Below the pieces are notes generated by a model. That model worked only from the letters and a program-made list of their open reading frames with translations. It was not told the DNA's origin and searched no databases. The position numbers and the translations under genes are program-made. From IMG/VR virus record IMGVR_UViG_3300033141_002936, positions 1 to 49,113 of that record: a DNA stretch of 49,113 nucleotides; one strand, written 5' to 3'. Below, one piece after another: positions 1 through 49,113 of the stretch (its first letter is position 1; every line of letters starts with the position of its first letter). The stretch is from a virus.

Positions 1-477
1 ACATAAATCTTTCATCTGCTTTGCTTCGATTTCTGTGATTGTTAGTTTAATCCGTGAAACCCACTTTGGCATACGGCATGATGGTTGCCATTTCGTAACT
101 TCTCCGCCTATTTGCGGTTCATGTTCAGTAGCCCTGTAGTGTGGAATAAGATAATAATACCCGACAATATCATTGATTCTTTTAATAGGTCTATCATGCC
201 TAAACATTTTTAATGCTTTTGCAGTTTCTTTACGGTCATATTCAAATGTACTTTCAATTATAAAAGTTTCCCGTATCCAAATGGTATCATTAAGGGAATA
301 CGGAGAATACTTCTTTCTACTTTTTAATCTTCTTATTGGTAGAGTATCATTAAGGGAATACGGAGAATACTTCTTTCTACTTTTTAATCTTCTTATTGGT
401 AGAATAATCAAGTTTTTCCTATTTTCAAGAAACGCTTTAACTTCCCACTCGCGGGCATCATATGGATGGGTGTTCAT
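1..477 (-). CDS. ASCH-like phage protein, partial at the window edge
   Basis: This reading frame is open for 159 codons and runs off the left edge, so the C-terminus is missing. Its layout matches small phage proteins of the ASCH-like group: an N-terminal EWEVKAFLENRK (family form: VRAILEGRKTQTRR), then SPYSLNDTIWIRETF (family: PYGxPGDxLWVRE), and later CRMPKWVSRIKLTITEIE (family: HMPRWASRITLEVT). ASCH folds bind RNA or modified nucleotides, but the substrate here is unknown. The ATG lies one base after the stop of the upstream gene, so the two are probably co-translated. The odd part is a 20-residue segment present twice in tandem, from LPIRRLKSRKKY to SPYSLNDT, caused by a perfect 60-bp DNA duplication. 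The family normally has one copy. Confidence 0.6.
   Translation of the reverse strand, partial: MNTHPYDAREWEVKAFLENRKNLIILPIRRLKSRKKYSPYSLNDTLPIRRLKSRKKYSPYSLNDTIWIRETFIIESTFEYDRKETAKALKMFRHDRPIKRINDIVGYYYLIPHYRATEHEPQIGGEVTKWQPSCRMPKWVSRIKLTITEIEAKQMKDLC
284..403. repeat. Perfect 60-bp tandem duplication inside the ASCH-like gene
   Basis: Bases 284-343 and 344-403 are identical. The unit is 60 bp, a multiple of three, so the reading frame stays open and the protein gains 20 residues. No base has diverged between the copies, which suggests a very recent slip or an assembly artefact. Confidence 0.95.
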
Positions 478-478
478 T

Positions 479-784
479 CTAAGCCTCATTTTTTATCCCT
501 CTATCTATTCCCTCTTTCAAACTTTCTAATAAAGTTTTAAAACGTAACATATGCTCCTTCTGAAACCCAATTATAACCTCAGAATGTTTTTTGTCCAATA
601 AAACATGATAAATCTCAAGAGACTTTTCAGCAAGAAACATACACTGCTGTATAGTTGTATTTATATCATTATTTATGATACTTTTATTTACCATAAATAA
701 ATGATGATTAAGACTAGTTATTAACTCATATAATATTAATTCATCTCTGCTCATTATTAGTTTGGTCTTTTTTATTGTTTTCAT
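479..784 (-). CDS. Hypothetical protein, 101 aa, helical
   Basis: I do not recognise a family. The protein is lysine-rich at the N-terminus (MKTIKKTKLIMSRDEL) and looks all-helical, with heptad-like stretches around residues 10-45 and 70-95. The ATG at 784 is chosen because it follows AGGTGAGG; a GTG at 793 is also in frame but has no SD of its own. A promoter-like motif lies at 807-833 just upstream, so this is probably the first gene of a short unit with the ASCH-like gene. It could be a small regulator or coiled-coil protein, but nothing shows its function. Confidence 0.6.
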   Translation of the reverse strand: MKTIKKTKLIMSRDELILYELITSLNHHLFMVNKSIINNDINTTIQQCMFLAEKSLEIYHVLLDKKHSEVIIGFQKEHMLRFKTLLESLKEGIDRGIKNEA

Positions 785-806
785 ATTCCTCACCTAATTA
801 TCTATA

Positions 807-833
807 TATAATATAATTATATATTCTGAAAAA
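807..833 (-). promoter_or_regulatory. Promoter-like motif TTTTTCA-N10-TTATATTATA
   Basis: On the minus strand the sequence reads TTTTTCA, ten bases, then TTATATTATA. The same arrangement with the same spacing occurs at 18303-18329 and 22299-22325, and the core alone at 4249-4258 and 5109-5118. It sits about 20 bp upstream of the start at 784. It does not match the sigma70 -35 box, so it may serve a phage-encoded or phage-modified polymerase. Confidence 0.5.
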
Positions 834-843
834 TAAAAAAATA

Positions 844-1572
844 TTAACTATTAGCCAAAATAATTTTAATTTCAGTTCCGGATTTTCTTCTTCGTCTAAA
901 TGAAATATCATACTTAATAATACTTTTTCCCCATTTAGATTGCAAATATTTGATAGATTCACGTTCAAGTTCTTTAGTTCTATAATCGACACAACCACCA
1001 CTATTAGTTAGATGTTTCACACTGAAAAAATATTTTGTAAACTTTATAGCATACTTATATTTCAATATAGTTTGTAGAAAAAAATCATAATCCTCTTTTA
1101 ATTTTAAATTTTCATCAAATCTTTGTCCATCATTAACAATTCCCATCATATTCCCAACTATAACATTACAAAAATATATCGGTTTAAAATATCTATATAG
1201 GAGTCTATCACTATTAACAGAATACCCAAACAAATTAGTTCCTACATCATCACACATATCAAATCCATTTTCAAACAAACTATCAATTTCATTTGGTTTT
1301 AAATTTTGTTTTTTTCCGTTTTCATGATATTGAACCGTAACAGCGTCATCATCTATCATAATAACATTTTTACACTCAGCATTATCAAGAATATAATTTC
1401 TTGTGGCAGTTATTCCATAAATACTATTTGGAACACTCATAACCTCTTCATGATATTTCCTATATTCATCAACTTCGTTTTTCGGTACACAAATTATAGG
1501 ATTATTAACGAGCTTATGAGTTGTTACTTTACCTGCTCTTCCTTTAGATGGTATATATATTTGAAACTTCAT
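844..1572 (-). CDS. TAGT-like GT-A glycosyltransferase, second copy
   Basis: The protein (242 aa) starts IYIPSKGRAGKVTTHKLV and has the metal-binding motif VIMIDDDAV near residue 92. It also has LKEDYDFFLQ near residue 160 and a C-terminal TNSGGCVDYRTKELER. These are features of GT-A glycosyltransferases, specifically the TET-associated glycosyltransferase (TAGT) family that phages use to add sugars to modified DNA bases. It is a paralogue of the protein at 2806-3549: both share PSxxRAxK, NPIICVP, DDD and GG-YRT-E. The start overlaps the stop of the ParB-like gene by 4 nt (ATGA), which indicates translational coupling. The target base is not known, and no TET/JBP dioxygenase was seen in the window. 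Confidence 0.65.
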   Translation of the reverse strand: MKFQIYIPSKGRAGKVTTHKLVNNPIICVPKNEVDEYRKYHEEVMSVPNSIYGITATRNYILDNAECKNVIMIDDDAVTVQYHENGKKQNLKPNEIDSLFENGFDMCDDVGTNLFGYSVNSDRLLYRYFKPIYFCNVIVGNMMGIVNDGQRFDENLKLKEDYDFFLQTILKYKYAIKFTKYFFSVKHLTNSGGCVDYRTKELERESIKYLQSKWGKSIIKYDISFRRRRKSGTEIKIILANS

Positions 1573-2174
1573 CTTTCAATCAACGAAATTAATTTTTCAC
1601 CGAATATAATTCGTCCAAGCCCAATACCAGAATCTCTATATGCTGACCGTTTCTTTTCAAGTTGAAAATATTCACAAATAGCCTCAAACTCTTCTCTATT
1701 ATCAAAAATGAAAACTATATAATCGTGAAACTTCTTTAATTGCTCAGACAACTCATATTCTTTGTTTACGTTATAATCAACTTTTGTGATAAGATTTTCA
1801 ACTTCACTAAAATCGAATCCAGCAAGCACTAAATCAGATTCATCTTTGATTTGATTCAATAATTTAACCAATAACTCAGAATCCCAATCACCACGAATTT
1901 TATTCAATGCAAGATTTAAAAGTTTTGCTCGTTTTTCTGAAATATCCAAAACGATACATGGCACTAATTCATATCCAAGTTCTTTAGCTGCATTATACCT
2001 CTGGTGTCCTCCGATAATCTCATACTTGTTTTTGTTTTTCCGTACAATAATCGGGTCCACAAACCCAAACTCATTTATACTATTCTTTAACTTTTCAAAA
2101 CTATCTTTAGTTATTTTTCTTGGATTATACCTATTCGGAATTAGTTTTTCAATTTTAATATTTTCAATTTTCAT
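1569..2174 (-). CDS. ParB-like (Spo0J/Srx fold) protein, second copy
   Basis: Residues 1-90 form a ParB N-terminal-type domain: IEKLIPNRYNPRKI followed by IIGGHQRYNAAKELG, the phosphate-binding box of the ParB/sulfiredoxin fold. These domains can use nucleotide triphosphates or act on DNA. Residues 145-201 form a C-terminal domain (FHDYIVFIFDNREEFEAI, then YRDSGIGLGRIIFGEK) shared with the ParB-like protein at 3550-4203. The gene overlaps its glycosyltransferase partner by 4 nt. Such ParB/TAGT pairs are known in phage DNA-modification loci, so a role in selecting or activating modified bases is likely but is an inference. Confidence 0.7.
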   Translation of the reverse strand: MKIENIKIEKLIPNRYNPRKITKDSFEKLKNSINEFGFVDPIIVRKNKNKYEIIGGHQRYNAAKELGYELVPCIVLDISEKRAKLLNLALNKIRGDWDSELLVKLLNQIKDESDLVLAGFDFSEVENLITKVDYNVNKEYELSEQLKKFHDYIVFIFDNREEFEAICEYFQLEKKRSAYRDSGIGLGRIIFGEKLISLIER

Positions 2175-2743
2175 TAGAATAACCCATTTTGTTTTATTTC
2201 TGTTTTATCTAATTTCAACAATATTTTTTTAGCTTCTTCACGCCACTTCTTCTCGTATTCATTCAAATCTCCATCAAATTCAACAATTTTAGAAGCCTCA
2301 TCAAAAAAATGCCTAACACCGCGTCCAAGTATTTTTCCTTCTTTCGTATGCATATCTTTAGCATAATCAGGAATTCTTTTAATTCCACGATTTCCCTTAA
2401 AATATTTTATTAAAGCATAATCTATTAATCTTGATTTTTTCGTTAATGTCCTAGGATATATCGTAAGTGTTATTATTGCATTAATAACATACAATTCAAC
2501 CTCTTTACCATCTTTAGAATTTTCGTATAATGAACGTATACAACTCACAAGAATAGAATTTCCGCCACAATCCTCAGAAGCTATTATTCTGGTTCTATTC
2601 CAAAAAGAGCCACTATTCAATAAGAAAAGCTCAGTTCCCCAATACAAAGAATCCTCAAGCAATCCACGCCTTACAGATTTTTGATATGCAGACATTGCAT
2701 TAAACAATTTATTCATGAACCCTGTTTGATTTGTATTATTCAT
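2174..2743 (-). CDS. RarA/MgsA C-terminal-like domain protein
   Basis: The 189-aa protein resembles the C-terminal, non-ATPase half of the clamp-loader relative RarA (MgsA). It has AYQKSVRRGLLEDSLYWGTEL around residues 19-40 and NRTRIIASEDCGGNS around 50-65; the family pattern is KS-RG--DAALYWLAR--- and R-IIFASEDVG. DMHTKEGKILGRGVRHFFDE near residue 130 is typical of stand-alone phage versions. RarA acts at stalled forks and binds SSB, so the phage form may recruit host replication factors. The start at 2743 follows AAAGGAGGGCAAA. It overlaps the next ParB-like gene by one base. Confidence 0.6.
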   Translation of the reverse strand: MNNTNQTGFMNKLFNAMSAYQKSVRRGLLEDSLYWGTELFLLNSGSFWNRTRIIASEDCGGNSILVSCIRSLYENSKDGKEVELYVINAIITLTIYPRTLTKKSRLIDYALIKYFKGNRGIKRIPDYAKDMHTKEGKILGRGVRHFFDEASKIVEFDGDLNEYEKKWREEAKKILLKLDKTEIKQNGLF

Positions 2744-2805
2744 TTTGCCCTCCTTTTTATTTTACACCAAAACGGCATTTTTTATAATTGTTAAATCTAA
2801 GATAA

Positions 2806-3549
2806 TTAGTATGGTAACTTAATTATTCTTTCGTAAGGATGTTTTCTCACTCTTGAACGGTCATCTTTTTTAAGTTTAACAATATCATTACCAAACATAT
2901 TAACAAGAAACTCTAAATCTTTTTTCTCCGTTTCTCTTGTTCTATAATTGCTTAATCCACCAGTCCCTTTAAAAACATCAGAATAACAAGCAAACCTCGA
3001 ATCAACAAAAATGTATCTGTAATAATAGGCATTCAATAAACAAATCCAATAATCCTCACAAGCAACACTATCTTTATGAAAAAACAATTTATCACTTTTT
3101 CTTATTCCAAGTCCACTTCCTTTTATTATCCCCTTCAATCTAAAAGGTATTTGAAATTTGTAAGTTTTTGGGCCAACTAAACTCTCAAACCCAAAAAGAT
3201 AAGCATTCATTTCTTTTGCAGTTTCATAAGTAGTGTTTATTATTTCTGTAATAACGTTTTTATCGGTTATATCAGAATATTTATTGTTTTTCAACTCAAG
3301 ATATTTTCTAACGAAACATTTCACGTCATCATCAAGCATAAAAACATCACCAAATTTTTCATAAATCCACTGTCGTTTTAAAGCAAGTCCAATAACATTA
3401 TCTGGATGCGTAATAACTTCAACATCTTTATTGTATTCAATATATTCATCTTTTTCACTTTCAGGCACACAAATTATAGGATTAATAACGAGATTCTTAC
3501 TAATAACTTTTTTTGCTCTTTGGTATGATGGAATTACTATCGGTATCAT
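2806..3549 (-). CDS. TAGT-like GT-A glycosyltransferase, first copy
   Basis: The 247-aa protein begins IPIVIPSYQRAKKVISK and carries the GT-A metal motif VFMLDDDVKCF near residue 75. Residues 180-190 read VACEDYWICL, where the acidic residue could be the catalytic base. The C-terminal GTGGLSNYRTRETEKK aligns with the second copy at 844-1572. The fold and motifs fit the TET-associated glycosyltransferase group of phage DNA hypermodification systems. It starts directly after the stop of the ParB-like gene at 3550, so the two are almost certainly co-translated. Two diverged copies suggest two acceptor bases or two sugars, or sequential transfer. Confidence 0.65.
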   Translation of the reverse strand: MIPIVIPSYQRAKKVISKNLVINPIICVPESEKDEYIEYNKDVEVITHPDNVIGLALKRQWIYEKFGDVFMLDDDVKCFVRKYLELKNNKYSDITDKNVITEIINTTYETAKEMNAYLFGFESLVGPKTYKFQIPFRLKGIIKGSGLGIRKSDKLFFHKDSVACEDYWICLLNAYYYRYIFVDSRFACYSDVFKGTGGLSNYRTRETEKKDLEFLVNMFGNDIVKLKKDDRSRVRKHPYERIIKLPY

Positions 3550-4203
3550 TTATCTTTTCTCCCACAACTCTTTAAACTTTTTAAATTCAACAACTCTTGA
3601 TTTTCCTATATAACTATTTTTATATGATTTTTTATTCTGTAATTGTAAAGCATTCTCAAGATATAAGAAATCAAGTTCGTTTGTCGTGAAAATAATAACA
3701 TAATCATATTTTTCATCAAACCGTTTTTCAATAGGATACTTTACTTTTTGATTTGCTTTTATATCTGATTCCATATTTTTCAATATGTCATTCTCATCAA
3801 AACCTATATCATCAAGATAATCATTTTTAAATGCATCAGTAACTATCTCGTTTAGCATATTTTTTTCCCAGCCACTAAATTCGTTTGTTCTATTATCCAT
3901 GATTGCATATTTCTTTTGAGTTTCCTCATCGTCGTCATGCATAATAACAGGAACAAACCATTTTCCATTTTTTTCGATTATATATTTGGGTGGTTTTTCG
4001 TTATTCTTTTTCATGTTTTTAAGGGCTTTTATTCTACCATGTCCACACTCTATTTCAAAATTATTCTTATTCACTTCAATAGGTTTTCTCATATCATATT
4101 TTTTAATAGACGTTTTAAGAATTTCCATGTTATGTATTCGTGGATTTTTTTTCCATTTCTTAAGTTTATCTATATCCACATACTGTATTTTCAGTTCAGA
4201 CAT
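3550..4203 (-). CDS. ParB-like (Spo0J/Srx fold) protein, first copy
   Basis: Residues 5-75 are a ParB-type domain: VDIDKLKKWKKNPRIHN, then FEIECGHGRIKALKNM as the phosphate-binding box. Residues 95-130 include DDDEETQKKYAIMDNRTNE, as in ParB-like proteins of phage modification loci. The last 60 residues (YDYVIIFTTNELDFLYLEN to IGKSRVVEFK) match the C-terminal domain of the copy at 1569-2174. The ATG follows GGAGGTGCTATAG and is the first gene behind a promoter-like core at 4249-4258. It heads the five-gene block of ParB, TAGT, RarA-like, ParB and TAGT. Confidence 0.65.
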   Translation of the reverse strand: MSELKIQYVDIDKLKKWKKNPRIHNMEILKTSIKKYDMRKPIEVNKNNFEIECGHGRIKALKNMKKNNEKPPKYIIEKNGKWFVPVIMHDDDEETQKKYAIMDNRTNEFSGWEKNMLNEIVTDAFKNDYLDDIGFDENDILKNMESDIKANQKVKYPIEKRFDEKYDYVIIFTTNELDFLYLENALQLQNKKSYKNSYIGKSRVVEFKKFKELWEKR

Positions 4204-4248
4204 CTATAGCACCTCCATATTGAATTTATATGTGATAATTATTCTGTA

Positions 4249-4258
4249 TATAATATAA
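4249..4258 (-). promoter_or_regulatory. Promoter-like core TTATATTATA before the ParB/TAGT block
   Basis: The core TTATATTATA on the minus strand is the one found before four other gene blocks, followed here by TACAG. The upstream TTTTACA box is at 4274-4280, 15 bases from the core instead of 10, so the -35 part is less certain. It lies about 45 bp upstream of the ATG at 4203. Confidence 0.4.
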
Positions 4259-4381
4259 TCAATAAATTCAATTTGTAAAATTTTTGTATCTTTTTTTTGA
4301 TTAAAATTCAAGAATGAACTCATATAAAATATATAATAAATATTATAGTTTTTCTTTTTGGTGGTATACATTTGTATACCT

Positions 4382-4482
4382 AAAAAAAAAAAACAAAGGG
4401 TGTTTGCAAAGTAGGCTTTCTGTTTTTAATTTTATTTTAAAACACGAAAGCCTCCAAAGAAAGTACCCTTTGTTTTTTTTTT
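4382..4482. terminator. Large two-part hairpin, probably a bidirectional terminator
   Basis: ACAAAGGGT (4393-4401) pairs with ACCCTTTGT (4465-4473), and GGCTTTC (4414-4420) pairs with GAAAGCC (4446-4452). The outer stem is flanked by a run of A on the left and a run of T on the right, so it could stop transcription from either side. The two stems are separated by a purine-rich internal loop of about 12 nt on each side. Confidence 0.6.
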
Positions 4483-4539
4483 GAGAAATTACTCAAATTG
4501 TTGTTTTTTATAAAAGTTATAAAAAATCACTCCTAATAA

Positions 4540-4860
4540 TATCGTCCAAAAATGCCAATTTTGGGTCATTTTTAGTCAAAAAACCTTCTTTTTTGCCCTC
4601 TTTTTTGCCCCAAAAACACCGTTTTTTGCCCCAAAAACACCGTTTTTTGCCAATTTTCGCTCTGAAAACACCGTTTTTTGCCAATTTTTGGTCTTTTTTA
4701 TCGATTCACTTTCTCGACAATTTTACCGAGAAGGTTGTTTTTAGGTGTTTTTTTTGACAAAAATGTCAAAAATTCTTAAAAATAAGAATTTTTTCCCTAA
4801 AATATAGCCCAAAAATATCATCGAAAAACACCCAAAATAACCGTTTTTTCTATAATAAGC
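4540..4860. other. Non-coding region with 21-bp direct repeats; candidate replication origin
   Basis: No gene is visible from 4290 to 5016. A 21-bp unit (TTTTTTGCC-CCAAAAACACCG) is present twice in tandem at 4601-4621 and 4622-4642. Broken copies follow at 4643-4651 and 4665-4682, and a diverged one near 4824-4850. Next come small inverted repeats: TTCTCG/CGAGAA near 4710-4732, TTTTTGACA/TGTCAAAAA near 4754-4773 and AATTCTTA/TAAGAATT near 4771-4790. Iteron-like repeats in very AT-rich DNA are typical of phage origins. No DnaA box was recognised, so the function is inferred. Confidence 0.4.
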
Positions 4861-5016
4861 ATTATAGATTTTGTGATTAGCTGTTTTTGTTTTTATGATT
4901 CAAACGTTAAAATTCACTACAAAACAAATTTATTAAACATTTAAATTTGAAATAAATTTATTTTGAGTTCAAGATACGTTCACCCTTGTTTTTAGAAAAA
5001 TTATTATGGTTTACAA

Positions 5017-5100
5017 ATAAAAAAGCTAATAGGGTGGAAAGCCAAACCACCCTATTAGCCGGAGGACAAAATGCGTGCCTGGCGGCACGATTTTTGTGGA
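5017..5100 (-). ncRNA. Predicted small RNA with a 13-nt anti-RBS stretch
   Basis: On the minus strand a promoter-like core (5109-5118) is followed by two hairpins. The first is CGTGCC-GCCA-GGCACG (5074-5089). The second is a 13-bp stem (5025-5037 with 5047-5059) followed by six T (5019-5024), a good Rho-independent terminator. Between them the RNA reads CAUUUUGUCCUCC (5061-5073). This is the exact complement of GGAGGACAAAATG, the SD and start codon before the genes at 10597 and 18865. It pairs with one G-U wobble to the GGAGGATAAAATG sites at 5492, 9936 and 10225. A protein-coding role on this strand is not seen. The start near 5100 is estimated from the promoter position. Confidence 0.5.
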
Positions 5101-5108
5101 CACTGTAA

Positions 5109-5130
5109 TATAATATAAATATTTGAAAAG
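5109..5130 (-). promoter_or_regulatory. Promoter-like motif before the small RNA
   Basis: The minus strand reads CTTTTCA, five bases, TTATATTATA, then TTACAG. The core is shared with the other phage motifs but the spacing to the CTTTTCA box is 5 instead of 10, so a shifted -10 (TATATT or TATTAC) may be used. It lies between the stop of the gene at 5139 and the small RNA. Confidence 0.4.
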
Positions 5131-5138
5131 TAAAATTT

Positions 5139-5492
5139 TTATATATAATTATTTGCTAAATCTAAATTCATACTCTCATATTTGACACCATTAAGCTTGA
5201 AAATAGAGTTTTTGTTCCTACTGTTTTTCTTTATATTTATACCTTTATTCTTAAGCTCTCGGCAAATTATCTTTTGTAATTTCATCATTTCTTTTAATTC
5301 TCCACGAATGGGAATCGTTTCGTAATCATCATCAACCAGTACTTCATAATTACCAGAACCATACTTAGTATAGTTCCATATAGTGATTTTCCAAAACGGT
5401 TCAGATTTTGAACCATTCTTGAAAATTCTTCCTGTTTCCTGATAAGATTCCTCAGCGTCAAACCAAAGTTCAACGTATTTTCCTGTTTTCAT
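5139..5492 (-). CDS. Hypothetical protein, 117 aa
   Basis: No family recognised. The start at 5492 is chosen because it follows GGAGGATAAA at ideal spacing; an ATG four codons upstream would place the SD inside the gene. The first 70 residues look like beta structure with many aromatic residues (YVELWFDAEESYQETGRIF, FWKITIWNYTKYGSGNYE). The rest is a basic helix (LKEMMKLQKIICRELKNKG) and a short tail. It is the last of a long series of small early genes that share the same leader sequence. Confidence 0.6.
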   Translation of the reverse strand: MKTGKYVELWFDAEESYQETGRIFKNGSKSEPFWKITIWNYTKYGSGNYEVLVDDDYETIPIRGELKEMMKLQKIICRELKNKGINIKKNSRNKNSIFKLNGVKYESMNLDLANNYI

Positions 5493-5508
5493 TTTATCCT
5501 CCATAAGT

Positions 5509-5808
5509 TTATTTTTTGTTAGTTATTGTTAGTCCCCCGCATTTTGTGCAACGTACACCATCTTCTGTATTATGAAAGGTTTCGTTTCCACATTCTGGGT
5601 TATCACATATAATATATTGCCAGTTTTTATCAAACATATAACCTGCAATTATGACCCTATGTTCGTTTGAGTATGGATGATACCCGTAATACACCGGTGT
5701 CATATAATGTTTATCTTGGATACGTACGTTTACATAATTGACAACAATGCACTTGTAAAGTTTACCGGTGTTTTTGCTTTTGATTATATTAAATTCTTTC
5801 TTTTCCAT
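5509..5808 (-). CDS. Zinc-ribbon hypothetical protein, 99 aa
   Basis: The C-terminus carries CDNPECGNETFHN and VRCTKCGGLT (residues 69-93), giving two cysteine pairs that can bind one zinc ion. The N-terminal 65 residues are beta-rich with no recognised domain (GKLYKCIVVNYVNVRIQDKH). The start follows an AGGAGGTCTATC leader. Small zinc-ribbon proteins in phage early regions often bind host RNA polymerase or nucleic acid, but no such partner can be named here. Confidence 0.65.
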   Translation of the reverse strand: MEKKEFNIIKSKNTGKLYKCIVVNYVNVRIQDKHYMTPVYYGYHPYSNEHRVIIAGYMFDKNWQYIICDNPECGNETFHNTEDGVRCTKCGGLTITNKK

Positions 5809-5839
5809 GATAGACCTCCTTATTTATTGGTCTTTAGTG

Positions 5840-6151
5840 TTATAAATCTGTTTCGTTGAATTTCTTTCTAATGAATTGGTTTAGTGCCCATTCTGGTGTT
5901 TCGATGCTTAAGTTTAATTCTCTTTTGATTGTCTCTTTAGCTTTATCACTCATATTCCGGTTACAGAAAATATAAGTATTTGCTCCTGAAAGTATTTCTC
6001 CTGTAGCCTCACACCGGTCAATTTTTTCATACTTTCCTACTACTTGCTCAACCTTGTTGGTGGAAACTCCATCAGTCCATTGAATGGTAATTGAACTGCT
6101 CATATTACTATTTCTGGTTTTTTGTACGGTTAACAGTTTGTAGTTTTTCAT
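5840..6151 (-). CDS. LPD29-like small protein, 103 aa
   Basis: Residues 18-75 read SSSITIQWTDGVSTNKVEQV, then an aromatic/acidic stretch and NTYIFCNRNMSD. This pattern (RWTDGPTTxxVxxVVGRF..., then YVFxNRxLS) resembles the large polyvalent protein-associated domain LPD29, found in phage and plasmid proteins that enter the host with the DNA. The biochemical activity of LPD29 is not known. The ATG overlaps the stop of the 43-aa gene upstream (ATGA), so translation is coupled. The LPD29 assignment is from memory of the motif. Confidence 0.45.
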   Translation of the reverse strand: MKNYKLLTVQKTRNSNMSSSITIQWTDGVSTNKVEQVVGKYEKIDRCEATGEILSGANTYIFCNRNMSDKAKETIKRELNLSIETPEWALNQFIRKKFNETDL

Positions 6152-6279
6152 CTTGTCTGCTCCTGATACGCATACAGCATATCAATATAGTATTCAATAG
6201 TTTTAGGGTCCGTTTCTTTGATTTTTTCTGGATTTTGTAAAAGAAAAATAATATTGTTTATAAGTTGTATGAACGTCAT
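6148..6279 (-). CDS. Small hypothetical protein, 43 aa
   Basis: The protein starts MTFIQLINNIIFLLQNPEKI and ends AYQEQTR, with a hydrophobic N-terminal helix of about 12 residues, too short for a firm membrane call. GGAGAATAAA lies directly before the ATG, and the stop overlaps the next start by 4 nt. Both signs support a real gene. Function unknown. Confidence 0.6.
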   Translation of the reverse strand: MTFIQLINNIIFLLQNPEKIKETDPKTIEYYIDMLYAYQEQTR

Positions 6280-6346
6280 TTTATTCTCCTTTTGTTGTTT
6301 AAAACGGTACACTATCAATTTTATTATATGTTTATTAGTTTAATTT

Positions 6347-6412
6347 GCTCCCGCTTCAGGAATTGAACCTGAACAAGCCCCGCCGCTGTACCTATACAGT
6401 CGGAGACGGGAG
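6347..6412 (-). ncRNA. tRNA-like RNA with acceptor, D-like and T arms but no anticodon arm
   Basis: On the minus strand, CTCCCGT (6406-6412) pairs with GCGGGAG (6348-6354) as a 7-bp acceptor-like stem. The T arm is canonical: TTCAGG-TTCAATT-CCTGAA (6355-6373), with the GGTTCAATTCC box of real tRNAs. A second hairpin CTG-TATAGGTA-CAG (6386-6399) has a D-loop-like GGTA. Only about a dozen bases remain between the D-like and T arms, so there is no room for an anticodon arm and the total is about 66 nt. No CCA is encoded. It sits directly after the stop at 6419. It may be a decayed tRNA or a functional tRNA mimic. Confidence 0.45.
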
Positions 6413-6418
6413 TATATG

Positions 6419-6877
6419 CTATAGATATGAATATTGATAGACCACATTACCGGTGGTCTCAATCTGCCTAAGTGCTTCTTCGTATTCGATTTCTTTCCAC
6501 CCGTCATTAATAAGAGAATCAAAATCCTTTTTTTCTCTTGTTCCCCATTCCGCATCTGGAGTTATGGTGATGTCATTACACCACCGAGAATTGAAAACAA
6601 TAATTTCATTCCCTTTTTTCATGAAAACATTGCTTTCAACCGTGATAACTTCACTGCTTGATAACTGTTCGCCGGTTTCCTCATTTGTGTAGTAGCCATA
6701 GTATTCACCAGCTATTAAAGTGCCTGAAACTTTCCAGGAATCCAGATAATATCGTAATGAGACTTCCGGGTCTTTTCCAGTTTTCCAGTCAGCCCTATAC
6801 TCATCGATATTTTCAAGTAGTTGAAAGTTGATTTGATTTTTCCCCCTATACATGATGTTGAATTTCATTTTTTCCAT
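6419..6877 (-). CDS. Hypothetical protein, 152 aa
   Basis: No family recognised. The ATG at 6877 follows GGAGGAATAAA. The protein is mixed alpha/beta and acidic, with an aromatic-rich centre (RYYLDSWKVSGTLIAGEYYG) and an acidic C-terminal helix (DGWKEIEYEEALRQIET). The C-terminal 'GWKEIEYEEAL' pattern appears in short phage proteins of unknown role. Its stop is followed at once by the tRNA-like RNA, which may share its transcript. Confidence 0.6.
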   Translation of the reverse strand: MEKMKFNIMYRGKNQINFQLLENIDEYRADWKTGKDPEVSLRYYLDSWKVSGTLIAGEYYGYYTNEETGEQLSSSEVITVESNVFMKKGNEIIVFNSRWCNDITITPDAEWGTREKKDFDSLINDGWKEIEYEEALRQIETTGNVVYQYSYL

Positions 6878-6939
6878 TTTATTCCTCCTTTGTTTTGGTT
6901 ATTAGTTTAATTTGTTGACTTTTTTATTTTAGGGTTAAA

Positions 6940-7308
6940 TTATTCCATCTCCATATTTAAACTATTAACATTATATTCCATATTAGTTAGATGGTTTATT
7001 TTTCTAATGATTAATGGAGTTATTTCCTGTAGCGAAAAATCTAAACTTGTAATACTTTTTGCTACTTTTATTTTTACTTTTGAAAATATATTATCTGGAA
7101 TTTTTATGAGTGAAATTGTGTAGTTATGTAATGAATCTATTCTTAATCCAAGTTTACCGAAAGAGTTTATCATGCATGGATGATACTTTTTCCCCCTAGC
7201 GGTTTTTGCATATGCCCCAAAATCGATATAGGTCACATTATCGTACTTTGTTACTTCAACGATAATATGACTTATATCGATTGTTTTGTTATCACTTTTT
7301 ACTTTCAT
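6940..7308 (-). CDS. Hypothetical protein, 122 aa
   Basis: No family recognised. The start at 7308 is chosen because AAAGGAGAACAAA precedes it; in-frame codons further upstream, including an ATG nine codons earlier, lie over the end of the previous gene and that SD. The protein alternates basic and hydrophobic residues in a way that suggests a beta-rich fold (DISHIIVEVTKYDNVTYIDFG, TISLIKIPDNIFSKVKIKVA). It ends NMEME. It belongs to the early small-gene series. Confidence 0.55.
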   Translation of the reverse strand: MKVKSDNKTIDISHIIVEVTKYDNVTYIDFGAYAKTARGKKYHPCMINSFGKLGLRIDSLHNYTISLIKIPDNIFSKVKIKVAKSITSLDFSLQEITPLIIRKINHLTNMEYNVNSLNMEME

Positions 7309-7331
7309 TTTGTTCTCCTTTATTTTTACAT

Positions 7332-7628
7332 TCATTTTGTCTCTCTTCTTTCTATCCACCTTATGGCAATTATTCTACCAGAAGAAGAATAAAGAACTTT
7401 CTCCTCTTCATAGCAGAAGTCCTTCCATCTTCTCCACCTTTCGACAAGTAGTTTGCCAATTGGCGGATAGAAGATTTTCTCTTCCCCATCTGGATATGGA
7501 GAAGAGAATTCTAATTCTTTAAGACGCATAAGCGCCTCTTTTAATGAATTAAATTCTCCCTCCGAAATATGATTTGAAACTTTTCCCGTATGAAAAAAAG
7601 TTATAATTTCATACTTTCTTTTTTCCAT
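7332..7628 (-). CDS. Hypothetical protein, 98 aa, paralogue of the 9998-10225 product
   Basis: The protein starts MEKRKYEIITFFHTGKVSNH and contains EGEFNSLKEALMRLKELEFS and VLYSSSGRIIAIRWIE. The product of 9998-10225 has the same order: EGEFSSLYEAMECLLKQKFS and CLYSPTGKLLAFRWIE. Here an extra segment (residues 46-75, including YPPIGKLLVERWRRW) looks like an internal repeat of the C-terminal motif. The start follows AAGGAGAACAAA. Function unknown, but duplication within one phage suggests a small binding domain kept under selection. Confidence 0.6.
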   Translation of the reverse strand: MEKRKYEIITFFHTGKVSNHISEGEFNSLKEALMRLKELEFSSPYPDGEEKIFYPPIGKLLVERWRRWKDFCYEEEKVLYSSSGRIIAIRWIERRETK

Positions 7629-7700
7629 TTTGTTCTCCTTGTTAAAAGCTTATAAGCTATTTGCGAAAAAGCTATAAATTTCAATTGTATCATATTTGAT

Positions 7701-8012
7701 TCATGATATCTCCTTAAAATATTTAGTCCAGTGGGGTTTTTTACGCACCCACTTTTCGGACATATAGATTTCATTTTCATACAGAATTGGCTCATCACAC
7801 TTTGAAATTGCCAATTCAACCCATGAACGGAAATTCCCCGTCCATTTAACTTCGATTGGTTCGGAAAACCAACTTGTTCTATTAATTGTTGGATTTTCCA
7901 AACCAACAATCAACAGGCTTGAATAGTGAACTAACATGTTTTCTGTTAGCTCACAATAAGCATTGATACCCTTTTTCAGGGCATCATACATTGAGATTTT
8001 GTATATTTCCAT
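7701..8012 (-). CDS. Hypothetical protein, 103 aa
   Basis: No family recognised. The ATG at 8012 follows AAAAGGAGACTAAA; an in-frame ATG upstream lies over the terminator and is not likely used. The N-terminal helix (ISMYDALKKGINAYCELTENM) is followed by a tryptophan-rich part (KWTGNFRSWVELAISK, KPHWTKYF). It lies just after a strong terminator, so it may depend on partial readthrough or on a promoter not recognised here. Confidence 0.55.
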   Translation of the reverse strand: MEIYKISMYDALKKGINAYCELTENMLVHYSSLLIVGLENPTINRTSWFSEPIEVKWTGNFRSWVELAISKCDEPILYENEIYMSEKWVRKKPHWTKYFKEIS

Positions 8013-8035
8013 TTTAGTCTCCTTTTCTTGTGTGT

Positions 8036-8072
8036 AAAAAAAAGCGGCACTAGCCATTCGACTAATGCCGCT
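8036..8072 (-). terminator. Rho-independent terminator
   Basis: On the minus strand AGCGGCA (8066-8072) pairs with TGCCGCT (8043-8049), and TTAG/CTAG extend the stem. Eight T follow (8036-8043). It begins five bases after the stop of the gene at 8077. Confidence 0.8.
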
Positions 8073-8076
8073 AATT

Positions 8077-8619
8077 TCAAAGTACCTCAATTTCGTATTG
8101 TTTGAAATACTTATTTCTTTTAATGCTGAAAAGGTTACCTATGAACCTTTCAGCAAATAGTCTTTTCAGCACTTCATGAAAAAGAGGATTATCAATGACA
8201 TCCTCTATTTTCACATCCACACCCTTGTCTTTCTCTCCATCAATCCAACAATATAATATTCCAGATTGTTGGGTAATTCCCTTCCCCCTAATTTCGTCCC
8301 CAACAGGCTTGTTCGGCTCTGCTGGGTGTGTGCATGGACTCCCCTCAGCCTTGTAGCCGATGGAAATTTTTCCTTTTGGGGTTACATGCAACGGTATTAC
8401 CCCATCGAATTTAAAATTAACCGAATCACCCCAGCATGATGGGGTAACATGAAACACGAGCCGTAACGCTAGGTCTACGTCTCTATTCCAAGTGATTTTC
8501 CAGTCAATGACTTCCAGCTCCTCCAGAATGAGGCCTGATCTATCAAGCCCCTTCTGGAGAACTTCATCAATTGTATATTTTTCTCCCCTAGTCGGGGAGA
8601 TAATGCTAAGCTTTTCCAT
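8077..8619 (-). CDS. Hypothetical protein, 180 aa
   Basis: No family recognised. It starts MEKLSIISPTRGEKYTIDEV after a GGAGGGCAAAAA leader. Residues 50-100 look like beta strands (DLALRLVFHVTPSCWGDSVN, KISIGYKAEGSPCTHP). Three cysteines and one histidine in the middle are not spaced like a standard zinc site. A C-terminal helix (HEVLKRLFAERFIGNLFSI) follows. The terminator at 8036-8072 marks the end of this transcription unit. Confidence 0.55.
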   Translation of the reverse strand: MEKLSIISPTRGEKYTIDEVLQKGLDRSGLILEELEVIDWKITWNRDVDLALRLVFHVTPSCWGDSVNFKFDGVIPLHVTPKGKISIGYKAEGSPCTHPAEPNKPVGDEIRGKGITQQSGILYCWIDGEKDKGVDVKIEDVIDNPLFHEVLKRLFAERFIGNLFSIKRNKYFKQYEIEVL

Positions 8620-8640
8620 TTTTTGCCCTCCTTTTATAAT

Positions 8641-9015
8641 TTACACTTTCCTGAACTGCACAAATTTGAATTGTGCAGTTTTTGAGACCGTTCCGTTAGG
8701 ATTAACGGTTTCTACTACTTTCCTCTCAGTGGTAGCAACTACTACTCTACCACCGAATTGAGAAATTTCTTTGAACAATTGATAACAGAGAGAAAATTCT
8801 CCCTGTATCATGAAATAATGTCCAGATATTCCGGACACGAATTCTTGTATTATGTCCAGAATATCTTGCCCCAATTCCCAAATATCATCACTGCCAAAAT
8901 TTGGGTCGATATTCGGAAAAGGAATATCAACTATTTTGCCGCCAAGTTTCTTAGCAGCGGAAATTTGTTCTTCACCCCAATTCTGACTAGGGTGATTTGA
9001 AATGTTAAAAAACAT
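8641..9015 (-). CDS. Small CRISPR-associated-like protein, possible ring-nuclease relative
   Basis: The 124-aa protein starts MFFNISNHPSQNWGEEQISA and continues GGKIVDIPFPNIDP. Later it has FMIQGEFSLCYQLFKEI and RVVVATTERKVVE, ending FKFVQFRKV. This order (NxSNHPSxxWxxEQ, IVDxPFPxxDP, MGExTxxxxLVxxL, VxATTER, FxFVxFRxY) is what I recall from short Rossmann-like bacterial proteins annotated as CRISPR-associated near type III systems. The nearest known functions are the cyclic-oligoadenylate ring nucleases. If right, a phage copy could switch off type III CRISPR signalling. No catalytic residue can be assigned by eye. The start follows AGGAGGATAAAA. Confidence 0.4.
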   Translation of the reverse strand: MFFNISNHPSQNWGEEQISAAKKLGGKIVDIPFPNIDPNFGSDDIWELGQDILDIIQEFVSGISGHYFMIQGEFSLCYQLFKEISQFGGRVVVATTERKVVETVNPNGTVSKTAQFKFVQFRKV

Positions 9016-9030
9016 TTTTATCCTCCTATA

Positions 9031-9561
9031 TTATTTAACTCTCCATCTTTCCAGAATAAATTCAGTGTTGAATTTATAATAATTGTTTTGAAATTTTTCT
9101 TCATACTTTAAACAAGCACGAAGAATCGCGTCTTCTAGTGGGCGATTAGCCCCGACACGACTAATTCTTGGTCTTTCCATCCCGCTTTTCAATTGCTTCA
9201 TGATATATTCCTCGTCCCCATCTGGAGTAACGAGGAATTTCTTTCTATCATCACCTATCCACTCCCCTCCACGATTGAAGAGACGGTGAGGAGACCTCTT
9301 CATCGTTACTATGTAGGTGAATTTTTCAGCAAGGACATACATAGTGTAGTCCTTATCGGGGTTGTATTTCCCCGATGATTCTTCACCATATATAATGGTG
9401 TAGTCTACATCTTCCTTAAGCTGTTCCCCCCTAATATTGAAAACCCCAATGATTTCTTCACCATACCTAGAATCATTGGGTTTGTATCGATAAGAATATC
9501 TTACTCTATTTGTGATGGTAAGACATCCATTTTCTTTTTTTACATTTATTTTATACTTCAT
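9031..9561 (-). CDS. Hypothetical protein, 176 aa
   Basis: No family recognised. It starts MKYKINVKKENGCLTITNRV after AAGGAGAGTAAAA. The first 100 residues are beta-rich with many tyrosines (RVRYSYRYKPNDSRYGEEII, KYNPDKDYTMYVLAEKFTY). Residues 130-160 are basic and helical (RPLEDAILRACLKYEEKF). The mix suggests a small nucleic-acid or protein binder, but this is not supported by any specific motif. It lies 15 bp from the next gene in the early series. Confidence 0.55.
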   Translation of the reverse strand: MKYKINVKKENGCLTITNRVRYSYRYKPNDSRYGEEIIGVFNIRGEQLKEDVDYTIIYGEESSGKYNPDKDYTMYVLAEKFTYIVTMKRSPHRLFNRGGEWIGDDRKKFLVTPDGDEEYIMKQLKSGMERPRISRVGANRPLEDAILRACLKYEEKFQNNYYKFNTEFILERWRVK

Positions 9562-9576
9562 TTTTACTCTCCTTAA

Positions 9577-9936
9577 CTAATTCAATTTCCAGAAATCGTT
9601 AAATTTCTTTCTAATAAAAAATCTTAATTTTCCAGAATAACCTAGATCTACATCCCCTGCGTAGGATTTTTGATATATTCCGGATTTAGACGTTTTGATG
9701 ACATAGAGCAGGAAATCGGCATTTTTTCGAATGCCGTTATCTTTAATGAAGAATGCTATTCTCATATTACCTATTTCAAGATAATACAGAATTGGCATAT
9801 TATGCACACGAGGGAAATTCAATTTTATAATTTTCCTTTTGACCTCATCCTTTGTGATATTAGCAATATCATATATAATTCTAATATCTTTTCTAGTTAG
9901 GAATTCAATAATTGAATTCCTAATTTCTTTTTTCAT
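9577..9936 (-). CDS. Hypothetical protein, 119 aa
   Basis: No family recognised. It begins MKKEIRNSIIEFLTRKDIRI after GGAGGATAAA. A helical N-terminus is followed by alternating hydrophobic strands (NMPILYYLEIGNMRIAFFIK, ADFLLYVIKTSKSGIYQKSY), then a basic C-terminus (GKLRFFIRKKFNDFWKLN). The terminator at 9974-10012 lies upstream of this gene, so its promoter is unclear. Confidence 0.55.
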   Translation of the reverse strand: MKKEIRNSIIEFLTRKDIRIIYDIANITKDEVKRKIIKLNFPRVHNMPILYYLEIGNMRIAFFIKDNGIRKNADFLLYVIKTSKSGIYQKSYAGDVDLGYSGKLRFFIRKKFNDFWKLN

Positions 9937-9973
9937 TTTATCCTCCTTTTTTTATTCTCCTTATATTTTGATT

Positions 9974-10012
9974 TAAAAAAAAAAGAGGCTAGGCACACTA
10001 TGTACCTAGCCC
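9974..10012 (-). terminator. Rho-independent terminator overlapping the end of a gene
   Basis: On the minus strand GGCTAGG (10005-10011) pairs with CCTAGCC (9987-9993) around an 11-nt loop, followed by a T-rich run (9975-9984). The stem overlaps the last codons of the gene ending at 9998, so coding and termination are nested. Confidence 0.8.
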
Positions 10013-10225
10013 CATATATTCTACGCCTTCCTCTATCCAGCGGAAGGCTAAAAGTTTCCCAGTAGGACTGTAGAGGCATTTCGCCTCTCTGTCCCAAAAG
10101 GAAAACTTTTGTTTTAGTAGACATTCCATTGCCTCATATAATGACGAAAATTCCCCCTCTAGCATCACGTTCGGGGACGTTATAGTTCCCGAAACGCTTT
10201 CGATTTTATATTTTTTGTTTTCCAT
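9998..10225 (-). CDS. Hypothetical protein, 75 aa, short paralogue of the 7332-7628 product
   Basis: The protein reads MENKKYKIESVSGTITSPNV, then EGEFSSLYEAMECLLKQKFS and AKCLYSPTGKLLAFRWIEEG. It aligns with the 98-aa protein at 7332-7628 except for the internal insert there. The start follows GGAGGATAAA. The stop lies inside the terminator stem. Function unknown. Confidence 0.6.
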   Translation of the reverse strand: MENKKYKIESVSGTITSPNVMLEGEFSSLYEAMECLLKQKFSFWDREAKCLYSPTGKLLAFRWIEEGVEYMGLGT

Positions 10226-10237
10226 TTTATCCTCCTT

Positions 10238-10597
10238 TTATTCGGTAAAATCGAATTCAGAAGGATTTTCGTTTCTCCTCTGAATTCTAACGAATTCTTC
10301 ATATTCTTCTTTGGTCATCCCTTGGCGAAAACCCTTGTAATGGGTCATCGCTTCTTCGATTTCTCTATATTTTGAGAAATCGAAGAATGAATAAATTTTA
10401 TTCATTGTTTCGAGTTTAATAGTGGCCCAACTCATGCCACCATTAAACGCGAACAGGATTTCTTGAGGTTTAAAATTACCAACCCCAAGAACTCCTCTTT
10501 TTTGGAGTTTTGGAATGAAGAAATTAATAAATTCATTACCCTCTTGATAGAGGATAATTTCCGTTTCATTTACTGTTTTGATTTTTAATTCCTTCAT
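10238..10597 (-). CDS. Hypothetical protein, 119 aa, first gene of the early unit
   Basis: No family recognised. It starts MKELKIKTVNETEIILYQEG after AAAGGAGGACAAA, the exact site that the predicted small RNA at 5017-5100 could cover. Residues 60-119 are helical and charged (YSFFDFSKYREIEEAMTHYK, MTKEEYEEFVRIQRR). The gene follows a promoter region that is duplicated at 18881-18951. The lack of any gene between this promoter and the zinc gene at 10795 marks the start of the early unit. Confidence 0.6.
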   Translation of the reverse strand: MKELKIKTVNETEIILYQEGNEFINFFIPKLQKRGVLGVGNFKPQEILFAFNGGMSWATIKLETMNKIYSFFDFSKYREIEEAMTHYKGFRQGMTKEEYEEFVRIQRRNENPSEFDFTE

Positions 10598-10612
10598 TTT
10601 GTCCTCCTTTAT

Positions 10613-10683
10613 TTTCTATATATAAGCTAATAAAACACACACTAAAAGTCAAGCTTTTTTTAAAAAAATTTAATTTTTTTTGA
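10613..10683 (-). promoter_or_regulatory. Early promoter, duplicated copy A
   Basis: The minus strand has TTGACT (10647-10652) as a -35 box and a weak -10 about 17 bp downstream. Upstream is an A/T tract that could act as an UP element. Forty-five bases (10639-10683) are identical to 18907-18951, and the leader from TATATATAG to AAAGGAGGACAAAATG is nearly the same. Bases 10684-10794 between this and the next gene show nothing else. Confidence 0.65.
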
Positions 10684-10794
10684 AGTTTTTTTATCAGTAT
10701 ATAGGATTGTCAAGAAGGATTAAATATACTGTTAAAGTTCACGTCGGTATGATTGCGTATAAAAGGTTCGTTGAGAAACCTACTAGACATTATG

Positions 10795-10953
10795 TTATTT
10801 TTCTTTGTTTTTATATTCCTCGCTCCGTCTATCAATCCATTCCTGATAGTAATCACGTGGATTACGACATTCACAATTATATTTTTTGTATTCATCGGTA
10901 TATGGATTGTATTTATAAATTACACCAGTATCATTACATTTTTTGCAATACAT
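10795..10953 (-). CDS. Small zinc-finger protein, 52 aa
   Basis: The protein starts MYCKKCNDTGVIYKYNPYTD and contains YNCECRNPRDYY. The CxxCxxTG...CxC spacing is like half of a DnaJ-type zinc domain and is common in small phage proteins. The ATG at 10953 follows TTGGAGTTTTAAT. The same reading frame is also open upstream as far as a TGA at 11119-11121, where the XRE gene ends. The protein could therefore be the C-terminal end of a longer product (see the entry for 10954-11118). Confidence 0.5.
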   Translation of the reverse strand: MYCKKCNDTGVIYKYNPYTDEYKKYNCECRNPRDYYQEWIDRRSEEYKNKEK

Positions 10954-11118
10954 ATTAAAACTCCAATAATTGTTTGTGATTTCTATATCAATTGCCTCCA
11001 CAATTTTAGAGATAATAATTGAGGATGGGCATCCAGTTGATGAATCCAACAAATAAAATTCTCTTATTTTAGAAAATTGTTTTACAAACAATAGAGAATC
11101 ATCATCGCCGAAAACATC
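10954..11118 (-). other. Open frame joining the XRE gene to the zinc gene across a TGA
   Basis: After the TGA that ends the XRE gene, the same frame stays open for 55 codons (starting DVFGDDDSLLFVKQFSKIRE) and then enters the zinc gene. There is no obvious SD and start for this stretch alone. Either it was part of a longer gene before a nonsense mutation, or it is made by readthrough. The alternative is that it is non-coding and open by chance. Confidence 0.4.
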
Positions 11119-11472
11119 TCATGATATTTTATTGTTCATTATAAATTCAAGACGTATTAAACATTTATTCATCGCATCTAGACGTTCATGCATTAATTTT
11201 ATAATATCATCAATCTCATCTATATTCATAATATTTGTTTCTTCTATTTCAATAGAATCTTCAACTTGAATATACATTTTCATATATTCATAGAATTTTC
11301 TACGTTTTGTTGGGTTTTTGATATATTTAATTTTTCCATTTAGAAAATTAGAAATATGAGCAATCGAAAGCCCAGTTTCTTTTGACATTTCGTATAGACG
11401 TAACCCGTTTATTTCCCGAAACTTATTAAACTCAGCAATGAGTTCTTTTTTTGACATTGTTTTTTTATTCAT
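11119..11472 (-). CDS. XRE-family helix-turn-helix regulator
   Basis: Residues 8-55 form a Cro/C1-type helix-turn-helix: LIAEFNKFREINGLRLYEMS, then KETGLSIAHISNFLNGKIK, where the second helix is the DNA-reading one. The C-terminal half is a helix-rich acidic segment (IDEIDDIIKLMHERLDAMNK) that may dimerise. The start follows CGGAGGAAAAAG and overlaps the gene upstream. It may control early genes or a lysogeny-like decision, but no operator or partner repressor is recognised. The frame continues past its TGA into the zinc gene. Confidence 0.7.
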   Translation of the reverse strand: MNKKTMSKKELIAEFNKFREINGLRLYEMSKETGLSIAHISNFLNGKIKYIKNPTKRRKFYEYMKMYIQVEDSIEIEETNIMNIDEIDDIIKLMHERLDAMNKCLIRLEFIMNNKIS

Positions 11473-11683
11473 CTTTTTCCTCCGTTGTTCTTTTTATGAT
11501 TTCTTTTATTTCGTTTGCTGTTTTCTTAGTATAATATTGATTAAGATAATCATCAAATCCATTATAGTCTTTTTTATCATAATAATCTATTTTGTTTAAA
11601 ATAAGAATAATAAAAATAGATACTCCAAAAATAAGAAATACAGCACTTATCCCACATATAATTAGTATTAATATGTTTTCCAT
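11465..11683 (-). CDS. Small membrane protein, 72 aa
   Basis: Residues 3-30 form one strong membrane helix (ENILILIICGISAVFLIFGV then SIFIILILN), followed by a charged cytoplasmic-type tail with KKDYNGFDDYLNQYYTKKT. One helix and no signal-cleavage site suggest an inner-membrane anchor. The gene overlaps both neighbours by 8 nt or less. In phages such proteins can be exclusion or membrane-recruitment factors; nothing specific is shown here. Confidence 0.6.
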   Translation of the reverse strand: MENILILIICGISAVFLIFGVSIFIILILNKIDYYDKKDYNGFDDYLNQYYTKKTANEIKEIIKRTTEEKDE

Positions 11684-11994
11684 TATTCCATCTCCCCATT
11701 AGCTAAATCGAAAAACCATTTTTTATTTAAAATATTTCTCCAATCTTTTTCGTTCACCCAAAACGAAATACCTCCAGCTTTACGAATTCTTTCAAGATGA
11801 AACCATTGAAGTTTTGTAGGTTTATTTTTATCGACTTTAATTTCAATTCCGATAAATATTCCATTTATACAACAAACTAAATCGGGTACTCCTCTTAACC
11901 TAAATTGTCCACCGGAGTTCTTGATTATATACGAATCTGGATGTTTTTTTAATATGAATTTTTTGATTTCTTTAACTAAATCTTTTTCTTTCAT
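11683..11994 (-). CDS. VRR-NUC domain nuclease
   Basis: The 103-aa protein matches stand-alone phage VRR-NUC nucleases. KNSGGQFRLRGVPDLVCCI (about residues 26-45) carries the catalytic aspartate, and GIFIGIEIKVDKNKPTKLQ carries the E-x-K pair of the PD-(D/E)XK fold. LERIRKAGGISFWV follows, as in the family. These enzymes cut branched DNA such as Holliday junctions. The start at 11994 follows GGAGAAAATAAA; 15 in-frame codons upstream run over the previous gene. It sits next to the primase, which fits a role in replication or in resolving DNA before packaging. Confidence 0.8.
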   Translation of the reverse strand: MKEKDLVKEIKKFILKKHPDSYIIKNSGGQFRLRGVPDLVCCINGIFIGIEIKVDKNKPTKLQWFHLERIRKAGGISFWVNEKDWRNILNKKWFFDLANGEME

Positions 11995-12221
11995 TTTATT
12001 TTCTCCTGTTTGCTCCTGTTTGTATTGATTTTTTGCCACATTGGTTCAAGTTCGTTTTCACAAAAGTTATCAAACCTTATTAACAATTCATCATATTCAT
12101 TTTTATTAATTTCACCAGAATCAAGTTTATTTCTTTGTTTTTTCATGTACTCAACACTTTTGAGAAATTTCCCCCATAATCCTGTTTTTTGAAATATTTG
12201 TTCAGTTTCTTTTATGCTCAT
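11991..12221 (-). CDS. Hypothetical helical protein, 76 aa
   Basis: The start at 12221 is chosen for the GGAGAAAAAA that precedes it; 36 in-frame codons upstream lie over the end of the primase gene. The protein is helical and charged (ETEQIFQKTGLWGKFLKSVE, NEYDELLIRFDNFCENELEP). The stop overlaps the VRR-NUC start by 4 nt. It is placed in the replication block, but its role is unknown. Confidence 0.55.
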   Translation of the reverse strand: MSIKETEQIFQKTGLWGKFLKSVEYMKKQRNKLDSGEINKNEYDELLIRFDNFCENELEPMWQKINTNRSKQEKIK

Positions 12222-12237
12222 TTTTTTCTCCATATTT

Positions 12238-15114
12238 TTAAAACGGACATTCATCATCACTTGATTCTTTAAAATTAATACGTAGCCAATGTATAAATGC
12301 AGGAGTTTTTCTATCGTACGAACTCCCAACAGGTTTTACGGCACGTGCATTGTAAAGTAAACTCCTAAATGCTCTTCCTTTTTCTCTATCACCAAGAAAC
12401 GCAGCGTAATCGTTTAATCTAAACTTATCTAAATCAAGTAACTGCTCCGCTAATCGTTCATCTATAGTTTCACATAATCCAGCAATATACTCTTCATCTA
12501 AATTTTCGTCTTTGTACTTTCTGATAGAATACCATCTGTAACTCATTGATTTTTTTGAGTATATCATATCCAGAAAATCACAAACAAATTTTACATGCTC
12601 TGGTTTTACAATAACTTTTTCATGGTTTTCATCAGTAGAAAAAAACCTACAAGCACATGCTACAGAAAGTTTTGCGATTTTAATCCTCTGTTCAGTAGCC
12701 TGCACTAAAGGTATAGAACTATGGTATCTTTGACCCATTATAATAGCATTTTTAATTATTTTTTCTTCTGCTTCTTTTGTGATATATATATGTTGCGGTT
12801 CTCTACTCCAGCTCCAAAGGACGAGATTATTACATAACTCCGATGTATATATATGTTTACGTTTTTCGTTTGTCATACTATTGATTTTTCTTATATCACC
12901 CTCATCTATTCCACAAGTCATTGCCATATCGAATCTTGCAATATCCTCAGGCGATTTTATTAAATCGAATATAGATTCGACTCCTTGAGAATAAGACATT
13001 AATGCACGTTCGTTTCTTGGGTTCGTTACCCAAATCAATCTTGTTCTCGCAAACGTTCGTTCGGTCTGGATTTTTGTTATTTCTGCGATTCCCGAACTAC
13101 GTAGTCCAGACATTTGTTTTATATCGTTTATACTGATTCCACTTGCTTCATCGATAACAAGCAACCTCCTATCATTCAATGGTATTTTACCCCATTGTAA
13201 TTGCCACCGTTTTGATATTTGCTGTAACCCACCAACAAGTCCAGCAAACGATAAACTTTCACCTGTAATTTTTTCGCCAAGTTTATAATGGTTGATTATT
13301 CTTTCGATAGTTTTCGTTTTTCCTGTTCTTGTATCTCCAATGATTATTCCTTCCGTCCACCCTTTCATAATTCGTTCACCTTGAAAATCGAACGATAATA
13401 CCGAATGGTAAATCAAATCAATAAAGAAAAACAAATCATGTCTATCATAAATATTCACAACGTTATACTCGTAATCTGAATAAATCTCGTTTGCTTTTTC
13501 TTTTAATGATATATTTTTTGGCTGGAATGCTTCTAATTTTTTTGCTTCTTTTTTTGTAAGATTAAATTTTTCAATTTCTCCTTCTGCTAACCTCCATTCA
13601 CGAATAAGATGAGTTGCATATTGAGAGCGTGGGTCAGCAACAGTTCTACCTTTCATTACATAAACTTTATTAGTTTCTATTCCGTGCCCAATAGAATAAG
13701 CGTTCCTAACGACATACCGCACTTCTTTTGAGCTAAAATCTATTTCAGGAATCAACCGAATTTCTTCAAGATTGTATACATCAGTTAATTCCTCCGTATA
13801 CTTGTAGCATTTCGGCGGTAGTCCAGCTATCTCTGATAATATTTTTTTCTTAATGTTATCGTTTACACCTATTAGTTTCAGCATATCAGGATTATCAGAT
13901 TCAATATTAAAAACATAATTCCCGTTTTCTTGTTTGATTTTACAGTAAGCACAATTCTTGTCTCCTTTATTCATGAATTTGCAAGTATACCGAATAGTTT
14001 TTGGGACGAAATACGGTGTTAAATCTTTACCCGCAACCATAACTTTCAATTCTACACCAGAATCATAGAACCTTGAATGACTTGCTTCTGAAAGTATAGT
14101 TTGATTATATTCATCAATATCTTTTCTTTTGGTTCTCTGAATAGATTTAATTTCAAAAATATCTGAATTTTCTATCAATTGTTCAAAATCGTCTTTAGTA
14201 TAACCATGCCCGAAAATATAATCGGTAAAATCTGCACCAGATATTTCCGGTAATGGAATATTGACAATCTTAACAATCTCTGCAAACCCAATTAAATTTG
14301 AGGCAACTTTCGTTGCTCCTTCAATACCAGCTTTATCAGAATCGTAGCAAATATAAACTGTTTTACCTTTAAATTTTTCGTTCCAATTTATTTTCCATGT
14401 TCCAGCACCAGCAGTTGACGTAATAGCGTTGAACCCTACTTGATTCGCAAGTATACAATCTTTTTCACCCTCACAAATCAATATTTCGTTTCCTGCAAGG
14501 TTTTCTATTGGAAACAATCGAGCCTCACCGTATCCCGCTTTATAGGAAAGCATTTTTGAAAGTTTATCTTTTACTTTCGGCAAATATTTTCTTATATTAA
14601 CACATTTTCCTTTTTCATTAAATATAGGAATAGTGTATCGCTCACCATCAAATCCTATTTGATACTTATTAATTGTTTCAATCGTCCACCCACAAATTTT
14701 TTGAATAGACTCAAGTGCAAAATCGTTTTCTTTTAATGCGTTATGAAATTTACGAATAATTGCTTTATCTATAGATTTGGTTTGTTTTTCCCGGTATATA
14801 AAATTATCGATGTTAATTCCAACAATACGAGCAAGCTCTAATACTGAATCTTCTTTTGACATTTCTTTATATTTTTGTAGAAACTGAGAAGCGTTGCCCT
14901 TCTCTCCACACCCATGACAATACCAAACACCATTTTCAGTATTGACACTCATACTTGCATGTTTATCATCATGAAAGGGGCAAACGACATTGTATTCGTT
15001 TACCCCTACAGTAAGTTTTACAGGAAAAAAACAATTCCAAAAATATATCCAATCAGCTCGCCTATTAATCTCTTCCCATAATGCAGCCCACTTTACTTTT
15101 TCTTTTATTTTCAT
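12238..15114 (-). CDS. Primase fused to an MCM-like AAA+ helicase
   Basis: This 958-aa protein combines two activities. Residues 35-85 are a CHC2 zinc finger (NVVCPFHDDKHASMS, WYCHGCGEKGNASQF). Residues 195-300 are a TOPRIM catalytic domain (NEILICEGEKDCILANQVGF, VYICYDSDKAG). A short cysteine cluster (TCKFMNKGDKNCAYCK) sits in the linker. The AAA+ domain has Walker A GIIIGDTRTGKTKTIE, Walker B RLLVIDEASGIS, sensor-1 LIWVTNPRNER and EDIARFD, with LRSSGIAEITKI. These resemble MCM-type helicases, not DnaB or D5. The 5' end is 42 bp from the ssDNA-binding candidate. It probably unwinds and primes phage DNA. Confidence 0.85.
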   Translation of the reverse strand: MKIKEKVKWAALWEEINRRADWIYFWNCFFPVKLTVGVNEYNVVCPFHDDKHASMSVNTENGVWYCHGCGEKGNASQFLQKYKEMSKEDSVLELARIVGINIDNFIYREKQTKSIDKAIIRKFHNALKENDFALESIQKICGWTIETINKYQIGFDGERYTIPIFNEKGKCVNIRKYLPKVKDKLSKMLSYKAGYGEARLFPIENLAGNEILICEGEKDCILANQVGFNAITSTAGAGTWKINWNEKFKGKTVYICYDSDKAGIEGATKVASNLIGFAEIVKIVNIPLPEISGADFTDYIFGHGYTKDDFEQLIENSDIFEIKSIQRTKRKDIDEYNQTILSEASHSRFYDSGVELKVMVAGKDLTPYFVPKTIRYTCKFMNKGDKNCAYCKIKQENGNYVFNIESDNPDMLKLIGVNDNIKKKILSEIAGLPPKCYKYTEELTDVYNLEEIRLIPEIDFSSKEVRYVVRNAYSIGHGIETNKVYVMKGRTVADPRSQYATHLIREWRLAEGEIEKFNLTKKEAKKLEAFQPKNISLKEKANEIYSDYEYNVVNIYDRHDLFFFIDLIYHSVLSFDFQGERIMKGWTEGIIIGDTRTGKTKTIERIINHYKLGEKITGESLSFAGLVGGLQQISKRWQLQWGKIPLNDRRLLVIDEASGISINDIKQMSGLRSSGIAEITKIQTERTFARTRLIWVTNPRNERALMSYSQGVESIFDLIKSPEDIARFDMAMTCGIDEGDIRKINSMTNEKRKHIYTSELCNNLVLWSWSREPQHIYITKEAEEKIIKNAIIMGQRYHSSIPLVQATEQRIKIAKLSVACACRFFSTDENHEKVIVKPEHVKFVCDFLDMIYSKKSMSYRWYSIRKYKDENLDEEYIAGLCETIDERLAEQLLDLDKFRLNDYAAFLGDREKGRAFRSLLYNARAVKPVGSSYDRKTPAFIHWLRINFKESSDDECPF

Positions 15115-15156
15115 GTCATAGTTTATGTTTTATTAGTTTTAGATTTTCCGAAACAA

Positions 15157-16020
15157 TTAAAACGGTAATTTCTCATCATCATTAGAATTTGTTTTCTGAT
15201 TATTTTTAGAATCATTAACTTCAATATCTTGTTCTTCTGCCATATCAATATCAAACTTCTTAGTAGTTAGAAAATCATAAAACTTCTCTGCTCTTTTCTT
15301 ATCTTGCTCGTTTGTTTTCTTGACAGTATCACTAACTTGAATTTCAAACCACTTGTAATCATCTTTTTCACGTTTTATAGATTTTACTGTATATTCGTTT
15401 TCCCACATATCACCACTTTCTCCAAGAAAATAAGCAAAATTAAGAAAATCTCTTCCAGCAGGAGCTGATGTTTTTCCGAATGCTAATACTACAGGAAAGT
15501 TTTCCTCTTTTGTTATTCCGAGAAAACTAAAGTATTCTGTACATTTTGGCGGTTTTGACTCAGCATCTCTCGGAGCTTCAGGGTCTTGTCTATAATAGCT
15601 TTCAATTTGGTCATATCCAGTTTCTTCGTATACTTTTCTCCATTGAGCGTATGGGCAAGATTCACAATCCTCAGAATGCAATAATCCTATTTCAGGAAAT
15701 CTACCATTTCTTGAAGCACATTCAATTCCACCACCACTTTCTCGCGAAAAAAACAGAAACCTCGTTTTAAAAAATTTGAACGGCACAAATTTAAATTCTT
15801 TTCCGTACTTATGTTTTGTTACAGATGAAACAAATTCACCAGCTTGAATATTCGATTCATCATCCGTTACCCACGGCGACAAATATTGCATTAACAATAT
15901 TCTTGGAATCACTAAATCTTTTTTAATATTAACGTCCTCAAACCCTCTTCGGTTTGTTCTTGTTGTAATTGATGTTTCTGTTTTTACAAGTTTACTATTG
16001 GCTGATTTTTTATTACTCAT
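15157..16020 (-). CDS. Putative single-stranded DNA-binding or recombination protein
   Basis: The C-terminus ends in an acidic tip SNDDEKLPF, like the DDDIPF tail of SSB that recruits replication partners. The middle has a C-x2-C site (EDCESCPYAQW) and aromatic-rich strands (EFKFVPFKFFKTRFLFFSRE, KYFDFLTT-like). I did not recognise a specific phage family. The ATG at 16020 is chosen because GGAGG lies 7 nt upstream; a GTG two codons earlier is less likely. Its place between helicase and primase supports a role in replication. Confidence 0.6.
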   Translation of the reverse strand: MSNKKSANSKLVKTETSITTRTNRRGFEDVNIKKDLVIPRILLMQYLSPWVTDDESNIQAGEFVSSVTKHKYGKEFKFVPFKFFKTRFLFFSRESGGGIECASRNGRFPEIGLLHSEDCESCPYAQWRKVYEETGYDQIESYYRQDPEAPRDAESKPPKCTEYFSFLGITKEENFPVVLAFGKTSAPAGRDFLNFAYFLGESGDMWENEYTVKSIKREKDDYKWFEIQVSDTVKKTNEQDKKRAEKFYDFLTTKKFDIDMAEEQDIEVNDSKNNQKTNSNDDEKLPF

Positions 16021-16204
16021 TTTCACACCTCCGTTTTTGAATTATTATTTTTGATTTATTTTTATCGATATCTATTTCCATATCATTGATTTTAATCCAA
16101 CCATCTAAAACTGACCTATTCTTGACAACATTCATGAAAGCATGGTATATTAAATTATCTCTATAATCATTTCCCGTATTAACTTCTATTTTTATTTTTC
16201 TCAT
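16013..16204 (-). CDS. Hypothetical protein, 63 aa
   Basis: A small basic protein that starts MRKIKIEVNTGNDYRDNLIY after AGGAGGTCAATAAA and ends IIIQKRRCENE. It overlaps both neighbours. No domain is recognised; a two-strand plus helix layout is likely. Confidence 0.55.
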   Translation of the reverse strand: MRKIKIEVNTGNDYRDNLIYHAFMNVVKNRSVLDGWIKINDMEIDIDKNKSKIIIQKRRCENE

Positions 16205-16581
16205 TTTATTGACCTCCTTTTTCTGAGTTTTCTATCTTTATAGCTCATTACACCATCAGGAAGTGGTTCTCCAAGTTTTAAAGCTTCTTTGTATGCCGCC
16301 CTATTACATTGCAAAGACATAAAATGAGTATTTCCTGTATCTTTAATCCATTGAAAAAACAATTCTTTATCTTTTATATTAGTATATATATCCACCACCA
16401 TAGATAACGTTCCTTCATCTATCTTAACAGATGTTATTCCCTCATCATCCATTCTATTCAGAATAATTTTTTCAAATTCTTTTAGTTGATTGTTCAATTC
16501 TTTTATTTTGTTGTTTAATTTTTCTTTGGTCTCTAATATTTGAAAATATTCAGAGCCGAGCGATTTAATATTCTTTTCCAT
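16201..16581 (-). CDS. Coiled-coil replication-block protein, 126 aa
   Basis: Residues 12-45 form a coiled coil (ETKEKLNNKIKELNNQLKEF). The rest is a mixed domain with MDDEGITSVKIDEGTLSMVV and ELFFQWIKDTGNTHFMSLQC. This layout, a helix pair then a small alpha/beta domain, is common in phage replication-linked proteins such as Gam-like nuclease inhibitors, but I cannot tie it to one family. It lies between the SNF2-type helicase and the SSB-like gene, and its stop overlaps the next start. Confidence 0.5.
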   Translation of the reverse strand: MEKNIKSLGSEYFQILETKEKLNNKIKELNNQLKEFEKIILNRMDDEGITSVKIDEGTLSMVVDIYTNIKDKELFFQWIKDTGNTHFMSLQCNRAAYKEALKLGEPLPDGVMSYKDRKLRKRRSIK

Positions 16582-16604
16582 TTTTCTCTCCTATAGTTTA
16601 GTTT

Positions 16605-18272
16605 TTATATTTCATTTATAATTCTTTTCTTATTTTCAAGAATGAAATCATTTAATTTGCTTTTTCTCTTTAAAGCACTCATTATTACATGATTAATAGT
16701 ATTCTTATTCATATTCTTTGAAAGTAAATTTATATAAGTCATTTTCTTTTTTTGTCCATGTCTATCAATTCTTCCATTTGCTTGGACGTAACTTTCATAA
16801 CTGTAAGTCTGAGAATACCAAATACAATAATTCGCAGACGTCAACGTCAATCCATGTCCCGCCGTTCCAGGATGAGCAATCATTAACTTACAATTATTAT
16901 CATTCTGAAACCTATCAATATTTGATTCTCTTACCTTTTGTGGAGTTTTACCATACATAGTTACAGCACTATATTTTTTACTAAATTTTTCAAATATCAT
17001 TTGAATCGATTCAGCATACGTTGCCCAAATAATTACTTTATTTTTGTTGCTGATTATTTCCTCGAGTAACGTTTCAAGCTCTTGGATTTTACTTGGATTA
17101 TCTAATCGGTAAGATTTATCACCACTATAAACAAATCCATTAGTTATTTGATTTAATTTATTCAATTCATTCAATATAGTATTCAACGGAATTATTTCAT
17201 TTTCCAGAATAATCAACGCTTCTTCTTTTGCCTGTTTATATGCGTTAGATTCTTCTATAGAAAGTTCAACGTCTCTTTCAACGAATATCTTATCAGGCAA
17301 ATCAAAACAATCATCTTTTTTGAACGAAATAGAATATGCATCTATTTTGTTTTTGATTTCGTTCATAGCCTTTTTACTTTTAACTTTCCATTCATATCCA
17401 CCGTATCCAGAAGGATAAAAATATTTATCTTTAAACCGATAAAAATTATCTCCAAAAATTAGTTCATTCATGAATCTCATTTGTGGGAATATCTCAAGCA
17501 ATGAATTTGGCGTAGGTAATCCACTCATAATTGACCGATATTTGAAATTATTGTTCTTTAATATATTCTTTGTAACTTTAGCTTGAATGTTTTTTATTTT
17601 AGTGCTTTCATCAAGAATACACATATCAAATTTTTTTTCTCTAATCTCATCTATTACTCTCCAAGCACTGGCATAGTTAATAATATAAACTTTATAATTC
17701 GTATACTTAAGAATATATTTGTTTTTTTTAGAACCATAATCAAGGACACACCAAGAAATTCCAGTTGTAAACTTTTTAATATCATCAACCCATGCTTTAT
17801 ACATGATAGATTTTGGACAAACAATTAAAACTCTATCAATTAGATTTTTTTCAAATCGGTATTTTATAAGAGCTATTTGTACGGCTGTTTTTCCAGTACC
17901 AACTTCAGAGAAATCAGCAAAACTTCCTCTTGTTAGACCGAAAGCAAAACTTGTTTCTTGATGAGCGAACAAAGTTTTTTTTAGTCCAGGTATTAACTCT
18001 TTTTTGATTTTAATTTTATTAGTTTTTATTCGGTGAGCCAGTTTATCGATTCTTTGCATTTCGTTTTCAAACTCTATGAAAATCGAATAGTTTTCTATTG
18101 GAATATTTAATTGTTTGATTTTCTCTATATTATCTAACGTAGCTTTAGCAATCCATATTTTTGAATTTTTGTTCCATTTTAAATCAAGCCCAAGAGATTT
18201 AACAGCATTCCTTTCTTTATATTCAGATTTAATAAGAAATTCATTGTTTTCTCTATGAAACTTAATTTTCAT
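16605..18272 (-). CDS. SNF2-type superfamily 2 helicase
   Basis: The 555-aa protein has an N-terminal HARP-like region (residues 1-75). Its helicase core shows motif I FADFSEVGTGKTAVQIALIK, motif II MCILDESTKIKN, motif III SIMSGLPTPNS, and later motifs NKVIIWATYAESIQMIF and QANGRIDRHGQKKKM. These are the signatures of SNF2/SWI2-type DNA translocases as found in many phages (DEST in place of DEAH). The start at 18272 follows TGGAGAACAG. A promoter-like motif at 18303-18329 and terminators just upstream show that it begins a new transcription unit. Confidence 0.85.
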   Translation of the reverse strand: MKIKFHRENNEFLIKSEYKERNAVKSLGLDLKWNKNSKIWIAKATLDNIEKIKQLNIPIENYSIFIEFENEMQRIDKLAHRIKTNKIKIKKELIPGLKKTLFAHQETSFAFGLTRGSFADFSEVGTGKTAVQIALIKYRFEKNLIDRVLIVCPKSIMYKAWVDDIKKFTTGISWCVLDYGSKKNKYILKYTNYKVYIINYASAWRVIDEIREKKFDMCILDESTKIKNIQAKVTKNILKNNNFKYRSIMSGLPTPNSLLEIFPQMRFMNELIFGDNFYRFKDKYFYPSGYGGYEWKVKSKKAMNEIKNKIDAYSISFKKDDCFDLPDKIFVERDVELSIEESNAYKQAKEEALIILENEIIPLNTILNELNKLNQITNGFVYSGDKSYRLDNPSKIQELETLLEEIISNKNKVIIWATYAESIQMIFEKFSKKYSAVTMYGKTPQKVRESNIDRFQNDNNCKLMIAHPGTAGHGLTLTSANYCIWYSQTYSYESYVQANGRIDRHGQKKKMTYINLLSKNMNKNTINHVIMSALKRKSKLNDFILENKKRIINEI

Positions 18273-18302
18273 CTGTTCTCCATTCAAGAGTCGATTCTAT
18301 GA

Positions 18303-18329
18303 TATAATATAATTATATATTTTGAAAAA
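18303..18329 (-). promoter_or_regulatory. Promoter-like motif TTTTTCA-N10-TTATATTATA before the helicase
   Basis: Matches the motif at 807-833 at almost every base, including the ten-base spacer (AAATATATAA versus GAATATATAA). It is 30 bp upstream of the helicase start and directly after a terminator. Confidence 0.5.
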
Positions 18330-18344
18330 TAAAAAAAATCCAAT

Positions 18345-18382
18345 AAAAAAAGGGTTTCAGTTTTTCATAAAAGCTGAAACCC
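18345..18382 (-). terminator. Rho-independent terminator, second of a tandem pair
   Basis: GGGTTTCAG (minus strand, 18374-18382) pairs with CTGAAACCC (18352-18360) around a 13-nt loop and is followed by seven T (18345-18351). Confidence 0.85.
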
Positions 18383-18387
18383 ACTAT

Positions 18388-18435
18388 AAAAAAATTCCGC
18401 TCGTCACGGACACTTTGCCAGACCGACAGCGGAAT
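18388..18435 (-). terminator. Rho-independent terminator, first of a tandem pair
   Basis: ATTCCGCT (18428-18435) pairs with AGCGGAAT (18394-18401), followed by seven T (18388-18394). The 26-nt loop contains a partial GTCGG/CCGTGAC stem, so it is larger than a plain terminator. Two terminators in 90 bp isolate the zinc genes from the helicase unit. Confidence 0.8.
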
Positions 18436-18466
18436 TAGAGAAATTCAAAATTAAATAGAGATAAAA

Positions 18467-18733
18467 TTATCTCCATCTAACTTTGAATTTTCTTGGTTTT
18501 TCAAACCCGAAACGTTCAAGATATCGTTTCGGAGTGAAAACGATACCCTCACTGTGTTCACATTCCCATCCTGTCAATCCTTCATGCCGAGTTCTTGTGC
18601 ATTCAGGATTGACCGCAATAACAGTGTTCACATATCCACAAAACGGGCATTCTGCTTGGTATACAGTCAGATATTCATAGTGCCGAGTATCTGGCACTAC
18701 TGTTTTTTTAATTAATGGAAAATGCTTTTTCAT
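18467..18733 (-). CDS. Zinc-ribbon protein, 88 aa
   Basis: The protein has YQAECPFCGYVNTVIAVNPE and then CTRTRHEGLTGWECEHSEG, which could bind one or two zinc ions. The N- and C-terminal ends are basic (MKKHFPLIKKTVVPDTRHYE, ERFGFEKPRKFKVRWR), so it may bind nucleic acid. Its SD is a run of nine G, which is unusual. It is the second gene after promoter copy B and is followed by the tandem terminators. Confidence 0.6.
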   Translation of the reverse strand: MKKHFPLIKKTVVPDTRHYEYLTVYQAECPFCGYVNTVIAVNPECTRTRHEGLTGWECEHSEGIVFTPKRYLERFGFEKPRKFKVRWR

Positions 18734-18745
18734 TTTGCCCCCCCC

Positions 18746-18865
18746 CTAAAGATTATTCCTGAACTTTATTTTCAACTGAATCATCCTCAATGATTCAATT
18801 TCTTTTTGAATTTGAGATTTTTCAAGTCCAAAGAATTTCTTGATTGCTTTTTTAATTCTGTCCAT
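18746..18865 (-). CDS. Small basic amphipathic protein, 39 aa
   Basis: The protein starts MDRIKKAIKKFFGLEKSQIQ and ends KIKFRNNL. It would form an amphipathic cationic helix. The ATG follows AAAGGAGGACAAA, identical to the site before the gene at 10597 and fully complementary to the predicted small RNA. It is the first gene after promoter copy B. Function unknown. Confidence 0.6.
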   Translation of the reverse strand: MDRIKKAIKKFFGLEKSQIQKEIESLRMIQLKIKFRNNL

Positions 18866-18880
18866 TTTGTCCTCCTTTAA

Positions 18881-18951
18881 TTTCTATATATAAATTAAAG
18901 GAATATACACTAAAAGTCAAGCTTTTTTTAAAAAAATTTAATTTTTTTTGA
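18881..18951 (-). promoter_or_regulatory. Early promoter, duplicated copy B
   Basis: TTGACT (18915-18920) with a 17-bp spacer to TAATTT (18892-18897), preceded by an A/T tract. The 45 bases 18907-18951 are identical to 10639-10683. It lies between the end of csf3 and the two small genes, so these do not need csf transcription. Confidence 0.65.
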
Positions 18952-18999
18952 GTTAAATTTTTTCTGTTATATTTATATCTAAGTTTTTCAGGAAACCCA

Positions 19000-19665
19000 T
19001 CAATTGCAGTCGTATAACGCCTTAATTATTTTTTCTTGATTTTGAGGTAACCAATAGGGAACTTTCCATGCACCAAAAGTTTTTTCATAATGAGGAATAT
19101 GTTTAAATATTCTTTTTAAATCGGTCTCACTATAAAAACCAGGCAATGGACGGTAATAGACAAAACTATCATCATATTCTTTTTCAATCGTAAAACCACT
19201 AAACCACCCAAACCCTATTTTTATTTTTTTACCAATACCAATTAAATATTTGTCAACCATTTTTTTTACTTTCGTCGCATCACCAGAAAAATAAAACCAA
19301 ACATTTTTTGTCGATACAATGTTTATAGGAATATTATAAGATTTGAATTTCCCCGAACCTGTATGTATTCGTTTTTTCGTGTTTCCAAAATTAACTATAT
19401 AATCATATTTGTTTTCCCATCGTTTTTTCCATGTGTCTTGTCCTTCACAATTATTATCCAAAAACATATATGAAGCTAAATAATATCCATCTTCATGTTT
19501 ATCAATCGGAATATCAAAATTTATTATTTCTTTTCCAGTTGGAGTATGAAAATCAGTAACTAATCGTTGTTTTTGATATTCACAGTACATTACCATTGAA
19601 TCAAAAATAGGTTTATCTATAAACGATATAGGAGAAGTCATATTGAATGTTATTTTATATATCAT
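19000..19665 (-). CDS. csf3: Csf3-like (type IV Cas5-like RAMP) protein
   Basis: This 221-aa protein has the layout of Csf3, the Cas5-type subunit of type IV CRISPR complexes. It has an N-terminal ferredoxin-like strand (MIYKITFNMTSPISF) and a stretch YYFSGDA-like VWFYFSGDATKVKKMVD. A glycine-rich RAMP loop LIGIGKKIKIGFGWFSGFTI (about residues 145-165) and a C-terminal YRPLPGFY...VPYWLP follow, as in Csf3. The start at 19665 is chosen because GGAG lies at 19675-19678; a TTG five codons upstream would contain that SD. It is the last gene of the operon. No Cas6-like histidine site is seen. Confidence 0.7.
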   Translation of the reverse strand: MIYKITFNMTSPISFIDKPIFDSMVMYCEYQKQRLVTDFHTPTGKEIINFDIPIDKHEDGYYLASYMFLDNNCEGQDTWKKRWENKYDYIVNFGNTKKRIHTGSGKFKSYNIPINIVSTKNVWFYFSGDATKVKKMVDKYLIGIGKKIKIGFGWFSGFTIEKEYDDSFVYYRPLPGFYSETDLKRIFKHIPHYEKTFGAWKVPYWLPQNQEKIIKALYDCN

Positions 19666-19680
19666 TATTTTTTTCTCCAA

Positions 19681-20451
19681 TTATACATATTTTTTTATAA
19701 ACGGGTCTATTGTAACTAATTTGTTATATACTTCCCTATAGTGATATTTTAACCATTGAATATCACCACGACAAGAAAAATTTCCGGGAATTGTCCACGA
19801 TTTCCTAATAAGACGAGGGTCATTTATAAATTTTAGTTTCCAATATATATTGAATATTTCTATGTTGTTTGATAATAAATATGCAAAAACGTCATCACCC
19901 TTCCATTCTGCAATCGGAGTGCAAATCAATATTTTTTCTCTGTTGTTTTTATAAATTGTTCCTCTATATTTTCTATTCCATTCCCTCCCCTTGCTTTCTT
20001 CTGCTCTTAATCCAAGAAATACACCATCATTATTGTTTTTATTTTTATAGTTTGAAATTAAAGAATAGAAAAACTTATTAGAAAAATCTGTATTTCTGGA
20101 ATGCATATCTTCATCAAATTTATAATTTTGAATTTCATCCCACAAGGAAACAGATGGATTTATTATATCTAAATTCAAATTATACTTTTCTTTCAATCTA
20201 AATACATACTCAATTTCACCCGGATAATCAAGGTCATCTTTTTCTGTCATGATTTTTATATCAGGACAATTTTCAAGAATCAAAAATAACATAGCAGTTG
20301 AATCCTTACCAGCACTCCAAGAAATATATGGATTATTAACCTGTGACAAAAAAACATCTATAATTTCTTTTGATTTCTGGATTCTTTTTTTGTGAATATC
20401 TAAACTGGAATATTCCAAAAAATATTTTATCCATCCTTCTTTATTTAACAT
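19681..20451 (-). CDS. CysH/PAPS-reductase-like PP-loop protein inside the csf operon
   Basis: The 256-aa protein has the PP-loop ISWSAGKDSTAML near residue 45 (SGGKDS in CysH), GLRAEESKGREW near 150 and PIAEWKGDDVFAYLLSNN near 180. This is the core of PAPS reductase and DndC-like nucleotide alpha-hydrolases, which activate a substrate with ATP or a nucleotide. The C-terminal ECGLH motif of true sulfate-assimilation CysH is missing, so sulfate reduction is unlikely. A cysH-like gene is a hallmark of type IV-B CRISPR loci, with unknown function. Here it sits between csf2 and csf3 and overlaps csf2 by 11 nt. The ATG at 20451 has AAAAGAG upstream. Confidence 0.75.
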   Translation of the reverse strand: MLNKEGWIKYFLEYSSLDIHKKRIQKSKEIIDVFLSQVNNPYISWSAGKDSTAMLFLILENCPDIKIMTEKDDLDYPGEIEYVFRLKEKYNLNLDIINPSVSLWDEIQNYKFDEDMHSRNTDFSNKFFYSLISNYKNKNNNDGVFLGLRAEESKGREWNRKYRGTIYKNNREKILICTPIAEWKGDDVFAYLLSNNIEIFNIYWKLKFINDPRLIRKSWTIPGNFSCRGDIQWLKYHYREVYNKLVTIDPFIKKYV

Positions 20452-21625
20452 CAAAAAACTCTTTTATATTGTTTTTGTTCTCTTCAATATAATTGATATA
20501 TAATTCGTTTGACTTTCTTGGAATATTAAGTTCCGATAAATCGATTTCCGCATTTCCGACAGCCCTCATTCCACCTATAAAAGGATTTTCTTTAAACAAA
20601 AACAATAAATGCCAAAACGTTGAAACTAATAATGGATTAAAATCAAACATTCTGAACCCATGATTAAATATTGTACCAGGTGAAAATACTTCATATTCAT
20701 ATTTCATTTGGTCAGGTTCCTCATGTTCACCTACTATCTCAATTTCTTTTTCTGTCTTTGAACTATCACTTCGTGTTTGGAATATCGTATCAAGGTATTC
20801 CCAAAACGATAATTTTCCTGTTCCTAATTCTCTGCATACAGGATATGCCATCCCCACAGAAACCATTCCCTCAATAGTCATATTACCTATAGCTGCACCA
20901 AGAACACCAATTATAGGACACATTGCAATTAATTTTTCTCTCTTTTCTATATCTTCATACATTGTTGATTCATCAAGAACACCACCAGTAAAAAGAATAT
21001 GATAATTGTCTTTTGAGATTTTAGTTATTCCAATTTTATCTATGAAATCATGCATTCCAAGTCTTCGTATAATCCCCCTGATACTATTACCTGAAACTAT
21101 CGGTATCATTTCATAAGTCTTAATATACTTATCTTTCTTAATATCTTCTTTAAACATATCTATATTTTGTACATTTTTTTCTTTTGCACGTTTTCGTAAT
21201 TTTAAAATAATATAATGAGCATCATTTCTAATTGTTTCCAATAATTCTTCATCGCTTATTTTTTCAAAAACATCTACAATGTTTATATTGTTAATACTTC
21301 TAATATCCCATGAAACACATAATTCATTTAAGAATTGACGTTTATTCCTGACAGTTGCCGCTCTTAATAGTTTAGAATACCATTCATCCCACAAACCCAT
21401 AATTCGTTTTTGTTTCATATTATCAAAATTAATTGATTTATGGACAGCTATTAATATTTGTACAATAGCTTCAACTCTTTCATCATCATTGAAATATGAA
21501 CTATATTCATTTTCATGATGTAAAATTATTTTTTGACGTCTTAAACTTTTAAGAATTCCAAGATTTTTATCGCTGCCAGTATGAAGCGGCGTCTTTGTTT
21601 TGAATTGGTAATCAATTTTTATCAT
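20441..21625 (-). CDS. csf2: Csf2-like (type IV Cas7-like RAMP) protein
   Basis: The 394-aa protein begins IDYQFKTKTPLHTGSDKNLG, a typical RAMP opening where a strand is followed by TPLHxG. EMIPIVSGNSIRGIIRRLGM (about 170-190) is the 'PxIPGNSLRGxLR' motif of Csf2. Then come CPIIGVLGAAIGNMTIEGM and VFSPGTIFNHGFRMF, and near the end FIGGMRAVGNAEIDL in the place of the glycine-rich loop. Csf2 forms the backbone that holds crRNA in type IV complexes. The start follows AAAGGAGAAAAAACA and overlaps the csf1 stop by 4 nt (ATGA). Alternative: another Cas7-type RAMP, such as a Csm3 relative. Confidence 0.75.
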   Translation of the reverse strand: MIKIDYQFKTKTPLHTGSDKNLGILKSLRRQKIILHHENEYSSYFNDDERVEAIVQILIAVHKSINFDNMKQKRIMGLWDEWYSKLLRAATVRNKRQFLNELCVSWDIRSINNINIVDVFEKISDEELLETIRNDAHYIILKLRKRAKEKNVQNIDMFKEDIKKDKYIKTYEMIPIVSGNSIRGIIRRLGMHDFIDKIGITKISKDNYHILFTGGVLDESTMYEDIEKREKLIAMCPIIGVLGAAIGNMTIEGMVSVGMAYPVCRELGTGKLSFWEYLDTIFQTRSDSSKTEKEIEIVGEHEEPDQMKYEYEVFSPGTIFNHGFRMFDFNPLLVSTFWHLLFLFKENPFIGGMRAVGNAEIDLSELNIPRKSNELYINYIEENKNNIKEFFDVK

Positions 21626-22269
21626 TGTTTTTTCTCCTTTTTTGAAAGTAAATGTAAAACAAACTCAAACAGTTTTGTATATTTATATTGACAAATATTA
21701 TCAACAATTGAATAAAAATTAGGTATATCATCTATTAATTTATATTTCTTATAATAACCAGACTCCAATTCTGACTTAGAAAATCCTTTTTGATATAAAT
21801 AGTCGAGACTATCATATACAAACTTAAACTTATTAACATCAATCAATAATCTATATTTGTCAGTCGCAACCCATACATTTTTGTTGTATTTATTAATTAT
21901 TGCATTAAAAAAGCAGTGTTTCTTGTGAGAATACGTTACCATCAATATCGATGGTAACTCTATGTTTAATATAATATTATATACATCTGATTTATTGAGT
22001 ACTCTAATATTATCTTCAGTTATTAATAAATTATATGAACGAATTGCTTTGCCGTTAAATGATTTACCGTCCATGCATGCTTGACAATATTTACAGATAT
22101 AAGATGAATCATATTTGCAATATTGCCAATCATTAAACGTTGAGGATAACGTTTTTTTGTAATGTAGTCCTCTTACTATTTCTCTACCACATATCTTACA
22201 TACAGTTTTGTTTATATGAGGCACTCGTTTTATCTTTAAATGTTTAGCTATAAATTTCGTTGGTATCAA
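21622..22269 (-). CDS. csf1: Csf1-like (type IV large-subunit-like) zinc protein
   Basis: About residues 20-70 carry a zinc finger, KTVCKICGREIVRG and YICKYCQACMDG. Then comes ILMVTYSHKKHCFFNAIINK, matching the 'S-KKH' motif that follows in Csf1. Position and length (215 aa) also fit Csf1, the Cas8-like first gene of type IV loci. The start is uncertain. TTG at 22269 is chosen for the AAAGGAGGAG at 22274-22283; ATG at 22296 or an upstream TTG would include that SD. The ATG inside the leader is out of frame. This is the weakest of the three csf calls and rests largely on its neighbours. Confidence 0.6.
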   Translation of the reverse strand: MIPTKFIAKHLKIKRVPHINKTVCKICGREIVRGLHYKKTLSSTFNDWQYCKYDSSYICKYCQACMDGKSFNGKAIRSYNLLITEDNIRVLNKSDVYNIILNIELPSILMVTYSHKKHCFFNAIINKYNKNVWVATDKYRLLIDVNKFKFVYDSLDYLYQKGFSKSELESGYYKKYKLIDDIPNFYSIVDNICQYKYTKLFEFVLHLLSKKEKKQ

Positions 22270-22298
22270 AACATAACTCCTCCTTTTAATTCTCATAT

Positions 22299-22325
22299 TA
22301 TAATATAACATAAGAATTTGAAAAA
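22299..22325 (-). promoter_or_regulatory. Promoter-like motif TTTTTCA-N10-TTATATTATA before csf1
   Basis: The minus strand has TTTTTCA, ten bases, TTATATTATAA, so a TATAAT -10 is included. It has the same spacing as the motifs at 807-833 and 18303-18329. It lies between the late gene that stops at 22371 and the csf1 SD. Confidence 0.55.
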
Positions 22326-22370
22326 TGAAAAAAACGAAAATAAATATTTTTGAGGATAGTTGAACCAAAT

Positions 22371-23108
22371 TTATAATGAAAACAATCTTATTTTCAAACC
22401 TAACCTGAACATATTGTCGGGGAAGTACCAGCCAGCATAAATCTGAATTCGGTTAAATCTATAATACGGAGTTACACTTCCAACAAACCCAATATTACCT
22501 AAATCATGATTCGTGTATTCGTAATTCAACCCAAGTCTTAGTGTATTAATTAATGGTAATTTATTCCAGAACAGAAAATCAAAATTAATTTCAGGTTTAA
22601 TTTTATTGTTCATCCCAACACCAACTGCTTTCATGAATCCGAACCGTTGTGTTTTAATTTGTATTGGTTTCTTCAGGTTTAGTTTATCTTTTTCTAGTGG
22701 TGTCGGAATGATATAAGTTTCCCCTTCTTCTGGAATATTGAATGTATATGTATAAATTTTATTATTGATTTTTAAAAATAAGTATGCTTTAGAATTATCT
22801 ATATTCATGCTTACCATCGGAACAGCAGGTAATTCTTTTACACGTACCGTATCAATAGTTTGAATTATAATCGGTTTTGATTCTGTACTCCAAGATATTG
22901 TATTCTGAACTTTCCCGAAAAACGAATCATCATAAAAATTAGGATTATAAGGAAATTCTATATGTGGACTTATTTTATCAGTAAATATTCCAAGTTGTTT
23001 TCCAAGAGTAGATATTTCTCCTTTTATTTTTCCTTCCCACAACTGAAACAAAAAAAGTACAAAAAACACAATAGCAGCATATTTATAAATATTGTTTTTT
23101 ATTTTCAT
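22371..23108 (-). CDS. Membrane-anchored protein with a beta-barrel-like C-terminus
   Basis: Residues 8-25 are a membrane helix or uncleaved signal (YAAIVFFVLFLFQLW). The centre is beta-rich. The last 85 residues alternate hydrophobic and polar in short strands (NTLRLGLNYEYTNHDLGNIG, FNRIQIYAGWYFPDNMFRLG), ending KIRLFSL, as in small outer-membrane barrels that end in an aromatic or hydrophobic residue. It follows the holin/endolysin-like genes, so it may act as a spanin-like or outer-membrane lysis factor. That role is inferred. It is the last late gene before the csf promoter. Confidence 0.5.
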   Translation of the reverse strand: MKIKNNIYKYAAIVFFVLFLFQLWEGKIKGEISTLGKQLGIFTDKISPHIEFPYNPNFYDDSFFGKVQNTISWSTESKPIIIQTIDTVRVKELPAVPMVSMNIDNSKAYLFLKINNKIYTYTFNIPEEGETYIIPTPLEKDKLNLKKPIQIKTQRFGFMKAVGVGMNNKIKPEINFDFLFWNKLPLINTLRLGLNYEYTNHDLGNIGFVGSVTPYYRFNRIQIYAGWYFPDNMFRLGLKIRLFSL

Positions 23109-23110
23109 TG

Positions 23111-23380
23111 TTATTTTATGAAAATATTTTTTACAGCTTCATAGAAAATTCTTCCCACAACTGAAAGCATTGCTACCCACCCAGCAAAATAATGTTTTTT
23201 TGAATTAGTCCGAAATTCACGATTAAGAGTTATTTCCTCAAAAATCTTTTCATCTTTTAATGCTTCCTTGAATTCACTATTCGATTGCACTTTCCCAACA
23301 AGACCGTTTTTCATAAGAAAATCATTCAGTTTGTCAATTTTAACCTCTAACCGGTTAAAATCCTCTTTGCTCACATTCAT
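23111..23380 (-). CDS. Coiled-coil protein with C-terminal membrane helix, 89 aa
   Basis: An N-terminal coiled coil (EDFNRLEVKIDKLNDFLMKN) is followed by one membrane segment (HYFAGWVAMLSVVGRIFYEA) and a short basic end (VKNIFIK). GGAG lies 8 nt before the ATG. The layout fits a haemolysin XhlA-like holin or spanin partner. Its place in the lysis block supports this, but the family is not confirmed. Confidence 0.5.
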   Translation of the reverse strand: MNVSKEDFNRLEVKIDKLNDFLMKNGLVGKVQSNSEFKEALKDEKIFEEITLNREFRTNSKKHYFAGWVAMLSVVGRIFYEAVKNIFIK

Positions 23381-23384
23381 TATA

Positions 23385-23939
23385 TTAACTCCATAAATAC
23401 TTTATCGTTATACAAATTATTAATCCAAGTAAACAACTCCAAAGCAAATCTATATCTTCAACTTTTGGTTTATAATTTTTTTCATAATTGTTTTTAGTGT
23501 TTCGGATTTTTCGGATATAAAACGGTAATAAGAATGGTTTATTAAGCCAATTCAATTCAGGTGGAATTTCAAATGGTTTGATTTTCGGTTTATACACTGG
23601 AAGTACCTGTCGCCAATAAGCTATATCGAGCCGTATTATCCAATCAGAAATCCAGTATAACAAACATTCCCATCCAGAAATCATAAGAATAATAAAGTAA
23701 ACAGTCGCTAAAGGATAATCATAATAAATCCAATTCGATATAAATAAAAGACTCGATAACCCAAGAAATAAAAGCTCATAAGGTCTGCTGAATATCTGCT
23801 TAAAAGTTTCTGGCGATTTCATCCAATCAGGAAATTTGTTCCAGTCATAACCGTATCGTTGTTTCGTGCTTGCCTTAATAAGATGGTCAAAAAAACCAAT
23901 CGCAAACACAACTATAAATGCTTGTAATAGTTCGTTCAT
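23385..23939 (-). CDS. Multi-pass membrane protein, 184 aa
   Basis: At least four hydrophobic segments are visible: LLQAFIVVFAIGFFDHLI, ELLFLGLSSLLFISNWIYYD, YPLATVYFIILMISGWECLL and the C-terminal LLWSCLLGLIICITIKYL. Between them lie basic loops (FYIRKIRNTKNNYEKNYKPK). It overlaps the M15 endolysin gene by 4 nt, so it is a plausible holin or membrane lysis factor. A different role in membrane modification is possible. Confidence 0.5.
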   Translation of the reverse strand: MNELLQAFIVVFAIGFFDHLIKASTKQRYGYDWNKFPDWMKSPETFKQIFSRPYELLFLGLSSLLFISNWIYYDYPLATVYFIILMISGWECLLYWISDWIIRLDIAYWRQVLPVYKPKIKPFEIPPELNWLNKPFLLPFYIRKIRNTKNNYEKNYKPKVEDIDLLWSCLLGLIICITIKYLWS

Positions 23940-24313
23940 CCTATTATCTCCACGTTTTTAGATGATTTTTTCCATACCGCTCGTTCAAAATGACAACCAT
24001 CATAAAAATTTTTATAATTACCACCCCATCGGTTTTTTTCATTTAGCGATTCCCAATAATCACCAATAAATTTTATTTCTGATTTTTTTCTTAATAATTT
24101 TCCATCTTTGAAAAAATTCAAATCTATTGCAAGCCTATCTTGATGATATGAATGTTTTTTCTTGGATAACCCTTTCTCGTAATATATGTTTTGTTGATTT
24201 TGTGTTCGATAAAGTTCCCCACCAGTGATTTTTATATTGTATTCCAGAATACACCAATCCATCAAAACGATAACATCTAACAGAAACTCAAATTGTTCAT
24301 CTGATAGTTTCAT
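23936..24313 (-). CDS. M15-family peptidoglycan peptidase (endolysin)
   Basis: The 125-aa protein matches M15C L-alanyl-D-glutamate or D-Ala-D-Ala-type peptidases used as endolysins. GGELYRTQNQQNIYYEKG is the substrate-side motif. KKHSYHQDRLAIDLNFFKDG has the first zinc ligands (His and Asp), and RWGGNYKNFYDGCHFERAV gives the catalytic Asp and the last His. It is short and has no signal peptide, so it needs a holin. The membrane proteins around it form the lysis block. Confidence 0.8.
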   Translation of the reverse strand: MKLSDEQFEFLLDVIVLMDWCILEYNIKITGGELYRTQNQQNIYYEKGLSKKKHSYHQDRLAIDLNFFKDGKLLRKKSEIKFIGDYWESLNEKNRWGGNYKNFYDGCHFERAVWKKSSKNVEIIG

Positions 24314-24315
24314 GT

Positions 24316-24567
24316 TTATTTCGTTTTATTATTTTCCTTGACTTTCTGAAACGTCCTAACACCAACAAACGCCCCAAACCCCATAATGAAAAATTCAGAT
24401 ACCAGCATACCCATAATGAAAAATGCACATACATAGAGAAACGCTCCGAATTCACGATTAACTTTTTCAAGTTTAGTATCATTCAGCATATTTGTCGTCC
24501 AGATAAATATACCACACCCAAAAAGAAGTCTAAATATTTCTACGATTTTATCAATGTTTTCCCACAT
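24316..24567 (-). CDS. Small membrane protein, holin candidate
   Basis: Residues 10-30 (IFRLLFGCGIFIWTTNML) and 42-75 (FLYVCAFFIMGMLVSEFFIM then GFGAFVGVRTF) form two or three membrane helices, with a basic C-terminus (QKVKENNKTK). The gene lies 2 bp from the M15 endolysin gene. Its small size, helices and position fit a holin, though no family is recognised. Confidence 0.55.
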   Translation of the reverse strand: MWENIDKIVEIFRLLFGCGIFIWTTNMLNDTKLEKVNREFGAFLYVCAFFIMGMLVSEFFIMGFGAFVGVRTFQKVKENNKTK

Positions 24568-24584
24568 AGATTTTACCTCCTTTT

Positions 24585-25982
24585 TTATAACTCAACAGCT
24601 TTAATTTCGATTAATCCATCTTTTGGATATATAATTTTTTCAAGTACTTCCCATTTTTTTGTACTCATACTTGATACAATATTTTCAATTAACGGATGTC
24701 GAATATTAATAATATCACATAACTCAACAGCAATAGCACTCAGAGTTGTCTTGAATTGAACTATTATTTTTCGTTCACTCAATAAATCAAAATAATAATC
24801 TCTTAAATTTTTTGCAGTTGTAGTATCTCTAATCATATCTGCGTCTATTTCAAGCCGATTAATAATTCCATAATTCACAAAACTAATAAAAGAATTGTCT
24901 TCCCTGGTTACATCTCTATTCCCAGCACCATCATCAGAAAAAGATTTCAAGAAAAAGATTTCAGAATTAGTACTATGTGAATCGGCACTTCCAGCCCCAG
25001 ACCCTCTTGTCGCTACCGTTATAGTATTGCCAGAAATATTATTGATGATAAAATCTTCATTATCGATAAGAAACTTTGAGAAGTATACTTCTGCATCAAC
25101 ACCGTTTTCGTTTTTTGTGAATGCAGTAGTTGTATGTAAGGATTCTTTCTTTACAACATCAATAGTTAACGTTTCTGTACTTAAATCAGCGTATTGCACC
25201 CAGATTCTATCATTCGTTTTTACACCATCAGCAATAAAATCAGCAGATGTATCAGTATACCAATCTGTATTAGTATCACCTGTCGTTAATGATTTTCTGA
25301 AAACTCCACCATTAGATACATCAACACCAGTTTCAGAATTATCTAAATCCTCAGAAAGCGTTACACCAGAATTAGTTTTGATAAGCTGAATGAATGAACA
25401 TTTTTCAAATTCGTTCGTAGCATAATTTTTATGATAATTAATATAAACTTCATTTTTCAATTCTGTTAGTGGTGCCAAATCAATTTTAAACGAATTTTTA
25501 ATTATTGGGTTCTGGTCAAACGAATTACTGGTTATTGAATCATCATACGTATATATATCCTCATTGCCTGGTGTTCCTGTCCCTGAATTTGTAAAATTTC
25601 GGGAACTACTATAGGCTATCATTTTTATTTTTCCATCGTTCCTGTGAATTATTCTACTTTTACATTGACTCAATAATTTTTCAATAACCTGTTTACTGTT
25701 CCCAGTATTAATTATGCCTGCAAATTTCCAAGATGATAAATCTGTTTCTGCATCAGAAAACTCAAGTTCACTATCACTAATAGATAATAGATTATTATAT
25801 ATCCATTTTATAATAGTTGCTGGATTTTCAACAAAAGAACTATTAACCTCTAATCCTTTGCAAGATAAATATATATTTCTATTATCGAATTCATTTTTTG
25901 TTACTGGTGGAATTTCTTCCTCTTTTGGTTTTACAATAGGAAAAACATGCTCAAAACTTTTTGGTTCTTTTGGTTTTGTCAT
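24585..25982 (-). CDS. Tail hub or tip protein
   Basis: The 465-aa protein shows tail tip features at the C-terminus: INRLEIDADMIRDTTTAKNL, then RDYYFDLLSERKIIVQFKTT and ELCDIINIRHPLIEN, like the hub proteins that join the tail tube to the tip (phage T4 gp27 or HK97-type central hub). Residues 200-330 have many D/T/S-rich strands typical of inserted beta-sandwich domains. The last tail gene before lysis. The exact class (Dit, Tal or gp27-like) is not certain. Confidence 0.6.
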   Translation of the reverse strand: MTKPKEPKSFEHVFPIVKPKEEEIPPVTKNEFDNRNIYLSCKGLEVNSSFVENPATIIKWIYNNLLSISDSELEFSDAETDLSSWKFAGIINTGNSKQVIEKLLSQCKSRIIHRNDGKIKMIAYSSSRNFTNSGTGTPGNEDIYTYDDSITSNSFDQNPIIKNSFKIDLAPLTELKNEVYINYHKNYATNEFEKCSFIQLIKTNSGVTLSEDLDNSETGVDVSNGGVFRKSLTTGDTNTDWYTDTSADFIADGVKTNDRIWVQYADLSTETLTIDVVKKESLHTTTAFTKNENGVDAEVYFSKFLIDNEDFIINNISGNTITVATRGSGAGSADSHSTNSEIFFLKSFSDDGAGNRDVTREDNSFISFVNYGIINRLEIDADMIRDTTTAKNLRDYYFDLLSERKIIVQFKTTLSAIAVELCDIINIRHPLIENIVSSMSTKKWEVLEKIIYPKDGLIEIKAVEL

Positions 25983-27266
25983 CTATTTTTCCTTTTCGTA
26001 TTCTCTTGTTAATATAATATTATCTATTTCAAAATACATATTCTTTATCTGTATAGAATCACCAGCGTTTTCACCCTTGACTCCAAACTCTAACCGTGAT
26101 AAGAATTCCCAGTTTTGTTTTGTGAAATTTGCGTCTCCGCCAAACGTCCATGTAACAATACCGCTTCCACCGTCATCGTCTCCATCAACTCCATCATCTA
26201 TACTTTCAGGGTTTGCTGCATAGTTTCCAGTAACTGTATCATAGAACGTTATTTCTCCGACTTTACCACCACCAGTAAGCGTCCCGAATTCGACAATAAA
26301 CTTATAATCAGCATTAGCGTCACTCAATACTCCGAAATCGTTTCCAACTTGCGGTAACCTTAATAATAGTTTTTCAGTATCATTTAATGTAAAATAATTT
26401 GAAGTATTACCATTAATAGCATAATCATAATCATCAACGTTTGTTTGTGTCCCTTCGATTTTTGGAATACTATTGATTTGTGTTATGATATTGTTCCCAA
26501 GAGTTACTGTTGCGGGAACTCCGACATCACCATCAAAATCTGAACCATCTGATAAAGTTAATGAAAAAAAATCTTTCAATTCTTTACACCAAACATATGC
26601 AGAATCATGACTTAAACTATTCATAATATTATCAGCTACCACATATGTTCTTTTTGATTCATCAATGCAAACAGAAGCCGGTGCATAACCATTAGTAACG
26701 AAATCACCAATTATATACTGAATAGGTTTACCAGCATTACTGTCATCCATATTAGGATACGTTTCAATACCAAGTTTGTTTTTTGGTAAATCAACGTAGA
26801 TAATCCTTTTACTGTTTTCACATTGAATTGCAAAAATACTTGAAATCATAGAAACACTATTTATTTTACCGTTGAATATTTCAAGTTTCTCACCATCAAC
26901 AAGAGCAGTCCCGTCATCAAATATGAGATATATTCTTACTGTTTCATTAGCGACATGTTTTCCATTCAGTAAATCAGATTCAAATGAAGGAGACGTAGCT
27001 GAACCTCCAGCATTAGCAATTGAAATTACTGTATTACCAGCACCATCAAACCCAGTTATTCTATCTATTTTTTGAGCTATTGCTGAAATAGGTTCACCAC
27101 TTTGTGGGTCTACGAGTTTTCCGACATAATTATTACCACCAAGTAAAACAGTCCGAGTTCCATAGTATTTACTCCATCCATCTATATCAATTAACCATTC
27201 AGGAAAATGTGCTTGTTTATTTTTTTCTGTCACTAATTGCGAATGTCCACTAAGGTCAATAGCCAC
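25983..27266 (-). CDS. Tail protein, hub N-terminal-like
   Basis: The 427-aa protein has an N-terminal part with LIDIDGWSKYYGTRTVLLGG and KIDRITGFDGAGNTVISIAN, and mid-part RVYLIFDDG-like strands (VRIYLIFDDGTALVDGEKLE, IFNGKINSVSMIS). These resemble the tail tip proteins that follow the tape measure and Dit-like genes. A second part (residues 280-427) has GGGKVGEITFYDTVTGNY and DGVDGDDDGGSGIVTWTF, like a carbohydrate-binding beta-sandwich. Together with its neighbour it probably forms the tip complex. Confidence 0.55.
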   Translation of the reverse strand: MAIDLSGHSQLVTEKNKQAHFPEWLIDIDGWSKYYGTRTVLLGGNNYVGKLVDPQSGEPISAIAQKIDRITGFDGAGNTVISIANAGGSATSPSFESDLLNGKHVANETVRIYLIFDDGTALVDGEKLEIFNGKINSVSMISSIFAIQCENSKRIIYVDLPKNKLGIETYPNMDDSNAGKPIQYIIGDFVTNGYAPASVCIDESKRTYVVADNIMNSLSHDSAYVWCKELKDFFSLTLSDGSDFDGDVGVPATVTLGNNIITQINSIPKIEGTQTNVDDYDYAINGNTSNYFTLNDTEKLLLRLPQVGNDFGVLSDANADYKFIVEFGTLTGGGKVGEITFYDTVTGNYAANPESIDDGVDGDDDGGSGIVTWTFGGDANFTKQNWEFLSRLEFGVKGENAGDSIQIKNMYFEIDNIILTREYEKEK

Positions 27267-27267
27267 C

Positions 27268-27645
27268 TTAGAAATTCCTCTCTATTAATGTTAATTCTAT
27301 ATTATACTTTTCGTTTATTATCTCATCATACATTAACGATTGTTCAACATAATATACAGTATGTGTATTACCACTACTATCGGTATACGTGAAACTTGAT
27401 TGACTCCAGTACACGTTACTATGTTGCAAGAAGTTTATCAGATTATCCTTAACGGTTGCACTCTGATATTTGAATTCTAAATGAATTACCCTAACAGGAT
27501 TCTGCCTATATATTACAACATAGTTTCCAGATTCAGTAACATGTGTAATTGACCGTTTCTGATATACCTCCTCAACAGGCAACAAATCTTCACTATCAAA
27601 CGTTACTGTAGTTACACCCGCTTTTGTGAGCGTTGGTACTGACAT
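27268..27645 (-). CDS. Small tail protein, duplicate B (distal tail-like)
   Basis: The 125-aa protein has a central VRVIHLEFKYQSATVKDNLI, then NFLQHSNVYWSQSSFTYTDS and a C-terminal EKYNIELTLIERNF. The neighbour at 27646-28053 has the same order (IMFKIQHQTGTKKTALLNFF, DSNILWSRNTFTFKTSD, YNFEMLLRIET). Both are therefore tandem duplicates. They resemble short distal-tail-type proteins placed between tape measure and tip. One may bind the tube and the other the tip. Confidence 0.55.
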   Translation of the reverse strand: MSVPTLTKAGVTTVTFDSEDLLPVEEVYQKRSITHVTESGNYVVIYRQNPVRVIHLEFKYQSATVKDNLINFLQHSNVYWSQSSFTYTDSSGNTHTVYYVEQSLMYDEIINEKYNIELTLIERNF

Positions 27646-28053
27646 TTAAGTTTCAATCCTTAATAACATTTCAAAATTATATAACCCTGTAGAGTATGAG
27701 CTTATTTTTGTTATTTTCAGAGTTCCTTCTACTAATCTTACCGTATACGAAACAGAATCGTCCGACGTTTTAAACGTAAATGTGTTTCTGCTCCAAAGTA
27801 TATTTGAATCTTTGAAAAAATTCAGTAACGCAGTTTTCTTTGTGCCTGTTTGATGTTGAATTTTAAACATAATATATTTTTCATCAGAAACAGCTCCACC
27901 ATCATCAGCATAAAAAGTTCTTGGAACTCCCTCAGCGTCAAATATCATTCTTGTATTTGCATTGATAATATGTTCTACAGGAAGAGTCTCATGTAAATCG
28001 AATATGACGTCATCCGCTAATGAATGTTCAAATTCTGGTGAACGTAATGACAT
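27646..28053 (-). CDS. Small tail protein, duplicate A (distal tail-like)
   Basis: The 135-aa paralogue of the next gene. It has DLHETLPVEHIINANTRMIF, then the shared KxALLNFFKDSNILWSRN core and the shared last strand YNFEMLLRIET. It starts one base after the tape measure stop. In siphoviruses this position usually holds the distal tail protein. Confidence 0.55.
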   Translation of the reverse strand: MSLRSPEFEHSLADDVIFDLHETLPVEHIINANTRMIFDAEGVPRTFYADDGGAVSDEKYIMFKIQHQTGTKKTALLNFFKDSNILWSRNTFTFKTSDDSVSYTVRLVEGTLKITKISSYSTGLYNFEMLLRIET

Positions 28054-28054
28054 T

Positions 28055-29773
28055 CTAAATTCCCATTAATATATTGCCTTGCATTACTTCAGATAATATT
28101 TTTCTGTTTTCGTACCGACTTAACCAATTGATAAAACTGTTAGAATCAAAAGTATTTATATTTATTGATTTACTGTCTATAGATTTTCCTTCTGGTTCTA
28201 TAGAGACGCGTTCTTTTCCTCGTTCTCCAGCAAGAAACATAGAAGGACGATTAACCGTAAATTCTCCACCATGTTGAAACCCTCCAAGAAAATTTATAAA
28301 CCCTCCTCGTGTTGCACCAAACGTTCCTCCTGTTGCAATATTCAGTATTGTAAAAACAGCAGCTTTTGCTATCATTGTAGAAACAAGGTCAAGAAACGCA
28401 TTTTTTATATTATTAAATATACCAATCATTCCTTCACCAAAACTTTTTGCACCAGATAATATTTTATATATCGGCTCTTGGAAAGCATATATAAACAATC
28501 CCGCATTCGTAGAAAGTACTTCTTGAATATCTAATAATATACTTTTCATTTCTTGCAACTTCGGTAACGATTCTTTTATACTTTCAAGGTTTAATTTTGG
28601 TTCTCTCGGTGCACCAGCAACTAAACCACCACCAATAAATTTTCTGTATTCAGATAATGGAACTTTTGGAACAATTATATCACCCATCATAGGCATAGGT
28701 ACACCAGCAGGAACTGGTATTTGTGCTGGTGCATTTACTAATGAATTCAATAATTTTTGCAGAACTATAGTGTTTTCTTTTAATTCTTTTTCCGTAAATG
28801 GACGATAATCTTCTTCTCTTAACCCTGGCGGTAATGCAGCTTTACCTTTTTGTCCACCTCCAGTTACAAGCGGTAAAGTAAGTCCACCAACAATTGCTCC
28901 TAATCCACCACCAAATTTAGCACCAGCAATAGTTCCAAATACTGCAATTAATATATCTTTATGTTTCACTATAAACTCAAAAAACCCGAATATCTTTTCA
29001 ATACCAGCAGTTATTTTTGTTGAATCAAATCCTTTCAATGATTCAGTTAGTTTTGTTGCAGCTTCTGTTATCTTCGGGAAAGCAACTTTTGCCGCTTCGT
29101 TCGCTAATCCTGTAAATGCAGATTTTAATCTTGTTAAAGAATCATTGAATTTTGCTGCAGCATTAGCGTCATCTTGTCCCCACGTAATACCTAACTCTTT
29201 CGCTTCTTGTCTTAATTTTTTAATTCCTTCACGCCCTTCTCTGAATAGCGGTAATAATTGAGCACCAGACCGTCCGAATATTTCTTGAGCAATCGCCGCT
29301 TTACGTGTTTCAGAATCAAGCCTATTTATTCCTTCAACAATATCAGGAAAAATATCTTCTAATTCTCTTAACCTCCCAGACGAATCTTTGTATTTCACAT
29401 TAATAGCTTCAAATGACCTAACAGCTTCAGTAAGTCCATCATTAGCATCGTTTTGTACTCGCGCTAATCGTTTTAGTCCAACTTCTATTTGTTCAATTGA
29501 AGTTCCTGATATTTGCGCAGCATGAGCCATCTCACTTAGAAATTCAGTAGAAGCTCCAGTACGTAATGACATTTTTTGAAACTGGTCACCGACTTTTGCT
29601 GCTTTCATCGTTACTGTAGTCAATGAACCAATTAATCCCGCAGCACCAATACCTCCAAGAACCGCAGACATTTTACCCAACGATTTCGTAATACCATTAA
29701 TACCACTTTGAAACTTATTAAGAGATTTAGAATATTTGTCTTTTGCAGTTATGACTATTTCAGCTTTAGCCAT
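28055..29773 (-). CDS. Tail tape measure protein
   Basis: The 572-aa protein starts AKAEIVITAKDKYSKSLNKF, a common tape measure opening, followed by long alpha-helices. MKAAKVGDQFQKMSLRTGAS and EFLSEMAHAAQISGTSIEQI are the TP901-type tape measure domain. Hydrophobic stretches near residues 270-300 (DILIAVFGTIAGAKFGGGLG) and 465-485 follow. The C-terminal GGEFTVNRPSMFLAGERGKE is the usual end motif. At roughly 1.5 angstrom per residue the tail would be about 85 nm, so the phage is a short to medium siphovirus. Position after the chaperone frameshift genes supports the call. Confidence 0.85.
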   Translation of the reverse strand: MAKAEIVITAKDKYSKSLNKFQSGINGITKSLGKMSAVLGGIGAAGLIGSLTTVTMKAAKVGDQFQKMSLRTGASTEFLSEMAHAAQISGTSIEQIEVGLKRLARVQNDANDGLTEAVRSFEAINVKYKDSSGRLRELEDIFPDIVEGINRLDSETRKAAIAQEIFGRSGAQLLPLFREGREGIKKLRQEAKELGITWGQDDANAAAKFNDSLTRLKSAFTGLANEAAKVAFPKITEAATKLTESLKGFDSTKITAGIEKIFGFFEFIVKHKDILIAVFGTIAGAKFGGGLGAIVGGLTLPLVTGGGQKGKAALPPGLREEDYRPFTEKELKENTIVLQKLLNSLVNAPAQIPVPAGVPMPMMGDIIVPKVPLSEYRKFIGGGLVAGAPREPKLNLESIKESLPKLQEMKSILLDIQEVLSTNAGLFIYAFQEPIYKILSGAKSFGEGMIGIFNNIKNAFLDLVSTMIAKAAVFTILNIATGGTFGATRGGFINFLGGFQHGGEFTVNRPSMFLAGERGKERVSIEPEGKSIDSKSININTFDSNSFINWLSRYENRKILSEVMQGNILMGI

Positions 29774-29778
29774 CTATT

Positions 29779-30098
29779 TTATTTCCTGTATTTCTTTATT
29801 TGATTTTCTATTGCTTCAATTTGTATTTTCGTTTTTATATTATGCAAATACAATATCTTATCTATCGTATCATTAAATTCATCTTGCGTCATTTCGTAGT
29901 CCTCAATATCTAAGAATGTTCTTAAATTTGATAATGTTGGTATCCCACTTAGTTCTTTCCAGTCCGACATTGCTATTATTTTCTGATAATAATAATATGC
30001 AGTTACATTCTCAGGCAATAAACAAACGTTTCTCGGCTCACCAAAATAAAGAACATCTAAATAATATTCTTTTAAGTTATCGAATTCTCTTTTTTTTT
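29779..30098 (-). CDS. Tail assembly chaperone extension made by -1 frameshifting
   Basis: This frame continues the chaperone gene after a -1 slip at A9 (30090-30098). Following the slip the protein reads REFDNLKEYYLDVLYFGEPR and ends ENQIKKYRK, about 103 residues. The only start inside this frame is a TTG at 30018 with no good SD, so it is probably not made alone. This is the classic arrangement of phage lambda G and G-T: the first protein is made in excess and the fused form binds the tape measure. The tape measure gene follows at once. Confidence 0.7.
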
Positions 30099-30491
30099 AT
30101 CTTGGTCAATATTGCTTAATCCTAACATCGCATACGCAAGTTCAGTAAGAACAACAAAATCATCGTATTCTGTTATCTTTTCAGAATTAAACTTAACTTC
30201 ATTATTATTATCATCTTTAACACCACTCCATCCGACTAATCTGTCAGGATAACACACAACTTCATAAACGAAATCAATTAGTTTAACAGGAATATTGATA
30301 CATGGTTCTTCGTTATTTTCCTGTGCCGCTAAGATTTTTTTCTGTATCTCTTCAATTGAATTACTTAATTCAATAATATCATATTTCGCAAACAGTTTTA
30401 ATCGTTCGTTTGGTTTTAATCGTTTATACTGAAACGTCTCATCCCCGTTTTTATATTCGTATATTTTATTAGAATCAACTATTTTCCCCAA
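30072..30491 (-). CDS. Tail assembly chaperone, short form
   Basis: The 139-aa protein starts at a TTG at 30491 preceded by CAGGAGGAGTTC. In-frame codons upstream (TTG 30542 and an ATG after it) lie over the previous gene and before that SD. The body is helical (RLKLFAKYDIIELSNSIEEI, SEKITEYDDFVVLTELAYAM). It ends LSNIDQDKKKENSIT when no frameshift occurs. The A9 run (30090-30098) near its end is a slippery site for -1 slipping. It is directly before the tape measure gene, as in other siphoviruses. Confidence 0.7.
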   Translation of the reverse strand: MGKIVDSNKIYEYKNGDETFQYKRLKPNERLKLFAKYDIIELSNSIEEIQKKILAAQENNEEPCINIPVKLIDFVYEVVCYPDRLVGWSGVKDDNNNEVKFNSEKITEYDDFVVLTELAYAMLGLSNIDQDKKKENSIT

Positions 30492-30846
30492 GAACTCCTC
30501 CTGATTTTTTAAATTTACCTTTTTTCCATTTTCCATGTTCAAACTTCATAGCAGATTTATTGTAAAAATCTTTCAGCAATTCATCTTTTGTCATGTTTTC
30601 GTTAATCGGAAACGATACTTTTAGTAGTTGTTTTTTTATCATAGTTTTTGTCCAATTTTTAATTGGAATATTATCCAATTTCCATTGTGCTTCTTTATAG
30701 ATTATTGAATCAGGTTTATTGCTTGAAATTCTATCTTCTAACCCCTTCAACGAACATCTATCGCTATGATTTTTACCTTTTTCCTTCCAATATATTATAT
30801 ATATATCATCGGACTCTTTTTCTATATCTAATATTTCCTTTGACAT
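30475..30846 (-). CDS. Hypothetical tail-region protein, 123 aa
   Basis: The protein starts MSKEILDIEKESDDIYIIYW after AAAGGAAAAAACT. Residues 8-35 form a small beta hairpin with IYIIYWKEKGKNHSDRC. The remainder is charged helix (DELLKDFYNKSAMKFEHGKW, KKGKFKKSGGVLGENS). I do not recognise it. It lies between the tail tube fusion and the chaperones, which would fit a small tail accessory protein. Confidence 0.5.
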   Translation of the reverse strand: MSKEILDIEKESDDIYIIYWKEKGKNHSDRCSLKGLEDRISSNKPDSIIYKEAQWKLDNIPIKNWTKTMIKKQLLKVSFPINENMTKDELLKDFYNKSAMKFEHGKWKKGKFKKSGGVLGENS

Positions 30847-30868
30847 AGTTTTTTCCTTTTTTTTATAA

Positions 30869-33319
30869 TTAACTCAATGGATTTGAGCTTTCTTGGTTTT
30901 GAATTTCAATCATAATTGGTCTATATGGTCTACGAACTAATATTTTTCCATTCGTCCTTGTCCCCATGAGAAGCATATTATTGTATTCAGTAAATTCATA
31001 ATACGATTGCCCTGCATCATATAACTCAAAAGCAGTATCATTAATACCATTCAAACAATAAATTTTTCCATCACCACCATTAGCAGCATTATCATCTGTG
31101 TTTCCGATTATCAAATTTCCTCTCCAAACTATTGCACTCTTATAGAACGTACTATCAATTCTTTCACTATGTTTTGTCCACGTTAAACCTTCATCTTCAG
31201 AATAATACAATACACCTTGACTGCCACCAGTCATTGCTGCTATCCATAATCTTCCTTCCCATTTAACAATACCAATATGAAAACATGCAGTAAACTCATT
31301 ACTATTCCATCGATTAAGAGACGTCCAGTTTGCACCCGAATCCGATGACCGAAACAGTTCACCACCAGCGTCCATTATAACAAACGCATAAATATAATCT
31401 GTACCTCCAAAATTAAATGCTCTTATATGCGTTCCATAATCACCACCATTTGCTCCATCAATAGTTACTTCAGCACTTGCATCGAAAACTATAGTCCAGT
31501 TTGTATCGTTTGCACTTGCATCACATCTATATATATCGGGTTCAGCTGAACCTCCAGAAATAAACGATATTGACGCATACATATATTCATCTGTTGGGTC
31601 ATATAAAATATTTCTAACAGATTCACCTCCTGAAATCGTTTTTACGGTTGTCCATGTTCCATTTGATGGGTCATAGCTTATTATTTTTGCGTCTCCGCCG
31701 GGAGTTCCTGAACCATCTGCACCAAAATAAATTTTATTTACCGTTGGGTCAAAACACGCACACCATACTTCATTAACTGATAAATCCTTGAACGTATCAG
31801 ATAACGTTCCATCTGTTATTTTTATTACTTGAGCCGTTGCCCCTGTTCCACAACATCCATATAATGAACCACCATAAGCAAACAATTGATTAATATTATC
31901 TTGAGCAGAATCTAAATACTCACTATTCAAAAACGATTCTATATCATAAGAGTTTAATGGTTCAATTTCAGGTTCAAACGCTTCAAAATTTATCGTTTCT
32001 GTCATAACACCCTCTTCTGCAAGAGGTACATCTATATCGACAAATTTGAATGCAGGTAAAAAAATATTGAATTCATAATATTCACTACCCGATATTAATG
32101 AGCCTTGAAACTTTAAATCAGCAAAATACGTTGTATCTGGTTCAATGTTTCTAAGAAATGTATCAGATGTATACGTCGGCAACGTAAACGAACCCGTAAC
32201 ATTAAACTTCCCTGCTTCATTCGGTTCGATTTGTGCCGTTCCGCTTGCATTAGTTTGTTCTTCTAATCTTTGGTTACGTTCAAACGTTATTTCAAATTCA
32301 GAAAACGCTACTTCATCCCCAGAATCAAGCGTATAATCATTGATTCGTGCCCCAACATTAGATGATATTATTGTACTTTGAGATGGGTCGCTCGAAAACC
32401 CTATAGTATCACTTATTTCATTATCATCATCAACATCTATACTTAGATTTGTACTACCAGCAGTAGTAGTAAACGTGAATTTACGTACAGATTCATCGTA
32501 TGTTACCACATAATCTGTTTGTCCACCACCATCACTATTAAGTTTTGTTTGTATTATTTGTGCAAGTCTATTTCCTGAATACGTTCCATCAGGTATATCA
32601 ATAGGCGTTTTCTTAACTCCACCCTCATCCATCGTTAAACTATCATTTGAACTATTAATAGTAAACTCATCTCTCGGACGAATTCGTAAAGTTGCATTCT
32701 TTAATACAAGATTTTCATTATTGCTTGGTTCTGTCCATGAAGCACTTGACGTATTCGTTGTAGAATTATAATCAAGTGAATGAACGTTTGCGGTTGTTAT
32801 AACTTCAATTCCATCCTTATCACCACGAATTGTAATACTACTAAACATCGTCGATAAATATTCCCAAATAGGATTTGAACCTGCCTGCTTATCAAAACAT
32901 AATGTTCCGCGTCTAATTTTTGTCGTTGAAGCTGATACTTCCTCCTCTTCTTTTGCAGGTTCAGTAACAATCTGATTATCAACTTCAAATAAATGTGTAT
33001 ATACAGAACCAGTAGGATTCTGAGGGGATTGGCTTAAATGTGAAAACCCAAGAGCAAAACAAATAATATCCAATAGTCCATCATACTTTGCCTGAAACGT
33101 TATATCCCCTGAATGAAAAATACCAGTTCTATCACTAATTGGTTTTCCACCTAACCCGCGCATTCTTACATCTATGGCACGAATATCATTTGTTGTTATA
33201 TTCTCAGATTTTACTGGTTTTTGGTTACCTGCACCACATTCAACAACCGCACCGCCATAAGTTGTATTTGTTTCCTTCTTGAATGCCGCTTTTACAAGAT
33301 GGTTTATTCCTATTGCCAT
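30869..33319 (-). CDS. Tail tube paralogue carrying an Asp-box beta-propeller
   Basis: This 816-aa protein has two parts. Residues 1-460 match the tail tube protein at 33339-34415 (MAIGINHLVKAAFKKETNT against MTIGISHLVKAAIRKETTW). The propeller follows at about 470-795. It contains two clear Asp boxes, SSDSGANWTSLNR and SEDEGLTWTKHS, and further blade-like repeats such as IYRCDASANDTNWTIVF and YDPSNGTWTTVKT. The last 17 residues (IMIEIQNQESSNPLS) again match the tail tube end (IAIEINSQRTSAPI). So the propeller is inserted between the last strands of the tube fold and would be displayed on the tail surface, likely binding sugars or other ligands. Confidence 0.7.
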   Translation of the reverse strand: MAIGINHLVKAAFKKETNTTYGGAVVECGAGNQKPVKSENITTNDIRAIDVRMRGLGGKPISDRTGIFHSGDITFQAKYDGLLDIICFALGFSHLSQSPQNPTGSVYTHLFEVDNQIVTEPAKEEEEVSASTTKIRRGTLCFDKQAGSNPIWEYLSTMFSSITIRGDKDGIEVITTANVHSLDYNSTTNTSSASWTEPSNNENLVLKNATLRIRPRDEFTINSSNDSLTMDEGGVKKTPIDIPDGTYSGNRLAQIIQTKLNSDGGGQTDYVVTYDESVRKFTFTTTAGSTNLSIDVDDDNEISDTIGFSSDPSQSTIISSNVGARINDYTLDSGDEVAFSEFEITFERNQRLEEQTNASGTAQIEPNEAGKFNVTGSFTLPTYTSDTFLRNIEPDTTYFADLKFQGSLISGSEYYEFNIFLPAFKFVDIDVPLAEEGVMTETINFEAFEPEIEPLNSYDIESFLNSEYLDSAQDNINQLFAYGGSLYGCCGTGATAQVIKITDGTLSDTFKDLSVNEVWCACFDPTVNKIYFGADGSGTPGGDAKIISYDPSNGTWTTVKTISGGESVRNILYDPTDEYMYASISFISGGSAEPDIYRCDASANDTNWTIVFDASAEVTIDGANGGDYGTHIRAFNFGGTDYIYAFVIMDAGGELFRSSDSGANWTSLNRWNSNEFTACFHIGIVKWEGRLWIAAMTGGSQGVLYYSEDEGLTWTKHSERIDSTFYKSAIVWRGNLIIGNTDDNAANGGDGKIYCLNGINDTAFELYDAGQSYYEFTEYNNMLLMGTRTNGKILVRRPYRPIMIEIQNQESSNPLS

Positions 33320-33338
33320 GATTTATATCCTTATATTT

Positions 33339-34415
33339 TTATATAGGAGCACTTGTTCTTTGCGAATTAATCTCAATAGCTATATCTCTTGGATTTGTAT
33401 CGTTCCCTACTTTTGTAGTCCCATCAAGAAATACCATATAATTGTTTTCAGATTTAGTCGCAAGAAAACAATCAGCACTGAAACTCGGAACTAATAATCC
33501 AGTCCCACTTGCTGGATTAGATGGATTTCTAAGTTTCACTGCCGGTAAATATATATAGAAATCCTCATTATTTGCACCTACATCTTGAGCAAATACTAAG
33601 ATTTGTAATAAATCGTCTTCACCAAATTCAGTAAACAGTGTATCTGAATCGTATCTTGGTAACGTAAAATCTATAGATACATCACGCCTATCACTTTCTT
33701 TTGGTTCAATAGAATTCGTTGTTGCTGACGGAAACTCATGCCCCGAAAGTTTTCTATCAAAACTAATAGTAAAATCTGAAACTTCAATATCGTCATCAGA
33801 AGTAAGAATGTTATCTGTATCACCAATCCGAAACGTGAAATCTTTAAGTTTCCACGGCGTTAATACCGTATTATTAATGTTTGAAAACGGAGTCGTTGCA
33901 AGACTACCACCCAATATTGTATTGTCTACATCCCAGTCGTAGCCAAGAATATCAAACGATATTTGTAATAATCTATCAGAATTCACACTTAACGTAAATC
34001 CATTAATTTTACATCCGATAAAATTCCACATGGAAACTTGTTTATCTATCGATATTGTTGCATGGTATCCTGCATCAAGTTCATCATCAACCGTATACCT
34101 ATTACACGATTCTCCTGCTCGCCACGAAACGGCTCCCATAGCAAGAGCAAGTAACATTTCAAACCCTTCAGTATCTTTATCGATTGAGCACAGACAATCT
34201 AAACTACCACTTACTAATTTTCCAGTCTGATAATCGGGAAAACTCCCACCTACACCTTTCATTTCATTGAACCGTGCTTTTTCATAACTCGGTGTTAACG
34301 TTTCACCAATTATAGGTATTCTATCAGCAGCAGCATTATCAGCATTAACACCTGTTCCCCACGTAGTTTCTTTTCGTATTGCCGCTTTTACAAGATGACT
34401 TATTCCTATCGTCAT
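33339..34415 (-). CDS. Tail tube (major tail) protein
   Basis: The 358-aa protein has the order and position of a tail tube protein of the type found in siphoviruses of this kind: HLVKAAIRKETTWGTGVNAD, KARFNEMKGVGGSFPDYQTG, then FEMLLALAMGAV, and beta-rich later parts (FTISFDRKLSGHEFP, DVSIDFTLPRYDSDTLF). It ends AIEINSQRTSAPI. The paralogue just after it is larger by a propeller. Two tube genes suggest a mixed tube with an occasional decorated subunit. The family assignment is by position and paralogy. Confidence 0.65.
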   Translation of the reverse strand: MTIGISHLVKAAIRKETTWGTGVNADNAAADRIPIIGETLTPSYEKARFNEMKGVGGSFPDYQTGKLVSGSLDCLCSIDKDTEGFEMLLALAMGAVSWRAGESCNRYTVDDELDAGYHATISIDKQVSMWNFIGCKINGFTLSVNSDRLLQISFDILGYDWDVDNTILGGSLATTPFSNINNTVLTPWKLKDFTFRIGDTDNILTSDDDIEVSDFTISFDRKLSGHEFPSATTNSIEPKESDRRDVSIDFTLPRYDSDTLFTEFGEDDLLQILVFAQDVGANNEDFYIYLPAVKLRNPSNPASGTGLLVPSFSADCFLATKSENNYMVFLDGTTKVGNDTNPRDIAIEINSQRTSAPI

Positions 34416-34431
34416 GATAACTCTCCTATTT

Positions 34432-34893
34432 CTATGGTGTACTATCCGAATAGTAGTAATGAACTACTATCGGTATTGTGAATTTCATAATATCATCAGC
34501 CCAAATATATGGATATGTAACATTCTCAATAACCGTATCATAAACTCCAACAATTCCACCAATCGTTAAATCAGAAACAACCGCCTCTCTGACATCACGT
34601 ACAAACTGATGTAACCGTTGCATCTTTCCTGTTCTTGAACTTTCTATATCAATCATACAATGCAAATATATATAAAATCGGCTCTTATATTCAACGTTGC
34701 TTATCGGTTCTAATTCTTCACGGTCTCCACGTATCCAAATAGCAGGAGTATGTTTGTTACTCCAACTTTGTGCAACCCATTCTTCAAAAGTAATATTCTT
34801 AATATCAAAATTATAACCATTGTTCGTTGTTATCGTTTCAAAAATGGTTTTTAGTCCACTCAATATTTCATAAGATTTTGGATTCGTTGACAT
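34432..34893 (-). CDS. Tail completion or terminator-like protein, 153 aa
   Basis: The protein reads MSTNPKSYEILSGLKTIFET, then TPAIWIRGDREELEPISNVE, YKSRFYIYLHCMIDIESSRT, and a helix HQFVRDVREAVVSDLTIGG, ending FTIPIVVHYYYSDSTP. This alpha/beta order is that of tail terminator proteins (lambda gpU-like, or SPP1 gp17). Its position between the gp10-like protein and the tail tube supports it. Confidence 0.6.
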   Translation of the reverse strand: MSTNPKSYEILSGLKTIFETITTNNGYNFDIKNITFEEWVAQSWSNKHTPAIWIRGDREELEPISNVEYKSRFYIYLHCMIDIESSRTGKMQRLHQFVRDVREAVVSDLTIGGIVGVYDTVIENVTYPYIWADDIMKFTIPIVVHYYYSDSTP

Positions 34894-34905
34894 TGTCTTA
34901 TTCTA

Positions 34906-35484
34906 CTATTTTACCATATTAAATTTTTTAGCTACTTCCTCAAGGCTCATCTTGAACCTACTAGTAATTTCATTTTTAGACCTCTCTAACGCAGGTGCAA
35001 GAAACGGGCGGTCACCAAACTCATGTTTTCTTGCATACTGTTCACGAGTTTTTCCTTCTCCGGATTCAACTTTATCAACACTTAAAATAGCAACAATATC
35101 TTTTCCTTTTTTTTCTATTTTCCGTTCACCTTGCCGTGTTCCACCACCCATTTTACCATATTTCGGTATTGATTTTCCTTTTTTCACATCCCACTCACTT
35201 TTATCAAGAGCAAACGGTGTTCGGAATACAAACTCATCTTGTAGTGCTCTTGCTAACGTCCCACTCCTTGCAGTTAATTTTCTCGGGTCAGGAGGCGGCT
35301 CATTATAATCAACAGTTCCGTATTTTGTGAATTGTACTTTTCCAATAATCCAAAAATCACTAATTGACCGTTGTGCAACAATATCCATCCCTTGAGCTAA
35401 ACTTCTAACTACAGATTTTTTGATTTCTTCTTTTAGTTTCTCTGGAAACTTTTTAGGATGAATTTTATGTTCTACTGTTATCAT
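34906..35484 (-). CDS. HK97 gp10-like neck/tail completion protein
   Basis: Residues 20-70 form a helix with KKSVVRSLAQGMDIVAQRSI. The signature is near the C-terminus: REQYARKHEFGDRPFLAPAL then ERSKNEITSRF, the 'YAxxxEFGxRPFLxPA' pattern of HK97 gp10-type proteins. A central insert is rich in G/K (GKSIPKYGKMGGGTRQGERK). The protein joins the connector to the tail. It overlaps the neighbour by one base. Confidence 0.7.
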   Translation of the reverse strand: MITVEHKIHPKKFPEKLKEEIKKSVVRSLAQGMDIVAQRSISDFWIIGKVQFTKYGTVDYNEPPPDPRKLTARSGTLARALQDEFVFRTPFALDKSEWDVKKGKSIPKYGKMGGGTRQGERKIEKKGKDIVAILSVDKVESGEGKTREQYARKHEFGDRPFLAPALERSKNEITSRFKMSLEEVAKKFNMVK

Positions 35485-36410
35485 TACATTCGCCTAGCAT
35501 ACTTACTGATTACAGATTCCGCAAATTCAGTTGTATTTTTATCTGTAAACTTCAACGTGTTCCCAACATTGTCAGTTATCGAATTAGTCCCAAGTCGCAT
35601 ATCGCCTGAATATTTTGACCGAAAATATATAACTGACGCTATCTCAATACACGCCTGCACTAAATCCATCGGAACATCTACATATCCTGCATTATAATTT
35701 ATTTTTACATTCAATATTGCATCATTAAACACTGACTGAGTAGCGTTCCTTGTCAATCTCATTAATCCAGTATCTAAATCAATAGCAACTTCACTATTAG
35801 ACGTTCCGTTCGTATTAACTGTTAGTTCATACGTTCCCCCTTCTTCAAAATCTCTATCTGGGTCATCCCAAACATTAGATAGCGTATTGACTGGATAATG
35901 ATTAAGCTGAATTGCATTCTGTCCATCACCATCATGATATTCAGTTATATCTTGAGCTACAAGTTTTCTATCTGTTGCCGTTTCCATATATTGAGAAGCT
36001 CTATCAATACAATCCTCAAGTAAATCTTTCAAATTAGAATCATAATCATCATGAGTTGTATCAATTTCGTTTTCAACTTTTAAATATCTCGCTAATTGGT
36101 CTAATGTACATAACGCATATTCCCAAATACCTGATTTTATACCACACAAAATTTCATAATCAACAGTTCCAGAACCAGCTTTAATTTGAAAACTCGATAC
36201 AATTAACCCTTCAAACCGCTTATCGTCGTCCTGCGGAATTGTAAAAAAATTACTCCCACCATCAAAACTTATTTTTAATTCATTCGTTTCACTTTTATTC
36301 CTTATTTCAATCCAACCTGCCGAACTTGTCGGAGTAATAGTTGTAGCATTTGTAGTCGCTGTTCCATTAACCTGATAAGGCGTTCCATAGTTATATAACA
36401 AAAAAGGCAT
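35484..36410 (-). CDS. Head-tail connector (gp6-like) with N-terminal beta domain
   Basis: Residues 1-95 form a beta domain also seen alone in the protein at 39352-39651 (both contain NELKISFDGGSxxFTIP or TELKISFDGGSTYFTIP). Residues 100-308 are a gp6-like connector: YALCTLDQLARYLKVENEID, then LLEDCIDRASQYMETATDRK, a strand-rich insert and VDVPMDLVQACIEIASVIYF, typical of HK97 gp6/SPP1 gp15 adaptors. The N-terminal domain is an extra part not found in the usual adaptor and may contact decoration proteins. Confidence 0.7.
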   Translation of the reverse strand: MPFLLYNYGTPYQVNGTATTNATTITPTSSAGWIEIRNKSETNELKISFDGGSNFFTIPQDDDKRFEGLIVSSFQIKAGSGTVDYEILCGIKSGIWEYALCTLDQLARYLKVENEIDTTHDDYDSNLKDLLEDCIDRASQYMETATDRKLVAQDITEYHDGDGQNAIQLNHYPVNTLSNVWDDPDRDFEEGGTYELTVNTNGTSNSEVAIDLDTGLMRLTRNATQSVFNDAILNVKINYNAGYVDVPMDLVQACIEIASVIYFRSKYSGDMRLGTNSITDNVGNTLKFTDKNTTEFAESVISKYARRM

Positions 36411-36422
36411 AAGTTTCCTCTA

Positions 36423-37931
36423 TTAATGTTTTCTTGTTAATCTTCCAGCAGACTGTTTAACATATTCTGCCGTATCTACAGTATCGATTAAAACCGTATC
36501 ACCGTTAAAATTCTCAATAAAATATAATATATTTTGCCTAAGCTCTCCAAGAGGATACAAAAACAAATCATTGAAATCGCTCTTACTAGTTAAATACGTA
36601 GCTGTACTCGTTGTATCTCCATTAGAATTATACCATTTTTTGAAATATGTATTATATATACCAGTATTCATAATACCGTTCCCAGTTAAACTTCGTATAG
36701 ATACTGAATCAATTCTTACTGAATGTGCATCATACCCAGCAATATGTACTGCGGATATAGTATCTTTTCCAGAAACATTATACTCTACATATAATTTCGG
36801 AGGATTAGCACCATCATCAGGGTCAAAATATATTTGGTCATCTGAAGTATTATTTATATATTGCAAATGAAACCCATAATCGTTCCAAACACTATCAATC
36901 CCACGTATTTTTTGATATAAATCAGTAATGTCTAATGAATCCCATGTACCTGCAGTAAATTGAGAATAAGAGAAAAATAACGTATCGTATCCATGAATAT
37001 CACTTGCAGTATCTAAAGCTCCGGGAGTTGTCCATGCAACTGAATGAGTAGCCGAATCATAGTTTGCTGCATCTGGCGAATTAGACCCAGTTCCTTCTTC
37101 CCAGTATCTCCGAAGTAAACTAATTCTAATTCCACCATCATCAGCAGTTTTATTGTTGCAATACAATCGTAGTTCCGCTTTTGTTATTTTATAATTATAC
37201 AATATAGAATCAGTTGGAAATTCTAAAAGCGCTATTTTTTTTAAACCACCAACTTGATTTTTTATTGAAAGACTAGGACCATATGCTCCCCAGTTATTAC
37301 TAGGAGAGCTACTCTGAATATAAGTACCCTTTATGGCACTACCTTCATCATGTAATACAGATGGGTCAATCTCTATCGGATACTTATAGCCATCCGTAGT
37401 TATGCGAATAATAAGAGTATCATTAATAATATTAATATCTAAAGGTACATATTCTATATTATTATCAGTAGCAATAATATTAGTATAGAAAACACCATCA
37501 TAATCTATATGATTGCCGTTAAGAGTATAATCTAAATTCGTATTGATTAAATATTTATATTCAGTTGGAGCTTTATCGTTCTTTAGCGTAATAATTTCTT
37601 TGAACCCATTATTCTTAATACTTATTTTATTTTCAGTGTTTCCCCATAATGTAGTTTTCAATAATCTATCATTAATAGTTTTCCCCGCAAAGTTTATATT
37701 CAATGCTTGATATTCAACATAATTATTATTAAGAACCGCTTTACATCTGCTCCCATCTTCAAAAATTTCAGTATTGACTAAATTGTTAATCGTTTTATAT
37801 AGTTTATTCTTTTCAATATATATCATTTTATCAGATACATTTTTAGACAGTTCCAACACTTTTTGAGAATATCCTATTGAAACACAACAAACCAAACATA
37901 CCAAACTTATTATAAACTTTTTAGTGTACAT
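36423..37931 (-). CDS. Secreted DNRLRE-domain protein in the head-tail region
   Basis: This 502-aa protein begins with a clear Sec signal peptide (KKFIISLVCLVCCVSIGYSQ, cleavage likely after YSQ). Residues 200-390 are a DNRLRE domain. It starts TYIQSSSPSNNWGAYGPSLS and continues KKIALLEFPTD, ITKAELRLYCNNKTADDGGI, LLRRYWEEGTGSN, FHLQYINNTSDD and PPKLYVEYN. DNRLRE domains are secreted carbohydrate-binding or adhesive beta-sandwiches. The N-terminal 200 residues are beta-rich without a name. A signal peptide within the structural block of a phage is unusual and is discussed in the findings. Confidence 0.65.
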   Translation of the reverse strand: MYTKKFIISLVCLVCCVSIGYSQKVLELSKNVSDKMIYIEKNKLYKTINNLVNTEIFEDGSRCKAVLNNNYVEYQALNINFAGKTINDRLLKTTLWGNTENKISIKNNGFKEIITLKNDKAPTEYKYLINTNLDYTLNGNHIDYDGVFYTNIIATDNNIEYVPLDINIINDTLIIRITTDGYKYPIEIDPSVLHDEGSAIKGTYIQSSSPSNNWGAYGPSLSIKNQVGGLKKIALLEFPTDSILYNYKITKAELRLYCNNKTADDGGIRISLLRRYWEEGTGSNSPDAANYDSATHSVAWTTPGALDTASDIHGYDTLFFSYSQFTAGTWDSLDITDLYQKIRGIDSVWNDYGFHLQYINNTSDDQIYFDPDDGANPPKLYVEYNVSGKDTISAVHIAGYDAHSVRIDSVSIRSLTGNGIMNTGIYNTYFKKWYNSNGDTTSTATYLTSKSDFNDLFLYPLGELRQNILYFIENFNGDTVLIDTVDTAEYVKQSAGRLTRKH

Positions 37932-39333
37932 AATATTTAGTTCTCCTTAGATATGTGGCATAATCACCATTAATATAAATTTCAAATCTCAATAGCAATA
38001 AATCTCCTTGAATTAATCCCGTTAAATTATTCAGGTTAATAGTATACCATACATTACCACTTGAAGCATAATTGAAATCTGAATTATCAAGTTTTGTCGT
38101 ATCACCTGTTTCTATATTGACTTCATAAACAGTGAATTTTATATTTGCTTTTGTGGAATCTGCTATATTATCGGTTGCCTGAAATACAATAGAATCGGAA
38201 TTCGTAACAGACGTTAATACCTGATACTCCCAAAAGAAATTGCCTCTTTGCGGCGTACCCGTATATCCATTTGACGGCGTGATTATTAGTTCTCTAAGAT
38301 TGTTCCAGCTAATATCAAAATGGTCATTTGTCCCAATTGTTAAACCTGTATCAAGTTTTAAATCATAATATGGAACAACTAACGGAGATACTACCGAACC
38401 CGAACCTCCGCCTCCGCCATTTCCTACACTCATAAGATTGTACCAGTTAGAGTTATATCTTATCCACAATGAATCAGTTTCATTGTCAAGAATTATCGCC
38501 CCATAATCTGTAGGCGGGTCTATAAGTTCAGATTTCTTTGCAATTTTCCTAATATAGTAAGCCGAATCAGTACTAATTATATTATTTGTTACAATTCGAT
38601 TACCCGTTGAGTCCCCTTGTGTGGTTATATTTTCTAACGTTAGAAGATTATTATCAACCGATAATGAACTATCCGCTTTATTTGCAACTCCACTCGAATC
38701 AGAATAAATCGCATTATCAACTTTAACTGATTTTATGAATGCAAACAAACCATCAACATCAGATGTATCTATTAGTGTTCTCACTGAATCCAATATAGAC
38801 GTATTATGAGTATTAGAAAATTGAAATACGTCTCCAGTGAAATTAGCTGAATAAATCGTATCTGCACCGTAAATAGTATCTATATCGAATTTTGCTGCTT
38901 TTAAATCCAGAAAGTAAAACTGTGAATCAACCGTATCCTTAACATTGTATCTTAAATAATCCGAATAATAGTATCCTCCAAGACTATCAAGACTAGTGTT
39001 GTTGCCAGTTTCAATTAAATTTTTCCACCCACTTGAAGATTTATAATATAGGTTATTGTTATACCTAATTATTGTACCTGTTCCAAGTTTTGAACCTAAC
39101 CCAGTAGTATCACCTATATTCGTAATAAACCTAAGAAGAGAATCTGCCGTAAAGTACCCGTTTACCATTATTGAATCTTTACCGTCCGCATGCCCCAATA
39201 CAATCGTCCATGAACTATCAATACGAAACGCAATTAGAGAATCAATACCTACACGGTTAATATACGTTCGAGGATTTTGTCCGTATATATTATTCAGAAA
39301 CACAAACATTAATATAAGAAATGTTTTCTTCAT
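37921..39333 (-). CDS. Secreted beta-rich protein of the head-tail region
   Basis: The 470-aa protein opens with a signal peptide (KKTFLILMFVFLNNIYGQNP). The rest is strand-rich with repeats of serine, threonine and aspartate (YSDSSGVANKADSSLSVDNN, GNGGGGGSGSVVSPLVVPYY). It also contains YGAIILDNETDSLWIRYNSN, a motif shared with phage tail fibre-like and Bacteroidota surface proteins. Its last 100 residues look like a beta-sandwich. It overlaps the DNRLRE protein start by 11 nt. It could be a fibre or a surface adhesin-like phage protein. Confidence 0.5.
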   Translation of the reverse strand: MKKTFLILMFVFLNNIYGQNPRTYINRVGIDSLIAFRIDSSWTIVLGHADGKDSIMVNGYFTADSLLRFITNIGDTTGLGSKLGTGTIIRYNNNLYYKSSSGWKNLIETGNNTSLDSLGGYYYSDYLRYNVKDTVDSQFYFLDLKAAKFDIDTIYGADTIYSANFTGDVFQFSNTHNTSILDSVRTLIDTSDVDGLFAFIKSVKVDNAIYSDSSGVANKADSSLSVDNNLLTLENITTQGDSTGNRIVTNNIISTDSAYYIRKIAKKSELIDPPTDYGAIILDNETDSLWIRYNSNWYNLMSVGNGGGGGSGSVVSPLVVPYYDLKLDTGLTIGTNDHFDISWNNLRELIITPSNGYTGTPQRGNFFWEYQVLTSVTNSDSIVFQATDNIADSTKANIKFTVYEVNIETGDTTKLDNSDFNYASSGNVWYTINLNNLTGLIQGDLLLLRFEIYINGDYATYLRRTKYYVH

Positions 39334-39351
39334 TATTGATTCTCCCGTTAT

Positions 39352-39651
39352 CTATTCGCTACTATTTGTACCAGCCACGATTTCAAATTCAGCTGTCCCT
39401 GAATCCGTTTTATAATATATCGTCGTCACAAACAATTTATCGAACGGTTCAAAATGGTAAACAGGAATCGTGAAATACGTCGAACCACCATCAAAACTTA
39501 TTTTCAGTTCCGTATTATTGCTTTTATTGAATACTTTCAACCATGATGTTTCTGACTGAAACGTATAACTTTGTGCGGTCGTCGTAGCTGTATCGTTAAG
39601 GTGTTCACCTTCACCACGATTTAAAACTGTATTCCAACTTCTATCACTCAT
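39352..39651 (-). CDS. Small beta-domain protein, paralogue of the connector N-terminus
   Basis: The 99-aa protein is a single beta domain: HLNDTATTTAQSYTFQSETS, SWLKVFNKSNNTELKISFDG and TDSGTAEFEIVAGTNS. The same order is found at residues 10-92 of the gene at 35484-36410. Its position close to the major capsid protein suggests a decoration or stabilising role. It starts one base before the stop of the neighbour. Confidence 0.55.
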   Translation of the reverse strand: MSDRSWNTVLNRGEGEHLNDTATTTAQSYTFQSETSWLKVFNKSNNTELKISFDGGSTYFTIPVYHFEPFDKLFVTTIYYKTDSGTAEFEIVAGTNSSE

Positions 39652-39842
39652 TATTTTGTCTCATAGTTATATCGTGATAACATTTTATTAGAATAATAAT
39701 CCATCTGTTTTGTTTTTATTATCTCTACAAATTCAGGGAACTGAGTAGCCAGTATTTCCCCAAAAGTATTACTGACTACTCTTGTTTCCCCAACTTTATA
39801 TCCTAATCCATCAATATTTTTAATTATTTTCAGATATACCAT
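39651..39842 (-). CDS. Small hypothetical protein of the head region, 63 aa
   Basis: The protein reads VYLKIIKNIDGLGYKVGETR then VVSNTFGEILATQFPEFVEI. Short proteins of this kind, with a 'YKVGETRxV' strand and a helix ending in PEFVE, lie between capsid and connector genes in many phages (similar to DUF7210-like proteins). The function is unknown. Confidence 0.5.
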   Translation of the reverse strand: MVYLKIIKNIDGLGYKVGETRVVSNTFGEILATQFPEFVEIIKTKQMDYYSNKMLSRYNYETK

Positions 39843-39860
39843 TACGCCACTTTTTCATGT

Positions 39861-40790
39861 TTATCTGAACTTAAATATTCGGATTAGGTTCTCTTCAGCT
39901 AATTTGCCGAACTTACTAACTGGTTGTATCGTTATTGCCTCTGCACTCGTTCTAAGCGTTGCTTTCCCGTATGTGCCAGCTATATCACCGGGCATTAATG
40001 GAGTATTCGGCAATACAAGTGTCGTCGTTGTCGTATCCATTTTTCCAATAGTGAACGTTCCAAACAGTTTTATTTTACCATAGTTTTCGTCTGCTATATT
40101 CTCAAGAGCAATACCAATATTATACGAATTATCATTACCCGCAGGTGATTCACGGATTCCCCACATACAGTAGGCATCAACTTGAATCATTAAACTATCG
40201 TTCGCTGTGCCCGGAGTCGTATATGCACATGAATCACAACTAATAGAAGTTATTTCTGTGAACGGCATATACAAATGATGGAATTGAGTAGTATCCTCAC
40301 TATTAAAAAGCGTACAAACTTCAGTGATAGTACTACCGAAATAATCTTTTCCAGTGATTGTAACAAACCCTGTATCCGAAGGAACTTTCTGTTTCCAAGT
40401 ACCACCCGGATTATCTGTTAAATCTACAGTAAGCAAAAACAATCCTTCTTCACTTGAAAGGTCATTCTCGAATCCACTCGTAATTGTAGTATCTCCTGCA
40501 GCACCAACTCGAAAACTATCAACAATTATAGAAACAGTATCCAGCATCACTAAATCACCTTCCTTAATCGTCGCTCCAGATTTGTTTACCATCATGAACT
40601 CCGTACCACCAATAGCAAACTGCTGGTTCGCTGTACCGCTAATATTGTTCTGGAATCCTATTGAATCATTCAAGAAGTATTCCTGCATGAACCACGTCCA
40701 ATCAAATACCGTATGATACTGAGACTGCCCAAACCCAATAGACGCAAAAACGAAAACAAACAAAACCGTAAATAATGTTATTCTTTTCAT
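39861..40790 (-). CDS. Secreted protein next to the major capsid gene, decoration-like
   Basis: The 309-aa protein has a clear Sec signal peptide (RITLFTVLFVFVFASIGFGQ, cleavage after GFGQ). After it, IGGTEFMMVNKSGATIKEGD and LVMLDTVSIIVDSFRV recall the 'V-N-xSGxTIxxGxLV' opening of phage head decoration and head-fibre proteins, and the later strands (GKATLRTSAEAITIQPVSKF) fit too. It lies directly after the capsid gene, where decoration proteins are usual. The signal peptide does not fit a normal decoration protein; see the findings. Confidence 0.5.
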   Translation of the reverse strand: MKRITLFTVLFVFVFASIGFGQSQYHTVFDWTWFMQEYFLNDSIGFQNNISGTANQQFAIGGTEFMMVNKSGATIKEGDLVMLDTVSIIVDSFRVGAAGDTTITSGFENDLSSEEGLFLLTVDLTDNPGGTWKQKVPSDTGFVTITGKDYFGSTITEVCTLFNSEDTTQFHHLYMPFTEITSISCDSCAYTTPGTANDSLMIQVDAYCMWGIRESPAGNDNSYNIGIALENIADENYGKIKLFGTFTIGKMDTTTTTLVLPNTPLMPGDIAGTYGKATLRTSAEAITIQPVSKFGKLAEENLIRIFKFR

Positions 40791-40805
40791 ATCATTACCT
40801 CCTTT

Positions 40806-42350
40806 TTATGCGTCTTTTGGTCTGGTTATATCATAGCTGTAATGAAACCCATAAGGATTCGTTGAATCAGCATACGGATACTGACAGTCCGCTCGCATCG
40901 TCGAAACAGCATGATATGCGTCAATATCGATTTTCTTCTCCCAGTCGAACGTCATTTCTCGTTTTATAGCAATCTGCACACCATCTTTGTATACAAGTGC
41001 AAATCCTGTTTTCGTATTATTAGCTGCCGTAGAACTTACTTTGCCATCAGAATGATGCAACGGAAGTCCAGATGATATAATTACGGGAACATTAAATATC
41101 GCCCCAAGCATACCTGTTATCTGAGTTGCCAAATTCCCCATCTTGTCAACCGTCACATAACTACTATCGGTTACAGCTCCCCAGAAAGCACTATGGTTGA
41201 ATACCCAAATTAAATCATTCATAGGATTCTTAGCATAATTACCTAACGAATCAAGAGCTACCCCACAATTAGAATTAACGCTTATTGTACTTGAAACATC
41301 GTTATAATAAGTAGTGCTGCCACTCCCTAAACATAACGTACAAATACCATTCCACGCTAACCAATAGTTGGCTTGCCCTGCTGTCGTTGTTGGCGAACTA
41401 CCGTTATAATTCATATTCGTTGTTCCGGTAGTAGTATCACCAAACATTACGATTCGTTCTAGCGCATCAGCAATAACTTTCTTGAATTTCGTTTTGATTA
41501 ACGGTAACCCCGCAATCATAGCATCCTCATCGAAATCCGAATCCCAGAATGACCGTAACCCAAGTTTCTTCCATGTGAACGTTCTGTTTTCAGTACCAAT
41601 ATTAGAATCTTTAATTTTCGTTGCACTATCAGACGGCGACCCTAAATCACCAATATTCTCACCAATAAGATATAATGTCGGTGAACTTGTAATTAAAGGC
41701 ATTTTCAGCGTCCCTTTACCACGATACAAAATAATAGGTAAATTCGATAAGAGTGCATTCTCAAGTTTCACTTCATCAAATATTTTTGTTAATCCAACAT
41801 CAAGAATTAACTCAGATCCAACATTCGTATCGTTTTCTAACGCTCTCCTAATAGGTGAAACTGTCCGTACTCCGAAAACTTTCTGATAATACTTATCAGA
41901 TAATCTACTAAGAGCACGTCTCATCGGAGCAACATTCATTTTACCATCACCAGTATACGGTGATATTTTCGCGCCAAATACAGCAGTAAGAAACAAATCC
42001 ATAGATTTATCAACTATGTCTCTTTCAAGCCCAACATCATTAAGATAACTTCCAGGATTCTCAACTTGAATTTCAGATTTACGTTCACCAAGCTTTTTCT
42101 CAACTTCAGCAATATGCTCATCTACAATACCACGTACCTTTTTTACGAATTCGTTTCGTTCCGTAACTTCATTCGCAAGAGCAGCCATCTTTTTCTCAAA
42201 CGTATCTGGCGTTTTAACTTCAATCTTATCTTTCACTTCACCTGAAGATTCATCAGGAAACAAAGCAGACGCAAGCTTTTCTGCATTTTCAGTAGTATTA
42301 CCTTGCTCTACGAAATAATCGCGAGCCTCTTTTTTGTTTTTGAAATCCAT
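40806..42350 (-). CDS. Major capsid protein, HK97 fold
   Basis: The 514-aa protein has an N-terminal delta-like coiled-coil (about residues 1-110: KKMAALANEVTERNEFVKKV and EVEKKLGERKSEIQ), which the prohead protease would remove. The body has the HK97-fold signatures: NAPMRRAL-type helix, then LILDVGLTKIFDEVKLENAL, IGENIGDLGSPSDSATKIKD and FTWKKLGLRSFWDSDFDEDA. The last part, ALVYKDGVQIAIKREMTFDW and EKKIDIDAYHAVSTMRADCQ, is the conserved P-domain end. It follows the protease gene after a 118-bp leader. An exact fold needs structure comparison. Confidence 0.85.
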   Translation of the reverse strand: MDFKNKKEARDYFVEQGNTTENAEKLASALFPDESSGEVKDKIEVKTPDTFEKKMAALANEVTERNEFVKKVRGIVDEHIAEVEKKLGERKSEIQVENPGSYLNDVGLERDIVDKSMDLFLTAVFGAKISPYTGDGKMNVAPMRRALSRLSDKYYQKVFGVRTVSPIRRALENDTNVGSELILDVGLTKIFDEVKLENALLSNLPIILYRGKGTLKMPLITSSPTLYLIGENIGDLGSPSDSATKIKDSNIGTENRTFTWKKLGLRSFWDSDFDEDAMIAGLPLIKTKFKKVIADALERIVMFGDTTTGTTNMNYNGSSPTTTAGQANYWLAWNGICTLCLGSGSTTYYNDVSSTISVNSNCGVALDSLGNYAKNPMNDLIWVFNHSAFWGAVTDSSYVTVDKMGNLATQITGMLGAIFNVPVIISSGLPLHHSDGKVSSTAANNTKTGFALVYKDGVQIAIKREMTFDWEKKIDIDAYHAVSTMRADCQYPYADSTNPYGFHYSYDITRPKDA

Positions 42351-42468
42351 CGTTCAACCTCTTTTGTTTTAGTTTTTAATAATATTCACAATTCAGAAAC
42401 GTTTCCAAAACGTTTCCAAGTTTAAAGTTTATGGCACGTCTGAAGACCTCCTTCAGCCCTAAAAATTT
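42351..42468 (-). promoter_or_regulatory. Leader between protease and capsid genes
   Basis: This 118-bp gap is unusual in an otherwise tightly packed late block. The minus strand has CTGAAG-GAGGT-CTTCAG, a hairpin with the SD-like GGAGG near its loop, and two copies of TTGGAAACGTT. It may set capsid protein expression or hold a late promoter, but no standard promoter is clear. Confidence 0.4.
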
Positions 42469-43806
42469 TTATATCCCTAAATCTTTAAACGATTCCAAAA
42501 CTTCATTCAATTCATTTAATTTGTTAAACTCATCACCGAAAACTTCATCTATAATATCAGATTCTTTGTTATTACGTGCATAATCCTCACTATTCTTTTC
42601 CTCGTTCTTTTCCTCAATTCGGGCAATTAACCCTTTAAGAGTTTCGTGTGCTTTGTTTATAGATTCAGTTACTTCTTTTAATTGTTTTAAATTTGCAGAG
42701 CTTATTTCTTTTCCGATTCTTGTTTCAATCGTTTCTTCATAACATTCATAATAAAAATTCGCTAACTGCAAATATTTCACAAAAGTATCTACACCACTAT
42801 AATCATCTAATTCGTCTTTCATGTCAGATTTTGAATCATCATTATCATTATCAATTTGATTATCATCAATCCAACCACGCTCATTTTTGATTTTAATAAG
42901 AGTATCCTCAAGTTCATTAACCCATTCCCGTTCAATATATTTTAAATCTGAATTATTCATAAACTCCTGAATATCTTGAATCGATATTCTTGTTGTACTT
43001 GACTCATCAGTTTCCTTTGAATGGCAACTATCACCAATACATTTCTGAATATCATCTAATATTTTACGTTCAAGAATCACAGCATCAGGATTCGATGGAA
43101 TAGGTACAACCGATAATTCAACTAACTCAGATTCCATTATAATTGTTGGTTCATTTTCGTTTTCTGCTCCTTCAGGGCGTTTCATTTTCTTAGGAATAAA
43201 CCCTATGCTTACAGTATTTAATATTCCATCGTTTATTTTTCTATCGACTTCACGAGCAAACGGGTCTTTCATGTCAAGCTGAATATCTACATCAAGGTAA
43301 TCGTTAGTTTGTTCTATAGTATCAAGCAAAATTTTTCCTATAGGTAATTTTGCTTCCGTTAAAAATCCGCCAGATGTATGAGCCCACAACACTGGAGCGT
43401 TTTTAGTGCGTTTCATAGTTTCTAAGCTCACGCCAATCGGCTCAATAATAGTGTTATGTCTGTCAATAACTCTTGACGTAGCCCTGACACGATGCCTTCC
43501 CTCTGTTTTGTTTTCATGAATTCGCTCAGAAATGTAAAATTTTTCATTTATATTCATAATTTTCTCCTTTTGAGCTGCTTCAAATTTTCCTTCATGATTT
43601 TTACAGTGTGCTTTCGCTTCAGATTCACTCCATATTTCTTTATTGTATCTGTATGCTTGCTCTTTGAATGAACCAGAACCTTTATCAGCACAAAATATTA
43701 CCGAATACTCCTTACCATCATGTTTACGTTTTTCACGACGATAAGAATCAGGTTTGCAAGTATTCGGTTCTTCTAACCTGCACGCATGTTCATTAGGATA
43801 CGGCAT
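42469..43806 (-). CDS. Prohead protease with N-terminal extension and scaffold-like C-terminus
   Basis: Three parts are visible in 445 aa. Residues 1-83 are an extension (PYPNEHACRLEEPNTCKPDS, WSESEAKAHCKNHEGKFEAA). Residues 84-265 are the U35-type prohead protease: HENKTEGRHRVRATSRVIDR, with the catalytic histidine in APVLWAHTSGGFL and the serine in ILNTVSIGFIPKK. Residues 270-445 are acidic and coiled, as in a scaffold. A second start at 43557 (MNINEKF) has CAAAAGGAGAAAATT before it. The protein may thus be made with and without the extension. The fused scaffold explains the absence of a scaffold gene. Confidence 0.8.
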   Translation of the reverse strand: MPYPNEHACRLEEPNTCKPDSYRREKRKHDGKEYSVIFCADKGSGSFKEQAYRYNKEIWSESEAKAHCKNHEGKFEAAQKEKIMNINEKFYISERIHENKTEGRHRVRATSRVIDRHNTIIEPIGVSLETMKRTKNAPVLWAHTSGGFLTEAKLPIGKILLDTIEQTNDYLDVDIQLDMKDPFAREVDRKINDGILNTVSIGFIPKKMKRPEGAENENEPTIIMESELVELSVVPIPSNPDAVILERKILDDIQKCIGDSCHSKETDESSTTRISIQDIQEFMNNSDLKYIEREWVNELEDTLIKIKNERGWIDDNQIDNDNDDSKSDMKDELDDYSGVDTFVKYLQLANFYYECYEETIETRIGKEISSANLKQLKEVTESINKAHETLKGLIARIEEKNEEKNSEDYARNNKESDIIDEVFGDEFNKLNELNEVLESFKDLGI

Positions 43807-43843
43807 AATTATTCACCTATTAGTTACGTTACATAAATTATTT

Positions 43844-44059
43844 CTACTTCCAATAAAACAAATATACCCACCCACCAATATAAATAATTTCATTATAATC
43901 CTCACCAATACTCTTTAGAAATTTCTGTAATCGTTCATATTCCTTGTTCTCAAGCCCATCAATCGAACATTTGAATCTTTCAGACGCTAAATATTTCTTT
44001 TTCTGTTTTTTGTCTTTTTTCTCATCAGTATCAATTAAGATTTTCTTTTCGTTTACCAT
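43844..44059 (-). CDS. Small hypothetical protein, 71 aa
   Basis: A lysine-rich N-terminus (TDEKKDKKQKKKYLASERFK) is followed by a short mixed domain ending IIYIGGWVYLFYWK. SD GGAGGAATAAACA lies before the ATG. It could be a small head accessory protein, but no family is recognised. Confidence 0.5.
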   Translation of the reverse strand: MVNEKKILIDTDEKKDKKQKKKYLASERFKCSIDGLENKEYERLQKFLKSIGEDYNEIIYIGGWVYLFYWK

Positions 44060-44062
44060 TGT

Positions 44063-46333
44063 TTATTCCTCCTGTTTTTGTTTTTCATATGCGGCAAAAC
44101 ATCTACAGTTAATTATTTCTGACGCTTCACCCGATGGGTCTAATGGATAATCTAATCCATTGCTGAACTGCTCATCAATTTTTATTCTTTCTCCATCTAA
44201 CTCAGCATGAGATTCCCGAACTTTCGGGTCTCTTGAAGTAACCCATATCTTATGAGTAGCTTCAATTTCTTTTGCGGCTTTATTCTTTGAACCTACATGC
44301 ACCGATTGTGCTTCAGTTCTTGCAATAGTAACCGCTCTATTACGTCTACTTGAATCAAGTTTACTTACAAGTCTATCCCTAATCTGATTTATTGTTTCTT
44401 TTTCCATTAACCCTTTTTTTACGGTAGCCACTATTTCATCGTTGATATGTACAGGAACAGATTTTAATACTTTCCTTCGTTCTTGATATATTTCATTATA
44501 TATTTTATTAGCGCACTGTGCCGTTTCCTCACCTAACTCATCACCTAATTCTTGCAACGATTGTTTTACCCCTTCACGAAACTCAGGTTTGAAATCATTA
44601 AGAAACTTTGCAAGATATAACTTTTCGTTAATCTTTAATGCTTCAATCTCCGCAGGACTCAAATCCGCAGGATTATCTACTCGTTTCTTTTTTAATTTAT
44701 CAAATCTATCAAGTACCTGTTTTTTTACTTGTGATAATATTCGTTCGGATTTTCGACGTAACTTTAATTCCGTTAACCTTGTTTGTCGATTTATCTTATG
44801 CCAATATATCGTCCGTTCAGGATTTTCCTTTATAAACTTATTGTATTGTTCGGACGTCAACAAACCATCTAAATCTCTATCAAAACCATTTGAACTTCTA
44901 TCAATAATTTGTTTTTGTTCTTTAGTTTTTATATTAGTCTTTTCAATAATCCTTTCTTCGATTTTTGCAATTCTATTATTTAAAATCTTAAACCCATCAA
45001 CGACGGCTTTAATATATTGTTTCTTTTCCTCTTCTTTTTTTTCTTCTTTTTCCTTATATGCAGAAACAGGAAACAAATTAGAACTAATATACCTCTCATT
45101 CCCACCATTCTCCTCACCAAGTGCATCACCAATTTCAAGTAAATTTCTTACTTCGTCTATAGTCATCGCCGCTTTCGGAAACGCCGTATTAACTCGCTCT
45201 ATTCTCTGTCTAAAAGGTTCTTGTAAATAAACAATATGAGAAGTATCAAATTTCACAAATACGTTTTTCCTATCAGTAATATCAGGCAACAAAAACTTAT
45301 CAATTATTTCCTCGAACCTTCTAAGGTAAGGCATAATTGTAGAACCCCAATACATTTTCATCTGCGTTTCTGCGTTTGCCCTAATCGATGTTTCAGTAAT
45401 ACCTACACGAACAGGCGGAACTCCAAATATCGCAATAATTTCTTCTCTTGAAAGTTTTCTTGATAGAATAAACTCTGCATCTTTTGGAGTAACACCAAAT
45501 TCTGTATACTTCATATTTGCACCAAGAACTAACAACCCATGAACGTTCTTTGCGTGTACTCCGCCAAATTTCCGTTCAAGCGCATTAGTGATTCTTCGTT
45601 CATCATCTTTTTTAATCGGTGTCCCATCAGCAGACGTTAACATTCCCGACATCCTAAACCCTTGTTCCTGAAACTTGATATTGTTAATTTGAGAATTCAA
45701 ATCAGAAATAATAGATTTTTCAGCCGCACGAATAGGCGACATTCCACGAACCGGATTCATTGGGTCATTATATTTTAGAAAAAATATTTCCTCTGGTTTG
45801 AAAGTTTGTTCCTTATCGGAAGTCCTATATACGTATCCTACATGATTACCCTTTTTGTCAAACTTTATATCAACTCTTCTTGGTTCAAGATTCCAAAGAT
45901 TGTTAACTTTACCATTACTATTGAAACCTTTTTCCCAGATAATTTCACCATTCAATTCACCATTCAATATTGACATGTTTAGAAACTGCTGGTCTATTTC
46001 TTGTTGGTTCGGTTGTCTAATTACAGCAAACTCATCATCATCAGTTATCTCCACAATTTCAGTTTTATTCGTTTTAGAATTCGATGCATGTTTTTCGTAT
46101 ACACGTAATTGACACCCACTAATATCTGTTGCTTTTGCATTCACTGCAGCGTATACCCACAACTCAGCAGTGTACGTTTCAGCATAACAATCCAAATTGT
46201 AAGGTGGAGTTATTTTGTCATCACCAATATTTATAACAAAAAACTTCCGAGCAGTATCGTCACGTTTCTCATACTGAACGTCTTTTGTATCTACAACGTT
46301 TCCATACCCACCATATAACATCGATGAATCCAT
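44063..46333 (-). CDS. Portal protein fused to a MuF-type minor head domain
   Basis: The 756-aa protein combines two capsid functions. Residues about 35-400 are the HK97-type portal: AELWVYAAVNAKATDISGCQ, IFFLKYNDPMNPVRGMSPIR, and KLSREEIIAIFGVPPVRVGI. Residues 540-756 are a MuF/SPP1 gp7-type domain, with ARTEAQSVHVGSKNKAAKEI, HKIWVTSRDPKVRESHAELD and a final GEASEIINCRCFAAYEKQ. The start at 46333 is chosen for TTGGAGCG upstream. Usually these are separate genes. Confidence 0.8.
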   Translation of the reverse strand: MDSSMLYGGYGNVVDTKDVQYEKRDDTARKFFVINIGDDKITPPYNLDCYAETYTAELWVYAAVNAKATDISGCQLRVYEKHASNSKTNKTEIVEITDDDEFAVIRQPNQQEIDQQFLNMSILNGELNGEIIWEKGFNSNGKVNNLWNLEPRRVDIKFDKKGNHVGYVYRTSDKEQTFKPEEIFFLKYNDPMNPVRGMSPIRAAEKSIISDLNSQINNIKFQEQGFRMSGMLTSADGTPIKKDDERRITNALERKFGGVHAKNVHGLLVLGANMKYTEFGVTPKDAEFILSRKLSREEIIAIFGVPPVRVGITETSIRANAETQMKMYWGSTIMPYLRRFEEIIDKFLLPDITDRKNVFVKFDTSHIVYLQEPFRQRIERVNTAFPKAAMTIDEVRNLLEIGDALGEENGGNERYISSNLFPVSAYKEKEEKKEEEKKQYIKAVVDGFKILNNRIAKIEERIIEKTNIKTKEQKQIIDRSSNGFDRDLDGLLTSEQYNKFIKENPERTIYWHKINRQTRLTELKLRRKSERILSQVKKQVLDRFDKLKKKRVDNPADLSPAEIEALKINEKLYLAKFLNDFKPEFREGVKQSLQELGDELGEETAQCANKIYNEIYQERRKVLKSVPVHINDEIVATVKKGLMEKETINQIRDRLVSKLDSSRRNRAVTIARTEAQSVHVGSKNKAAKEIEATHKIWVTSRDPKVRESHAELDGERIKIDEQFSNGLDYPLDPSGEASEIINCRCFAAYEKQKQEE

Positions 46334-46334
46334 A

Positions 46335-47822
46335 CTAATACGCTCCAATAAATATATCAGCCATCTTTGCCCCTTTCACGAGATATCGTATCGCATCAGG
46401 ACAATGGTCATTCTGTTTTTCTGGTACTTCCCTACGAACACCACCTATATCTTTACCGAATCGATAAGCTTTCATTTCACGAATCGTATTAACGCAAGTA
46501 TTAAATACAACTAATCCAGGAGTTCCAGTAAAATCACATCTAAGAGATTTTTCAACTTCATTGATTCCATCTATTACAGAATTATCAGCAGGATACGCAT
46601 TAATCCCGACATTCTGAAACGATTGAATATGACCAGCTCCAGATGGGTCGCAATACCATGCTTCTATTTCGGGATGTTTTCTTTGAATTGCCTGAGCTTC
46701 CCGAATAAAATCAGGTTCACTTAATCCGACTTTATAAACTTCCTCAATGATAACAATCCGCCCATCATAATCTTCACCACCAACAACTATTACAAACGGA
46801 TTCCGTGTTCCCCAGTCAACCCCTGCCAACTTTCGTTTAAAAGTTATATTCTGTTTTTCAATTATATTTTGTTCATCAAAATTCGGGTACACTCGTCCTC
46901 TCGCCGATAAAAACGCTTCGTCTTCCGTTTCGGGGAATTCCTGTAAGAAAAACCGTCCAAGTTCCCTTTGTTTTGACCTCCGAAACTTGATTTGTGGGAA
47001 CGTTAAACTATACCTGTTTATTTTTTCTTTTTCTTCAATAGTTAACGTTTCTTTAATTTCTTCTTCTTCTCCATTTTTCAACGGAATCTGATATTCTTCA
47101 TGCATGAACCACGGAAAGAAATGTCTTGTAAACATTCCTATACCAGCAACCGCTTTCTGGTATTCATCATAAAAATATCCACTTACACCGTTTGCTGTTG
47201 ATTCAAGAGCAATTATTCCATAATCTAACGGAACAGAACTCAGCAACCCAGGCATAACCGCTTCAGCGTCAGGGAAAAACGCAACTTCAGTACAATGTAA
47301 ATTTGAGATAGTTATTGAACGCCCTGCGGTTTTCGTTTCTCCAACAGTTGTAGCTCCTGCTGTTCCAATATTAAGTTTAGAATTCGTAGCACTAAAATAA
47401 TACGCTTCTTTACTTTCAACATCCATCTTAAGCATTAGCTCAGGTGGTAAATTTTTCAGAAACGTTTTAACTTTCTCTAACACTAACCTTGTCATTTCAC
47501 GATTATAATTTACAGTATAATTTCTAATATTATATTGAGTATTAGCTAACCAAAAAAACAAAGCCTGAATTATAGTAGTAATTCCCATCTGTCTGGCTTT
47601 CAGAATTATATCTCTGCCAGTCATATTGTTCAAAAACGTTCTTTGTATTCGATTAGGAACAAGCCGAATTAAATTACCGCGTTTGTCCTCAATGTAATAA
47701 TAATAACAAGCAAACAAAAAATCTCTATAATAATTACGAATCACATTTCTTAATAAATCATTATTCGTTCCACAATTAAGAGATTTAGCTGTTTTCACTC
47801 GTGCTTTTCTCGTCTTTCCCAT
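46335..47822 (-). CDS. Terminase large subunit (TerL)
   Basis: The 495-aa protein is the ATPase and nuclease that packages DNA. DIILKARQMGITTIIQALFF is the N-terminal Walker A-like site (T4-like, where lysine is replaced by isoleucine in the GITT). ISNLHCTEVAFFPDAEAV is Walker B. The RNase H-like nuclease shows KLAGVDWGTRNPFVIVV, then AWYCDPSGAGHIQ and DHCPDAIRYLVKGA as its acidic residues. The missing P-loop lysine is notable; some TerL families supply it elsewhere. The start overlaps the small-subunit gene by 38 nt. Confidence 0.85.
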   Translation of the reverse strand: MGKTRKARVKTAKSLNCGTNNDLLRNVIRNYYRDFLFACYYYYIEDKRGNLIRLVPNRIQRTFLNNMTGRDIILKARQMGITTIIQALFFWLANTQYNIRNYTVNYNREMTRLVLEKVKTFLKNLPPELMLKMDVESKEAYYFSATNSKLNIGTAGATTVGETKTAGRSITISNLHCTEVAFFPDAEAVMPGLLSSVPLDYGIIALESTANGVSGYFYDEYQKAVAGIGMFTRHFFPWFMHEEYQIPLKNGEEEEIKETLTIEEKEKINRYSLTFPQIKFRRSKQRELGRFFLQEFPETEDEAFLSARGRVYPNFDEQNIIEKQNITFKRKLAGVDWGTRNPFVIVVGGEDYDGRIVIIEEVYKVGLSEPDFIREAQAIQRKHPEIEAWYCDPSGAGHIQSFQNVGINAYPADNSVIDGINEVEKSLRCDFTGTPGLVVFNTCVNTIREMKAYRFGKDIGGVRREVPEKQNDHCPDAIRYLVKGAKMADIFIGAY

Positions 47823-48387
47823 TACCGCTATCCTGAAATAATGGATTTAAATTAACAAGTTTCTTATCCTTGTTCATTTCAGCATTACCAGCTTGCCTTA
47901 AAGCAGAAACATAATCCTCATAAGTAATATTCACGTTTTTTAATTCAATTGGACTACGCCGTACTAACCCAAGCTCCTGAAGGACTCTAATCTTATCAAG
48001 TTCAAGTTTCCACGATTCATAATATTTACCTTCTGCACGTAACCGAAACTGAAGGTTTTCGTTTTTCAATAATACAGATTTCGCAAGAGCATCAAGTTCG
48101 ATTTCCTGTAAAATTGGAGTATTCTCCATCAAATATTGAAAATCATTATAAATCGTTTTCCGTTGAACCTGAAAAGTCTCAGCAATAGCCGTCATCGTCA
48201 TACAAAGATTATACTTCATATATTCGACACAAGCTCGTCTCATTTCTTTAGTTACATCTTCTGCGGAGAAATCATCGTTGACATCTTGTAACCTTGAAAG
48301 TATTCTGCGGGGAATAATAAACTCTTCTTTCCGACTAAAAAGAGTATTCTTTTTACCCGGTTTTTTTAATGGTGAGATAAGGCACAC
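47785..48387 (-). CDS. Terminase small subunit (TerS)
   Basis: The protein (about 200 aa) has a helix-turn-helix near residues 62-85 (MTMTAIAETFQVQRKTIYND), and coiled-coil helices after it (KSVLLKNENLQFRLRAEGKY, SWKLELDKIRVLQELGL). It precedes TerL as usual, and would choose the packaging start. The first codon is uncertain: a GTG at 48387 lies directly after GGGAG, which is too close to act as its SD. A slightly later non-standard start is possible. Confidence 0.7.
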   Translation of the reverse strand: MCLISPLKKPGKKNTLFSRKEEFIIPRRILSRLQDVNDDFSAEDVTKEMRRACVEYMKYNLCMTMTAIAETFQVQRKTIYNDFQYLMENTPILQEIELDALAKSVLLKNENLQFRLRAEGKYYESWKLELDKIRVLQELGLVRRSPIELKNVNITYEDYVSALRQAGNAEMNKDKKLVNLNPLFQDSGNGKDEKSTSENS

Positions 48388-48423
48388 CTCCCATAACAGT
48401 AAATATACACTTATACGGAAGGT

Positions 48424-48452
48424 AATATATAAAAGCTATATCAAATTGTCAA
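48424..48452 (-). promoter_or_regulatory. Near-consensus sigma70 promoter for the late genes
   Basis: On the minus strand TTGACA (48447-48452), 17 bases, then TATATT (48424-48429). This is a near-perfect host sigma70 promoter about 37 bp upstream of TerS. It points to strong transcription of the packaging and structural genes by host RNA polymerase. Bases 48453-48603 show no gene. Confidence 0.85.
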
Positions 48453-48603
48453 GGATTTTTTTATGTTTTTTTCGTTCACTCTCATTTAGCTTTAATTTAT
48501 TCTAATGTTGATTATTTTATCTTCTATTCATCGACTATTCTTTTTACAGCAACAATTAAACTATCGTTTTTAAATATATTACTTATACATTTTTTTAATT
48601 CTA

Positions 48604-48828
48604 TCAAACTTTGTAGTTTTTTATTCTAACTACCTTATTGCCAGTCTCACAGTTTGGACATATAATATTCTCATCGTTCTCACCATCAGTGATATACAAT
48701 GAACACTCCCACGATGCTCGAGGTATAGCGTTTTTAATTGTCCACCTTTTTGGAATATCTTTTTCAAACTCATTATAACAGTTATCACACCTGGAATATG
48801 CTTTCTATGTTTTTATTTCCTTATTCAT
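48604..48828 (-). pseudogene. Zinc-ribbon gene interrupted by an amber codon
   Basis: From the ATG at 48828 (AAAGG upstream) the frame reads MNKEIKT, then TAG, then KAYSRCDNCYNEFEKDIPKR and a second cysteine pair IICPNCETG, ending KNYKV with TGA. Two C-x2-C pairs and the continuous frame show a real zinc-ribbon gene of 74 codons broken at codon 8. It could be a decayed gene, an amber-suppressed gene or a sequencing error. Confidence 0.6.
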
Positions 48829-48863
48829 ATCATTAATCCTTTCTTCTTTTAATCCTTTCTTCT

Positions 48864-48947
48864 TTATTTCTCCTCATTGTTTCTCCTACTTAAGCTTTCA
48901 CAAAAAATTTGAATCACTTTTTCAAAATCTGACAATTTGTGTTTCAA
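48864..48947 (-). CDS. Possible very small protein, 27 aa
   Basis: A TTG directly after the stop of the next gene (TAATTG) opens 27 codons that start MKHKLSDFEKVIQIFCESLS. It has no clear SD and depends on reinitiation, so it may not be real. Confidence 0.2.
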   Translation of the reverse strand: MKHKLSDFEKVIQIFCESLSRRNNEEK

Positions 48948-49073
48948 TTAAGATATTTCTTTTTCAAGCTTGTCAAGTTCTTTTGTCATCTCCTCATAAC
49001 AATCAACACATGTTCCAATTTCATCCTCTGGCATTGGTTTATTACAATTCATACAAAGTATTTCTTCTTCCAT
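48948..49073 (-). CDS. Small zinc-ribbon protein, 41 aa
   Basis: The protein is MEEEILCMNCNKPMPEDEIG followed by TCVDCYEEMTKELDKLEKEI and S. Two C-x2-C pairs (residues 7-10 and 22-25) can hold one zinc, and the rest is a charged helix. AAAGGAGAATAAA lies before the ATG. The similar, broken gene at 48604-48828 lies close by. The window ends 40 bp upstream. Confidence 0.65.
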   Translation of the reverse strand: MEEEILCMNCNKPMPEDEIGTCVDCYEEMTKELDKLEKEIS

Positions 49074-49113
49074 TTTATTCTCCTTTACAATTTTCCAAAT
49101 AACCAAGTATATT

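What the first reader, a model, noticed from the sequence alone, without database searches (positions are those of the whole stretch)
19000..22325. Phage-borne type IV-like CRISPR effector operon: csf1-csf2-cysH-csf3 without array or adaptation
Four minus-strand genes overlap or nearly touch (csf1/csf2 by 4 nt, csf2/cysH by 11 nt, cysH/csf3 15 nt apart). Seen directly: a zinc protein with a SHKKH motif, a RAMP with the PIVSGNSIRGIIRR motif, a PP-loop protein and a RAMP with a glycine-rich loop (IGKKIKIGFGWF). Known: csf1, csf2, csf3 and a cysH-like gene make up type IV-B loci, which usually also have cas11 and lack adaptation genes. Inferred: this is a reduced phage version with no cas11, cas6, dinG or array. 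It may bind a non-CRISPR RNA or a host guide, and it could be used against rival phages, plasmids or host defence.
Basis: partly seen in the sequence, partly recalled or inferred. Interest (0 to 1): 0.92.

Follow-up and report, generated by a model that had tools for sequence, protein, structure and literature searches.

The report
Phage CRISPR complex with nested subunit
A bacterial virus carries a small set of CRISPR-type genes (type IV-B) in which one building block of the RNA-binding complex has been inserted inside another; 17 further viral or metagenomic contigs share this layout, which I could not find described, and it offers a simple handle on a CRISPR type whose job is still unknown.

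Summary
In detail: csf1-csf2-cysH-csf3 form a compact minus-strand operon (19000-22269) in a tailed-phage contig, and curated type IV profiles hit all three csf genes. It is a type IV-B effector locus, but cas11 is not missing. Residues ~45-152 of the 394-aa Csf2 are a complete type IV Cas11, inserted in the N-terminal beta-hairpin of Cas7. Evidence: PADLOC Cas11 hits in 17 of 17 tested members, a 99.4% profile-profile match to free Cas11, and an AlphaFold model of the insert (pTM 0.83) whose only confident PDB match is the Cas11 of the solved IV-B complex. Eighteen contigs share the insertion, form one clade (100/100) and lack a separate cas11; where measurable the insert is under purifying selection (dN/dS 0.05-0.09). 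Two other viral loci carry an independent N-terminal Cas11-Csf2 fusion. The nesting fixes Cas7:Cas11 at 1:1 in an RNA-coating filament (6:5 in the solved complex). Function and guide source remain unproven; one nested contig carries an 11-repeat type I-C-like array about 1 kb away. New variant of a known kind.

The parts
21622..22269 (-). csf1 (Cas8-like subunit of type IV); TTG start preferred, the ORF runs to 22368
   Evidence: PADLOC typeIV_Cas8 9.3e-30; TIGR03114 9.1e-8, below cutoff; start from ribosome site and relatives
20441..21625 (-). csf2::cas11, 394 aa, Cas7 with a nested Cas11
   Evidence: PADLOC typeIV_Cas7 8.4e-45 and typeIV_Cas11 1.6e-9 in one ORF; AlphaFold pLDDT 81, pTM 0.75, PDB matches to type IV Cas7
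21518..21625 (-). Cas7 part 1: N-terminal hairpin (residues 1-36)
   Evidence: Aligned by eye with the N-termini of free Csf2 proteins; strands at 2-10, 18-22, 25-28, 30-32 in the model
21170..21493 (-). Nested Cas11 (residues about 45-152)
   Evidence: PADLOC Cas11 hit 52-150; hhalign 99.4% to free Cas11; model pTM 0.83 matches 7jhy chain g, prob 0.97, TM 0.70
20441..21124 (-). Cas7 part 2 (residues 168-394), with the SGNSIRG motif
   Evidence: PADLOC typeIV_Cas7 168-391
19681..20454 (-). cysH-like gene (CasCysH), PP-loop protein
   Evidence: PF01507 5.3e-19; SxGKDS invariant in the aligned relatives, no conserved C-terminal cysteine
19000..19665 (-). csf3 (Cas5-like); ATG start preferred, the ORF runs to 19680
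   Evidence: PADLOC typeIV_Cas5 3.5e-33; TIGR03116 1.9e-11, below cutoff
22297..22324 (-). Promoter-like sequence in the csf1 leader (TTTTCA-16-TATAAT); weak
   Evidence: 10 of 12 matches, but such sites are no commoner than in shuffles; a similar element precedes the SNF2 helicase gene (2 found against 0.69 expected)

Best explanation
It is a complete phage-borne type IV-B effector module in which the small subunit Cas11 is nested inside the backbone subunit Csf2 (Cas7). The fused protein should polymerise along an RNA as a filament with one Cas11 built into every Cas7; Csf3 (Cas5) and Csf1 (Cas8-like) would sit at the end, and the PP-loop CasCysH would act as an ATP-using partner enzyme. No guide is encoded in the window and no nuclease was recognised in the module, so the complex would have to load RNA supplied in trans (host or other-element crRNAs or other small RNAs) and act by binding, masking or modifying nucleic acid in conflict with host defence or rival elements. 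Shown: gene identities, nesting, a single origin, purifying selection in relatives, co-inheritance with csf1 and csf3. Inferred from the solved IV-B complex: the RNA filament (about 0.75 likely). Inferred with little direct evidence: RNA in trans and a conflict role (about 0.4).
For: Type IV profile hits for all subunits; insert fold matches IV-B Cas11 and whole protein matches type IV Cas7; hhalign 99.4%; none of the 18 nested loci has a separate cas11 whereas 82 others do; one clade, 100/100, Csf3 and Csf1 trees largely agree; dN/dS of the insert 0.05-0.085; no internal start for a free Cas11 in the window; the solved IV-B complex is a 6 Csf2: 5 Cas11 filament on RNA (PMC7937560); L011 has a CRISPR array beside the operon.
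Against: No experiment and no complex model. The Foldseek E-value of the insert is weak (0.57) although probability and TM-score are good. In the solved complex the RNA was mostly not CRISPR-derived, so a guide may not be used. Only one of the nested contigs has a non-Cas12 array, and it may be host DNA.
Confidence: 0.65

Rival explanations
1. Guide-independent RNA coat or sponge: the fused filament binds cellular RNAs without sequence preference, soaking up crRNAs or other small RNAs, or coating phage or host RNA, and never recognises a target.
For: The expressed Mycobacterium IV-B complex held mostly expression-plasmid RNA of regular length (PMC7937560); no array in the window.
Against: Does not explain the conserved CysH-like partner with an invariant SxGKDS loop, nor the array next to the operon in L011.
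Confidence: 0.35
2. RNA-guided targeting with crRNAs borrowed from a host or phage array (for example type I-C-like), with CysH modifying the recognised nucleic acid.
For: L011 carries 11 perfect type I-C-like repeats with 10 spacers about 950 nt downstream of its operon and no other cas genes on the contig.
Against: One contig only, the array lies at the contig end and the leader side is missing, so it may belong to the host; no spacer target found.
Confidence: 0.25
3. A reduced type IV module that has lost cas11.
For: No separate cas11 ORF in the window.
Against: A full Cas11 sits inside Csf2.
Confidence: 0.02
4. Artefact or decaying gene: the fusion arises from misassembly or frameshift, or the module is dead.
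For: All members are uncultivated contigs or MAG contigs.
Against: Eighteen contigs of varied GC content (0.27-0.55 for those read in full) have the same insertion point in intact ORFs down to about 38-40% identity; a second contig (L002) has the window protein at 100%; dN/dS is about 0.05 in three relatives.
Confidence: 0.02

Closest known systems
Type IV-B CRISPR-Cas (csf1, cas11, csf2, csf3 plus cysH-like; solved complex PDB 7jhy, PMC7937560)
   Same: Same subunit set, CysH-like partner, no array or adaptation genes in the window, carried on a mobile element.
   Different: Cas11 is not a separate gene but an insert in the N-terminal hairpin of Csf2; subunit ratio fixed at 1:1.
Bathyarchaeia virus (Fuxiviridae) type IV-B locus (PMC10848311)
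   Same: Virus-borne type IV-B with cysH and no adaptation module.
   Different: It has a mini-array with two repeats. From its paper the Cas11 protein was analysed on its own, so it appears unfused.
Cas7-11 of types III-E and III-I (PMC12669027)
   Same: Cas7 and Cas11 domains in one polypeptide.
   Different: There several different Cas7 domains and one Cas11 follow in series in a single effector; here one Cas7 is interrupted by one Cas11 and the chain must still polymerise.
Type I-C cas11 encoded within cas8 (PMC11127173)
   Same: Cas11 encoded inside another cas gene.
   Different: There it lies at the 3' end of cas8 and is made as its own protein (the latter from general knowledge); here no usable internal start precedes the domain in the window.

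Membership tests
Type IV-B | csf1, csf2 and csf3 of type IV | tested here: met
   PADLOC 9.3e-30, 8.4e-45, 3.5e-33
Type IV-B | cysH-like gene | tested here: met
   PF01507 5.3e-19; PP-loop kept, no conserved catalytic cysteine, as described for CasCysH (PMC8175902)
Type IV-B | Cas11 small subunit | tested here: met
   Present as a nested domain, not as a gene
Type IV-B | No array, cas6 or adaptation genes | tested here: met
   Repeat scans of the whole window and PADLOC on 30 of its proteins; the contig may be incomplete
Type IV-B | Assembles into an RNA-bound Csf2/Cas11 filament | not testable with these tools
   Only inferred from PDB 7jhy (PMC7937560)
Type IV-A | DinG helicase, cas6 and array | tested here: not met
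   None found; the helicase at 16605-18287 is SNF2-type
Type IV-C | Cas10-like large subunit with HD domain in place of csf1 | tested here: not met
   csf1 present; no Cas10 hit among the scanned proteins
Cas7-11 (III-E/III-I) | Several Cas7 domains plus Cas11 in one chain | tested here: not met
   One Cas7 and one Cas11 per 394-aa chain

The most novel reading that the evidence does not exclude
A virus-specific branch of type IV-B has been condensed so that one repeating polypeptide supplies both filaments of the complex. It loads crRNAs made by other CRISPR systems (such as the type I-C-like array beside one member) and uses CasCysH to modify the recognised nucleic acid: RNA-guided phage warfare without nuclease or array.
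Probability: 0.15. Interest if true: 0.88.

Novelty: new variant of a known kind. Interest (0 to 1): 0.6.

Why it matters
Type IV-B has no known function: neither its natural RNA nor the role of CysH is known. A form with Cas7 and Cas11 locked 1:1 in one chain simplifies reconstitution and makes the Cas7-Cas11 register testable. The 18-member clade, and a second, independent Cas11-Csf2 fusion, suggest that joining these subunits has happened at least twice in type IV. The loci also suggest that virus-borne type IV-B is more widespread in uncultivated viruses than the few published examples imply.

Tried and rejected
1) Missing cas11: rejected. 2) Internal translation of a free Cas11, as in type I-C: no start codon between residues 30 and 69 in the window and no conserved one across members. 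3) The 102-nt duplicate at 18850-18951 and 10582-10683 as a guide RNA or repeat: it is a promoter and ribosome-site region before a small gene at each place. 4) Rfam scan: nothing. 5) Array search: none in the window; among the nested contigs fetched only L011, and one in G009 that lies beside a Cas12f gene. 6) Spacer targets of L011: no match in INPHARED, only self in IMG/VR for two seeds; other viral contigs with the same repeat carry no csf genes in the stretch held. 7) Conserved neighbour genes as a clue to function: none in more than 3 of 18 nested loci. 8) Net charge of the Cas11 inserts: variable, not informative. 9) INPHARED phages: no relative of the protein at E 1e-5; plasmids: partial matches only, none covering 80%. 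10) BFVD: no structure match with E below 0.001. 11) Pinilla-Redondo 2020 was not in the library.

Full report
OBSERVATION. The four ORFs, their strand, overlaps and motifs are as described. PADLOC assigns Csf3 (3.5e-33), Csf2 (8.4e-45) and Csf1 (9.3e-30) to type IV, and Pfam assigns the fourth gene to the PAPS reductase domain (5.3e-19). NCBIfam equivalogs are hit below cutoff, so the proteins are divergent. Likely true starts are csf1 TTG 22269 and csf3 ATG 19665. The contig is a tailed phage: large terminase, head protease, tape measure, endolysin, primase, SNF2 helicase. The operon follows the tail/lysis genes and precedes the replication genes.

In the same PADLOC scan, residues 52-150 of the 394-aa Csf2 match type IV Cas11 (1.6e-9), while residues 168-391 match Cas7. 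The first 36 residues correspond to the N-terminal hairpin of other Csf2 proteins (aligned by eye). Cas11 is therefore inserted into Cas7. Separate cas11 genes sit just upstream of csf2 in plasmid IV-B loci, and 82 of 109 loci examined have a separate cas11.

TESTS OF THE INSERT. (a) All 10 members of the first alignment and the 7 further nested members tested match type IV Cas11 models. (b) Profile-profile comparison of nested inserts with free Cas11 gives 99.4% probability. (c) AlphaFold2 of the insert has pLDDT 90 and pTM 0.83; its alignment also held free viral Cas11 rows. The top PDB match is chain g of the type IV-B complex 7jhy, prob 0.97, TM 0.70; no other hit exceeds prob 0.12. The Foldseek E-value is weak (0.57), as can happen for short helical bundles. 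(d) AlphaFold2 of the whole protein (pLDDT 81, pTM 0.75) matches type IV Cas7 structures, 7jhy among them. (e) In three related members (L103, L104, L089) dN/dS of the insert is 0.05-0.085, like the Cas7 parts, while the linker is looser (0.12-0.16). For the window protein itself the synonymous sites are saturated, so selection there is inferred from its relatives. (f) No start codon lies between residues 30 and 69 in the window, so a free Cas11 made from an internal start is unlikely.

DISTRIBUTION AND HISTORY. Nested members: the window, L003, L009-L016, L100, L103, L104, L106, L108 (IMG/VR) and L087-L089 (MAG contigs; L087 carries what look by eye like phage recombination genes). They form one clade (100/100) with a sister pair L022/L031 that has free cas11. 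Csf3 of the nested loci also forms one clade; Csf1 does too, apart from one long-branch row (quick trees). Gene order varies and no other neighbour gene is shared by more than three loci, so the subunits travel together. L075 and L084 carry an N-terminal Cas11-Csf2 fusion in a separate clade; their Cas11 match is weak (2e-3 for L075; 0.0018 for L084). No relative was found in INPHARED, and no plasmid match covers 80% of the protein.

HOW IT MOST LIKELY WORKS. The solved IV-B complex has six Csf2 and five Cas11 around RNA of about 55-60 nt that was mostly not CRISPR-derived (PMC7937560). A nested Cas11 gives a 1:1 ratio, close to 6:5, and removes the need to recruit the small subunit. The window CysH keeps the SxGKDS loop but, as in other CasCysH (PMC8175902), there is no conserved catalytic cysteine in the family. 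The RNA remains unknown. No array is in the window. One nested contig, L011, has an 11-repeat array of type I-C-like repeats (the type assigned from general knowledge) about 950 nt downstream, but it lies at the contig end and may be host DNA. I therefore commit to an RNA filament with RNA supplied in trans and a conflict role, the last step being conjecture.

KNOWN OR NEW. Type IV in phages and an archaeal virus is published (PMC11656645; PMC10848311). Cas7-Cas11 fusions are known for III-E and III-I (PMC12669027) but with several Cas7 domains in series. Searches of the open-licence literature found no description of Cas11 nested in Cas7 of type IV; subscription papers and preprints were not searched, so prior description cannot be excluded. 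Verdict: new variant of a known kind, interest 0.6.

Noticed in passing
L011:10416-11106: CRISPR array of 11 perfect 32-nt repeats (GTTTCAATCCACGCCCCCGCGCGGGGGGCGAC, type I-C-like on the other strand) with 10 spacers on a viral contig with a nested Csf2; the leader side lies at the contig end.
   Followed up: partly
L148:3347-4895 (contig of L100): Mini-array of about 4 repeats just upstream of a 434-aa Cas12f-like gene (PADLOC Cas12f 1.2e-74) on a virus that also has the nested type IV-B operon.
   Followed up: partly
L075:867-2261 and L084:7494-8720: Csf2 with a Cas11-like domain fused to its N-terminus: a different topology in a separate clade.
   Followed up: partly
L006, L007, L009, L015, L108 and others: A second, long (340 aa or more) CysH-family gene lies near the csf operon in 19 loci, in L006, L007, L009, L015 and L108 with a ParB-like gene close by.
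   Followed up: no
L103, L104, L089, L108, L014, L015 and L106 csf1: Csf1 of one nested sub-group has lost most of the paired cysteines of the zinc motifs while keeping the KKH-type motif in most members.
   Followed up: no
L097:3360-3600: Four degenerate repeats with a period of about 71 nt upstream of a csf2-csf1-csf3 locus without cas11 or cysH, in a Bacillota MAG.
   Followed up: no
window 1569-2174 and 3550-4203: Two short ORFs match the N-terminal part of the same type II methyltransferase model (5.5e-33 and 9.3e-9); the region also holds a 114-nt repeat at 1441 and 3421.
   Followed up: no
window 284-403: Perfect tandem duplication of 60 nt near the left end of the contig.
   Followed up: no
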